Source: an uncultured bacterium
GTDB taxonomy: Bacteria; Patescibacteriota; Patescibacteriia; UBA1558; GWA2-36-10
Assembly (NCBI GenBank): GCA_937870675.1
Contig: CALMZN010000020.1
Location: 1 to 39,675, forward strand
DNA: 39,675 nt
Reading direction: 5' to 3'
Part shown: positions 1-39,675 of the stretch, piece after piece
Layout of the letters: every line of letters starts with the position of its first letter
How positions within the stretch are numbered: position 1 is the stretch's first letter
Notes under the pieces: model-generated
What the model saw: only the letters and a program-made list of their open reading frames with translations
Told to the model about the DNA's origin: nothing
Databases searched by the model: none
Program-made: the position numbers and the translations under genes

Positions 1-207
1 ATTGCATTCAACACGCTCGAAGCAAAAATAGGATTTGACAGCAGTACTTACCCACAACTCTTGTCTATCGAGCCCCACTTTATTATGATGTATATAGCCC
101 AAAGAGTTGCTCAACTAGCCGCCACTATGGGCTATTTCATGAATATCGAAATCCGCCAAGACGGCCATCACAGCTGGCTTTTCATTACCACAACGCGGAA
201 TGATTGA
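1..207 (+). CDS. 3' end of a hypothetical protein (partial at window edge)
   Basis: Frame 1 is open from base 1 to TGA at 205-207 (IAFNTLEAKIGFDSSTYPQLL...LFITTTRND*), followed by a strong terminator. Confidence 0.6.
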   Translation: MAFNTLEAKIGFDSSTYPQLLSIEPHFIMMYIAQRVAQLAATMGYFMNIEIRQDGHHSWLFITTTRND

Positions 208-232
208 CGGGCTGGCCTGACACACCACAAAA

Positions 233-260
233 GGGAGCGACCCGCGTCGCTCCCTTTTTT
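233..260 (+). terminator. Rho-independent terminator
   Basis: GGGAGCGAC / GTCGCTCCC perfect 9-bp stem followed by TTTTTT. Confidence 0.85.
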
Positions 261-263
261 CAT

Positions 264-977
264 TTATCTAAACTTTGTTTGTTTCTCTCGCCACTCTTTG
301 ATCAATTTATGATTACCGGACAGCAAAACTTTCGGCACTTTCAAATTCATAAATTTATCTGGCCTTGTATATTGTGGATATTCAACATTAAATTTTTTTG
401 CCTTCTTATCATAAACTCCAAAAGATTCGTCAGCCACTGATTCCTCTTTGCCCACCACACCTTTGACTAGACGAGAGACACTATCTACCACGCAGGCCAC
501 AGCCAGCTCGCCACCAGTCAGCACAAAATTGCCTAAAGAAATTTTTTCATCTATAAATTTATCAATGCGGGCATCAATGGCTTCATAGTGCCCAGCAATC
601 AAAATCAGACGATCATATTTAGCTAATTGCTTTACTTTATTTTGATCCAAAGTCGCGCCGCGGGGCGTCAATAAAATCACCCGCGTTTTCTTATTCTTTA
701 CTTTACCGCCCAAAGGGCGACCGCCCTTTGGGCGGTTTTTTAATTTTGGATAAATTTTTTTCAAAGTTTTATAAACCGGTTCTATTTTTATAACCATACC
801 AGGGCCCCCGCCATAAGGAGTATCATCAACTGTTTTTCTTTTATTAGTGGCAGCTTGACGGATGTCATGCGTGCTGATATCAATCAATTTTTTATCGCGC
901 GCTCTTTTCAAAATTGAAGAGTCAAAATAGCTGTCTAAAATATTTGGGAAAATTGTCAGGATGTCAAATTTTTTCAT
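264..977 (-). CDS. trmD: tRNA (guanine-N1)-methyltransferase TrmD
   Basis: MKKFDILTIFPNILDSYFDSSILKRA..., DDTPYGGGPGMV, LIAGHYEAIDARI, SLGNFVLTGGELA motifs of TrmD. Confidence 0.96.
   Translation of the reverse strand: MKKFDILTIFPNILDSYFDSSILKRARDKKLIDISTHDIRQAATNKRKTVDDTPYGGGPGMVIKIEPVYKTLKKIYPKLKNRPKGGRPLGGKVKNKKTRVILLTPRGATLDQNKVKQLAKYDRLILIAGHYEAIDARIDKFIDEKISLGNFVLTGGELAVACVVDSVSRLVKGVVGKEESVADESFGVYDKKAKKFNVEYPQYTRPDKFMNLKVPKVLLSGNHKLIKEWREKQTKFR
705..736. repeat. Palindromic repeat element copy 1, inside trmD
   Basis: CCGCCCAAAGGGCG-AC-CGCCCTTTGGGCGG; perfect 14-15 bp inverted arms; same 30-mer at 17909-17938. Confidence 0.9.
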
Positions 978-981
978 AAAA

Positions 982-1887
982 TTATTTTAAACCCATTTCT
1001 TTTTTATAGCCCTCTAGCCATTCTGGTAAATTGATTTGTGGCTCCCAGCCCAATAATTTTTTGGCCTTACTATTGTCAGCCAAACTTTCTTTGGGTTCCA
1101 AGCGAGCCGGAATATTTACACTTGGTCCGCCAATCATCTTGGCCAGCTCGTTGATACTATAGCTGTGTCCTCGACCCAAGTTTATGACCTCACCCTGACC
1201 CACAGTAGCACTTTCCATGGCTAGCATATTCCCGCGGACAATATCAGCGACATTGGTATAGTCGCGACGATTTTCACCATCACCAACTATGGTCATTGGC
1301 TCATTTTTTAATCTCTGCGACACAAAAATTCCCATGACCAGACAATAGGCGCCTTCCAGGGCTTGTCTTTTGCCATAGACATTAAAATAACGCAAACAAA
1401 CAGTTGGCAGATTATAGACCTGAGTGAACAAACGACAATACAATTCGCCAACATATTTTTGTAAACCATAGGGACTCAAAGGACGAGCCGGCATATCTTC
1501 CACTAAAGGCATTTTGTCTTGGTCACCATAGGCCGAAGATGAAGCGCTGTAAATTACTTTTTTTACTTTAGCATCCCGAGCGGCCACTAAAACATTGAGT
1601 GTGCAAGTCAGATTCATTTCATTGGAAAATATCGGATCCTGGATAGATGGCTGGACTCTGGGAAAAGCCGCCAGATGAAAAACATAATCAATGCCCTGAA
1701 AAATTGGTTTAATGTCTTCAAATCTTGACAAATCCAACAAATGAAACTTGGCTTGGGGGTTGATATTTTCTTTTTTGCCAGTAGAAAGATTATCAATCAC
1801 CACTACTTCGTGCCCCTTGGCTACCAAAGCGTCAACTAGATTTGACCCGATAAAACCAGCTCCGCCAGTCACTAAACATTTGGACAT
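982..1887 (-). CDS. NAD-dependent epimerase/dehydratase (UDP-glucose 4-epimerase-like SDR)
   Basis: MSKCLVTGGAGFIGSNLVDAL (Rossmann GxxGxxG), YGLQKYVGE active site, CLRYFNVYGKRQ; ORF track start is 17 codons upstream of the likely ATG. Confidence 0.88.
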   Translation of the reverse strand: MSKCLVTGGAGFIGSNLVDALVAKGHEVVVIDNLSTGKKENINPQAKFHLLDLSRFEDIKPIFQGIDYVFHLAAFPRVQPSIQDPIFSNEMNLTCTLNVLVAARDAKVKKVIYSASSSAYGDQDKMPLVEDMPARPLSPYGLQKYVGELYCRLFTQVYNLPTVCLRYFNVYGKRQALEGAYCLVMGIFVSQRLKNEPMTIVGDGENRRDYTNVADIVRGNMLAMESATVGQGEVINLGRGHSYSINELAKMIGGPSVNIPARLEPKESLADNSKAKKLLGWEPQINLPEWLEGYKKEMGLK

Positions 1888-1961
1888 AATATTTTTCTTA
1901 ATATTATTAAAGATACTATAAATTTGGGAAAATACCAAACAGCCTTTGTTTTCACCAAACG

Positions 1962-1985
1962 AAAAACCTCCAAACGGAGGTTTTT
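1962..1985 (-). terminator. Hairpin terminator downstream of khpA
   Basis: AAAAACCTCC AAAC GGAGGTTTTT, 10-bp symmetrical stem. Confidence 0.75.
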
Positions 1986-2003
1986 CTAATTTTTATGTAC
2001 AAA

Positions 2004-2321
2004 TTATAATTTCAAGTCGTCGACTTCTTCGTGTTTTGTTTCCACACGTGGCATTGGCGTAGCCATTGGTCTACCTTCTTTTTCTGGTTCGTAGACTTTC
2101 AAGTTCACGTAAGAATTATTTTTGTTGCCCATGATGCGCAACAAAGTTCTCAATGACCTGGCGGTCTGACCTTGCTTGCCGATAATCTTACCCATCTCAG
2201 CTGGGTTGACCTTTAGGGTCAAAAGTACACCTCTCTCGTCGATGGTCCTTTCGACAACTACGTCTTCCGGCTTCTCAACTAGAGCTTTTACAATCATCTC
2301 CAAAAATTCTTTGTCATTCAT
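2004..2321 (-). CDS. khpA: KH-domain RNA-binding protein (KhpA/YlqC-like)
   Basis: VNPAEMGKIIGKQGQTARSLRTLLRIMG KH GxxG motif; adjacent to rpsP. Confidence 0.9.
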   Translation of the reverse strand: MNDKEFLEMIVKALVEKPEDVVVERTIDERGVLLTLKVNPAEMGKIIGKQGQTARSLRTLLRIMGNKNNSYVNLKVYEPEKEGRPMATPMPRVETKHEEVDDLKL

Positions 2322-2417
2322 ATTTTTTCTTTAATAACTTCTTAGCATTATTCTTACAAAGGTCAAGAATAACTTAAAGCATTATAATATAATTTTAAAA
2401 AACGGTCAAACCAACCC

Positions 2418-2780
2418 TTAAACGGCCTCTTCAACAACTTCTTCTTTTTTTTCTTCGTGCTTAACGGCAGTTTCCACTGGTTTATTCTTGGCGGCAATTT
2501 TTTCACGACGAGCATTGGACAAGCTCACGGCCTTGGCTTTTTTACCAGTGATTACTCCCTCCTTGATCAACAAATTATGTAAAGATGCTGAAACTACGGC
2601 ACCTTTAGACAACCAATACTTGATGCGCTCAACCTTAAGTACTGCCACTTTAGTGTGGGGGTTGTAGTTACCAACAATTTCTAGGTGGTCACCATACATA
2701 TCACGTTTCTTTTCAGAAACAACTATTCTGTAGGCAACTTGCTTTTTACGACCGACTCTAGCCATTCTTATCGCTAACAT
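2418..2780 (-). CDS. rpsP: 30S ribosomal protein S16
   Basis: MLAIRMARVGRKKQVAYRIVVSEKKRDMYGDHLEIVGNYNP. Confidence 0.96.
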   Translation of the reverse strand: MLAIRMARVGRKKQVAYRIVVSEKKRDMYGDHLEIVGNYNPHTKVAVLKVERIKYWLSKGAVVSASLHNLLIKEGVITGKKAKAVSLSNARREKIAAKNKPVETAVKHEEKKEEVVEEAV

Positions 2781-2917
2781 CCTTTTTTAGAAATTAATTA
2801 TTAAAAGGTGCCAAAATATTACTATATTTGATAAAGTTTGTCAATGTTGCCACCCACCCAAACTCCTGGACTAATCTTTTAGCTTTTTGTATAATATCCA
2901 ACAGCAAAAACAACTTT

Positions 2918-3781
2918 ATGATAAAAAAAGAAAAAATTGGATTTATTGGGCAAGGTTTTATCGGCAAAAGCTATGCTGATGATTATGAAGCGCGCGGTTA
3001 TGAAGTCATTCGCTATGATCGCAGACAATTCCCGCAAAACAAAGATTTGATTGCCACTTGTGATTTTGTTTTTATTGCCGTACCCACTCCCACCACGCCA
3101 AAAGGTTTCGATGATAGCGTTGTGCAAGAAGTTTTGAAATTAGTCGGCTCTGGGAAAATTGCCATCATCAAGTCCACTATCAAAGTCGGCACCTGCAAAA
3201 AAATGAAAGATTTGTACCCAGATATTGTAATCATGCATAGTCCTGAATTTTTGACAGAAAAAACTGCTCTGGAAGATGCCCAACATCCTGACAGGAATAT
3301 TGTTGGCATCACTGACATAAATAATCAGGAACTAAAAAATAAAGCCAAAGGCGTGATTGATTCCCTGCCAAAAGCTCCCTTTGAATTGATTTGCTCGGCC
3401 GAGCACGCGGAGATGATCAAGTATGCCAACAACTGCTGGTTTTATTTCAAGGTTGTTTTTATGAACACGCTTTATGACTTGGAACAAAAACACGGCTTAA
3501 ATCATGAAATAATAAAAAATGCCTTGGCTCATGATCCGCGCATCGGATCCACCCATCTTGATGTTGTGCATTCCGGACGCGTCGATGTTGTGGGCCAAAA
3601 CGGCCGAGGCGCTGGCGGACATTGTTTTATCAAAGATTTTGAAACTTATATTAGCATGCTCAAAGAAGCCGGACTTTATGATCAGCAAAGGGCTTGCGAA
3701 GCTATCCGCGATATTAATTTGCAATATTTAAAAAACACCGGCAAGGACTTGGATCTCTTAAGGGGTGTCTACGGAGAATAA
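2918..3781 (+). CDS. Short UDP-glucose/GDP-mannose 6-dehydrogenase-like protein
   Basis: IGFIGQGFIGKSYADDY Rossmann, STIKVGT, HSPEFLTE, GGHCFIKD catalytic Cys motif; likely start is 30 codons inside the ORF-track start; 287 aa. Confidence 0.85.
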   Translation: MIKKEKIGFIGQGFIGKSYADDYEARGYEVIRYDRRQFPQNKDLIATCDFVFIAVPTPTTPKGFDDSVVQEVLKLVGSGKIAIIKSTIKVGTCKKMKDLYPDIVIMHSPEFLTEKTALEDAQHPDRNIVGITDINNQELKNKAKGVIDSLPKAPFELICSAEHAEMIKYANNCWFYFKVVFMNTLYDLEQKHGLNHEIIKNALAHDPRIGSTHLDVVHSGRVDVVGQNGRGAGGHCFIKDFETYISMLKEAGLYDQQRACEAIRDINLQYLKNTGKDLDLLRGVYGE

Positions 3782-3789
3782 ACAAACCA

Positions 3790-3819
3790 ACCTCGAAGGT
3801 TGAGAACAACCTTCGAGGT
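3790..3819. terminator. Perfect inverted repeat between convergent genes (possible bidirectional terminator)
   Basis: ACCTCGAAGGTTG AGAA CAACCTTCGAGGT, 13-bp arms, no strong U-tract. Confidence 0.55.
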
Positions 3820-3834
3820 CTAACTCAATATTTT

Positions 3835-6399
3835 TTATTTAGCGGCTATTTCATCGGCCTGATCAAAGCTCATGGAAAGCAGTTTTGAAACACCATCATC
3901 GCCCATGGTCACACCATAAATAATTTTGGCATGATGCATAGTAGCTCGATTGTGCGTGATAGCAATAAATTGAGTTTTATTGGAAATTTCTTGCAGTATC
4001 TGACTAAAACGAATTGAATTGGCCTCGTCCAAAGCAGCATCAACTTCATCCAAAAACACAAACGGCGAAGGATTGTTGGCAATGATAGCACAAATCAAAG
4101 CAATAGAGGTCAATGCTTTTTCTCCGCCAGACAGCATATTGATACTCGACAATCTTTTGCCTGGAGGCGTGGCCTTGATCTCGATACCGTATTGTTTTTG
4201 AGTTTTCTTTTCTTGTGGCTCCTCATCAATACTCTCGGCTTCCTCACCATTGCTGATAATATTCTCTTTAATATCCAAAATTAATTCAGCTTTTCCACCA
4301 GCAAACAACTTTTTGAAATAAGAATCAAATAATTTATTGATATTGCGAAAGGCCTGATCAAATTGTTTGGATATTGACTCATCTAGATCTTTGATTATTT
4401 TTTCTAAGTGCGTTATGGCTTCATTCAGATCATCACTTTGTGTTTTCAAAAATTGATAGCGTTCATTGATTTGCTTGTATTCTTCCACAATACTAGGATC
4501 AATGCCACCAATTATTTGTAATTGATTTTTTAAACTGGCGATTTGAACTCGGCTGGCCTCAATATCAACCTGACCCACTTTCTTGGCTTTAAAATCGGCC
4601 ATTTCTTCGCCAATTTCTCGATTCAAATCCTCTTGCTTGGTCTCCAGACGAGCCAAAATAACTTTAATTTCATTTAACTTACCATTTTTAACATTAAATT
4701 CCTGCTGTATTTCACGAAAATCTTTTTGGGACTGCACTAAGCTACTTTTCTTTTTTTCCTCTTGCTCATTGAAGGCGCGCACTTCTTTTTCAATGCTGGC
4801 AATTTTTTTATTCTGCGAATCAATTTTGGCTAGCAGAATTTCTAGCTGATCTTTCAAGCCCTTGTTGTCTTGCTTATTTTCAGCCAGATTTTTACGCTCA
4901 TTTTCTAGCTTTATCAACTCTTGTTTGTCTTTGTTTAACTGTTGATTGATTAAAACAATTTCTTGATCGGCCATGGCCAATCTGGTCTTGGCTTCATTGA
5001 CTTCAGCCACTATATTATCCTTGGTCAGTAGTAATTGGTTGAATTTTCCCGTCCAATCTTGATTGGTGTTTTTGGCTGATCGAGAAAAATAATTTTTTAC
5101 TTCCCACAAACTGGCCGTTATTTGCTGACACAATTTTTTCAATGAATCCAATTTGTCTAGAGCATCGATGTTTTCCAAAGCCCTTTCAAAATCTTGCTGT
5201 TTATCCAATAACGCCGTCACTTTGTGACTTATTTTTTCAGCTGACCATTCGTTGTTGTTGTTCTTGACCTCATCTTCTAATTTTTTAAAATCAGCCAAAA
5301 TAATTTTTTGTTTTTTTTCCAAATCCAAAACCTGCTCTTGAGTTTGTTTTTGGTGGTGCCGTTTCTCCTCTAGGTGCAAATTTTGCAAGTTTACCTCATT
5401 GGCCAATATGTCTAGTCTTTTTTTCAGCCAGACTATATCCACTTGACCAGTAGAAATCAATTGCACATCCATCCGCCCCTCAATAATGGCTTTTTCTTTG
5501 AGCGAACTATTTAGCTCATCTTGCGCTTGGCTCAGGCGATTTTGTAGATGATCAAAATTATCTTGGCGACTGCGTCCTTTTTCTTCTTTTTCCAAACTAG
5601 TTTGTAAGTCAACCAATTTTTGATTCAAATTTGAAACTTCTTTGACTGATTGCTGATACTGACCTTTATAACTAGACAATTCGCTATTCAACTGATTGCT
5701 TAAAAAACTATAATAATCAGTTTGTAAATTATTCAAATCACGAATCAATTGTTCTCTTTTTTCCAACCTTTTTACTTGCCGAGTCAAGCTACGCAAGTGT
5801 GGTTCCAATTCATTCAAAATCTGACTGGTCTGACTTAGATTATTTTTGGCGCCTTCCAGTTTGTTAATGGACTGATCTTTTTTTATCTGAAATTGACGGA
5901 CGCCAGTAGCTTCATCAAAAAATTCTTTGCGCTCAGCTGATGATGCGGTCAGGATGGAATCAATCATGCCTTGGCCAATAACGCTATAGGTCTTCTGACC
6001 AAAATTGGCCTTGGCCAAAAGTAATTGCACATCCATCAGACGCACTCGGCTGTTGTTGATCAAATACTCGCTCTCACCATTGCGATCAATTTTACGAGTA
6101 ATAATAATTTGCTCAAAATCTATGTCCGCCAGATGATCCTGATTGTTAAGATACAAGCTAACTTGCGCAAAACCCAGACGCCCCTTTTTATCAGAGCCAG
6201 CAAAAATTACATCTTCTGATTTTTTGCCACGCAAAGTTTTGGAACTTTGCTCACCCAAGACCCAACGGACAGCATCGGCAATATTTGATTTACCAGAGCC
6301 ATTGGGCCCGACTATAGCCGTCAATTCCCGATTAAAAAAAAGCTCTGTGCTGTTGGCAAAAGATTTGAAACCCTGAATTTCTAGTTTTTCCAAATACAT
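3835..6399 (-). CDS. smc: SMC-family chromosome segregation ATPase, short (854 aa), no recognisable hinge
   Basis: N-head GPNGSGKSN Walker A, GQGMIDSIL Q-loop region, long coiled coil, LSGGEKALTSIAL signature, FVFLDEVDAALDEAN Walker B. Confidence 0.93.
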   Translation of the reverse strand: MYLEKLEIQGFKSFANSTELFFNRELTAIVGPNGSGKSNIADAVRWVLGEQSSKTLRGKKSEDVIFAGSDKKGRLGFAQVSLYLNNQDHLADIDFEQIIITRKIDRNGESEYLINNSRVRLMDVQLLLAKANFGQKTYSVIGQGMIDSILTASSAERKEFFDEATGVRQFQIKKDQSINKLEGAKNNLSQTSQILNELEPHLRSLTRQVKRLEKREQLIRDLNNLQTDYYSFLSNQLNSELSSYKGQYQQSVKEVSNLNQKLVDLQTSLEKEEKGRSRQDNFDHLQNRLSQAQDELNSSLKEKAIIEGRMDVQLISTGQVDIVWLKKRLDILANEVNLQNLHLEEKRHHQKQTQEQVLDLEKKQKIILADFKKLEDEVKNNNNEWSAEKISHKVTALLDKQQDFERALENIDALDKLDSLKKLCQQITASLWEVKNYFSRSAKNTNQDWTGKFNQLLLTKDNIVAEVNEAKTRLAMADQEIVLINQQLNKDKQELIKLENERKNLAENKQDNKGLKDQLEILLAKIDSQNKKIASIEKEVRAFNEQEEKKKSSLVQSQKDFREIQQEFNVKNGKLNEIKVILARLETKQEDLNREIGEEMADFKAKKVGQVDIEASRVQIASLKNQLQIIGGIDPSIVEEYKQINERYQFLKTQSDDLNEAITHLEKIIKDLDESISKQFDQAFRNINKLFDSYFKKLFAGGKAELILDIKENIISNGEEAESIDEEPQEKKTQKQYGIEIKATPPGKRLSSINMLSGGEKALTSIALICAIIANNPSPFVFLDEVDAALDEANSIRFSQILQEISNKTQFIAITHNRATMHHAKIIYGVTMGDDGVSKLLSMSFDQADEIAAK

Positions 6400-6414
6400 G
6401 AAATATCTTCTCTT

Positions 6415-6434
6415 CTTCGCGCAATAGCGCGAAG
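6415..6434 (-). promoter_or_regulatory. Hairpin in the presumed smc 5' leader
   Basis: CTTCGCGC AATA GCGCGAAG perfect 8-bp stem just upstream of the smc start. Confidence 0.45.
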
Positions 6435-6547
6435 TTTATAAATTATTAATTTCATCCCCCGAATCGGCCAGCTGACGGAAAAGGGGGATAAATAAAAAAA
6501 TAACAACTGTTAGCGTTATTATTTTAACATAATTTATGCTTTTGATA

Positions 6548-6762
6548 AATATAAAACCCCCGTCGACAAGCTGTTGCGTCTTGTGATGAGACGGGGGCAA
6601 AGAATGAACGGGCGCCACAGCCATGAGTGGTCGCTGACCCTATCATGGGCCAGAGCTCCAGACACAGAGTCCGCGGACTACATCTGGAGAAAGCTCGCGT
6701 CAATGTCAACGAGTTCCGCTCGTTAGCTCTGTGGCGCCCGAAACCCAAACAAACAATAGTGG
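6548..6762 (-). ncRNA. Candidate structured ncRNA 1 (cloverleaf-like, unknown family)
   Basis: Promoter 6768-6796, 12-bp closing helix 6609-6620/6729-6740, three internal hairpins, terminator 6557-6597; no convincing ORF. Confidence 0.72.
6553..6597 (-). terminator. Intrinsic terminator of ncRNA 1
   Basis: CCCCCGTC...GACGGGGG stem; on the minus strand followed by TTTTATATTT. Confidence 0.78.
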
Positions 6763-6767
6763 TGTCG

Positions 6768-6796
6768 ATATTAGCAAATAGTTGAGAAAATGTCAA
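6768..6796 (-). promoter_or_regulatory. Sigma70-type promoter of ncRNA 1
   Basis: Minus strand TTGACA-N17-TAATAT. Confidence 0.8.
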
Positions 6797-6823
6797 TATA
6801 GCCAAATTAACAAATGATTTAAC

Positions 6824-6864
6824 AAAAAAATTAACCCTCCCGCAGCCGTAGCTTTGGGAGGGTT
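6824..6864 (-). terminator. Intrinsic terminator of ncRNA 2
   Basis: AACCCTCCC / GGGAGGGTT 9-bp stem; minus strand continues AATTTTTTTG. Confidence 0.85.
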
Positions 6865-7082
6865 GAGGGGGTGGGTCGTCGCATCAATCGAAGAGGCATC
6901 GCTGTGGGTTTAGCAGTTTCAAACACTGCCAGAACATCTTGCCTCTACGGGAGCAACCACGACTTTGGGTTTGGACGCCACTGGGTTCCAAGACATCGAT
7001 CTCGATCTAGACCATGTGGCCACAGCGATGAAGGCCTTTCCTCTTTGCTCGCGACGACCCCACAAAAGTGGCATGAGCGAAC
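6824..7082 (-). ncRNA. Candidate structured ncRNA 2 (nested helices, unknown family)
   Basis: Consensus promoter 7089-7117, closing helix 6873-6882/7051-7060, second helix 6897-6907/7020-7030 (11 bp), terminator 6833-6864. Confidence 0.72.
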
Positions 7083-7088
7083 ACAATA

Positions 7089-7117
7089 ATTATATTATGC
7101 CTTAATTTTTTTGTCAA
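7089..7117 (-). promoter_or_regulatory. Full-consensus sigma70 promoter of ncRNA 2
   Basis: Minus strand TTGACA-N17-TATAAT, both hexamers perfect. Confidence 0.88.
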
Positions 7118-7280
7118 AATAAAGATACCCACCGCCTATTAAATATTTATATTATTCATTGTCTATACTGACGATTCAACACCACATCTCGCCCCGCTAA
7201 GCTTTTGTTTTAGCAAAACTTTTGCGGGGTCAAAATAAAGACATCCACCACATACTATGTATTTGTATTATTTGTTACTC
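7113..7280. repeat. Imperfect ~51-bp direct repeat flanking a hairpin
   Basis: 7113-7163 gtcaaaataaagatacccaccgcctatt... versus 7229-7280 gtcaaaataaagacatccaccacatact... Confidence 0.6.
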
Positions 7281-7288
7281 AAAACAAA

Positions 7289-7309
7289 AAAGGGATTTAC
7301 CATCCCTTT
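7289..7309 (-). terminator. Terminator at the 3' end of rnc
   Basis: AAGGGAT/ATCCCTT stem with T-run on the minus strand. Confidence 0.65.
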
Positions 7310-7989
7310 ATTTTCAAGGCCTTAGTAGCGGCCGCGGTTTGGGCTTCTTGTTTGCTATAGCCCTCTCCATCAGCCACCAATTCTTTGTCTAAGTATACGC
7401 CAATAATAAATTTTTTATTATGATCCGGTCCTGACTCTGACAACACCCGATAACGCGGTGTGACATTTTTTATTTCTTGGGCTTTTTCTTGAAAGCGACT
7501 TTTGGCATCAATATATGTTTGGGAAGCAATAATATCTGGCAAAGTCACTAGTATATTTTTTTTAATAAACTTATCAACTACGCGAAATCCTTGATCAAGA
7601 TAAATAGCCCCCAACAAGGCCTCCATAGCATTGGCCAAAATATAAGCGCGGGCTTTTTTGTTGGTGTCTTGGGACTCGCCCTTACTCAAATACAAAAAAC
7701 CATAAATACCTAGTTTTTCAGCAATCATACCTAAGTGTGTGGCATTGACTAAGGCCGAGCGCCAGTTGGTTAGAGTCCCCTCGTTCTCTTGATAATTATG
7801 ATACAAATAATCCGTCACTGACAATTCTAAAACGGCGTCACCCAAAAACTCCAAGCGTTCATTTTGCTCAATGGGAAAATCTTTGTGCTCGTTCAAATAA
7901 GAACGATGCACCAAAGCATTTTTCAAAATATCTGTATTTTTAAATTTTACTTCTAGTTTATCTTCCAATAAAGAAATATTTTTCTGCAT
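7297..7989 (-). CDS. rnc: Ribonuclease III
   Basis: NERLEFLGDAVLELSVTDYLY signature, MEALLGAIYLDQG, C-terminal dsRBD. Confidence 0.96.
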   Translation of the reverse strand: MQKNISLLEDKLEVKFKNTDILKNALVHRSYLNEHKDFPIEQNERLEFLGDAVLELSVTDYLYHNYQENEGTLTNWRSALVNATHLGMIAEKLGIYGFLYLSKGESQDTNKKARAYILANAMEALLGAIYLDQGFRVVDKFIKKNILVTLPDIIASQTYIDAKSRFQEKAQEIKNVTPRYRVLSESGPDHNKKFIIGVYLDKELVADGEGYSKQEAQTAAATKALKIKGW

Positions 7990-7990
7990 A

Positions 7991-8854
7991 CTATTCCAAA
8001 TTTAACTTTTGCCAAGCCATGTTAAAAATATCCTTGGCATTATCATAACCCAAAACATCCAAAACCTCGTGCTTGGGGTACCATTTTACATCTAGCAATT
8101 CAGAAACTTTTGGCACTATGATTTCTTTGTCTTTGGTTTCAACCAAAAAATATTTTATTAACTTGCGGTAGGGCTTCACTTCTGGCTTGTGTACTTTGAC
8201 TTGGGTCTCACCCAAATAATCTTTGACTATTAGATTTTTCAAGCCGGTTTCTTCTGACAATTCGCGAGCTACGGCTTGTTCCAAACTTTCGCCTTCTTTG
8301 ATGCCACCTTTTGGAAAAGTCCATTTGTTATAGGCATCAAGCAACAACACGAAATAATAACCATCTTCTTCTTGGCGATAAATCACTCCGCCGGCTGACA
8401 CCTCTTTGATACCCTGACTGACTAAGGTCTGTTTTTCACCCTTACTAATCATCTCTTTGTAGATGCTACCCAGAACGCCATTAACAAACTTGCCACTAGC
8501 ATCACCGCCAAAAGCTTTGGCTAGCTCTATGGCTTCATTGATGGCTACTTTTGGTGGTATGTCATGATCCAGCTTCAGCTCACAAATACCAATGCGCAAA
8601 ACATTGCGGTCAATCAAAGTAATTTGGTCTATCGGCCACTCTGGAGCAAATTTGCCAATCAACTTATCAATGGACTTCTGATTAGCCACTACTTTTTCGA
8701 TCAAATTCAAAGCAAAGCCCTGATCATCAAATTCCGGAGCAAATTCTTTTTGATTAAATTTCAAAATGTCACCAATATTTCCTTGGTGATTATTAAAGTC
8801 CCACTCAAAGAGTGCTTGTAAAACAATAGTTCGAGCTAAATGACGATTAGCCAT
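7991..8854 (-). CDS. NusB-Nudix hydrolase fusion protein
   Basis: Residues ~1-137 NusB-like (RTIVLQALFEWDF..., DRNVLRIGICELK, INEAIELAKAFGGDASGKFVNGVLGSI); residues ~150-287 Nudix with box GGIKEGESLEQAVARELSEETGL. Confidence 0.9.
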   Translation of the reverse strand: MANRHLARTIVLQALFEWDFNNHQGNIGDILKFNQKEFAPEFDDQGFALNLIEKVVANQKSIDKLIGKFAPEWPIDQITLIDRNVLRIGICELKLDHDIPPKVAINEAIELAKAFGGDASGKFVNGVLGSIYKEMISKGEKQTLVSQGIKEVSAGGVIYRQEEDGYYFVLLLDAYNKWTFPKGGIKEGESLEQAVARELSEETGLKNLIVKDYLGETQVKVHKPEVKPYRKLIKYFLVETKDKEIIVPKVSELLDVKWYPKHEVLDVLGYDNAKDIFNMAWQKLNLE

Positions 8855-8857
8855 TGC

Positions 8858-9052
8858 TTATTTTTTGTTTACTTGGCTTTTGGTGGCTACTTTTTTTTCA
8901 CCCTTATAGTAACCACATTTATTGCAAGCGCGGTGTGGCAATAATATTGCCCCGCAATTTTTACACTTGGTGGTGCTAGCTTTTTTCAAAGCAAAATGCG
9001 ACGCTCTGCGACGCGCTGAACTTTTTGTAAGTTTCTTTGTAGGTAAACCCAT
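8858..9052 (-). CDS. rpmF: 50S ribosomal protein L32
   Basis: MGLPTKKLTKSSARRRASHFALKK...CKNCGAILLPHRACNKCGYYKG. Confidence 0.93.
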   Translation of the reverse strand: MGLPTKKLTKSSARRRASHFALKKASTTKCKNCGAILLPHRACNKCGYYKGEKKVATKSQVNKK

Positions 9053-9257
9053 AATTTTATTAGTTTCGTGATTTTAGCTAAATTTCTTATTTTGGTCAAG
9101 GAACAAGACACCGAAGCACCATACCGCACCCTGACTGACTTATGACTAGACGCGCTTTCACTACCTCGTCTCGCTCCGCGTAGTTTTTTTAAAAAAACGA
9201 AGTGGGGTCAAGGAAGACTGGAGAAATGCCTGTCAATTATACCAAAGTTTAAAGACC

Positions 9258-9286
9258 TTGACAAACATAAAAAAACATGATATTAT
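9258..9286 (+). promoter_or_regulatory. Sigma70-type promoter
   Basis: TTGACA-N17-TATTAT. Confidence 0.7.
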
Positions 9287-9292
9287 GACTCA

Positions 9293-9508
9293 TCTATTTA
9301 AAAAATTAGAAAAGCACCTTAATTATAGCGCTTTTAATATTTTTTCAGGCAACTGTGTCCACGACAAGCATGGGAATCATTTTTTTCGTCTAATTTGGCT
9401 ACGGCTGAATTATTTCAAAAAATGGTTTTCTTGGACACAGCTGCTTGGGAAAATAATCTATCGTGGTTACATAAAAAAACATAACCCTCTGGTTGTGTTT
9501 TTTTATTG
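9293..9508 (+). ncRNA. Candidate orphan ncRNA 3 (unknown family)
   Basis: Promoter to T7 terminator (ACATAACC CTCT GGTTGTGT-T7); internal CTGTGTCC/GGACACAG and AAAAGC/GCTTTT helices; the ATG of the overlapping ORF lies within the -10 element. Confidence 0.5.
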
Positions 9509-11380
9509 ACTTGGCGTTGTGCTGGGAGTAGTAGTGGCTGTGCCCCCACCAGTTTCGGAGGCAATTTCTTCTTGAGTAGCACCCACCAGACAAACCGCCT
9601 GCCATGGCACATAGTGACTAGAAAAAGTAACTTTAACTGGTTCTGGTTTGTTTAAATATTGAACAATATAATCAAATTTAGCATCAGCTCCAGCATGAGC
9701 ACTCTCCGTGCATTTGGTTTGGCCCACTGGTAAATCAACGGTTTTTACAATTTTTTTAGGCGCTGGAGAAACTACATTATAAATTATCGGCTTGGTGGTA
9801 GTGGCCACTCGACCATCTGATGTGCCCCAAAAATCAAAATATAGTTTTGCGCCTTCAATACGCGATTGTATCAAAATATAATTACCCGTATCATTCAAAA
9901 ATTTTAAATCTGGCTTGGGGTCATAAATCGTGGCGTCCATGCCAGCTGGTTCATAGTAGACGACTCGATAAGAATGACTGCTTCTTTCTTTTATTGGTAG
10001 ACCAGTGTTCAAAGCCGCGCGAAATACTGTTGTCCCGATTTGACACAAACCGCCACCATACTCTGGTATTGTTTTGTTGCCCTTGATCACCAGCTCCTGC
10101 TTGTAACCATGCTCACCATCAATCTCACCTAAAGCCGTAATCAGGGAAAATTCTTCCCCAACATTGATAAGCAAACCATTGAGTGTATCAGCTCCAACCC
10201 CTATGTTGTGTATGCGATTGGGTGGACTACCCTTGAAGTCCGATTCACCCGTGCCCAAAAGCGTGCTAATGCCTAAATCATTGACCTCACTATTCGTTAC
10301 TTTTGGCTTAACTACCTCAACAACAATATCAAAACTATTATTATTGGAACCCAATATCTTTTCGGCATTGGTTATGGTCTCAACCCAATCAATCATTTTG
10401 CCTTCTTGGCTAGCCATAAATTCTGAAACCTTGCCATTGTTTAGCTTGAACTTGGCATCCTGAACCAAAACTTCAATATCGGCACTCAAACCCTTGTCAT
10501 CAAAATATTTTTTTGCTGACTCAACATCAAAACCTAAGTACGGTTTATTTTTATTAAATTTAATTTGTAGCCACTGCCGCCAATCAGTATTAGCAATAGT
10601 TGTTGCCTGCTCGTTATAATTGGCAAGCAAATCTCCTTGCTGAATAGTGTCGATAATTTGACCACGAAACTTATCTATTACCGCGCTGGTGACTGCGGGC
10701 TTATCCTCAACCACTGCTAAATTAATTTCTCGCGCCTGCAATTTTCTTATTTGCTCTTCGGTGTCTACTATGGCTTGCTCATAAGTAAATGTCTGGCCAA
10801 TAACCTCTGGATTTATCTTCAAGCCACCGGCTGACCCAAATTCAAAACTAGCTTCTTTTTTGCTGGGCAACAAACCCTTGAAATCTTCCTCCAAAATACT
10901 GCGGTGACGCTCCTTGTCCCAAGTATAATCAAACGACCAAGTTTTGCCTCCCAGCATTATGCTAATTTTATTCAATAAATTAACGGGTCGTTCATCTTTT
11001 TGAAATTTTAAAATTTTATCCAAACTTTTTTCCATCTGCCACATGACCAAAGGAAAAGAACTGTCAGCCGAACCAGAGCTAATAATGGGATAAATAGTGG
11101 ACTTTTTCCCCTGCCCCACATAGATAAAACCATTGTGGCTAAAAATGTCCAAATGCTCTTGAACTTTCTTTTTGGCCTGCTCATAGGTCAGTCCACCAAT
11201 ATCAACACTGCCGAGTTTTGTCCCTGGCAAAAAAACATTAGCGTACTTGTAGTTGACAGTGGCGTTAGCCACAAAAACAGCTACCAACAAAAAACAAAAA
11301 ACTACCGCCACGATAATAATTATTTTTAACGGCCCATGATTATGTTTTTCTTCTCCAGAAATTTTATCCTTCAAGATCAT
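9503..11380 (-). CDS. VanW-family protein, membrane-anchored, with putative peptidoglycan-binding repeats
   Basis: N-terminal TM; VanW core NVGEEFSLITALGEIDGEHGYKQELVIKGNKTIPEYGGGLCQIGTTVFRAALNTGLPI. Confidence 0.9.
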   Translation of the reverse strand: MILKDKISGEEKHNHGPLKIIIIVAVVFCFLLVAVFVANATVNYKYANVFLPGTKLGSVDIGGLTYEQAKKKVQEHLDIFSHNGFIYVGQGKKSTIYPIISSGSADSSFPLVMWQMEKSLDKILKFQKDERPVNLLNKISIMLGGKTWSFDYTWDKERHRSILEEDFKGLLPSKKEASFEFGSAGGLKINPEVIGQTFTYEQAIVDTEEQIRKLQAREINLAVVEDKPAVTSAVIDKFRGQIIDTIQQGDLLANYNEQATTIANTDWRQWLQIKFNKNKPYLGFDVESAKKYFDDKGLSADIEVLVQDAKFKLNNGKVSEFMASQEGKMIDWVETITNAEKILGSNNNSFDIVVEVVKPKVTNSEVNDLGISTLLGTGESDFKGSPPNRIHNIGVGADTLNGLLINVGEEFSLITALGEIDGEHGYKQELVIKGNKTIPEYGGGLCQIGTTVFRAALNTGLPIKERSSHSYRVVYYEPAGMDATIYDPKPDLKFLNDTGNYILIQSRIEGAKLYFDFWGTSDGRVATTTKPIIYNVVSPAPKKIVKTVDLPVGQTKCTESAHAGADAKFDYIVQYLNKPEPVKVTFSSHYVPWQAVCLVGATQEEIASETGGGTATTTPSTTPSQ

Positions 11381-11591
11381 TGTTTATCAAATCATTTAAA
11401 ATTCTTCTTTGATTCTCGGCTGTCATTTTGATAGCGCTTGAATCCAAAGAAATATAGTAATTTATACTTTGATCAAATTTTTCACCCAATAAAGAACTAG
11501 CCATAATGACTTCCGCGCCTGTCTCGGTTTGAAAAATTAATTTATCTCCCTCTTGTCCAATATATTTTAGTAATAAATTTTTTAACAACAT
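11364..11591 (-). CDS. Small hypothetical protein
   Basis: MLLKNLLLKYIGQEGDKLIFQTETGAEVIMASSLLG...; between hsp20 and vanW on the same strand; internal ATG preferred over the ORF-track start. Confidence 0.55.
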   Translation of the reverse strand: MLLKNLLLKYIGQEGDKLIFQTETGAEVIMASSLLGEKFDQSINYYISLDSSAIKMTAENQRRILNDLINNDLEG

Positions 11592-11592
11592 G

Positions 11593-12012
11593 CTAATTGT
11601 CGTCTTCCACAGAAATTTTCTTGCCGTCAATGTGATGAACCTTTGGTAAAACAATTGTCAATATTCCATTTTTTATGGTGGCCTTTATTTTGTCGGCTTG
11701 CACTTCTAGCGGTAAAATAATTGAACGAGAAAAGCTCCCCCAATAACATTCTTTGTAGAAATAGTCATCTTCGCTAATAGTTTGGTCTTGCTGGCGTTCA
11801 CCGCGGATAGTCAGCATGTCATTGTGAAAACTGATATCAATGTTGTCTGGATCCACTCCGGCTATGGTTGACTTGATAACAATATTATTTTTATCCTGAT
11901 AAACATCTATAGAAAGCTGACCCTCTTCATCAAAGGTTTCTTCTTTGTGCTCGATTGGCAATGTCTCGGACTCTTTGGCTGGCTGATTTTTTTTATTTTT
12001 CTTTTTAAACAT
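11593..12012 (-). CDS. Hsp20/alpha-crystallin small heat-shock protein
   Basis: LSIDVYQDKNNIVIKSTIAGVDPDNIDISFHNDMLTIRGER...GSFSRSIILPLEVQADKIKATIKNGILTIVLPK. Confidence 0.93.
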   Translation of the reverse strand: MFKKKNKKNQPAKESETLPIEHKEETFDEEGQLSIDVYQDKNNIVIKSTIAGVDPDNIDISFHNDMLTIRGERQQDQTISEDDYFYKECYWGSFSRSIILPLEVQADKIKATIKNGILTIVLPKVHHIDGKKISVEDDN

Positions 12013-12126
12013 AGTTGTTGTTTATGCTTGTATTATAAAATCTTTCGGCTGACTTGTAAAGTAAAATTTGCCTTATCAGAACGATTGTGCTAAAAGAAAA
12101 GTGTAGGCACCAACCAAGGAGGAACT

Positions 12127-12387
12127 ATGGCCAACGTCATCAACGTCGTCCAAGCTCCGCGGATCTCTCGGCGCCCCTTCTGGTACACTCTAACGGTTTT
12201 TGCCTTAATAGCCCTACTGATCCTGACGATTGGCCCACTGTTCCTACCATCCATCGTCATCATACTGTCCATAGCCTTCACGCTTGGACTCGCCCTGCTC
12301 TTTGTCTTGAGTTACTGGGCGATCGACTTCGTTTGTCGAAAAATCTTTGACTGCCGTCAATTTCGGCGACAGAAAAAAGGGGGCTAG
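12127..12387 (+). CDS. Small membrane protein, hypothetical
   Basis: AGGAGGAACT Shine-Dalgarno before ATG; two hydrophobic helices; own terminator downstream. Confidence 0.65.
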   Translation: MANVINVVQAPRISRRPFWYTLTVFALIALLILTIGPLFLPSIVIILSIAFTLGLALLFVLSYWAIDFVCRKIFDCRQFRRQKKGG

Positions 12388-12420
12388 CAAAAGGGGATCA
12401 TGACCGAAAAGCGGGGAACG

Positions 12421-12465
12421 AATCCTGCATCAGTGGTCAACAAGTGGCGCTGGTGCAGGATTTTT
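12421..12465 (+). terminator. Rho-independent terminator
   Basis: AATCCTGCA...TGCAGGATT followed by TTT. Confidence 0.7.
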
Positions 12466-12539
12466 ATTTCTAACAAAATTAAGAGCCCCCGTTCTGTGAA
12501 AGAAGCGGGAGCTCATATTTGACAAGCTCCTAGCCAGAA

Positions 12540-12968
12540 TCAATCTGCTTGCAAGTTGTAAATGAAGCTCTGCCTACGCAAATGATCAAGGATTGACTTG
12601 GTGACTGTTTGAGTATCGCTGTTAGCCGTCAGACCAATACCTGTCCAGTACACGTAGTCAATCTGCAGAAGCTGAATGTCCCAATTCAACTTCTGTTCGC
12701 GCTGGTAGCTGATCAGCTCTTGACGCTGTGCGGGATCCAGCGGGTAGCTGAACACCAGATAGACCTGATCCGGCGCCTCATACAAGACAAGGTAGACAAA
12801 GTCAATTTGGTACGGGCTGATGACACCCCTGCCTTGGGCCAAGCATTGAATATTATTGTGGCTCGGCTGTGTAGGCCAGATCAAAGGCATCACTGATGGT
12901 TCATTGTTACCTAGGACTGGCATGGCCAAACACAAAAAACAAGTGGCCAATAAAACAAAACGGTACAT
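12540..12968 (-). CDS. Secreted hypothetical protein
   Basis: AAGGAGGGG Shine-Dalgarno; signal peptide MYRFVLLATCFLCLAMPVLGNN. Confidence 0.7.
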   Translation of the reverse strand: MYRFVLLATCFLCLAMPVLGNNEPSVMPLIWPTQPSHNNIQCLAQGRGVISPYQIDFVYLVLYEAPDQVYLVFSYPLDPAQRQELISYQREQKLNWDIQLLQIDYVYWTGIGLTANSDTQTVTKSILDHLRRQSFIYNLQAD

Positions 12969-13298
12969 AATGCCCCTCCTTGAGCGCTAGAAGTAATGAA
13001 TGAACCAGGACAATTGAGTAGTATATAGTAAATAAATAATTTGTAAAGAAATACAAAAAAACATCCTGTTTTGGGTGTTTTTTATTACAAAGTTAATTTT
13101 ATTGTCCCTCATCCTCTCGTCCGTACTCCCAAACTGATGCCCTTCGGCGCGCTACGCTTGCTCCCATTCAGGGCCTGAGGCCCCTCAGGGCCGAATGGCA
13201 GGGCACTCACCTCGTCTTGAGGACTTGATGGTTGAGGTTCTGAACAAAGTGAAGAACCGAAACCACGAGCGAGGAGGAGTAAAACGCGACGAGTCGAG

Positions 13299-13375
13299 TG
13301 GTGGTCGCAGGAGGACTCGAACCTCCGACCTCTACAATGTCAATGTAGCGCTCTAACCAGCTGAGCTATGCGACC
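13299..13375 (-). tRNA. tRNA-Val (GAC), CCA present in the DNA
   Basis: GGTCGCATAGCTCAGCTGGTTAGAGCGCTACATTGACATTGTAGAGGTCGGAGGTTCGAGTCCTCCTGCGACCACCA; loop TTGACAT. Confidence 0.94.
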
Positions 13376-13879
13376 CTATCTAATATATAAATACATGGCT
13401 GGCCGACCAACTGGTTTATCAACTGTTGTTGCTTGCCAACCCTCTATTGGCCAGACATAGGCAATCACTCGCGCGCCCGGTTTCAATTCTTTGGCCAATT
13501 TATTTTTTAACTGCTCATAAATGCGCGGAATCAAAAAGAAATATACTACATCTGCCTCTTTTAAGTCAACCAACCAAAAATCACGAAATTTTATTTTGGC
13601 CTTACTACCTGAAAATATTTTTCTGCTATACGCGCCGACAAATGGCAAAATGGATACCTCCAAACCAATTGCCTTGGCGCCAAGTTTTGCAGCCGCCATT
13701 ACTAATCGCCCATCGCCACAACCCAAATCATACACTACCTGTCCGGGCTTGATTTCTGCTAAACGTAAAAACCTTTCCACATCTTTTTGCCAAGTCGGCA
13801 CCCAACCAATGCCTCGCACTAGAGAATAAATAGTAGTGACAGCAATGGCTATAACTAATATTAACAAAAAATAATACAT
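13376..13879 (-). CDS. Membrane-anchored class I SAM-dependent methyltransferase
   Basis: N-terminal TM; VVYDLGCGDGRLVMAAAKLGAKAIGLEV motif I. Confidence 0.85.
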   Translation of the reverse strand: MYYFLLILVIAIAVTTIYSLVRGIGWVPTWQKDVERFLRLAEIKPGQVVYDLGCGDGRLVMAAAKLGAKAIGLEVSILPFVGAYSRKIFSGSKAKIKFRDFWLVDLKEADVVYFFLIPRIYEQLKNKLAKELKPGARVIAYVWPIEGWQATTVDKPVGRPAMYLYIR

Positions 13880-13888
13880 AAATTATTT

Positions 13889-13975
13889 TGGTGCCGGGGA
13901 GAGGACTCGAACCTCCATATCCTTTCAGATACCAGCTCCTAAGGCTGGCGTGTCTACCAATTTCACCACCCCGGC
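13889..13975 (-). tRNA. tRNA-Leu (TAG), CCA present in the DNA
   Basis: GCCGGGGTGGTGAAATTGGTAGACACGCCAGCCTTAGGAGCTGG...GGTTCGAGTCCTCTCCCCGGCACCA; long variable arm. Confidence 0.94.
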
Positions 13976-14040
13976 GTAAAACTATAAATTAAAACTTTTT
14001 AACCAAATGATTAGTTTGCCCACATACTACTACCAATTTC

Positions 14041-14081
14041 CCGCCTGCCACGGCTTCGCCGTAGGCGATGGCGGGCAGGCA
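14041..14081. repeat. Intergenic palindromic GC-rich hairpin
   Basis: GCCTGCC ACGGCTTCGCCGT ... GGCAGGC nested inverted repeats. Confidence 0.6.
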
Positions 14082-14192
14082 CCACCCCAGCTTATAATGA
14101 CGCTGTTATTTATACTAAAAAATAAGAAAAAAGTCAAAATAATCAAGCCCACACAAAAAAACAAGAGGGGCGCTGGATATGACCAACGCCCC

Positions 14193-14621
14193 CTAGAAAC
14201 TAATCTTATAACAGACCGTCTCTTGACGACCGTAAACCACTAAGTAGTCACGGTTGTATTCGCTAACAATGGCGATTGTGCCCTTGCCCGCCTTTTTGTA
14301 GATACGGTCAAAAAAGTGTGGCTCAGTCCTGTGACCAGTAAAGGCGTTGGGCAAACAGTTGCTGTCAGGCAGTGTGCTAGCAAAACTTTGGCCATCAGGA
14401 AAACGATCAAGTAGAGACCATGGCATCCGGCCGGTAGCAGAGCGGAAAATCTTGATGGTTGGCTCAAGAAGCTGTGCCTGTGCCTCGGCTTTTTCTTGTC
14501 GCTGACCATCTTGATATGCCTTTTGGAAAGCACTGACAATCCACACGACCAAAGCAATTAACACGATAAAGACCACGATAAGCACCGCCACCCTTACTGC
14601 ACCTTTTTGAATTCTGTGCAT
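14193..14621 (-). CDS. Membrane-anchored hypothetical protein
   Basis: GGAGGTGA Shine-Dalgarno; N-terminal TM VRVAVLIVVFIVLIALVVWIVSAF. Confidence 0.65.
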   Translation of the reverse strand: MHRIQKGAVRVAVLIVVFIVLIALVVWIVSAFQKAYQDGQRQEKAEAQAQLLEPTIKIFRSATGRMPWSLLDRFPDGQSFASTLPDSNCLPNAFTGHRTEPHFFDRIYKKAGKGTIAIVSEYNRDYLVVYGRQETVCYKISF

Positions 14622-14804
14622 GATGAAATCACCTCCTTCAAGGTGAAATGAAAAGTACTTTGCCCCACCCTGAAATTATCATTTTACTAATACGCTGTCA
14701 AACCATGCTTGGCATAATATTGACAAAACAATACATATATGACAATATGCCCAGTTCTTCGCTGTCCTTCGCATCCCAAAAAAACCCGAAATAATCGGGG
14801 GGGG

Positions 14805-15389
14805 GTGAAAATCGTGTCTTTCTGGCAATGGTTGGAAAAACGGCTGGTCACGGCTGATGACCCTCTTCCTCGTGGCTCGGCAGTCATCATTGGTGTCGGC
14901 ATCGATGTCTCGGTTGCTGGCAACTCGGCCAGTCCCTATTCCAAGGCCGTGGCCCGCAAGTGTGGCAATCTCTTCGAGGCCAAGTCTGGCCATCGCATCA
15001 TCTTCACTGGTGGCTACTTCAAGCCCGGTGTAACTGGTGTGACCGAAGCTCGTGGTATGGCCCACTACCTCTCAATCACTTCAGAAATGCCACGAGACAA
15101 GGTGTCTCTTGAAATCATGGCCAGACGCACCTACCTCAATGCCGATTACACCTTGCCTCTACTTGAGCCTTGGGAAAACCGCGTGATCATTGTGGCTCAG
15201 CAGTGGCATGCTCGCCGAGTCCGCGCCACCTTCAGGAAACGCTGGTCTGGCTCCGGCATCGACATCCGAGTCGTCAAGGCCTGGTCCGACTACGGTGGGG
15301 GAAGCCAGAGGCGACTCGATCACTTCTGTTCATTCTTCCTCTGGGACACACTCGCTTTTTTCATCAGCAGGCTGAAGGGCTACTGCTGA
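14805..15389 (+). CDS. DUF218/YdcF-like family protein (putative), GTG start
   Basis: SAVIIGVGIDVS...SPYSKAVARK...IIFTGGYFKPGVTGVTEARGMAHYL...VSLEIMARRTYLNADYTLPLL; resembles the YdcF layout; start placed after a G9 tract. Confidence 0.65.
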   Translation: MKIVSFWQWLEKRLVTADDPLPRGSAVIIGVGIDVSVAGNSASPYSKAVARKCGNLFEAKSGHRIIFTGGYFKPGVTGVTEARGMAHYLSITSEMPRDKVSLEIMARRTYLNADYTLPLLEPWENRVIIVAQQWHARRVRATFRKRWSGSGIDIRVVKAWSDYGGGSQRRLDHFCSFFLWDTLAFFISRLKGYC

Positions 15390-15452
15390 CTCCTTGGGCT
15401 CCTTGTCCGCGCTACACACGCCGGATAAGGAGCTCATTTATTTTTAAAAAAA

Positions 15453-17957
15453 TTATTTTTTCTTTTTTAGCTTAGTGGCCAACACATAAAAAATACTTAT
15501 TACCAAAAATCCCAGCAAGATAAACTTTAACATCTTTTTGCTTTGCGAATATCCTTGATTGGCCTCCACGGCACTAGTGCTATTAGTGCTTGTTGAAATT
15601 TTTTCGCCCAAAACTTTTTGCTCCATTTGTAAATCATTTTTATCAAAAACATCCAAGCGCACTACTTTTTCATCAAATTGTAATAAGCCACTGGCAATGA
15701 CTTCAGTACCTTTATCTAATTTTAAATCCTTGGTGTCAAACTTTAAACTCAAGCGCAAATTATATTCTTGGTCAACATCATCGGCTAAATAAATATTTTT
15801 GCCATTTTTTTTGACCACTACTCCGCGCGCCATCACTAATTGCCCATTATATTCTTCATTAAGATCAGCACTATCTATAATCTCTGGTTTAATTATTTCC
15901 TGTTCGCTGTCTAAAATACTTATTTCCTGATCGCTGACAATTTTTACTCTGGGCCAAGGATCAACTCTGGTGATTTTGCCTGACAAATAAATTGTGTCGC
16001 CTCTTTTGTATTTGGCAAAATCTAAAGCGCCGTAGGCCTCAAGCAAACGATTTTCATAATCTAATAAATATAGTATTTTATTATTCTGACCCCAAACCGT
16101 GGCTGTAATATTTCTATTCTCTCCTTTTTTATATTCCAAGTTTTCACCAGCCGCCTGCAGAGTATTTACAATGTTTGCTTGCCCAGGACTCGGACTTTCG
16201 CTGACAAACCATTCGTTGTTGGCTAGGTCCCAAGCATAGGACTGGCTTTCGGGAATTTTTTCATATTTTACTTCTTGCCAGACCTCATTCAATGGCGTGA
16301 GCAGGCGCACGCTGTCTGTAGTGTTGTTCAAAGTAATTTGACTAGTATTTCTATCAAGCACCAAAAAACTTCCAGCCGAAATAATTGTACTAGTAGCAAA
16401 AACATACGGCTTACTGCCACCCTCTTCATCGTCTAATTGCCAGCCAAGCAAATCAATGTTTTTGACGCTAGCGTTGTATAGTTCTACCCACTCAGCATCA
16501 TCACTGCCCACTGGATTTGGTAAAACTTCAGTGATCAACAAATCCTCTGTTCTAAAATCTATGGGCTTAACATCGACCAACTTCAAGTCAATCACTTTAT
16601 TTTCCACCACAATATTTTTGGTGACTTCGTTGCTTAGCCCAGCCAAATCAGTGACTTTTAATTTAACCAAATAATTACCGGGCTTTTCGTAAACGTGATT
16701 TTCTTTGGCTTCGTCGCCATTTTGATTATCACCAAAATCCCAAAAATATTTTAACTCCCCTTCTTCGGGATCAAGCGACTCGCTACTTGAAAAAATTATT
16801 TTTGTATTAGCAAAAAATTTATCGCCTTCAATTTTTAGCATTGCTTGCGGCGCTTGATTCTCTGGCAAGACATTGGCTTGGCCGGGTGTGGGACTTGGTG
16901 TCCAAACCAATGACCCATTTATCAAGGCAAAAGTTTTGCCCTCTGGCGCCGAAGCATCATAAACTGCGCTGTCCAACAAATTATTGTCGGGCGAATACAC
17001 CTTCACGCTATCGCCACCAGTATTATTCAAAGATATTTTTGTCTGATTTTTATAAAGCACCAAATACGAGTTTCCCGCCAAAAGCAAACCCTGCCCAATA
17101 GTATATTGTCCGGCCGAATTGTCCTGCACCTTGAAGCCAGACAGATCAACTGTGTTTTGTCCTTGATTAAATAATTCTATCCATTCAGCGTCGTCACTGC
17201 CCACTGGATTGGGCAACAACTCGGATATTTTTATTTGCGCCCAATAATTAGTCGACGCTCTGGTGCCACTACTAACCGGCGCTTCGGAAGCTGGCGTCTC
17301 CGGCTCCTCGTCAGCCGGTGGATCGTCATCGCCACCGCCATCATCTGGTGGCAATGGTGGCCAGTCCGCTTCTGGGCTTTTCACTGCGCCCGGAGTGCCA
17401 CCCAACACAGAACTCTCCTGCCAGTTACTCACTACGCTTTCTTGCGTTAAATTTATTTTTTCCAATGTTTTGCCATTACCACTTGCGCCCCAAGTAGAAT
17501 CATAAACAGCGCTAATACCTTGAGTTTGGCCACCATCAAAACTCAAAGCAATGGTGCTACTAGAATTACCCAAACTCATGACTGTATCAAAAATTGTAAA
17601 GGCAAACCCCGGATGTTCAGTCAAAAAATTCTGCGCGTCAGAGGCAATGATAAAATATTCACTCACGGCAATGGTGCTGGTGCCATTGACCAAATTCAAA
17701 ATATGATTTGAACCATCAAAAAAACGCCAAGTATCAGCGCCTGCCCCAGTCAAAACTTCTATGTTTTCTGAACTGCCATTGTAGACCTCAATCCACTCAC
17801 GACCACTATCTGCCCCATCCAAATCGTACATGATTTCCGAAATCACCAAATCGCTGTTAGCCGCCTGAATGGCCTGCGGGCAAATCAAAACAAATATTAA
17901 AATAGTGACCGCCCAAAGGGCGACCGCCCTTTGGGCGGAAATCGCTTTTCTTTTCAT
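15453..17957 (-). CDS. Lamin-tail-domain (LTD) surface protein with PKD domain and C-terminal TM anchor
   Basis: Three LTD-like segments (LVISEIMYDLDGADSGREWIEVYN; ISELLPNPVGSDDAEWIELFN; ITEVLPNPVGSDDAEWVELYN), PKD YFWDFGDNQNG, C-terminal TM + KKKK. Confidence 0.85.
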   Translation of the reverse strand: MKRKAISAQRAVALWAVTILIFVLICPQAIQAANSDLVISEIMYDLDGADSGREWIEVYNGSSENIEVLTGAGADTWRFFDGSNHILNLVNGTSTIAVSEYFIIASDAQNFLTEHPGFAFTIFDTVMSLGNSSSTIALSFDGGQTQGISAVYDSTWGASGNGKTLEKINLTQESVVSNWQESSVLGGTPGAVKSPEADWPPLPPDDGGGDDDPPADEEPETPASEAPVSSGTRASTNYWAQIKISELLPNPVGSDDAEWIELFNQGQNTVDLSGFKVQDNSAGQYTIGQGLLLAGNSYLVLYKNQTKISLNNTGGDSVKVYSPDNNLLDSAVYDASAPEGKTFALINGSLVWTPSPTPGQANVLPENQAPQAMLKIEGDKFFANTKIIFSSSESLDPEEGELKYFWDFGDNQNGDEAKENHVYEKPGNYLVKLKVTDLAGLSNEVTKNIVVENKVIDLKLVDVKPIDFRTEDLLITEVLPNPVGSDDAEWVELYNASVKNIDLLGWQLDDEEGGSKPYVFATSTIISAGSFLVLDRNTSQITLNNTTDSVRLLTPLNEVWQEVKYEKIPESQSYAWDLANNEWFVSESPSPGQANIVNTLQAAGENLEYKKGENRNITATVWGQNNKILYLLDYENRLLEAYGALDFAKYKRGDTIYLSGKITRVDPWPRVKIVSDQEISILDSEQEIIKPEIIDSADLNEEYNGQLVMARGVVVKKNGKNIYLADDVDQEYNLRLSLKFDTKDLKLDKGTEVIASGLLQFDEKVVRLDVFDKNDLQMEQKVLGEKISTSTNSTSAVEANQGYSQSKKMLKFILLGFLVISIFYVLATKLKKKK
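17908..17939. repeat. Palindromic repeat element copy 2, inside the LTD-protein signal peptide
   Basis: Same 30-mer CCGCCCAAAGGGCGACCGCCCTTTGGGCGG as in trmD. Confidence 0.92.
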
Positions 17958-18030
17958 ATTTTTTTATTAGCTTAGCCGGGATTTGGAGATACAGGCAAAC
18001 TCCAAGCCCCGACCAAGACAATATGTGAAT

Positions 18031-18444
18031 CTAATTGTCCTCTTCAATTTGAATTTCCTCGATATCGATTTCTTCCTCTTTGGCATTTTCGTCGCCTTTG
18101 GACTCCTTCTTTTGACTGCCACCGAGCATGATCAGGTCAGAAGCCACAATTTCGGTCATATATTTTTTGACCTTATTTTTATCTTCCCAAGATCTGTTCT
18201 GCAGACGTCCCTCGATAAAAACTTTGGAGCCCTTTTTCAAATAGGCCGTGATGATTTCGGCCAAATGCCCCCAAGCCACCACCCGATGAAACTCGGCCCG
18301 ATTCTTTTTTTCCTTGGTTTTGGCATCGCGCCAAACATAATTAGTGGCCAAAGTCATGGTGGCTACCGCTTGTCCACTGGGCAAATTCTTGCTGATCGGA
18401 TCTTTGGTAATGTTGCCGATCATACTTACCTTGTTTAGGTCCAT
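18031..18444 (-). CDS. ssb: Single-stranded DNA-binding protein
   Basis: MDLNKVSMIGNITKDPISKNLPSGQAVATMTLATNYVWRD...EFHRVVAWGHLAEIITAYLKKGSKVFIEGRLQNRSW. Confidence 0.95.
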   Translation of the reverse strand: MDLNKVSMIGNITKDPISKNLPSGQAVATMTLATNYVWRDAKTKEKKNRAEFHRVVAWGHLAEIITAYLKKGSKVFIEGRLQNRSWEDKNKVKKYMTEIVASDLIMLGGSQKKESKGDENAKEEEIDIEEIQIEEDN

Positions 18445-18546
18445 ATCGCTTTTCCTTTCCTTGTCTGCTATTTTTTAAGCAGAATAATTATTAAAGCCAA
18501 ACCAAAAACCCCTATTTAACCCATGCCAAAATAGGGGTAGTTTGGA

Positions 18547-18575
18547 TTGACAAAAATGATTATTTATTTTAGAAT
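18547..18575 (+). promoter_or_regulatory. Sigma70-type promoter
   Basis: TTGACA-N17-TAGAAT. Confidence 0.7.
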
Positions 18576-18581
18576 TCAAAT

Positions 18582-18670
18582 TGAGGTTAACCATTCCTTC
18601 AGGGGATATGGCAATCTCAAAATCGCTTTTCTTAACAAAGTCCCGCCTATAAAGCGGGGTTTTGTTTTTT
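18582..18670 (+). ncRNA. Candidate orphan sRNA 4 (~89 nt)
   Basis: TTGAG...CCAT..ATGG..CTCAA stem followed by CCCGC/GCGGG terminator and T-run; no + strand gene downstream. Confidence 0.5.
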
Positions 18671-18847
18671 ATGTAAAATAAATAATCGTAAAAAATATTA
18701 TTAATCCAAGTGGATTTAACAGAAAAATTTGTTTTATTGTTAAAAATATAAAACATCGCTTTTCTTTACCTTGCTTATAGCCGTCTATAACAATAATGAC
18801 GGCTTATTTTGCCGTCATCTTAGCACCCGATATTTTATTGTCAAGAC

Positions 18848-19447
18848 CTAGTCCAAATATTTTCCCAAAAAACTGCGCCGATGCAGTGGGCATAAGCCAT
18901 GTTTTTTTATCAAGCGCAAATGCTCCTTAGTGCCATAGCCCTTATGTTGATCAAAATTATAAAGCGGAAATTCTTTGTGCCAATCGGTCATTAGCTGGTC
19001 ACGAAACACTTTGGCAATAATTGAAGCGGCCGCAATTTCTTCATGCCTGCTTTCGCCATGTTGGAAAAATTCAAGTTCAGTGTCTGGCCAATATTTTTTG
19101 GCCGCTCCCACATAGTCAGCCACAATATTTATTTCACCGTGATTGATGTTGATAATTTTTTTTAATAAATCACTAAGCGCTTCTTGCATGACCAAAATAT
19201 TAGCCACCTGAATACCACGCTGATCAATAACTTGATTATCAATCATTTTAATACTAAACAAAAAATTTTCCACTATCAACTCGTTCAGGATTTCTCTTTT
19301 TTTCTGAGACAACAATTTGGAATCCCGAACTTGTTTTAAAATATTTTTTTGTTCTGCTGAATTCATAGAAAAAACCGCGGTAGCCACAATCGGCCCAGCT
19401 ACTGGTCCCCTACCCACCTCGTCAAGACCAATTTTGTATTTAGCCAT
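18848..19447 (-). CDS. rnhB: Ribonuclease HII
   Basis: KIGLDEVGRGPVAGPIVATAVF, DSKLLSQKKRE, AAASIIAKVFRD, HKGYGTKEH. Confidence 0.95.
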   Translation of the reverse strand: MAKYKIGLDEVGRGPVAGPIVATAVFSMNSAEQKNILKQVRDSKLLSQKKREILNELIVENFLFSIKMIDNQVIDQRGIQVANILVMQEALSDLLKKIININHGEINIVADYVGAAKKYWPDTELEFFQHGESRHEEIAAASIIAKVFRDQLMTDWHKEFPLYNFDQHKGYGTKEHLRLIKKHGLCPLHRRSFLGKYLD

Positions 19448-19466
19448 ATTTGTATATTATACTTTT

Positions 19467-19496
19467 TTGACATAAAAAAGAAATACCAGCTATACT
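19467..19496 (+). promoter_or_regulatory. Sigma70-type promoter
   Basis: TTGACA-N18-TATACT upstream of the 19538 gene. Confidence 0.65.
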
Positions 19497-19537
19497 TCTT
19501 GTGATGCACCAGAACCTAATAAATAAGGGAGGTGGTC

Positions 19538-20041
19538 ATGGGACAACAACTCAAAGCCAAGATGGTGGTTTTTGAAAAACCGCAAATCGACAGTTTCGAT
19601 TCAGAATGTTGGCTTGAGAGCATTTCGATATTTACTCTTCCTCTCTTCTATTTTCTGGAACACGGGCGTGTCTTACCACAAGAAACCCACCAAAACGATT
19701 GCTCCTACCTACACCCCTACTTCCAGATCCGAGAGACAAGAGTAGAAGAGAACTGCTCAGTTGATGAAATGATGGAGGCCGAGAGCGAAGAGCTGGACAT
19801 GTCTCTAGCTGACCGAGATGTTGATTGGAAAGAACATGATGCCTTGGAAAGGCAATTTGATCTTGAAAATGAAGCTGGGGCAGATGGCTTTGTGATTATC
19901 ACTTTGCCAAAATCAATCCTTTCCCTGACACCTTGGGATACCCCCCGTGAAAACGAGGAAGAAATGCTGTGGGGCTTTGACCTCACTGCCAGCAACATCC
20001 CTCGCACACCCATAACCTGCCAATACAGCAGGTACTCCTAA
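19538..20041 (+). CDS. Acidic hypothetical protein
   Basis: GGGAGGTGG Shine-Dalgarno before ATGGGACAAC; own promoter and terminator. Confidence 0.65.
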   Translation: MGQQLKAKMVVFEKPQIDSFDSECWLESISIFTLPLFYFLEHGRVLPQETHQNDCSYLHPYFQIRETRVEENCSVDEMMEAESEELDMSLADRDVDWKEHDALERQFDLENEAGADGFVIITLPKSILSLTPWDTPRENEEEMLWGFDLTASNIPRTPITCQYSRYS

Positions 20042-20044
20042 AAC

Positions 20045-20080
20045 ACCCCGCGGACAATTCTGCGGGGTGTTCACTTTTTT
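20045..20080 (+). terminator. Rho-independent terminator
   Basis: ACCCCGC ... GCGGGGT, then TTCACTTTTTT. Confidence 0.75.
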
Positions 20081-20087
20081 ATTAATT

Positions 20088-21311
20088 TTACTTACTCATA
20101 GCTTTGGCTATTCGCTCAATGGCCAACACAAAAGCCGCTGTTCGATAATCTATTTTTTTCTCCTTGGCTGTGTCAAAAACTTTTTGCCAAGCGTCAATCA
20201 TTTTGTCTTTGAGTTTGGTATTTACTTCTTCCTCACTCCAATATTGGTCGGCTTTGTTTTGCAACCATTCAAAATAAGAAACAGTCACGCCTCCGGCATT
20301 AGCCAAAACATCGGGTATTACTTCCACCCCTTTGGCAAATAATATTTCGTCGGCCTCGGACGTAGTTGGGCCATTGCCCATTTCCAAAATAACCTTGGCC
20401 TTGATGCTTGGCGCGTTGTCGACTGTAATTTGATTTTCCAAGGCCGCTGGCACCAAAACATCAAGCTCTAGAGCAAAAAATTCTTCCAAAGAAATTTCTT
20501 TGACGCCAAGCAAGCCACCCAAAGATTGTTTATTTTTTTTGCGCTCCAAAATTTCTGGGACATTAAGCCCGCTTTCATTGTAAATGACATTTTTGGAATC
20601 AGCCACAGCTACCACCTTGTAGCCCTGCTCAAATAGCGCCTTGACTATACCGCCACCCACATTACCAAGGCCCTGTATGGCTACTGACATTTTGCCTGGC
20701 TCCCAAGATCTCTTGTTGACCAAGTCATTCAAGACCATCATCCCACCACTAGCTGTGGCCTGATCTCTACCTTGAGAGCCACCCATATCCAAGGGCTTGC
20801 CAGTGACCACCGCGAATTGTTTTTGGCCAACTACTTTGGAATATTCGTCAGCCATCCAAGCCATTGTTTGAGGATTGGTGTAGACATCTGGCGCTGGGAT
20901 ATCTTTATCTGGCCCAATCACATCTTGAAAAGCCCGAACCCAAGCGCGAGAAATTTTTTCTAGCTCATTGCTACTCAATGATTTGGTATCTACCACTACT
21001 CCGCCCTTGGCTCCGCCCATAGGTATATCAACTACGGCTGTTTTGATGCTCATCCAAAAAGCCAAGGCCTTGACCTCGTTGATATCGACTTGCGGATGAA
21101 AACGAACACCTCCTTTGTATGGACCACGAGCGTTGTTGTACTGCACGCGATAACCCTCATATATTTCCAAAGTGTTATCGTCTTTTTTTATTGCTAAATT
21201 AGCCGTGATTATTTTATCAGGCACGCTCAATATTTTAAATATTTCTGGACTCAATTTAATTATAGCAGCTGCTTTTGTTAGCTGTTGTAAAGCATTATCA
21301 AATGGATTCAT
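20088..21311 (-). CDS. gdhA: Glutamate dehydrogenase
   Basis: YRVQYNNARGPYKGGVRFHPQVDINEVKALAFWMSIKTAVVDIPMGGAKGGV. Confidence 0.95.
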   Translation of the reverse strand: MNPFDNALQQLTKAAAIIKLSPEIFKILSVPDKIITANLAIKKDDNTLEIYEGYRVQYNNARGPYKGGVRFHPQVDINEVKALAFWMSIKTAVVDIPMGGAKGGVVVDTKSLSSNELEKISRAWVRAFQDVIGPDKDIPAPDVYTNPQTMAWMADEYSKVVGQKQFAVVTGKPLDMGGSQGRDQATASGGMMVLNDLVNKRSWEPGKMSVAIQGLGNVGGGIVKALFEQGYKVVAVADSKNVIYNESGLNVPEILERKKNKQSLGGLLGVKEISLEEFFALELDVLVPAALENQITVDNAPSIKAKVILEMGNGPTTSEADEILFAKGVEVIPDVLANAGGVTVSYFEWLQNKADQYWSEEEVNTKLKDKMIDAWQKVFDTAKEKKIDYRTAAFVLAIERIAKAMSK

Positions 21312-21364
21312 TTTTTTACCTCTCCTTATACCCCTATAAATTAAATTTATTTAACGGAGTGAGT

Positions 21365-22306
21365 TTATTTACTCCAGTCCGGACCAGAGGCCTGGCCTTT
21401 CTGAAGATATTTGTAAGCTTGCAAGGCGGCTTTGGCTCCCTCGCCAGCCGAGATGACCACCTGCTTGTAGGCAATTTGGGAAATGTCGCCAGCCGCAAAT
21501 ATGCCTGGCACATTGGTCTCACAATCAGCGTTGATTTTGATCTCGCGCAACTCGGTCAGGTCCAACAAATCCTTGACCCAATCGGTTTTGGCAATATGAC
21601 CAATTTCCACAAAAACGCCATCAACTTTTATTTCTTTGATTTCATTTTTTGATTCGTAAACCAAGCTTTCTACTTTTGAACTGCCTTTTATTTCTTTGGT
21701 GACGGCCTCCAGCATCAGCTCCACCTTGGGATCTTTGCTCACCCGCTGAATCAAGACATCCTCGCCTTTGAGTTTTGGCTGACGCACCAAAAGATAAACC
21801 TTAGCCACGATTTTGCTCAAGTATTCGGCCGCGTCCATAGCAGAGTTTCCCCCACCAACTACGACCACTGTTTTGCCTTTGTATAGCGGACCGTCGCAAG
21901 TAGCGCAATAAGCCACTCCTCGACCAGCCAACTTTTTTTCGCCAGGCACCTCTAAGTTCCTAGGTGTCAAACCAAAAGCCATAATTACTGTTTTGGTTTC
22001 TAGCTGTTTTCCATCGGCTAGCTGTAATACGAAGTTGTTATCTTTTTTTTCCACACCAACCACTTCACCCAAAACCAATTCTGCCCCACTCTTTTCGGCC
22101 TGCGCTAACATTTTTTGACCCAAAGTCGGTCCATCAATTTCATCATAGCCGGGATAATTTTCAATACTATTAGCCAAGGCCATCTGACCGCCAATGTCCA
22201 TAGAAACTATCAGGGTCTTCAGGGCTCTCCGCGCCGCATAAATAGCCGCCGTCAGGCCAGCTGGTCCGCCACCGACAACCACTAGGTCGTATTTGTTGTC
22301 TGTCAT
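21365..22306 (-). CDS. trxB: Thioredoxin-disulfide reductase
   Basis: VVVGGGPAGLTAAIYAARR, GRGVAYCATCDGPLYKGKTVVVVGGGNSAMDAAEYLS. Confidence 0.95.
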   Translation of the reverse strand: MTDNKYDLVVVGGGPAGLTAAIYAARRALKTLIVSMDIGGQMALANSIENYPGYDEIDGPTLGQKMLAQAEKSGAELVLGEVVGVEKKDNNFVLQLADGKQLETKTVIMAFGLTPRNLEVPGEKKLAGRGVAYCATCDGPLYKGKTVVVVGGGNSAMDAAEYLSKIVAKVYLLVRQPKLKGEDVLIQRVSKDPKVELMLEAVTKEIKGSSKVESLVYESKNEIKEIKVDGVFVEIGHIAKTDWVKDLLDLTELREIKINADCETNVPGIFAAGDISQIAYKQVVISAGEGAKAALQAYKYLQKGQASGPDWSK

Positions 22307-22312
22307 AAAAAA

Positions 22313-22636
22313 TTATAGTTGTTTATTAATTTTTTCTAACAAAACTGTTTTGGACTGCATACCCACCATGTCCTCCACTACTTTTCCGTTCTTAAAAATT
22401 TTTAAAGCCGGTATAGACATTATCTCAAACTCTTGGGACTTGAGTTGATTCTCTTCGACGTTAAGTTTAGCAATTTTTATATTGCTTTTGTCTTTCAATT
22501 CTTCGGCCAACTGATCAATGATTGGCCCTTGCATTTTGCAAGGCATACACCACGAGGCCCAAAAATCTACCAAAGCCACTCCCTCAAATTTTTTTATTTC
22601 TTGATCAAAATTTTGATCGTTTAATTCTAGCGCCAT
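22313..22636 (-). CDS. trxA: Thioredoxin (CMPC active site)
   Basis: VALVDFWASWCMPCKMQGPIIDQLA...IMSIPALKIFKNGKVVEDMVG. Confidence 0.93.
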   Translation of the reverse strand: MALELNDQNFDQEIKKFEGVALVDFWASWCMPCKMQGPIIDQLAEELKDKSNIKIAKLNVEENQLKSQEFEIMSIPALKIFKNGKVVEDMVGMQSKTVLLEKINKQL

Positions 22637-22654
22637 AAATTTAAAAATTAATTA

Positions 22655-22918
22655 TTAACTGGTCTTAAATAATATTTCTATTAATTTATTTAATTCCTTT
22701 TTCTTGTTTTTAGCCCCTGACTGATAACAGCCGTTCACTTTGTCGGTGATTAACAAGCGAGTGACGGAGTCCAGCGAGGCACGCGCGGCCAGCACAACTC
22801 GCACCACTTCTTCCACTTCTCTTTTTTCGCCGTACATTTTTTCAATTGCACGAATCTGACCCTCAATGCGATGAAGTTGGGAATAGATTTTTTGTGGATG
22901 ACAAACTTGTTTATTCAT
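22655..22918 (-). CDS. CsoR/RcnR-family (DUF156) transcriptional repressor
   Basis: MNKQVCHPQKIYSQLHRIEGQIRAIEKMYGE...AARASLDSVTRLLITDKVNGC. Confidence 0.9.
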   Translation of the reverse strand: MNKQVCHPQKIYSQLHRIEGQIRAIEKMYGEKREVEEVVRVVLAARASLDSVTRLLITDKVNGCYQSGAKNKKKELNKLIEILFKTS

Positions 22919-22962
22919 ATACCCTCTAGGGGTATTATAGCAAAGCAGTAAAAAGACGTCAA
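22919..22962 (-). promoter_or_regulatory. Promoter and overlapping palindromic operator of the CsoR-like/trx operon
   Basis: Minus strand TTGACG-N17-TATAAT; ATACCC(T)CTA(G)GGGTAT palindrome at 22919-22935 overlaps the -10/TSS. Confidence 0.82.
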
Positions 22963-23046
22963 GTGTGGTGATAAAAAACCACCGACCCCTAACCCCTCCC
23001 GACCTCCCCTTGACAGGGGAGGACTATTTAAGCCCCTTTGTTGTCT

Positions 23047-23074
23047 CGCCCAAAGGGCAACCACCCTCTGGGTG
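23047..23074. repeat. Degenerate copy 3 of the palindromic element, intergenic
   Basis: CGCCCAAAGGGCaACCaCCCTcTGGGtG, 4 differences in 28 from copies 1 and 2. Confidence 0.65.
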
Positions 23075-23133
23075 AAAAGGGAGTTTGGGGGATTTAGAAA
23101 AAAGAGGAATAAGCCCCCTTGTCAAAGGGGGTT

Positions 23134-23153
23134 CCTGCCTGCCGGCAGGCAGG
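23134..23153. repeat. Perfect 20-bp palindrome in repeat-rich intergenic region
   Basis: CCTGCCTGCCGGCAGGCAGG. Confidence 0.8.
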
Positions 23154-23186
23154 TGGGGGATTAAAAAAACCTCACCCCTCAGCTAT

Positions 23187-23215
23187 TTGACAATAATCTT
23201 AATAGGTGATATAAT
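23187..23215 (+). promoter_or_regulatory. Full-consensus sigma70 promoter
   Basis: TTGACA-N17-TATAAT upstream of the 23247 gene. Confidence 0.85.
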
Positions 23216-23246
23216 ATAATGTTTCCATAACCTGGGAGGTTCTTTC

Positions 23247-23507
23247 ATGGCAGACCGCAAGGGTCCTTCGCCAGCCAGTTCGTTCTTCATCTGTCTGGCC
23301 TACACCGCGGCAATCGCACTCGAACTCCGGCTTCTCTGCCATACTTGGTGGCAGGCCGCAGCACTAGTAGGTATCGGCTTTGTCATGTTCTGGATTGTCA
23401 TGATCTTCGCTGGGATGATCGGCATCAAGCGTCACGGTGCCATGCACATCCTACTGATCGCGGACCTTGTTATTTCTGCGCTAATCTACAAGGCCACCTT
23501 CGGGTGA
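23247..23507 (+). CDS. Small membrane protein, hypothetical
   Basis: GGGAGGTTC Shine-Dalgarno, hydrophobic helices, own promoter and terminator. Confidence 0.7.
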   Translation: MADRKGPSPASSFFICLAYTAAIALELRLLCHTWWQAAALVGIGFVMFWIVMIFAGMIGIKRHGAMHILLIADLVISALIYKATFG

Positions 23508-23533
23508 CAATACATCACCCAGAATGGAGAGCG

Positions 23534-23570
23534 AGCCCCGTGGTACACACTGCGGGGCTTTAATTTTGTT
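23534..23570 (+). terminator. Rho-independent terminator
   Basis: AGCCCCG/CGGGGCT stem followed by TTAATTTTG. Confidence 0.7.
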
Positions 23571-23772
23571 TAATTTTAATAATAAATTGGCTAATTTTAG
23601 CCAAAAATATTGCTTCTATAAAGAAAAGAAATAGTAGTAAATACACCTTAAATACGCCTATTGACAATTTTTATAACAGCTGAAATAAATTCGAAGTGAC
23701 AATAAGGGACAAGGAATCAAAAAACCAATTAAAATCTACTATCCTTATGGGATGGTCTCACCCCACACCAAC

Positions 23773-23847
23773 TGGTCCCCTCACCAGGAATCGAACCTGG
23801 ATCTAGAGCTTAGGAGTCTCTTGTTCTATCCATTGAACTATGAGGGG
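23773..23847 (-). tRNA. tRNA-Arg (CCT), CCA present in the DNA
   Basis: CCCCTCATAGTTCAATGGATAGAACAAGAGACTCCTAAGCTCTAGATCCAGGTTCGATTCCTGGTGAGGGGACCA. Confidence 0.92.
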
Positions 23848-23945
23848 GTCAAGTACTGCGGGGCAAGCCCCTGTGTCAAATTTTAGACCCAAAAGGATTG
23901 GTGTTTTTGTCCCTAATATTACGGAAAAGCTTGAGTCGTAATATA

Positions 23946-24074
23946 TTACTGAAGTATTTTGGTCAAAAACTGCGTACGACTCTCAATCATATAAACCCCA
24001 AAGTAAATTACCAAAATTGCTCCGACAATAATTCCTAATCTTTTTAGTTCGGCTTTAATATTTTTGTCAGTCAT
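23946..24074 (-). CDS. 42-aa putative membrane peptide
   Basis: MTDKNIKAELKRLGIIVGAILVIYFGVYMIESRTQFLTKILQ; one TM helix; below the ORF-track length cut-off. Confidence 0.4.
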   Translation of the reverse strand: MTDKNIKAELKRLGIIVGAILVIYFGVYMIESRTQFLTKILQ

Positions 24075-24205
24075 AATCGTGTTTATTAATTAATGCCGTG
24101 TAATTTTAGTATATACGGCTGTTTTTGTCTATAATCTTTTGTTTCTTTGACAATTTTGACTCCTTAAACTAAAATTAAGACGTTAATTTGTAATAAAAAA
24201 ATAAT

Positions 24206-24649
24206 ATGTTTGGCAAAAAAGAAGCAGTGGTAAGCACAAAAAATATTGAGACAATAATCGGTCCTTCAGTAAGGGTTGAAGGCAATTTTACGGGCGAAGG
24301 CGACTTAATTATTGAGGGCATGCTGATCGGCACCCTAAACACCAAAAATAACCTCAAAATCGGCTCTAGCGCCGTAGTAGAGGCCACTGTCAAAGCCAAT
24401 AATGCCTTTATTGCCGGCCGTATAAAGGGCAATGTCACCATCAAGGGACGTCTAGAAATAACCAGCTCGGCCGTAATTGTTGGTGACATAAAAGCCGCTA
24501 TTCTATCCATAGAGAGTGGTGCCTTGATCCAGGGCAATGTAGCTATGCCCTTTAACGAGCCAAAACACGATGAACATCGCCCTAACCCCAAAAAAGAAGT
24601 AAAACGAACTGAAAATGAGTTAGCAGAAGGAAAACTTTTGGAGTCATAA
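24206..24649 (+). CDS. Bactofilin family (polymer-forming) protein
   Basis: TIIGPSVRVEGNFTGEGDLIIEGMLIGTLNTKNNLKIGSSAVVEATVKANNAFIAGRIKGNVTIKGRLEI. Confidence 0.93.
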   Translation: MFGKKEAVVSTKNIETIIGPSVRVEGNFTGEGDLIIEGMLIGTLNTKNNLKIGSSAVVEATVKANNAFIAGRIKGNVTIKGRLEITSSAVIVGDIKAAILSIESGALIQGNVAMPFNEPKHDEHRPNPKKEVKRTENELAEGKLLES

Positions 24650-24657
24650 ATTTTGTT

Positions 24658-25404
24658 ATGTATCTTTACATATACGATTCATTTTTGAGTGACAAAAAAT
24701 ATTCCGACCTCTTATCCCAAATTGAAAAGCGCGTCACTGATTTGGGCATCAAGGGAAGAATTGCGCGTCTTTCTATTCTAAAAAACATGAAAGAGCTGAT
24801 CACCGACGGGATCAAGTCCGGCGTTCAGACCGTGGTGGTCATTGGCAATGCCCAAACTTTTGCCAAAGTTATTAATATTGTGGCTGGTTTGGAAGTGGTG
24901 CTGGGTTTGATACCGGTAGAAAATGACAACAAGATTGCTAAGATGCTTGGGGTGCCACCAAAACTTTTGGCTTGCGATGTAATCGCTTCGCGCATTATAA
25001 AAAAAATTGATCTGGGACTAATCAATGGCCATTTTTTTGTGGGGCAAGCGGAAATCAATGATGCTAATGTTTTGATTGAGTATGACGGCTACAATGTGCG
25101 ACCAACTACGGCTAATAATAATATCACTATCTATAACTTTGCCGATCGCTCCATAATACCAAATTCAACACCAGTTGATGGCGTGTTGGAGGTAGTGATT
25201 ACACCAATGAAGTCCGGGGTCTTTGGCAAAAAAAATATTACCGGCACTATTTTGCCTTTTTCTAAAATAAAAATAAGCGCTGAAGACGAGGAGCAGGTCT
25301 CAATTTTGACTGACGAACAAGTAATTATGAAAACCCCAGCCGAGATAAGTGTGGCGCCCCAAAAACTCCGAGTGATAGTGGGCCCAGAAAGGTGTTTTGA
25401 ATAA
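24658..25404 (+). CDS. Diacylglycerol/lipid kinase-like protein with degenerate catalytic motif
   Basis: VVVIGNAQTFAKVINIVAGLEVVLGLIPVENDNKIAKMLGVP resembles the DAGK GGDGT...LGIIPxGTxNDxAxxLG region. Confidence 0.65.
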   Translation: MYLYIYDSFLSDKKYSDLLSQIEKRVTDLGIKGRIARLSILKNMKELITDGIKSGVQTVVVIGNAQTFAKVINIVAGLEVVLGLIPVENDNKIAKMLGVPPKLLACDVIASRIIKKIDLGLINGHFFVGQAEINDANVLIEYDGYNVRPTTANNNITIYNFADRSIIPNSTPVDGVLEVVITPMKSGVFGKKNITGTILPFSKIKISAEDEEQVSILTDEQVIMKTPAEISVAPQKLRVIVGPERCFE

Positions 25405-25426
25405 AATTTAGTTTTGGATATACAAA

Positions 25427-25460
25427 AAAACCGCCGAGCTTAGCTCAACGGTTTTTTTTT
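25427..25460. terminator. Bidirectional terminator between convergent genes
   Basis: AACCG-CC-GAGC-TTA-GCTC-AA-CGGTT flanked by A and T runs. Confidence 0.75.
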
Positions 25461-26135
25461 GAAACCCAGCACCATATATTGCTGAAGTATTGAGAAAAGT
25501 GTAGTAAATAGCCAGTAAAGCGTCAGGCCAGCTGGCAAGTTGCCACCAATAACAATTGTAAAAATAGGCATAAAGTAAATCATTTGATTGGTCATTATTT
25601 TGGACATGCCTGTCTGCTGTGATTTACCCATCAGCATCTTGGATTGCCAGAATTGAGCTGCCCCAGCCAATATAGCAATAATCCAATTCTTGCTAGCCAA
25701 ATTAATAAAACCAAAAGCAATTATATTTAGCTGTCCGGGATTCTGAACAAAAGAATATAGCAAATCGCCCTTACCGTTGTCTTTGGTCAGCCCGTTTAAA
25801 AATACTTGATAGAGGGCAATCAAAAATGGTAATTGGATTAATGTTGGCAAGCAAGAGGAAAAGGGATTTATTTTTCTTTCTTTGTAAAGCGCCATGAGCT
25901 CGGGCGCCATCTTTTCTTTGTCGTCCTTATATTTTTCTTTGATCTTTTCTATTTCCGGCTGGATAGTCTGTAATTCTTTTTGGGACTTGATGGCTTTTTT
26001 GGAAAATGGATACAAAATCAACCTAATGATCAGGGTTATCAGAATAATGGCCACGCCCAAATCATGACCGGGGGCTAGGTTGTATAAAAAAATTAATAAA
26101 TTGTAAATTGGTTGATAAAAAATTGTAGTGAACAT
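25440..26135 (-). CDS. yidC: YidC/Oxa1-family membrane insertase
   Basis: PGHDLGVAIILITLIIRLILYPFSKKAIKSQKELQTIQPEIEKIKEKYKDDKEKM...NPFSSCLPTLIQLPFLIALYQVF. Confidence 0.95.
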   Translation of the reverse strand: MFTTIFYQPIYNLLIFLYNLAPGHDLGVAIILITLIIRLILYPFSKKAIKSQKELQTIQPEIEKIKEKYKDDKEKMAPELMALYKERKINPFSSCLPTLIQLPFLIALYQVFLNGLTKDNGKGDLLYSFVQNPGQLNIIAFGFINLASKNWIIAILAGAAQFWQSKMLMGKSQQTGMSKIMTNQMIYFMPIFTIVIGGNLPAGLTLYWLFTTLFSILQQYMVLGFKKKPLS

Positions 26136-26136
26136 A

Positions 26137-26412
26137 TTATTTTATTGAATCAATTCCGCCTTTTGACCAAGGGTGACAGCGCAGTATGCGCCAAAGTGAT
26201 AAATAAATTCCTTTTATGGTTCCGTATTTTTCAAATGCTTGTTGGCTGTATTCCGAACAGTGCGGATGAAAGCGACAAAAACCATGAGGGAAAAATATTT
26301 TTAACCATCCTTGATCTGGTGAAAATGTTTTTTGATAAATTTTAATTAAAAAAATAAATATACTAGCCAACAATCGGTCTATTGTCTTTATTACTTTTAA
26401 CATTATTTTCAA
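26137..26412 (-). CDS. yidD: Membrane protein insertion efficiency factor YidD
   Basis: FLIKIYQKTFSPDQGWLKIFFPHGFCRFHPHCSEYSQQAFEKYGTIKGIYLSLWRILRCHPWSKGGID. Confidence 0.94.
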   Translation of the reverse strand: MKIMLKVIKTIDRLLASIFIFLIKIYQKTFSPDQGWLKIFFPHGFCRFHPHCSEYSQQAFEKYGTIKGIYLSLWRILRCHPWSKGGIDSIK

Positions 26413-26749
26413 TATACAGGCGAGTTGTTTTTAAGGCAAATTGGAATTGTTTCTGCAAATCTCGCAGAGTAAGCTCGGCACAGCTTTTTTTGGCTATAAA
26501 CAAAATGTCCACTCCGGTTTTAATTTTGGTTAGCTCTGGTCTTACGGCCTCTCGCATACGACGCTTGATTTTGTTTCTAACAACAGCCCGTTTATCCACT
26601 TTGGTGGAGACCACAAAACCCAAGCGCAGTAAATTTTGGTTATTATATTGGTATTTGAGGGTTAATTGGGGTAAAAAAAAAGTTTTGCCCCCACGGACTA
26701 AGTTTTTGATATCCTTATCTGCGTGTAGCCTAAATTTTTTAGGCAACAT
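26363..26749 (-). CDS. rnpA: Ribonuclease P protein component
   Basis: MLPKKFRLHADKDIKNLVRGGKTFF...GFVVSTKVDKRAVVRNKIKRRMREAVR. Confidence 0.93.
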   Translation of the reverse strand: MLPKKFRLHADKDIKNLVRGGKTFFLPQLTLKYQYNNQNLLRLGFVVSTKVDKRAVVRNKIKRRMREAVRPELTKIKTGVDILFIAKKSCAELTLRDLQKQFQFALKTTRLYIENNVKSNKDNRPIVG

Positions 26750-26752
26750 AGT

Positions 26753-26889
26753 TTAGATGCTTATTTTCTTTCGGCCCCTAGCTTTTCGTCTTTTCAAGAC
26801 TTTTCGACCATCTTTGGTGGCCATGCGCTTCATAAAACCGTGTTTTTTGCTGGCGCGTTTTTTATTGGGGCGAAATGATGGCTTAGCTT
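26753..26889 (-). CDS. rpmH: 50S ribosomal protein L34; 5' end at or disrupted by the chimeric junction
   Basis: ...[43 protein letters not shown]; upstream frame reads into fabI antisense-frame sequence. Confidence 0.85.
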
Positions 26890-26892
26890 TCG
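26874..26892. other. Putative chimeric junction between two genomes
   Basis: Abrupt AT-rich to GC-rich switch, CPR-like to betaproteobacteria-like genes; fabI TAA (26883-26885) overlaps the rpmH start region. Confidence 0.85.
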
Positions 26893-27665
26893 GCACCGGC
26901 GGTGGAATTGAAGCCGGCATCAACGTAGGTAATTTCGCCGGTAATGCCTGAGGCCAGGTCGGAGAGCATGAAGGCGGCGGCGTTGCCGACTTCTTCAATC
27001 GTCACGTTGCGGCGCAACGGCGCATTCTTGGCGACGATGTCGAGTTTCTCACCGAAGTTGGCGATGCCGCTGGCGGCCAGCGTCTTGATCGGGCCGGCTG
27101 ATATGGCATTGACGCGGATGCCCTTGGGTCCAAGGCTCTGCGCCATGTAGTACACGCTGGATTCAAGGCTGGCTTTAGCCAGGCCCATGACGTTGTAGTT
27201 GGGAATGGAGCGGTTGGCGCCCAGATACGACAGTGTAAGCAGTGCAGCCTGACGGCCTGCCATCATCGGTAACGCGGCCTTGGCCAGCGCGGCAAAGCTG
27301 TAGGAACTGATGTCGTGCGCGATGCGGAAGTTTTCACGGGTTACCGAGGAGAGAAAATCGCCGGCCAGCGCATCCTTCGGCACGAAGGCAATCGAGTGCA
27401 CCAGGCCATCGAGTCCATCCCAGTGTTTGCCGAGTTCGGCAAACACAGCATCGATTTGTTCGTCGCTGCCGACATCGCAGGGGAATACCAGGCTGGAACC
27501 AAATTCCTGGGCAAATTCCGTGACGCGATCCTTGATGCGATCGCCCTGATAGGTGAAGGCAAGTTCGGCACCTTCGCGCCTGCATGCTTCAGCGATGCCA
27601 TATGCGATCGAACGGTTGGAGATGACGCCGGTGATGAGCAAACGCTTGCCTGCAAGAAATCCCAT
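26883..27665 (-). CDS. fabI: Enoyl-[acyl-carrier-protein] reductase [NADH]
   Basis: [43 protein letters not shown]...[45 protein letters not shown]. Confidence 0.96.
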
Positions 27666-27739
27666 GATGGTCTCGAATGGTTGAGAATGACGCGATTATA
27701 ACGGCTGACGTTGACCACGGGCTTGGGTACACTTGCGGC

Positions 27740-29902
27740 ATGACACGGATCGGGGCGTTTTTATTCAGGACAGGTCTGCTGGGGCTGGGCTTGAGCCTGA
27801 TGGCAAGCTGCTCCGATCGCCTGAACACTCCCTATCCCGACAGTGAGACAGGCGCCAATGTGCTTTACAGCGCATTTTCCGAGCGTCCCAAGCATCTCGA
27901 CCCGGCGCGTTCCTACAGTTCGAACGAAGTCGAGTTCACAGGCCAGATCTACGAGCCGCCGCTGCAGTACCATTTTCTCAAGCGCCCCTACACGCTGATT
28001 CCTCTGACCGCCGAAGCCGTGCCCAGGCCGCGGTATGTCGACGCCGCCGGCAACGCACTGCCGGACGATGCGCCAGCAGCATCGATCGCAGAGAGCGTGT
28101 ACGAAATCCGGATTCGCCCCGGCATCCGCTACCAGCCGCATCCGGCGTTTGCGCGGGATGAAGCGGGGCGTTATCGTTATCATGCGCTCCCTGCATCGGA
28201 GATCGCCGGAAAAACCCGTATTCGTGATTTCGGGCACAGCGGCACCCGGGAATTGGTCGCTGCCGATTACGTGTACCAGATCAAGCGGTTGGCCAATCCC
28301 CGGCTCAGCTCGCCGATTTTTGGTTTGATGAGCGAGCATATCGTCGGCCTTAAGGCGCTGGGTGAAACGCTTGAAAAAGCAGCCAAAGCTGATCCCGTTG
28401 CGGCGCTAAAGCTCGACGACTTTCGGCTTGACGGGGCCGAAGTGGTCGATCGCCATACCTACCGCATTCGCATCAAGGGCAAATATCCGCAGTTCATCTA
28501 CTGGCTGGCGATGCCGTTCTTTGCGCCCATTCCATGGGAAGCCGAGGTGTTTTACGCACAGCCCGGGATGGCGGATAGGAATCTCACTCTCGACTGGCAG
28601 CCGGTCGGCACCGGCCCGTATTATCTGGCTGAGAACGATCCCAACCGCCGCATGGTGCTGAGGAAAAATCCGCACTTCCACGGCGAGACCTATCCGGCGG
28701 AAGGCAGTGCAGAGGACCGGCGGGACGGGCTGCTGGCGGACGCTGGCAAGCCGCTGCCGTTCGTGGACGAAGCGGTATTCAGCCTGGAAAAGGAAACCAT
28801 TCCCTACTGGAGCAAGTTTTTACAGGGCTATTACGATAGTTCCGGCATCAGTTCAGACAGCTTCGACCAAGCCGTGCAGTTCACCTCCGGCGGCAATCCG
28901 CAACTCACCGACAGCATGCGCGATCAGGACATCCATCTCATCACGACGGTGGCAGCTTCGCTCTGGTATGTTGGATTCAACATGCTCGACCCTGTGGTGG
29001 GGGGGGGGGGCGAGGACCGCCGGAAGCTTCGACAGGCGCTCTCCATCGCCTTCGACTACGACGAATTCATTTCGATTTTCCTGAATGGCCGCGGCATCCC
29101 GGCACAAGGGCCAATCCCGCCCGGGCTGTTCGGTTATGTCGAAGGCGAGGCGGGGTTGAATGCCTATGTGTACGAAGCGCACGACGGCCAGATTCGGCGC
29201 CGATCCATCGAAACGGCCAAGAAACTGCTGGCCGAGGCGGGTTATCCGAATGGACGCAATGTGAAAACGGGCGAACCGCTGGTGCTGTATTTCGACACCA
29301 TGGCGAGTGGACCCGATGCCAAGTCACGGCTCGACTGGATGAAGAAGCAGCTCGACAAGCTTAACGTGCAGCTGGTGGTTCGTGGCACCGACTACAATCG
29401 CTTCCAGGACAAGATCCGCAAGGGCAACGCACAACTGTTCGAGTGGGGCTGGAACGCCGACTACCCTGACCCGGAGAATTTCCTCTTCCTGCTGTACGGT
29501 CCGCACAAGAAGGTCGTCAGCGGCGGCGAGAATGCGGCCAACTACGACAACCCGGAATTCAACCGCCTGTTCGAGCGCATGAAGGACATGGATAACGGCC
29601 CTGGACGCCAGCAGGTGATCGACGCCATGCTGGAGATCGTGCGCCGCGATGCGCCGTGGATCTTCGCCTACTACCCCAAGTCCTTCGGCCTGCGCCACGG
29701 CTGGGTGCACAACGTCAAGCCCAACCTGATGGCGAATAACACACTCAAGTACCGGCGTATCGATCCTGCGCTGCGCGAGACCAGGCGTGCCGAATGGAAC
29801 AAGCCGGTGCTGTGGCCGATCGGACTGCTGCTTGCCGGATTGGCCGCGGTGATCGCCCCAGCGGTGATCGCGTGGCGGCGGCACGAGAGGAAAACCGCCT
29901 GA
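27740..29902 (+). CDS. Extracellular solute-binding protein family 5 (oligopeptide ABC transporter, YejA-like), lipoprotein
   Basis: Lipobox-like LSLMASCS; DPARSYSSNEVEFTGQIYEPPLQYHFLKRPY; start chosen 21 codons into the ORF-track entry. Confidence 0.88.
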   Translation: MTRIGAFLFRTGLLGLGLSLMASCSDRLNTPYPDSETGANVLYSAFSERPKHLDPARSYSSNEVEFTGQIYEPPLQYHFLKRPYTLIPLTAEAVPRPRYVDAAGNALPDDAPAASIAESVYEIRIRPGIRYQPHPAFARDEAGRYRYHALPASEIAGKTRIRDFGHSGTRELVAADYVYQIKRLANPRLSSPIFGLMSEHIVGLKALGETLEKAAKADPVAALKLDDFRLDGAEVVDRHTYRIRIKGKYPQFIYWLAMPFFAPIPWEAEVFYAQPGMADRNLTLDWQPVGTGPYYLAENDPNRRMVLRKNPHFHGETYPAEGSAEDRRDGLLADAGKPLPFVDEAVFSLEKETIPYWSKFLQGYYDSSGISSDSFDQAVQFTSGGNPQLTDSMRDQDIHLITTVAASLWYVGFNMLDPVVGGGGEDRRKLRQALSIAFDYDEFISIFLNGRGIPAQGPIPPGLFGYVEGEAGLNAYVYEAHDGQIRRRSIETAKKLLAEAGYPNGRNVKTGEPLVLYFDTMASGPDAKSRLDWMKKQLDKLNVQLVVRGTDYNRFQDKIRKGNAQLFEWGWNADYPDPENFLFLLYGPHKKVVSGGENAANYDNPEFNRLFERMKDMDNGPGRQQVIDAMLEIVRRDAPWIFAYYPKSFGLRHGWVHNVKPNLMANNTLKYRRIDPALRETRRAEWNKPVLWPIGLLLAGLAAVIAPAVIAWRRHERKTA

Positions 29903-30879
29903 TGCTGGCCTATATCCTGCGCCGCCTGCTCTATGCCATCCCGATCCTGATCGGGGTGAACCTGCTGACGTTTGCGCTGTTCTTCGTCGTCAACACGCCG
30001 GACGACATGGCGCGGCTGCAGCTAGGCGCCAAGCACGTGACGCCTGAGGCGATCGAGCGCTGGAAGGTCGAGCACGGCTACGACAAGCCGCTGCTGCTGA
30101 ACGCCGAGGCGAGTGGCAGTTCGCAATTTACTGACACGATCTTCTTCAAGCACTCGGCCGCCATGTTCGTCTTCGAATTTGGCAAAGGTGACGACGGGCG
30201 CGACATTGGCAACGAAATCCGCACACGCATGGGGCCGAGCCTGGCGATCGCGCTGCCGGTGTTTGTCATCGGATTGCTGGCCAATATCAGCTTCGCCCTG
30301 TTGATGGTGTTTTTCCGCACGAGCTATCTCGACCTGTGGGGCGTGGTGCTGTGCGTGGTGCTGATGTCGATCTCGGGGCTGTTCTACATCATCGCCGGGC
30401 AGTATTTCATCGCCAAGCTTTGGAATCTGTTGCCGATTTCGGGCTTCGCCGGCGGCATCGACGGCCTGAGGTTCATCCTGCTGCCGGTTTTGGTCAGTGT
30501 GGTGGCCGGTATCGGCAGCGGGTCACGCTGGTATCGGACCATCTTCCTTGAGGAAATCGGCAAGGACTATGTGCGCACCGCTCGCGCCAAAGGCCTGAGC
30601 GAAGTACGCGTGCTGTTCCGTCACGTGCTGAAGAACGGCATGATTCCTATCCTTACCGGCGCGGTGGTGGTGCTGCCGCTGTTGTTCATGGGCAGCCTCA
30701 TCACCGAGTCCTTCTTCGGCATTCCCGGGCTCGGCAGCTACACCATCGACGCGATCCAGGCGCAGGACTTCGCCGTGGTGCGCGCGATGGTGTTTCTCGG
30801 ATCCTTCCTCTACATCGTCGGCCTTATCCTCACCGACGTTTCCTATTCCTTGGTCGATCCGCGGGTGCGGCTGCAATGA
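29902..30879 (+). CDS. ABC transporter permease (YejB-like)
   Basis: MLAYILRRLLYAIPILIGVNLLTFALFFVVNTPDDMAR...EEIGKDYVRTARAKGLSEVRVLFRHVLKN; overlaps the upstream stop. Confidence 0.93.
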   Translation: MLAYILRRLLYAIPILIGVNLLTFALFFVVNTPDDMARLQLGAKHVTPEAIERWKVEHGYDKPLLLNAEASGSSQFTDTIFFKHSAAMFVFEFGKGDDGRDIGNEIRTRMGPSLAIALPVFVIGLLANISFALLMVFFRTSYLDLWGVVLCVVLMSISGLFYIIAGQYFIAKLWNLLPISGFAGGIDGLRFILLPVLVSVVAGIGSGSRWYRTIFLEEIGKDYVRTARAKGLSEVRVLFRHVLKNGMIPILTGAVVVLPLLFMGSLITESFFGIPGLGSYTIDAIQAQDFAVVRAMVFLGSFLYIVGLILTDVSYSLVDPRVRLQ

Positions 30880-32285
30880 ATAGCATCCAGCCCGTCATCC
30901 TGTGGACCGATGCACTGATTTTCGCACTGCTGGCAGCGGTGCTGGCCCTGGTGTGGCTCATCCGACGCCAGGAGCATCTGCTGGCGCCATGGCGAGTGGT
31001 GGCACAGCGGCCGATGGCTATGGGCTCGGCGCTGGTGCTCGGGGTATTCGTGGTCATTGGCCTTCTCGATTCGCTGCATTACCGCGAGCGGTTGGCCGAC
31101 AGCCCGGCCGACGCACCACAATATTCAGTCGAGGTGCTGTCTTTATTCGACGCGCTACTGAGTGAACTGCGTGCCCGCCCGGAAAAGACCTATTCCGCAC
31201 CGCTGGCGATGCATCTGTATGCCAAGGAGTTCGTCGAACGCGACGGCGCGACCGTGCGCGACTACCCGCGCCTGCAGTTCGGCGGTGCGCACCTGCAACA
31301 CGCGGACGCGCGCCTGCCCGACATTGCCCGGCGCACGCTTGACGGTGCCATGCAGGGCGCACTGGCGGGTCTGCTACTGTTTGCCGGGCTGGCCGGGTGG
31401 CAGGCGCGACGCAGGCAGATGACGCCCGGTGGATGGCTGGCAACCTGGAGCAGGGGGGATCTCGACTGGCCGGGACGGACGGTCGTCCTCGTCGTGGCGG
31501 GCATGCTGATGCTGACAGGGGTCATCGTGCAGCTGGCGTCTGGCTATCACGTGCTGGGTACGGATAAAGTGGGGCAGGACGTGCTCTACATCAGCCTCAA
31601 GAGCATCCGCACTGGCCTGGTGATCGGCACGCTCACCACCTTGGTCACGCTGCCGCTTGCGATCGGGTTCGGCATTGCTGCCGGCTATTTTCGCGGCTGG
31701 GTGGACGACGTCATCCAGTACATCTACACCGTGCTCAACTCCATCCCTGGCGTGCTGCTGATCGCCGCGGCCGTACTTATCGTGCAAGTGTATATCGAAT
31801 CCAATCCGGAACAATTCGATACCGCTGCCGCGCGTGCCGACATCCGCCTGCTGGCGCTCTGTCTGATCATGGGCGTGACCAGTTGGACGGGGTTGGCCAG
31901 ACTGCTGCGGGGTGAATCGCTCAAGCTGCGCACGCTTGATTACGTCGAAGCGGCACGCGCCTTTGGTGTGTCGAACACGCGCATCATCAGTCGCCACATC
32001 TTTCCCAACGTGTTTCACCTTGTGCTGATTGCCATCGTGCTGGATTTTTCCGGCCTGGTGCTGGCCGAAGCGGTGCTGTCCTACGTCGGCGTCGGCGTCG
32101 ATCCCTCGATGTACAGCTGGGGCAACATGATCAACGGCGCGCGGCTCGAACTGGCGCGCGAGCCTGTCGTCTGGTGGCAGCTTGGGGCAGCGTTCGCCTT
32201 TATGTTCACCCTGGTGCTGGCCGCCAACCTGTTTGCCGACAGCGTGCGCGACGCCTTCGACCCGCGCCTGGGGGGGCGTCGATGA
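30876..32285 (+). CDS. ABC transporter permease (YejE-like)
   Basis: GTDKVGQDVLYISLKSIRTGLVIG...LRGESLKLRTLDYVEAARAFGVSNTRIISRHIFPN. Confidence 0.93.
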   Translation: MNSIQPVILWTDALIFALLAAVLALVWLIRRQEHLLAPWRVVAQRPMAMGSALVLGVFVVIGLLDSLHYRERLADSPADAPQYSVEVLSLFDALLSELRARPEKTYSAPLAMHLYAKEFVERDGATVRDYPRLQFGGAHLQHADARLPDIARRTLDGAMQGALAGLLLFAGLAGWQARRRQMTPGGWLATWSRGDLDWPGRTVVLVVAGMLMLTGVIVQLASGYHVLGTDKVGQDVLYISLKSIRTGLVIGTLTTLVTLPLAIGFGIAAGYFRGWVDDVIQYIYTVLNSIPGVLLIAAAVLIVQVYIESNPEQFDTAAARADIRLLALCLIMGVTSWTGLARLLRGESLKLRTLDYVEAARAFGVSNTRIISRHIFPNVFHLVLIAIVLDFSGLVLAEAVLSYVGVGVDPSMYSWGNMINGARLELAREPVVWWQLGAAFAFMFTLVLAANLFADSVRDAFDPRLGGRR

Positions 32286-34264
32286 AGCCCCTGTTCGAGG
32301 TGCGCGATCTTGTTACCGGTTTCGGCCCGGTGCGCGTGGTCGATGGCGTGTCGTTCCGGGTCGCGGCAGGCGAAACCTATGCTCTGCTGGGCGAATCGGG
32401 CTGCGGAAAGTCGATCACCGCGCTGTCGCTGATGCGGCTGCTGCCGGATGGCGGCCGGGTGGTTTCGGGCAGCGTGCAACTCGGCGAAACCGACGTTCTG
32501 GCCTTGCCCGAACGCGACATGCGGCGCGTGCGCGGCGGACAGATGGCGATGATCTTCCAGGAGCCGATGCTGGCCTTGAACCCGGTTATCAAGGTCGGTG
32601 AACAGATCGGCGAAGCGCTGGCGCTGCACCAGGGGCTGGCGGGGCAGGCTGCACGCGATGCCGCGCGTGGGCTGCTCGATGCGGTGGGCGTGCCGGACGC
32701 GGTGCGCCGGCTCGACAGCTATCCGTTCGAACTCTCGGGCGGCCTGCGCCAGCGGATGATGATTGCAATGGCGCTGGCCGGCCGGCCGCAACTGCTGATC
32801 GCCGACGAGCCGACCACCGCGCTCGACGTGACCATCCAGGCGCAGGTGCTCGACGTGCTGCGCAGACTCAAGGCCGAGCAGCGGATGGGCATGCTGCTGA
32901 TCACGCATGACCTTGGCGTGGTGGCCGAAAACGCCGACCGCGTGGGGGTGATGTATGCCGGAGAACTGGTGGAGGAGGGAATGCGCGATGCGTTCTTCTC
33001 CGCGCCGCAACACCCCTACAGCCGCATGCTGTTCGAGGCGCTACCGCACACTGGCGACGGTGGACGGCTAACCACGATTCCCGGCCAGGTTCCGAAACTC
33101 GACGGGGCAACGCGCGGCTGCCGCTTTGCGCCGCGCTGCCCGTTCGCGATTGCACGCTGCCGCGCTGAATCGCCGGACTGGCAGGAGCTTAACGATCAGC
33201 GGGTGCGCTGCCACCTGGCGGGTGCCTTGCCTGCACGCCAAGAGCGCGAGCTCACCGCACATTCGGTAAAGCAAGCTGGGCAACAGCTGCTGCAGGTGGA
33301 CGGCCTCAAGGTGCATTTTCCGATCCGGCGTGGCCTGATCCAGCGCACGGTGGGCCATGTGCGCGCGGTCGACGGCGTGTCTCTGGACATCCAGGCGGGC
33401 CGCACGCTGGCGCTGGTGGGCGAATCGGGCTGCGGCAAGACCACCGTGGGCAAGGCACTGCTGCGGCTGATCGAGCCGACCGCGGGCAGCATCGTGCTGG
33501 GCGGCGAGCGCATTACCGCGAAGCATGCCTCTATCCTGCGACGGCAGGCGCAGATGGTATTCCAGGATCCGTTTAGCTCACTCAATCCGCGCATGCGGGT
33601 GGCGGACATTCTGCTCGAAGGCATGGACGCACTGAATGTTGGCGCGGGTAGCGACCGCCGCGACGCGGTGGCGCGTCTGCTGCATCAGGTCGGGCTGCCG
33701 GACGATGCCGGGGGCCGCTATCCGCATGCATTCTCCGGCGGGCAGCGGCAGCGCATCGCGATCGCGCGGGCGCTGGCGGTGTCGCCCCAGCTGGTGATCT
33801 GCGACGAGCCAACCAGCGCACTCGACGTCTCGGTGCAGGCGCAGATCCTGAATCTGCTGAAGGATCTGCAGGACAACCTGGGGCTGGCCTACCTTTTCAT
33901 CACCCACAACCTTGCGGTGGTTGATTATCTTGCGCACGAGGTGGCGGTGATGTACCTCGGGCGCATCGTCGAACACGGCGCCGCCACCGACGTGCTGCGT
34001 GCGCCACGCCATCCCTACACGCAGGCACTGGTGAGTGCGGTGCCGCGCATCGAGCCTCACGACGGCGCAGGCATCATCCGGCTGGCGGGCGACCAGCCCT
34101 CGCCGCTGAATCCGCCAGACGGCTGCCACTTCAACCCGCGCTGTCCGTACGCGAGTGAGGTGTGCCGGAAAACCTACCCCGAGCAGACCGAACTGAGGAA
34201 CGGGCATTGGGTGCGCTGCCACTGGGTTGCGGGCCAAGGTTTTTCCGCAGGTCGTGTGGATTGA
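32282..34264 (+). CDS. ABC transporter ATP-binding protein with two NBDs (YejF-like)
   Basis: Two Walker A ([18 protein letters not shown]), two Walker B ([24 protein letters not shown]), oligopeptide C-terminal motif; ATG 36 codons inside the ORF-track start. Confidence 0.94.
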
Positions 34265-34426
34265 ACCTGATAACAGCAGTTGACCGCTCATCACCCTTGC
34301 AAACGCCGCATGAATACAAGATTGGGTTCCTTCAATGCCGTTCACCGGGTGGGTGAGTCCGCTACACGCCCGGTGACACGTCTGCTCGTGCGCCTGCCTT
34401 TGTGCCCGCACGGAATAGGCTGGATT

Positions 34427-34450
34427 GGCAAAGCGGCAAAGCGGCAAAGC
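34427..34450. repeat. Short tandem repeat (GGCAAAGC)x3
   Basis: ggcaaagcggcaaagcggcaaagcggcg. Confidence 0.8.
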
Positions 34451-34776
34451 GGCGACGACTCCGCTCTCGCGGCTTCTTGCGGATCCCGGACCCACTGCGC
34501 CGTTGCTTTGCGGCAGACACCCGATCAGACGCGCCCTCGGGCGCATCCAACTGCGGTTTCTAGGTTGAACGCCGACAAACCCAGCAGTAATTTCTGGATG
34601 GGTAACGGCATCCTGGGTGGCGGCCATGCTGATGCTGTTCTTCATGGGGCCGCTATCGAACGCGACGGGCATCCTGGCAAGCGCGCCGTGGATCTTGCTT
34701 TCCGCCGTGGTCATGGCGCGTGTGATGTCGGACTGGCGTGGTGAACCACCTGAGCCTGATTACCAGCTTTCCTGTC

Positions 34777-36120
34777 TCAAGGTTTCCGGACGACGACAGT
34801 CTGGCCTGCGCGGATCATGCCGCTGTTCCGGATGGCAGGATTCCACGCCTTGATATCCGCGAGGCTGATGTCGAAACGCTGCGCGATGCTAAACAGCGTG
34901 TCGCCGCGCCGCACTTCATGCCGGGTCAGCGTTCGCGCTGACAGGTCGTTGTGTGCCTCCGCGGGGCCTTTGACCGGAACGAGTATGGTCTGCGCGCGCA
35001 CCAGTTTGCCCTTTTTCAAATCCAGCTGGTTGTGTTCTTCGAGGCGGGCAAGGCTGACGTTGAAGCGCCTGGCAATGGCTGCGGCGCGCTCGCCTTTTTG
35101 CGCCGTGTAGGGTTGCCAGGTGTCCCAGTTTCCGGTTTCCAGGTTGCGCTGGAACTTGTCCGACTTGTCGACGGGAACCAGCAGACTCACCGGCGTATCG
35201 GAGCGGATCAGCTTGCGTGGGAAGGCGGCATTCAGTGCAGCGAATTCATCGCTGCTCATGTTCGCCAGCCGCGCAGCGGAGTGGAGATCCATGTTGGCCT
35301 GGACGGTGACCTGGCTGAAATAAGGTTGGTTCGGCAATGGCTCGATGGCAACGTTGTAACGCTCGGGCGCGTGGATCAAGGTTCTCAGCGCCAGCAGCTT
35401 GGGGACGTAATGTCGGGTTTCGTTCGGCAAGGACAGGCTGGCGTAGTCGGTAGGCAGTCCCTGCTGGACATTGTTCTGGATGGCACGAGTGACGCAGCCC
35501 TCGCCGCAGTTGTAGGCTGCTAATGCCAGTTGCCAGTCGCCGAAGTCCAGATACAGCTTGCCCAGGTAGTCGAGCGCGGCACTTGTGGCGGCCGTGAAGT
35601 CTCGCCGCCCGTCGTACCAGGTGTCCTGCCTCAGTCCGTAGTGGCGTCCGGTGGAGGGAATGAATTGCCAGATGCCGGAAGCCGCAGCAGACGAAAGCGC
35701 GGCCGGGTTGAACGCGCTCTCGACCATCGGCAGCAGGGCGATTTCCATCGGCATCGCACGCCGGTGGAGTTCCTCGACGATATGGTAGAGGTAAGGGCGC
35801 GAACGCTCAGCCATGCGACGCACGTTGTCCGGCCGGGCTGCAAACCAGGATTCGTGGACGGCAACCAGCGGGTTTTGCATGGCCATACCGTCGATGCGGA
35901 AACCATCACGAATGCGTTGCCAGACATCGTCGTGGCTGGCTTCTGCCGCAGTATCGCTTTCGATGCCGACGTCATCGCTGCCCCACTCCAGCGTCTGGAT
36001 ACTGGCGTGGGGTGCTTCGGCAAACGCAGGGTGGCAGAAGAAAACCGCCAGCAAGGCCAAGCTGAACAGGCTTGATCGGGGGGCGGCCGGTTTGATGCGG
36101 CCTAATTTGACTCCGGGCAA
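34777..36120 (-). CDS. mltD: Membrane-bound lytic murein transglycosylase D with LysM domains
   Basis: ALLPMVESAFNPAALSSAAASGIWQFIPSTGRHYGL...LALAAYNCGEGCV; C-terminal LysM HEVRRGDTLFSIAQRFDISLADIKAWN. Confidence 0.94.
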   Translation of the reverse strand: MPGVKLGRIKPAAPRSSLFSLALLAVFFCHPAFAEAPHASIQTLEWGSDDVGIESDTAAEASHDDVWQRIRDGFRIDGMAMQNPLVAVHESWFAARPDNVRRMAERSRPYLYHIVEELHRRAMPMEIALLPMVESAFNPAALSSAAASGIWQFIPSTGRHYGLRQDTWYDGRRDFTAATSAALDYLGKLYLDFGDWQLALAAYNCGEGCVTRAIQNNVQQGLPTDYASLSLPNETRHYVPKLLALRTLIHAPERYNVAIEPLPNQPYFSQVTVQANMDLHSAARLANMSSDEFAALNAAFPRKLIRSDTPVSLLVPVDKSDKFQRNLETGNWDTWQPYTAQKGERAAAIARRFNVSLARLEEHNQLDLKKGKLVRAQTILVPVKGPAEAHNDLSARTLTRHEVRRGDTLFSIAQRFDISLADIKAWNPAIRNSGMIRAGQTVVVRKP

Positions 36121-36173
36121 GTCGGTCTCCCGTACTCAACAAGGTCTCATCCTAAGTTCCTGGGCGAATATGG

Positions 36174-36944
36174 TCAACCATCCCAGGCATCCTTGGCGGC
36201 GCGGATCGCCCCGAACACTTCAGCTGGGCCGGGATGCGGACATTTCAGAAAGCGGGTGGCAAAAGCCGTCATGTCAGGTGTGTGGAAGCGCAGGAACGGA
36301 TTGGTGGCCTTTTCCAGCGCCAGGGTCGAGGGCAGGGTGGGACAGTTGCGCGCACGCAGGGCGCGGTCGGTTCGCTCGCGTTCCTGGAGTGCGGGGTTAT
36401 CCCTGTCGATGGTCTTGGCAAAATCGATGTTGCTGAGGGTGTATTCATGTGCACAGCAGACCCGGGTCGCATCGGGCAACGCTAAAATGGCGTCGAGGCT
36501 GGCTGCCATTATCGCGGGTGTGCCTTCGAACAACTTACCGCAACCGCAGCCGAATACAGTATCGCCGCAGAACAGGCAGCCGTGGCCTATGTAACTGAGA
36601 TGATCGAGCGTGTGTCCCGGTGTGGCCAGCACGTCGAGGTGCAGGCCGAGCTCAAGGAAGTCGACCGAATCGCCGCCATAAAGCGGGTGGGTAACCGCAG
36701 GGATGAGCGGGTTGTCCGGGGCGTAGACGGCACATTCGTAGCGTTGACGCAGCACCGCGTTCCCGCCAGTATGGTCGCGGTGGTGGTGGGTGATCAGCAC
36801 CGCGGTCAAATCGAGTTGATGTGCGTCGAGAAAGGCGATCAGCGGCACGGGATCGCCAGGGTCTACCGCCACGGCGGCGCGGTCGTCGTGCCACACCCAG
36901 ATGTAGTTGTCTTCGAACGCGGGCAGGGGAATGAGTGTCAACAT
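36174..36944 (-). CDS. gloB: Hydroxyacylglutathione hydrolase (glyoxalase II)
   Basis: LIPLPAFEDNYIWVW, LITHHHRDHTGGN, TPGHTLDHLSYIG, CAHEYTLSNIDFA. Confidence 0.95.
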   Translation of the reverse strand: MLTLIPLPAFEDNYIWVWHDDRAAVAVDPGDPVPLIAFLDAHQLDLTAVLITHHHRDHTGGNAVLRQRYECAVYAPDNPLIPAVTHPLYGGDSVDFLELGLHLDVLATPGHTLDHLSYIGHGCLFCGDTVFGCGCGKLFEGTPAIMAASLDAILALPDATRVCCAHEYTLSNIDFAKTIDRDNPALQERERTDRALRARNCPTLPSTLALEKATNPFLRFHTPDMTAFATRFLKCPHPGPAEVFGAIRAAKDAWDG

Positions 36945-36973
36945 GATGGAGCTACCAGACAGAGAGAGCCGCT

Positions 36974-37711
36974 ATGTTATCCAAGCTGAATAACGAATGG
37001 TTTGAAACGCCGCTGGGACAGCACCTGCTGTTTCGCGAGCAGCGCTATTTCGACGATGCGGTGTCGGATGTGTTCGGCTTCAATGCCGTACAGGTCGGCC
37101 TGCCGCAACTCGATTTCCTGCGCAACAGCCGCATTCCGCTGCGTGTGACCTGTGCGGTTGAAGCATCGTCCCAGGTGCGGGCCGATGCCATGTTCCTGCC
37201 GTTCGAGAGCCAGTCGCTCGATCTGCTGCTGTTGCCGCACGTGCTGGAATTCAGTGCCAACCCGCACCAGGTGCTGCGCGAGGCCGAGCGGGTGCTGCGC
37301 CCGGAAGGCCGGCTAATGCTGGCTGGCTTCAATCCGCGCAGCCTGTGGGGGCTGGCGCGCGTATTGCAGGGCGGCGAGCGCGGTTATCCGTGGAACGGCA
37401 GCTTCCTGAATATTTCGCGGGTGAAGGACTGGATGGTATTGCTGGGACTCGAGGTGGCGGCCGGCAGCATGTGCTGCTACAGGCCGCCGATCAACCGCGA
37501 GCACTGGCTGCGTCGACTGCGCTTCATGGAGCCCGCAGGGGACCGTTGGTGGGCCATGGGCGGCGGCGTGTATTTCCTTCAGGCGGTGAAGCGGGTGCAG
37601 GGCATGAATATTATTTTGCCGCAATGGAAAACACCGGTGGCGCAGCGTTTATTATCGCCGGCAGCCAAGGTGATCAATCTGAAACAGTATCGGGTGCGTC
37701 GTGATCGCTGA
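36974..37711 (+). CDS. Class I SAM-dependent methyltransferase
   Basis: [53 protein letters not shown]. Confidence 0.88.
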
Positions 37712-38150
37712 CACCATATACATCTATAGTGATGGCGCCTGCAAGGGCAACCCCGGCCCGGGCGGCTGGGGCGCCTTGCTGGTGGCGCACGGACATCGCA
37801 AGGAAATCAGCGGCGGCGAAGCGAACACCACCAACAACCGCATGGAAATGACTGCGGTGATCCGTGCGCTGGAATCGCTGAAGCGCCCGTCCACGGTCGA
37901 GGTCCACACCGATTCTCAATATGTGCAGAAAGGCATCAGCGAATGGATGGCCGGCTGGAAACGGCGCAACTGGCACACCGCCGACGGCAAGCCGGTCAAG
38001 AACCAGGATCTGTGGCTGCAACTGGATGCACTGAGCCAGCTGCACACCATCCAGTGGAAATGGGTAAGAGGCCATGCGGGCCACCCGGAAAATGAACGCG
38101 CCGACCAACTGGCCAACCTAGGTGTGCTTCAGGCACAACAACACTTATAA
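37701..38150 (+). CDS. rnhA: Ribonuclease HI
   Basis: [64 protein letters not shown]. Confidence 0.97.
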
Positions 38151-38155
38151 CAACC

Positions 38156-38860
38156 ATGCGACAAATCATTCTCGATACAGAAACCACCGGCCTTGACCAC
38201 AGCCAGGGGCATCGCATCATCGAGGTGGCTGCGGTTGAAATGGTCAATCGTCGGCTCACTGGCAACCATCTGCACCGCTATGTCAACCCCGACCGCGATA
38301 TCGACGCCGGTGCGATGCAGGTGCACGGCATCACCCCGGAATTTCTCCAGGACAAGCCGCGTTTTGCCGATATCGCCCGGGAGTTCGTCGACTACATCCA
38401 GGGCGCCGAGCTCATCATTCACAATGCACCGTTCGATGTCGGCTTCCTCAACATGGAGCTACGCCTGCTCGACATGGCGCCGCTGACGACTTGGTGCGAC
38501 GGCGTGACTGACACCCTGGCGATGGCCAAGGCGCTGCATCCCGGCCAACGCAACAACCTGGACGCACTGTGCAAACGTTATGGCGTGGATAACGCGGCAC
38601 GCACCCTGCACGGCGCCCTGCTCGACTGCGAATTGCTGGCTGCGGTATATCTGGCGCTTACGCGCGGACAGGAAAGTCTTTCGATTGGGCTGGAAATCCG
38701 CAGTGTGCAGGCCGATCAGGCTGCAGCGCGCTTGCGCCCCAGGCCCGTGCTGTCTCAGGCATCCGCCGAGGAACTGGATGCGCACGCCAGCCTGCTCGAG
38801 GCGATCGCCAGTGAGAGCAAGGGCGCCTGCCTGTGGGGCGCGGAGCAGGAAGCGGTTTGA
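38156..38860 (+). CDS. dnaQ: DNA polymerase III epsilon subunit
   Basis: MRQIILDTETTGLDHSQGHRIIEVAAVEMVNRRLTGNHLHRYVNPDR...HNAPFDVGFLNMEL. Confidence 0.96.
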   Translation: MRQIILDTETTGLDHSQGHRIIEVAAVEMVNRRLTGNHLHRYVNPDRDIDAGAMQVHGITPEFLQDKPRFADIAREFVDYIQGAELIIHNAPFDVGFLNMELRLLDMAPLTTWCDGVTDTLAMAKALHPGQRNNLDALCKRYGVDNAARTLHGALLDCELLAAVYLALTRGQESLSIGLEIRSVQADQAAARLRPRPVLSQASAEELDAHASLLEAIASESKGACLWGAEQEAV

Positions 38861-38868
38861 CCGCTTGC

Positions 38869-39675
38869 ATGCCGGGCAGGTGGGCCACGCTTCAGCGCAT
38901 CGCGCGTTGGGGGCTGGTGTGCGTGTGTCTGATCCTGGTGTCGGCGCAGGCGGTCGCCGCACGGGTGGTGGTGGTGCTGAGCAATGATTCGGCGCCGTAC
39001 CAGGAGGTCTATCAGGTCGTCCGTACCTTGCTGGACGATAGTCCCCATGAACTCAGCCGTGTGTATGCCGATAAACTGACCGCATCCGCACTGGGGGGGG
39101 CCAGCCTGGTTGTTGCCGTGGGCGTGCGTGCGGGGGACGCAGTGGCGTTGCTTGCGGACCGTCCTCCGGTGCTGGCGGTGCTGGTGCCGCGCGCATGGTA
39201 TGTCAGGGACGGGCGTTCAAAGCTGGATGGCAGCGGCTATGCGTCAGCCATCTATCTCGATCAACCCTTCGAGCGTCAGGCGAGGCTTATAAACCTCGCC
39301 TTTCCCGACGTGCGTAGGGTGGGTGTGCTGTTGAGCAACGATCAGGGTGATCTGGTGGGTGAACTGGACGCAGCCCTGCGCAGGCAGCAAATCGATCTGC
39401 TGCCAGGCATGCTGACGAGCGATGAACGGCTGATCGGTACGCTCGAAAACGTCTTGTCGGGAGCCGACTTGCTGCTGGCCGTGGCGGACCCGAAGGTGTT
39501 TAACCGCAACACGGCGCAAAGCCTTTTTCTGACAACCTATCGCTACCGCGTTCCGGTTGTGGGCTATTCACAGTCGCTGACACGGGCCGGTGCGCTGTTG
39601 TCGCTGCATTCCAGCCCGGCGCAAATCGGCCGCCAAACCGCCGAATGGGTGCTCGGCGCCCTCCAGGGCGCATCG
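38869..39675 (+). CDS. Exported ABC-substrate-binding-like protein, partial at window edge
   Basis: Open frame to window end: MPGRWATLQRIARWGLVCVCLILVSAQAVAARVVVVLSNDSAPYQEVYQVVRTLL...; signal peptide; not in the ORF track because it runs off the end. Confidence 0.65.
   Translation, partial: MPGRWATLQRIARWGLVCVCLILVSAQAVAARVVVVLSNDSAPYQEVYQVVRTLLDDSPHELSRVYADKLTASALGGASLVVAVGVRAGDAVALLADRPPVLAVLVPRAWYVRDGRSKLDGSGYASAIYLDQPFERQARLINLAFPDVRRVGVLLSNDQGDLVGELDAALRRQQIDLLPGMLTSDERLIGTLENVLSGADLLLAVADPKVFNRNTAQSLFLTTYRYRVPVVGYSQSLTRAGALLSLHSSPAQIGRQTAEWVLGALQGAS

Follow-up and report, generated by a model that had tools for sequence, protein, structure and literature searches.

Palindromic repeats within essential proteins have so far been best known from Rickettsia and from some REP-rich bacteria. 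The RPEs of Rickettsia form families of about 150 bp that encode a conserved peptide (reviewed in PMC10969869), and GTAG/CGTC REPs are palindromes of 20-40 bp that are often found between co-directional genes, some lying in-frame in repair, tRNA synthetase and tRNA-modification genes (PMC3733652). REPINs are inverted doublets that form hairpins with compensatory changes; in P. fluorescens these doublets are spaced 71-110 bp apart, tied to RAYTs and present in high copy (PMC3116915). In the mitochondria of Nematomorpha, coding palindromes occur as inverted repeats in translated genes, with both arms encoding conserved protein regions and lengths of up to 284 bp (PMC6649704). Here we describe a smaller, structurally conserved form from the streamlined genomes of Patescibacteria, which is carried by about half of 219 sampled relatives and allows clean comparisons with empty sites. 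No paper on such elements in Patescibacteria was found in the open-access literature searched, most subscription journals lying outside that search. We consider it probable that two inverted 13-nt mini-hairpins and the 2-nt spacer between them make up a dispersed, non-autonomous repeat of REPIN-like type. The repeat would reach new sites most likely in the form of folded single-stranded DNA, through the action of a trans-acting enzyme.

The window, i.e., the whole stretch of 39,675 nt that was analysed, belongs to a draft genome of 829 kb in 84 contigs (G000; estimated completeness, 100). The 30-mer CCGCCCAAAGGGCGACCGCCCTTTGGGCGG lies at positions 706-735, where an earlier note on this DNA had placed it at 705-736, and had 0 matches in 100 shuffles. 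Its host is trmD (264-977, minus strand; NF000648, E=2.3e-75; TIGR00088, E=5.8e-72; PF01746), which encodes tRNA (guanosine(37)-N1)-methyltransferase, and the in-frame peptide RPKGGRPLGG forms TrmD residues 82-91, as that note had read it; between the peptide and TRVILLTPRG lie six residues (KVKNKK). The second identical 30-mer reported in the note was found exactly at 17909-17938, inside the ORF of a secreted or anchored protein that carries three LTD domains and one PKD domain (15453-17957, minus strand; PF00932, PF18911). There, the same DNA is translated in a different frame within the signal peptide, as SAQRAVALWAV, and all six frames of the 30-mer are free of stop codons. A third, diverged doublet (CGCCCAAAGGGCA-AC-CACCCTCTGGGTG; 23047-23074) is intergenic and sits in a larger composite GC-rich repeat (22960-23170), which also holds TGCCTGCCGGCAGGCA (23136-23151). 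The genome has at least two such intergenic composites of the form CCCCTTGACAGGGGAGG ... doublet ... TGCCTGCCGGCAGGCA, the one in the window and one in L012 near 1501, and there is a similar composite at G000:C2:5014. Between 26900 and 39675, the GC content climbs from about 0.40 to 0.62, and the genes there (oligopeptide ABC transporter, LysM transglycosylase, GloB-like hydrolase, methyltransferase and DnaQ-like exonuclease) have a proteobacterial look. From about 26.9 kb onwards, the contig is probably a chimera or contamination, and the last 12.8 kb of the window, probably foreign to the genome, were left out of the analysis.

The doublet core (707-734) consists of mini-hairpin 1 (CGCCC-AAA-GGGCG; 707-719), a 2-nt spacer, AC (720-721), and mini-hairpin 2 (CGCCC-TTT-GGGCG; 722-734), the reverse complement of the first; the hairpins were assigned from covariation and the spacer from a scan for partner hairpins by spacer length. 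The note's view of each half as a mini-hairpin held, its 14-bp arms being 13-nt hairpins (5-bp stem, 3-nt loop) on either side of the spacer. In the partner scan, the adjoining 13 nt were read without constraint from each exact hairpin in the loci scanned, many of which had originally been retrieved with the doublet pattern, and of the 148 positions, 47 had a perfect partner when the spacer was 2 nt long, compared with 0-1 for spacers of 0, 1 and 3-10 nt. Six partner hairpins had other stems (e.g., CAGCC/GGCTG, AACCC/GGGTT, CCGCC/GGCGG and CCCGC/GCGGG). Across 37 distinct aligned doublets, which were partly collected by pattern with ≤2 mismatches and are biased in that respect, covariation was 0.248 for the mini-hairpins versus 0.101 in shuffled alignments (0/500), and 0.111 for the long palindrome versus 0.109 (200/500). 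Compensation within the mini-hairpins amounted to 27 cells, G-U cells included, against 7.3 in the shuffles. The partner scan and a class-wide stem test are free of this pattern bias at the positions used. In the latter, the stem positions that the probe does not constrain showed Watson-Crick pairing of 0.94 and 0.91 among the matches listed (65 distinct doublets; shuffle maxima, 0.78 and 0.81), which is an independent check on compensation within the hairpins. The conserved unit is therefore the mini-hairpin pair, with the general form CNNCC-NNN-GGNNG-RY-CNNCC-NNN-GGNNG, and the long palindrome is a by-product, because the two hairpins are roughly reverse complements of each other. The long cruciform is ruled out as the conserved unit by the pair counts, though the perfect window copy could fold in this way and its predicted RNA minimum is one long hairpin instead of two short ones. 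In some doublets (L138, L160, L171 and L172), a further GC-rich palindrome enlarges one of the hairpin loops, which gives the impression that such loops serve as targets of insertion.

This anatomy is closer to a minimal REPIN than to a Rickettsia RPE. As in REPINs, the dispersed and predominant unit is an inverted pair of short hairpin-forming repeats with compensatory stem changes and an intergenic bias, but the element is only 28 nt long, has a 2-nt spacer and is mostly present in tens of copies or fewer. With the GTAG/CGTC REPs (PMC3733652), it shares the size of a dispersed 20-40 bp palindromic stem-loop repeat, in-frame intragenic copies and co-directional sites; it differs in having two mini-hairpins instead of one stem-loop, and the doublets inspected had no GTAG/CGTC end tetranucleotide. 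The resemblance to RPEs proposed in the note is one of behaviour, in that a reduced genome has palindromic repeats inserted in-frame in genes that are functional and unrelated (trmD, leuS, the LTD protein gene, dnaJ, ileS and others), whereas the present element comes from Patescibacteria, measures 28-30 nt instead of about 150 bp and uses two frames to give two peptides in the window in place of a conserved one. The inverted repeats inside translated genes of Nematomorpha are likewise comparable, but here the repeat is a short added segment in a loop. In a comparison with MITEs, for which the parent-transposon search covered Y1_Tnp only, direct AAAGT motifs were seen beside many copies (AAAGTN tandem repeats; L006, L009, L010, L137, L139 and L141) but may be pre-existing tandem repeats, and no clear target-site duplication was seen; at the LeuRS copy, part of the AAAGTN flank arrived with the insert.

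We searched related genomes with the generic probe CNNCCNNNGGNNGRYCNNCCNNNGGNNG and obtained 677 forward matches in 115 of 219 genomes, compared with 3 for the reversed control. The related genomes were mostly of the same class, with 0-64 copies each, and copy number was patchy even within one genus (7, 1, 0 and 0 in g7). Named matches bearing the element included Patescibacteria and Komeilibacteria, in agreement with the CPR-like genome suspected in the note. An assembly artefact is unlikely, given that the element recurs at different places in independent genomes. Strict-pattern matches in high-GC genomes, e.g., Bradyrhizobium, from a scan of GTDB contigs had GC-rich flanks and were treated as chance or unrelated. 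Uptake sequences are usually present in hundreds of copies, and 0-64 copies are too few for such a reading. Two consensus forms had no exact match in IMG/VR, exact patterns being narrow and thus a weak test of a viral vector.

A rival view is that the element is a genuine REP/REPIN family that a RAYT (TnpA-REP, a Y1/HUH transposase) mobilises. REPs are known to show inverted hairpin doublets, doublet predominance, intergenic bias and in-frame copies within repair genes and genes related to tRNA. Among the 219 genomes, carriage of at least one copy was weakly associated with Y1_Tnp (odds ratio 2.3, p=0.004, kinship ignored). However, the association was not significant at ≥3 or ≥5 copies, and 14 of the 45 genomes with ≥5 copies had no Y1, kinship again being ignored. 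No match to PF01797 was detected in G000, a draft from which a contig could be missing, or in the element-rich G008, G013, G017, G020 and G021, and the ends of the inspected copies, with flanks read by eye, carried no consistent GTAG or CGTC tag. A RAYT as the resident mover was thus rejected, with no PF01797 in G000 and an association this weak, and we regard mobilisation by a RAYT as unlikely.

We further compared filled and empty sites in relatives, all of them draft genomes. The TrmD insert was present in G000 and in its congener G001 (68% complete), there as the variant RPKGDRPLGG, and absent from 17 of the 19 same-family TrmDs aligned; the segment is thus not conserved across the clade, and the alignment bears out the note's view that a variable loop of TrmD has received the palindrome in-frame. 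The copies of the two congeners differ in flank and in the orientation of the centre, which is compatible with one insertion or with two. The same loop carries 15 extra nt (CCCGCTACGCGGGAC) in G005, corresponding to a single mini-hairpin with this geometry and 2 further nt, and an unrelated insert in G004. In an AlphaFold2 model built from an alignment of 28 TrmDs (mean pLDDT, 74.9), residues 83-92 scored below 50, so that the insert, at residues 82-91, fits a predicted disordered loop on an otherwise retained fold, a fit that does not in itself prove activity. In LeuRS, an insert of 14 residues (42 nt; KKSCSQGDRPVGGK) was found in G000 only and was absent in the congener and the other relatives aligned, while G012 had a 4-residue insert at the same site. 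The copy in the LTD signal peptide was intact in G000 and could still be recognised in G001 despite its decay (TAHKVVSLWAI), and other relatives had none. Conversely, a DnaJ copy was present in G001 and absent in G000, and another DnaJ copy occurred in the G/F region in G013. Further in-frame internal copies were detected in a bifunctional PGI/PMI (G001), a UvrD/PcrA-type helicase (G015), a GT4 glycosyltransferase (G009) and ileS of G017 and of G036, the last belonging to another family. In relatives, doublets were also observed upstream of intact tRNA genes (Pro, Ala, Val and Asn; L149, L038, L181, L182, L183, L184 and L187), at a distance of about 48-107 nt. The 5' end of the same tRNA is present there as a partial copy, whose D-loop holds the doublet; at L183, the unit and its leader are repeated in tandem.

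Within G000, the exact 30-mer was found twice, and four places matched it with ≤3 mismatches. With free loops (CGCCCNNNGGGCGACCGCCCNNNGGGCG; ≤3 mismatches), 9 places were recovered, and single hairpins (CRCCCNNNGGGYG) numbered 25, versus 1 for the reversed control. Site classes were derived from ORFs and family matches in stretches surrounding the search matches, and genes were named by NCBIfam. On this basis, most copies lie between genes and three are gene-internal (trmD, the LTD protein gene and leuS), so the element is not specifically protein-coding, although the note had likened it to protein-coding palindromic elements. One copy forms the C-terminal tail of rsmH, and others lie upstream of rplK, beside dnaB, after ssb and after uvrA; one hairpin (C80:3567) falls in a stretch without a recognised gene. 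Several intergenic copies are situated between co-directional neighbours (rpsK-rpsD, parA-parB, and clpP and a DHH phosphatase).

Such positions between co-directional genes or upstream of rplK, together with the G-U cells among the compensated stem pairs, would be expected of an RNA-level functional element under selection, such as an operon-internal mRNA hairpin serving as a stabiliser or regulator. We consider this very unlikely, as the sites are not conserved (the LeuRS and DnaJ copies differ between the two congeners), copies also occur inside proteins, many related genomes have none, and no Rfam family was matched; a known RNA family was likewise rejected, the window search having found tRNAs only.

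Replication template switching can create and repair hairpin stems and would yield compensation within hairpins (PMC8794818), and the hairpins might therefore have been made and kept in place by this process instead of by insertion of copies. This leaves unexplained why unlinked loci share a sequence, why the spacer is exactly 2 nt and why there are clean extra segments relative to empty orthologues, and as an account of the origin of the copies it is highly improbable. Template switching may well maintain copies after insertion, keeping their stems perfect, and the compensation within hairpins could stem from it instead of from selection. Selection for an encoded peptide, as in a Rickettsia-RPE-like element, would suit the in-frame copies in unrelated proteins and the loop predicted to be disordered, but can be practically dismissed, given that the reading frame differs between the two copies of the window, the copy in the signal peptide is decayed in the congener and non-coding copies are the majority.

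We thus favour a mobile, non-autonomous repeat because of its dispersal, precise architecture and species-specific sites. We infer its movement as single-stranded DNA from the hairpin anatomy, the likeness to REPINs, the palindromes nested in loops and the doublets in D-loops of partial tRNA copies. One hairpin and its spacer would account for 15 nt, and a doublet would accordingly add about 30 nt. Owing to this length and the lack of stop codons in all six frames of the window 30-mer, a copy that enters a surface loop, a signal peptide or the end of a protein would be translatable and tolerable, with a presumably near-neutral effect on the protein. Survivors may then remain where the added peptide does little harm, as in the TrmD loop, the LTD signal peptide and the LeuRS loop, and subsequently decay. 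These ultra-small bacteria thus translate a piece of apparently parasitic DNA in essential proteins such as TrmD, and the element offers a datable source of small protein insertions (10-15 residues). It also poses the question of what moves a 28-nt element in a genome without a detectable Y1 transposase.

More tentatively, and with the balance still somewhat against it, the element may represent a class-wide Patescibacteria superfamily in which minimal pairs of hairpins are mobile and spread with no resident Y1 transposase. Its members would insert as folded single strands at loops, namely exposed protein loops, the D-loops of tRNA genes (by partial duplication that leaves an intact tRNA beside the insert) and the loops of other hairpins. 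Near a MerR-like gene, we also observed a single hairpin with a longer stem at apparently the same place in both congeners (L140 and L145), and its stem changes are compensated (AACCAC CGCCC ATA GGGCG ATGGTT and AACCAT CACCC TTT GGGTG GTGGTT).

Follow-up and report, generated by a model that had tools for sequence, protein, structure and literature searches.

The interval between the housekeeping genes rnc and smc in the 39,675-nt stretch of DNA analysed here (‘the window’) very probably contains a real RNA gene, ncRNA1. Judged from its sequence, ncRNA1 is probably an orphan structured small RNA (sRNA), for which any function is a prediction only. The best overall explanation, to which we give a probability of about 0.5, is a stand-alone, species-restricted sRNA gene, one of four of common build in the same genome, whose product would serve as a scaffold or decoy. 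An earlier note on this DNA had proposed a stand-alone structured RNA gene outside the known families, and the proposal is supported, the Rfam search that it suggested having returned no family. The note did not extend to the relatives, in which the same interval holds other structured RNAs, or proteins.

The ncRNA1 locus and predicted fold

The closest named relatives of the window's SMC protein are from Candidatus Komeilibacteria and other Parcubacteria, and by this protein sequence the window is Komeilibacteria-like (Patescibacteria). Near 26.86 kb there is an abrupt change in GC content, from approximately 0.39 to 0.58–0.67; the part from 26860 to 39675, with genes for an Opp-type peptide transporter and a LysM/SLT lytic transglycosylase, suggests a chimeric contig or contaminating DNA of a different bacterium, and ncRNA1 is unaffected by it. 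The gene lies on the minus strand of the 897-nt rnc–smc interval, the features of which are as follows.

3835–6399, minus strand: smc (SMC_N)
6521–6548, minus strand: smc promoter-like site, TTATCA-N16-TAAAAT, kept in the same-genus genome (L006)
6551–6598, minus strand: GC-rich intrinsic terminator of ncRNA1, GCCCCCGTC..GACGGGGGT followed by TTTTATATTT, folding as a 9-bp stem with an inner hairpin
6551–6762, minus strand: predicted ncRNA1 transcript, ~210 nt, its ends placed from the positions of promoter and terminator
6609–6740, minus strand: structured domain of ncRNA1, 132 nt, with a perfect 12-bp closing helix at 6740–6729/6620–6609 (mean pair probability 0.92)
6621–6648, minus strand: arm C, CCATGA/TCATGG with GGTC/GACC, one among competing pairings (mean pair probability 0.26, 0.24)
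6656–6689, minus strand: central arm B, CTCCAGATG/TGTCTGGAG topped by AGTC/GACT (mean pair probability 0.92, 0.95)
6707–6725, minus strand: arm A, TAACGAG/CTCGTTG, one among competing pairings (mean pair probability 0.30)
6768–6796, minus strand: sigma-70-type promoter of ncRNA1, TTGACA at 6796–6791, N17, TAATAT at 6773–6768, with TG before the −10 element (10/12 consensus matches)
7297–7989, minus strand: rnc (ribonuclease III)

The elements on which the earlier note had built its claim are all present: the TTGACA-N17-TAATAT promoter on the minus strand, the perfect 12-bp closing helix, the three hairpin sequences (AACGAG/CTCGTT, CTCCAGA/TCTGGAG with AGTC/GACT, and CCATGA/TCATGG with GGTC/GACC) and the GC-rich terminator, overlooked by a simple terminator scan because of its long loop. 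The absence of a good open reading frame also held, in that no Shine-Dalgarno sequence was seen by eye and the open reading frames within ncRNA1 gave no Pfam or PHROG match. The description ‘upstream of smc’ is correct as to position, but a terminator and then a separate smc promoter-like site intervene, so that the simplest reading of ncRNA1 is that of an independent transcript, and its link to smc is one of position only. Nor was any Rfam aptamer match found in the window that would favour a riboswitch or smc-leader reading, and the smc promoter-like site sits after the terminator.

The closing helix pairs CGGGCGCCACAG (6740–6729) with CTGTGGCGCCCG (6620–6609) and encloses 108 nt. Dinucleotide shuffling of the 897-nt interval produced a perfect helix of at least 12 bp with a loop of 50–220 nt in 2% of cases, and in the 828 kb of the genome ncRNA1 has the longest GC-rich, unique closing helix accompanied by a promoter and a terminator. 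Minimum free energy was well below that of shuffled sequences for the 215-nt transcript (z −3.9) and for the 132-nt domain (z −4.3; 0/300 shuffles), whereas the interior without its clamp was of ordinary stability (z −1.3; 30/300 shuffles). Of the cloverleaf that had been suggested, the closing helix and central arm (pair probability approximately 0.9) stand, but the side arms (0.24–0.30) do not stand out from their rivals: the three-hairpin fold, at −63.6 kcal/mol, competes with folds at −63.4, −63.4 and −62.8 kcal/mol (at least three folds within 0.8 kcal/mol). As modelled, then, the sequence supports a clamped domain and, within it, a strong central arm, ‘cloverleaf-like’ being one option of several.

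Known RNA families and the search for relatives

Rfam scanning of the window recovered tRNAs only, and at E≤10 the region 6380–7300 gave chance matches only, with 6S RNA (RF00013) not among them. The earlier note had set ncRNA1 apart from tmRNA, RNase P RNA, signal recognition particle (SRP) RNA and 6S RNA, and in each case this was borne out. Neither tmRNA (RF00023) nor bacterial RNase P RNA (RF00010) matched in the window, and both are encoded elsewhere in the genome (G000), at G000:C63:6862-7242 (112 bits) and G000:C43:5954-6331 (178 bits) respectively; the tmRNA gene was missed by ARAGORN and recovered by the covariance model. 6S RNA is approximately 200 nt long, with a long closing helix and its own transcript, and in these respects ncRNA1, as a predicted independent transcript, resembles it; however, 6S RNA is a rod with a central bubble, while ncRNA1 is predicted to be multi-armed and has no match to that family at E≤10.

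For the bacterial small SRP RNA (RF00169) there was no match in the window, and the SRP core motif is absent genome-wide. None of 21 family genomes (G000 and 20 relatives, including a one-contig, 97%-complete genome) gave a match to RF00169 (E≤1) or to the Ffh M domain (PF02978), the latter being present in 14/14 controls; the SRP-type GTPase P-loop motif G.[NQ]G.GKTT was not found in G000. The whole family seems to be without a signal recognition particle, which makes it improbable that ncRNA1 is an SRP RNA in a new location. The window encodes a YidC/Oxa1-type protein (60KD_IMP), at 25443–26135.

No homologue of ncRNA1 was detected. BLASTN against the 21 family genomes returned only chance matches of 19–20 nt; a single-sequence covariance model found only ncRNA1 itself in 38 genomes of the order and 389 of the class (388 others in the class, scanned with stricter filters) and matched nothing in 25 relatives' loci; and neither the closing-helix pattern in viral contigs nor distant BLASTN in phages and plasmids gave a match. 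The sole other genome of the genus, G005, whose SMC N-terminus is 94% identical, keeps ncRNA2 (see below) and the smc promoter-like site in its rnc–smc interval and has a gene for a 135-amino-acid orphan protein in the ncRNA1 slot, so that ncRNA1 looks dispensable within the genus; G005 is 68% complete and could hold a copy elsewhere.

Companion RNAs and the rnc–smc and mnmA spots

Intergenic DNA of all 84 contigs (828 kb) was surveyed for a sigma-70-type promoter, a unique GC-rich closing helix of at least 9 bp and a terminator, rows arising from dispersed repeats (for example GTCATTCTGG, 29 copies) being dropped. Thirteen rows resulted, of which four were convincing by eye, namely ncRNA1 and three companions, the remainder being AT-rich, overlapping or weak. 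The companions, one of them in the rnc–smc interval itself, are placed as follows; the names mnmA and alaS were assigned from the gene sequences, without a family search.

6829–7117, minus strand: ncRNA2, promoter TTGACA-N17-TATAAT (12/12), closing helix GGGTCGTCGC/GCGACGACCC at 7060–7051/6882–6873, terminator at 6864–6833
L188 5050–5760 (contig C70 of G000), minus strand: RNA3 and RNA4, a two-RNA array between mnmA and alaS

The build of ncRNA2 is that of ncRNA1, and it is the better supported of the two, a homologue that shows a compensatory change being present in G005. RNA3 and RNA4 are likewise found at the same place in G005, with largely different interiors. In this sister species promoter, closing helix and terminator persist in all three companions, around interiors of which most has been replaced; the predicted ncRNA2 transcripts, for example, are 258 nt here and 172 nt in G005, their interiors differing in length. 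Closing helices changed on both sides, with pairing kept, in three instances (ncRNA2, T-A to C-G; RNA3, A-T to G-C; RNA4a, C-G to T-A), and the remaining changes were one-sided and consistent with pairing. The RNA4b helix could be aligned only with a bulge and allows no clean count, which leaves the total of double changes at three. Preservation of the helix by compensatory change thus extends to ncRNA2, RNA3 and RNA4a, ncRNA1 being without a G005 homologue. Rfam found one tRNA and nothing else in 16 loci carrying companion RNAs, and no ORF family was found.

ncRNA1 itself falls within what may be called the clamped RNAs (promoter, closing helix of at least 9 bp and terminator, at the rnc–smc or mnmA spot). 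In other genera the rnc–smc gap holds other clamped RNAs of different sequence, and the longest helix in the gap exceeded that of shuffles (P≤0.04) in 8/16 family genomes; among more distant gaps, one of six tested did so, by way of a T-run helix. Two clamped RNAs, unrelated in sequence, also follow mnmA in G015, which belongs to a different genus. A hairpin 8-mer, UGAGUCGC, lying 30–44 nt inside the closing helix, is common to a subset of the RNAs in five genera (rnc–smc gaps of L007, L011, L017, L018, L023 and L045), against a maximum of four genera in 100 shuffles. Some of this group also carry ACACCUCC, resembling the anti-Shine-Dalgarno end of 16S rRNA; the MAFFT alignment of the group was too poor for structure modelling. 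These RNAs share with ncRNA1 the interval, promoter, closing helix and terminator, but ncRNA1 has no sequence similarity to them and lacks the UGAGUCGC hairpin, which is absent from ncRNA2 also. In L007, L008, L009 and L011 a GC-rich orphan gene, antisense to smc and apparently encoding a secreted protein, occupies the same slot upstream of smc. On these sequence comparisons, the family's rnc–smc gap appears to be a hypervariable RNA-gene spot.

Possible modes of action and wider meaning

The four candidate genes have in common a strong sigma-70 promoter, a GC-rich multi-arm body, a closing clamp of 9–15 bp and an intrinsic terminator. Transcription of ncRNA1 would yield ~210 nt of RNA whose fold is guarded and held by the closing helix and which would act in trans rather than on smc. 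It may be a compact scaffold or decoy whose interior binds a protein or another RNA, the clamp being the constant part and the interior a fast-evolving, species-specific recognition part. We put forward scaffold or decoy action only tentatively, judging it less likely than not; it is weakly preferred over antisense action because few bases of ncRNA1 are accessible and its predicted targets do not exceed controls.

Most bacterial sRNAs of about this size act by pairing, and ncRNA1 could act in trans as an antisense sRNA, its loops pairing with mRNAs, for example at ribosome-binding sites; the RNAs of other genera in the same interval, some of which are C-rich with the anti-Shine-Dalgarno-like ACACCUCC, lend this some weight. 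However, CCUCC is absent from ncRNA1, in which just three stretches, of 8–10 nt, are accessible, its best duplexes with 681 start regions were at the level of shuffled loops in duplex energy, and the occurrence of ACACCUCC in three genera is within shuffle expectation, all of which makes antisense action unlikely.

It is improbable that the locus is an insulator, in which a self-contained transcript and its terminator shield smc from rnc transcription and the RNA itself is functionless. The terminator followed by a conserved smc promoter-like site is what such a device might look like, and the sequence does appear replaceable, G005 having a protein gene there; yet a terminator alone would be enough, and such a device would need neither a near-consensus promoter and a 12-bp helix nor compensatory change in the companions.

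That ncRNA1 is a chance GC-rich, hairpin-rich stretch giving rise to no transcript is also hard to credit. The helix probability of 0.02 within the interval is not vanishing, the interior is ordinary in stability and there is no homologue, but a near-consensus promoter, helix and terminator occur together convincingly at only four sites in the genome, and relatives have positional analogues. A role as RNase III substrate or regulator (double-stranded decoy or feedback element) is likewise improbable, for despite the closeness of ncRNA1 to rnc, the adjacency of rnc and smc in most family genomes and the likeness of long perfect helices to RNase III substrates, cleavage usually involves approximately 20 bp where ncRNA1 offers 12, RNA3 and RNA4 have the same build after mnmA on another contig, and in L047 the rnc–smc gap is merely 76 nt.

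Two further comparisons with known systems apply. A comparative intergenic survey yielded 104 candidate RNAs (PMC2864571), which like ncRNA1 are intergenic, structured, without an open reading frame and outside protein-coding annotation; those candidates were defined by covariation across homologues, whereas ncRNA1 is known from a single genome and its companions vary within the genus. GOLLD, ROOL and OLE are ornate, multi-arm noncoding RNAs with a possible scaffold or assembly function (PMC12286853), OLE being ~600 nt (PMC9723947). They share with ncRNA1 a multi-arm, stand-alone noncoding form, but are far larger and conserved in sequence, where ncRNA1 is ~210 nt, lineage-specific and without an Rfam match. 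Among open-licence papers we found none on noncoding RNA of Komeilibacteria or structured RNA of the CPR, and little seems to be known of regulatory or structural RNAs in Patescibacteria.

Bacterial orphan sRNAs are an already known kind; ncRNA1 is new to Rfam, and it is uncommon for a constant frame to be combined, at fixed loci, with an interior that can be replaced. More worthy of attention than ncRNA1 alone is the pattern seen across relatives. A broader and distinctly speculative reading, which we hold to be unlikely, is that Komeilibacteria possess RNA genes of an unrecognised kind, often paired in tandem, in which a constant shell (promoter, clamp, terminator and fixed chromosomal position) surrounds a hypervariable interior replaced between sister species, in the manner of an arms-race recognition part or a species-specific ribonucleoprotein, ncRNA1 being the most lineage-restricted of the four. 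The rnc–smc spot and that downstream of mnmA are fixed landmarks, usable in any metagenome. Were the constant-shell pattern true, it would mean that selection acts on the frame of the fold while the interior changes from one sister species to the next, and would account for the failure of homology-based RNA surveys to recover such genes.

Follow-up and report, generated by a model that had tools for sequence, protein, structure and literature searches.

The secretion signal of a lamin tail domain (LTD) surface protein is interrupted near its front by a 30-nt element consisting of two abutting 15-nt stem-loops, an identical copy of which lies in-frame in trmD and is read there in a different frame. 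We consider it very likely that this element represents the insertion of a small nonautonomous repeat that is dispersed through Patescibacteria genomes and kept where it is tolerated. Positions are those of the window, the whole 39,675-nt stretch of DNA that was analyzed, from the genome here called G000. This genome and most of the relatives named below are metagenome assemblies, and insertion was deduced by comparing sequences. The features of the window that bear on the element are as follows.

264..977, minus strand: trmD, tRNA (guanine-N1)-methyltransferase with the in-frame insert (237 aa; PF01746, E value 4e-48; NCBIfam TrmD)
706..735, minus strand: 30-nt element in trmD, identical to the LTD copy and read as RPKGGRPLGG; a variant form occupies this loop in G001
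15453..17957, minus strand: surface protein gene, 834 aa, with a predicted signal peptide, three LTD (lamin tail) domains, and a PKD domain
17859..17908, minus strand: host-derived hydrophobic core and end of the signal peptide, TC ACT ATT TTA... (TILIFVLICPQAIQAA); KAI-FTILI matches G010 once the insert is subtracted
17909..17938, minus strand: 30-nt double-hairpin element in the signal-peptide codons of the LTD gene, read as (S)AQRAVALWA(V); it splits the conserved Phe codon of MKRKAIF
17939..17957, minus strand: first part of the signal peptide, host-derived and conserved in orthologs, ATG AAA AGA AAA GCG ATT T
23046..23075, plus strand: third double-hairpin copy, diverged and intergenic (TCGCCCAAAGGGCAACCACCCTCTGGGTGA), found by sequence match

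The copies within the window were initially compared to each other. All 31 bases of ACCGCCCAAAGGGCGACCGCCCTTTGGGCGG were the same at positions 705 to 735 and 17908 to 17938, confirming the claim of the original prediction that one element occurs at both sites; the position it gave for the second site, 17908 to 17939, was right except for its end, which was one base too long. The repeat itself measures exactly 30 nt, and a diverged third copy at 23045 to 23075 had 77% identity. Both trmD and the LTD gene are on the minus strand, and the same strand of the repeat is read in two different frames, yielding SAQRAVALWAV in the LTD protein and RPKGGRPLGG in TrmD, as had been proposed. Three double hairpins of this kind were found in the window compared to 0.36 in shuffled sequence, one of the three being unrelated noise, and the same pattern read backwards as a control had no matches in the G000 genome. 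Every other copy found in this genome differed from the trmD and LTD pair by at least 2 bases, which suggests that these two copies have a recent shared source. Given that the trmD insert is common to the genus, the LTD copy probably arose later and may have been derived from the trmD copy or from a recent source common to both. A search of the window against Rfam found tRNAs only. Other palindromic repeats, including CCTGCCTGCCGGCAGGCAGG, are clustered beside the third copy at 23000 to 23170, and the copy at G000:C2 (locus L011) has a similar flanking arrangement.

Orthologs of the LTD protein, which ends in a hydrophobic segment followed by lysines, are present in most of the family. The peptide MKRKAISAQRAVALWAVTILIFVLICPQAIQAA, which had been reported to contain AQRAVALWAV, is the exact N terminus of the minus-strand open reading frame at 15453 to 17957. 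When exactly 30 nt are removed, the G000 gene gives MKRKAIFTILIFVLI... (MKRKAI-F-TILIFVLI), which agrees with the repeat-free orthologs of G010 (MRKAIFTILITLL, MRKAI-F-TILITLL) and G003 (MKRKAIFLLL). Much of the family retains the start M(K/R)RKAI, and the insert interrupts the codon of the conserved phenylalanine that follows. These alignments show that the LTD copy is an insertion, as judged from the sequences, that is absent from repeat-free orthologs. Two alternatives raised with the original prediction were not borne out: none of the repeat-free orthologs carries AQRAVALWAV, and a downstream translation start is unlikely because the upstream codons, ATGAAAAGAAAAGCGATT, are identical at the DNA level in the repeat-free G003 and G014 and the stretch from the repeat to the hydrophobic core offers no suitable start. 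The predicted features of a signal peptide are all present, with a positively charged start (MKRKAI...), a core (ILIFVLI), and small residues at the putative cleavage site (AIQAA). The proposal that the element forms part of this signal peptide is supported, but the secretion signal itself is not made by the element. The strongest hydrophobic stretch, ILIFVLI, is host sequence that is there with or without the insert, so the insert extends the signal rather than building it, contributing one arginine and a mildly hydrophobic stretch. The mean hydropathy of the insert is +0.70 in the LTD frame versus -1.50 in the TrmD frame.

For trmD, orthologs from 18 other genomes of the family and from further genomes of the order were aligned. 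The peptide RPKG(G/D)RPLGG was found only in G000 and in G001, which belongs to the same genus, while in most other orthologs KK(I/V)Y was joined directly to KNK.TR, demonstrating at the level of the alignment that the trmD copy is likewise an insertion that most orthologs lack. At the place of the G001 double hairpin, G005 carries just one 15-nt hairpin, TCCCGCTACGCGGGA, and the site holds another insert in G004. In the AlphaFold model the insert lies in a coil between a helix (residues 65 to 75) and a strand (residues 98 to 109), with pLDDT values below 50 at residues 86 to 93, in line with the basic loop that had been predicted, and the two best solved TrmD homologs have a gap in this region. 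The center of the trmD insert (loci L066 and L065) is GACC in G001 and GGTC in G000, and a G004 copy elsewhere has GGCC; from the sequences, either two transitions or an in-place inversion may account for the difference between G001 and G000.

The structure of the unit was determined by aligning copies found by sequence alone. It is 30 nt long with sharp edges, TCGCCC-NNN-GGGCGA followed by CCGCCC-NNN-GGGCGG (in general form, [T/C]CGCCC-NNN-GGGCG[A/G] twice), so that two hairpins with 6-bp stems and 3-nt loops abut with no spacer. In the set of copies selected solely by sequence, the arms of the 15-nt hairpins showed 11 two-sided changes compared to 3.0 in shuffled sets, and none of 500 shuffles reached as high a count. 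No such excess was measured for the single long palindrome, which was therefore rejected as the evolving unit even though folding of perfect copies as single-stranded DNA favors it (-17 kcal/mol). The element is thus palindromic, as had been claimed, but evolves as two 15-nt hairpins and not as one palindrome. The wider family has the form [TCNNCC-ANA-GGNNGA][YCNNCC-TNT-GGNNGR], with stem positions 3 and 4 free provided that they pair, although this set was partly selected for pairing, which biases its counts of pairs upward. A mechanical scan of 711 kb for abutting pairs of 15-nt hairpins found 76 distinct places versus 2 in shuffled sequence, a difference that demonstrates specificity and not density since the loci were partly chosen for holding the element. 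With a covariance model, the family was detected in 102 of 240 genomes belonging to the class, which we take to be ABY1 (an order-level relative is named Candidatus Komeilibacteria), and in 50 of 287 genomes sampled across the phylum Patescibacteria. Most copies are intergenic, and both orientations occur. When named genomes were scanned for the exact pattern, matches in GC-rich Bradyrhizobium, Actinobacteria, and others were set aside, their flanks being unrelated and several of them resembling coding or tandem repeats. The portions of the literature on palindromic repeats in Patescibacteria/CPR covered by a limited search held no description of the element.

Because 30 nt equals 10 codons, the reading frame is preserved wherever the element lands. 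The window copy and the consensus have no stop codon in any of the six frames; a stop can arise from unusual loop triplets. Copies survive in-frame in the conserved genes ileS, a UvrD-like helicase gene (two sites), ddl, queA, a pseudouridine synthase gene, dprA (two tandem units), a glycosyltransferase gene, pheT, recR, and polA, as well as in the C-terminal tails of rsmI and ybeY. Searches of Pfam and NCBIfam confirmed the hosts IleS, UvrD-like, Ddl, QueA, pseudouridine synthase, DprA, glycosyltransferase, PheT, RecR, YbeY, and PolA, and orthologs were compared for trmD, the LTD gene, the uvrD-like gene, ileS, and ddl. The net gain of ileS over its nearest ortholog was 8 codons rather than 10, indicating that this event was not a clean 30-nt insertion. 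At least three frames of the element are used in genes. The dominant peptide types are RPxG(D/G)RPxGG and PPxGWSPSGR, and the AQRAVALWA frame is rare in genes and the most hydrophobic (mean hydropathy +0.70; the other two frame kinds range from -1.4 to -1.8). Both cases that were analyzed closely have the element in tolerant places, a TrmD loop and the front of the LTD signal peptide. In dprA of G021 (L232, 901 to 975), two tandem double hairpins with a 45-nt period encode PPRGWSASGGKSDSMPPRGWSASGG in-frame.

We also scanned the N termini of the LTD orthologs, using a double-hairpin criterion that was fixed after the G000 copy had been seen. Double hairpins were present in G000, G007, G015, and G016, in all four at nucleotides 20 to 49 of the open reading frame and nowhere else, a position with a null probability of 1.5e-4 to 3.5e-4 per ortholog. 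The four inserts have different stems, and three of them are diverged or decayed. On the LTD tree the occupied genomes are scattered among unoccupied ones, requiring four changes, at least three of which are forced by well-supported branches; either several insertions or a single insertion that was precisely lost several times would explain this distribution. It is possible, though we would not favor it, that the element is site specific or drawn to hot spots and that the LTD signal peptide is a preferred point that was hit or precisely emptied several times. The shared position, the differing stems, and the scattered occupancy all point this way, as do the different inserts in the trmD loop of G000/G001, G004, and G005 and the six copies at an identical point of tRNA D-loop fragments. 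Conversely, decay has affected three of the four LTD inserts, which were recognized by a criterion set after the first had been seen, the tolerance of signal peptides for insertions would be enough alone to concentrate survivors there, and the common target sequence is only T-rich. The six tRNA-associated copies, in G008 and G024, are contained in truncated duplicates of tRNA 5' ends, at the precise junction of AGTT and GG in the D loop (L030 at 1263 to 1292, L216 at about 901, L125 at 1501, L138 at 1501 and 1829, and L241 at 901); in most cases an intact tRNA gene that shares the 5' sequence follows directly downstream.

The position common to the four lineages would also be expected if the element had been inserted once, in an ancestor of the family, its arms then drifting with compensating changes and most lineages losing it. 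We regard this as unlikely, since it requires repeated precise losses of 30 nt, the stems at the LTD site differ as much as those of unrelated copies do, and the LTD copy of G000 matches the trmD copy exactly, which would not be expected of an old one. Somewhat less probable still is an RNA-level element, such as a terminator, a processing signal, or a translation-control hairpin, kept by selection at each site. Its hairpins are strong, most copies are intergenic, and the LTD copy begins 20 nt after the gene start, where structure can affect translation, all of which would fit such a function; however, most orthologous sites have no copy, the element occurs in both orientations, and A.C mismatches outnumber G.U wobbles by 10 to 4 on the modeled strand of the sequence-chosen set, the opposite of what selection on RNA would leave.

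Insertion of a dispersed repeat, the reading we prefer, was further examined at the flanks of the copies. A T was present at position -2 in 54 of 71 copies and an A at position +2 also in 54 of 71. TA was found on both sides of 18 of the 71, and 2-nt direct repeats flanked 19, compared to 7.8 in shuffled sequence. TA did not flank both sides of either the LTD copy or the G000 trmD copy, and no target-site duplication beyond at most one T was found at the LTD site. Bursts of near-identical copies occur in G173, G228, and G356, often embedded in other palindromic repeats. Many intergenic copies lie within other repeats, and A+T-rich repeats of the AACTTT/AAAGTT type border many copies (L283 to L287 in G356, L004, L014, and L026), so that the mobile unit could exceed 30 nt in some lineages. 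Two candidate means of movement were rejected: a RAYT/Y1 transposase as the mover in G000, since PF01797 was not detected there or in most carriers of the family (it is present in G004, G015, and G025), and a phage vehicle, since no exact match to the element was found in IMG/VR and none in a phage collection. The element may spread by copying of its single-stranded hairpin form, probably through a transposase acting in trans or template switching during replication, and would prefer A/T-rich targets with T at -2, A at +2, and often TA on both sides. Purifying selection would remove insertions whose peptide is not tolerated, and the surviving frame would be set by the site, with RPxG[D/G]RPxGG in loops and AQRAVALWA in the signal peptide. 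More tentatively, and with the odds against it, the 30 nt may themselves be the transposable unit, with no tag or coding capacity and with preferred positions (LTD codon 7, the TrmD loop, and the D loop of tRNA fragments), the stems diversifying as the arms stay complementary because the hairpin is the template that is copied. If so, few known mobile elements would to our knowledge be as small, and the element would supply new peptide segments in a frame-neutral way.

The element was also compared with known systems. Among MITEs such as RUP, NEMIS, and Correia elements, RUP and NEMIS have TA targets. Like these MITEs, the element is nonautonomous. About one-quarter of its copies have TA on both sides. 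RUP and NEMIS are listed as MITEs, which are 70 to 300 bp long with terminal inverted repeats (PMC3733652), whereas the element has only 30 nt and TA duplication is not general. Fungal and sponge mitochondria contain double-hairpin and hairpin-forming elements and yeast mitochondria contain GC clusters, small repeats that sometimes lie in genes and are kept in the RNA (PMC2800124); these are organellar and, compared by form, are a structural parallel only. REPs and REPINs consist of two short, oppositely oriented hairpins that can fold either separately or together as one long hairpin, and some lie inside genes, including those for DNA repair, a tRNA synthetase, and a pseudouridine synthase (PMC3116915, PMC3733652). 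Here too, an ANA-loop hairpin followed by a TNT-loop hairpin forms an inverted pair. Unlike the GTAG/CGTC REPs, however, the hairpins abut with no unpaired tag (consensus TCGCCCANAGGGCGACCNCCCTNTGGGNGG, T at -2 and A at +2), and G000 has no detected Y1/RAYT gene. Rickettsia palindromic elements (RPEs) are found in-frame in unrelated housekeeping genes, where protein fold and function are presumed to accommodate them (PMC10969869, PMC3733652), and are about 150 bp long, each coding for a conserved peptide (PMC10969869). The family of the window element is likewise in-frame in unrelated conserved genes, but with 30 nt in place of the RPE length, sharp boundaries, variable stems, at least three frames, and a host in another phylum. 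The element thus acts like RPEs and REPINs yet belongs to neither, given its size and its lack of both a GTAG/CGTC tag and a RAYT.

Selfish repeats that add peptides are best known from Rickettsia, and the small genomes of Patescibacteria are usually considered streamlined; a much smaller peptide-adding repeat occurs across this phylum. As 30 is divisible by three and the usual sequence has no stop in any frame, one DNA element can give several peptides. The surviving peptide reports what each site tolerates, and in the LTD case the same bases end up within a secretion signal. Sites that differ between related genomes by one precise insertion offer a natural test of the insertion tolerance of essential enzymes and of the movement of a tiny hairpin.

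Coincidence or an assembly chimera joining repeats is scarcely credible as the origin of the copies, for although the assembly is metagenomic with 84 contigs and the window appears foreign in its right third, one continuous orthologous gene spans the flanks of each copy and the trmD insert is independently present in G001. Across positions 26900 to 39675, which hold no copy of the repeat, the G+C content rises from about 42% to 62%. The genes there encode an oligopeptide ABC transporter, an MltD-like lytic transglycosylase, and a glyoxalase II-like protein, and this part looks proteobacterial, probably reflecting a chimeric contig or contamination.
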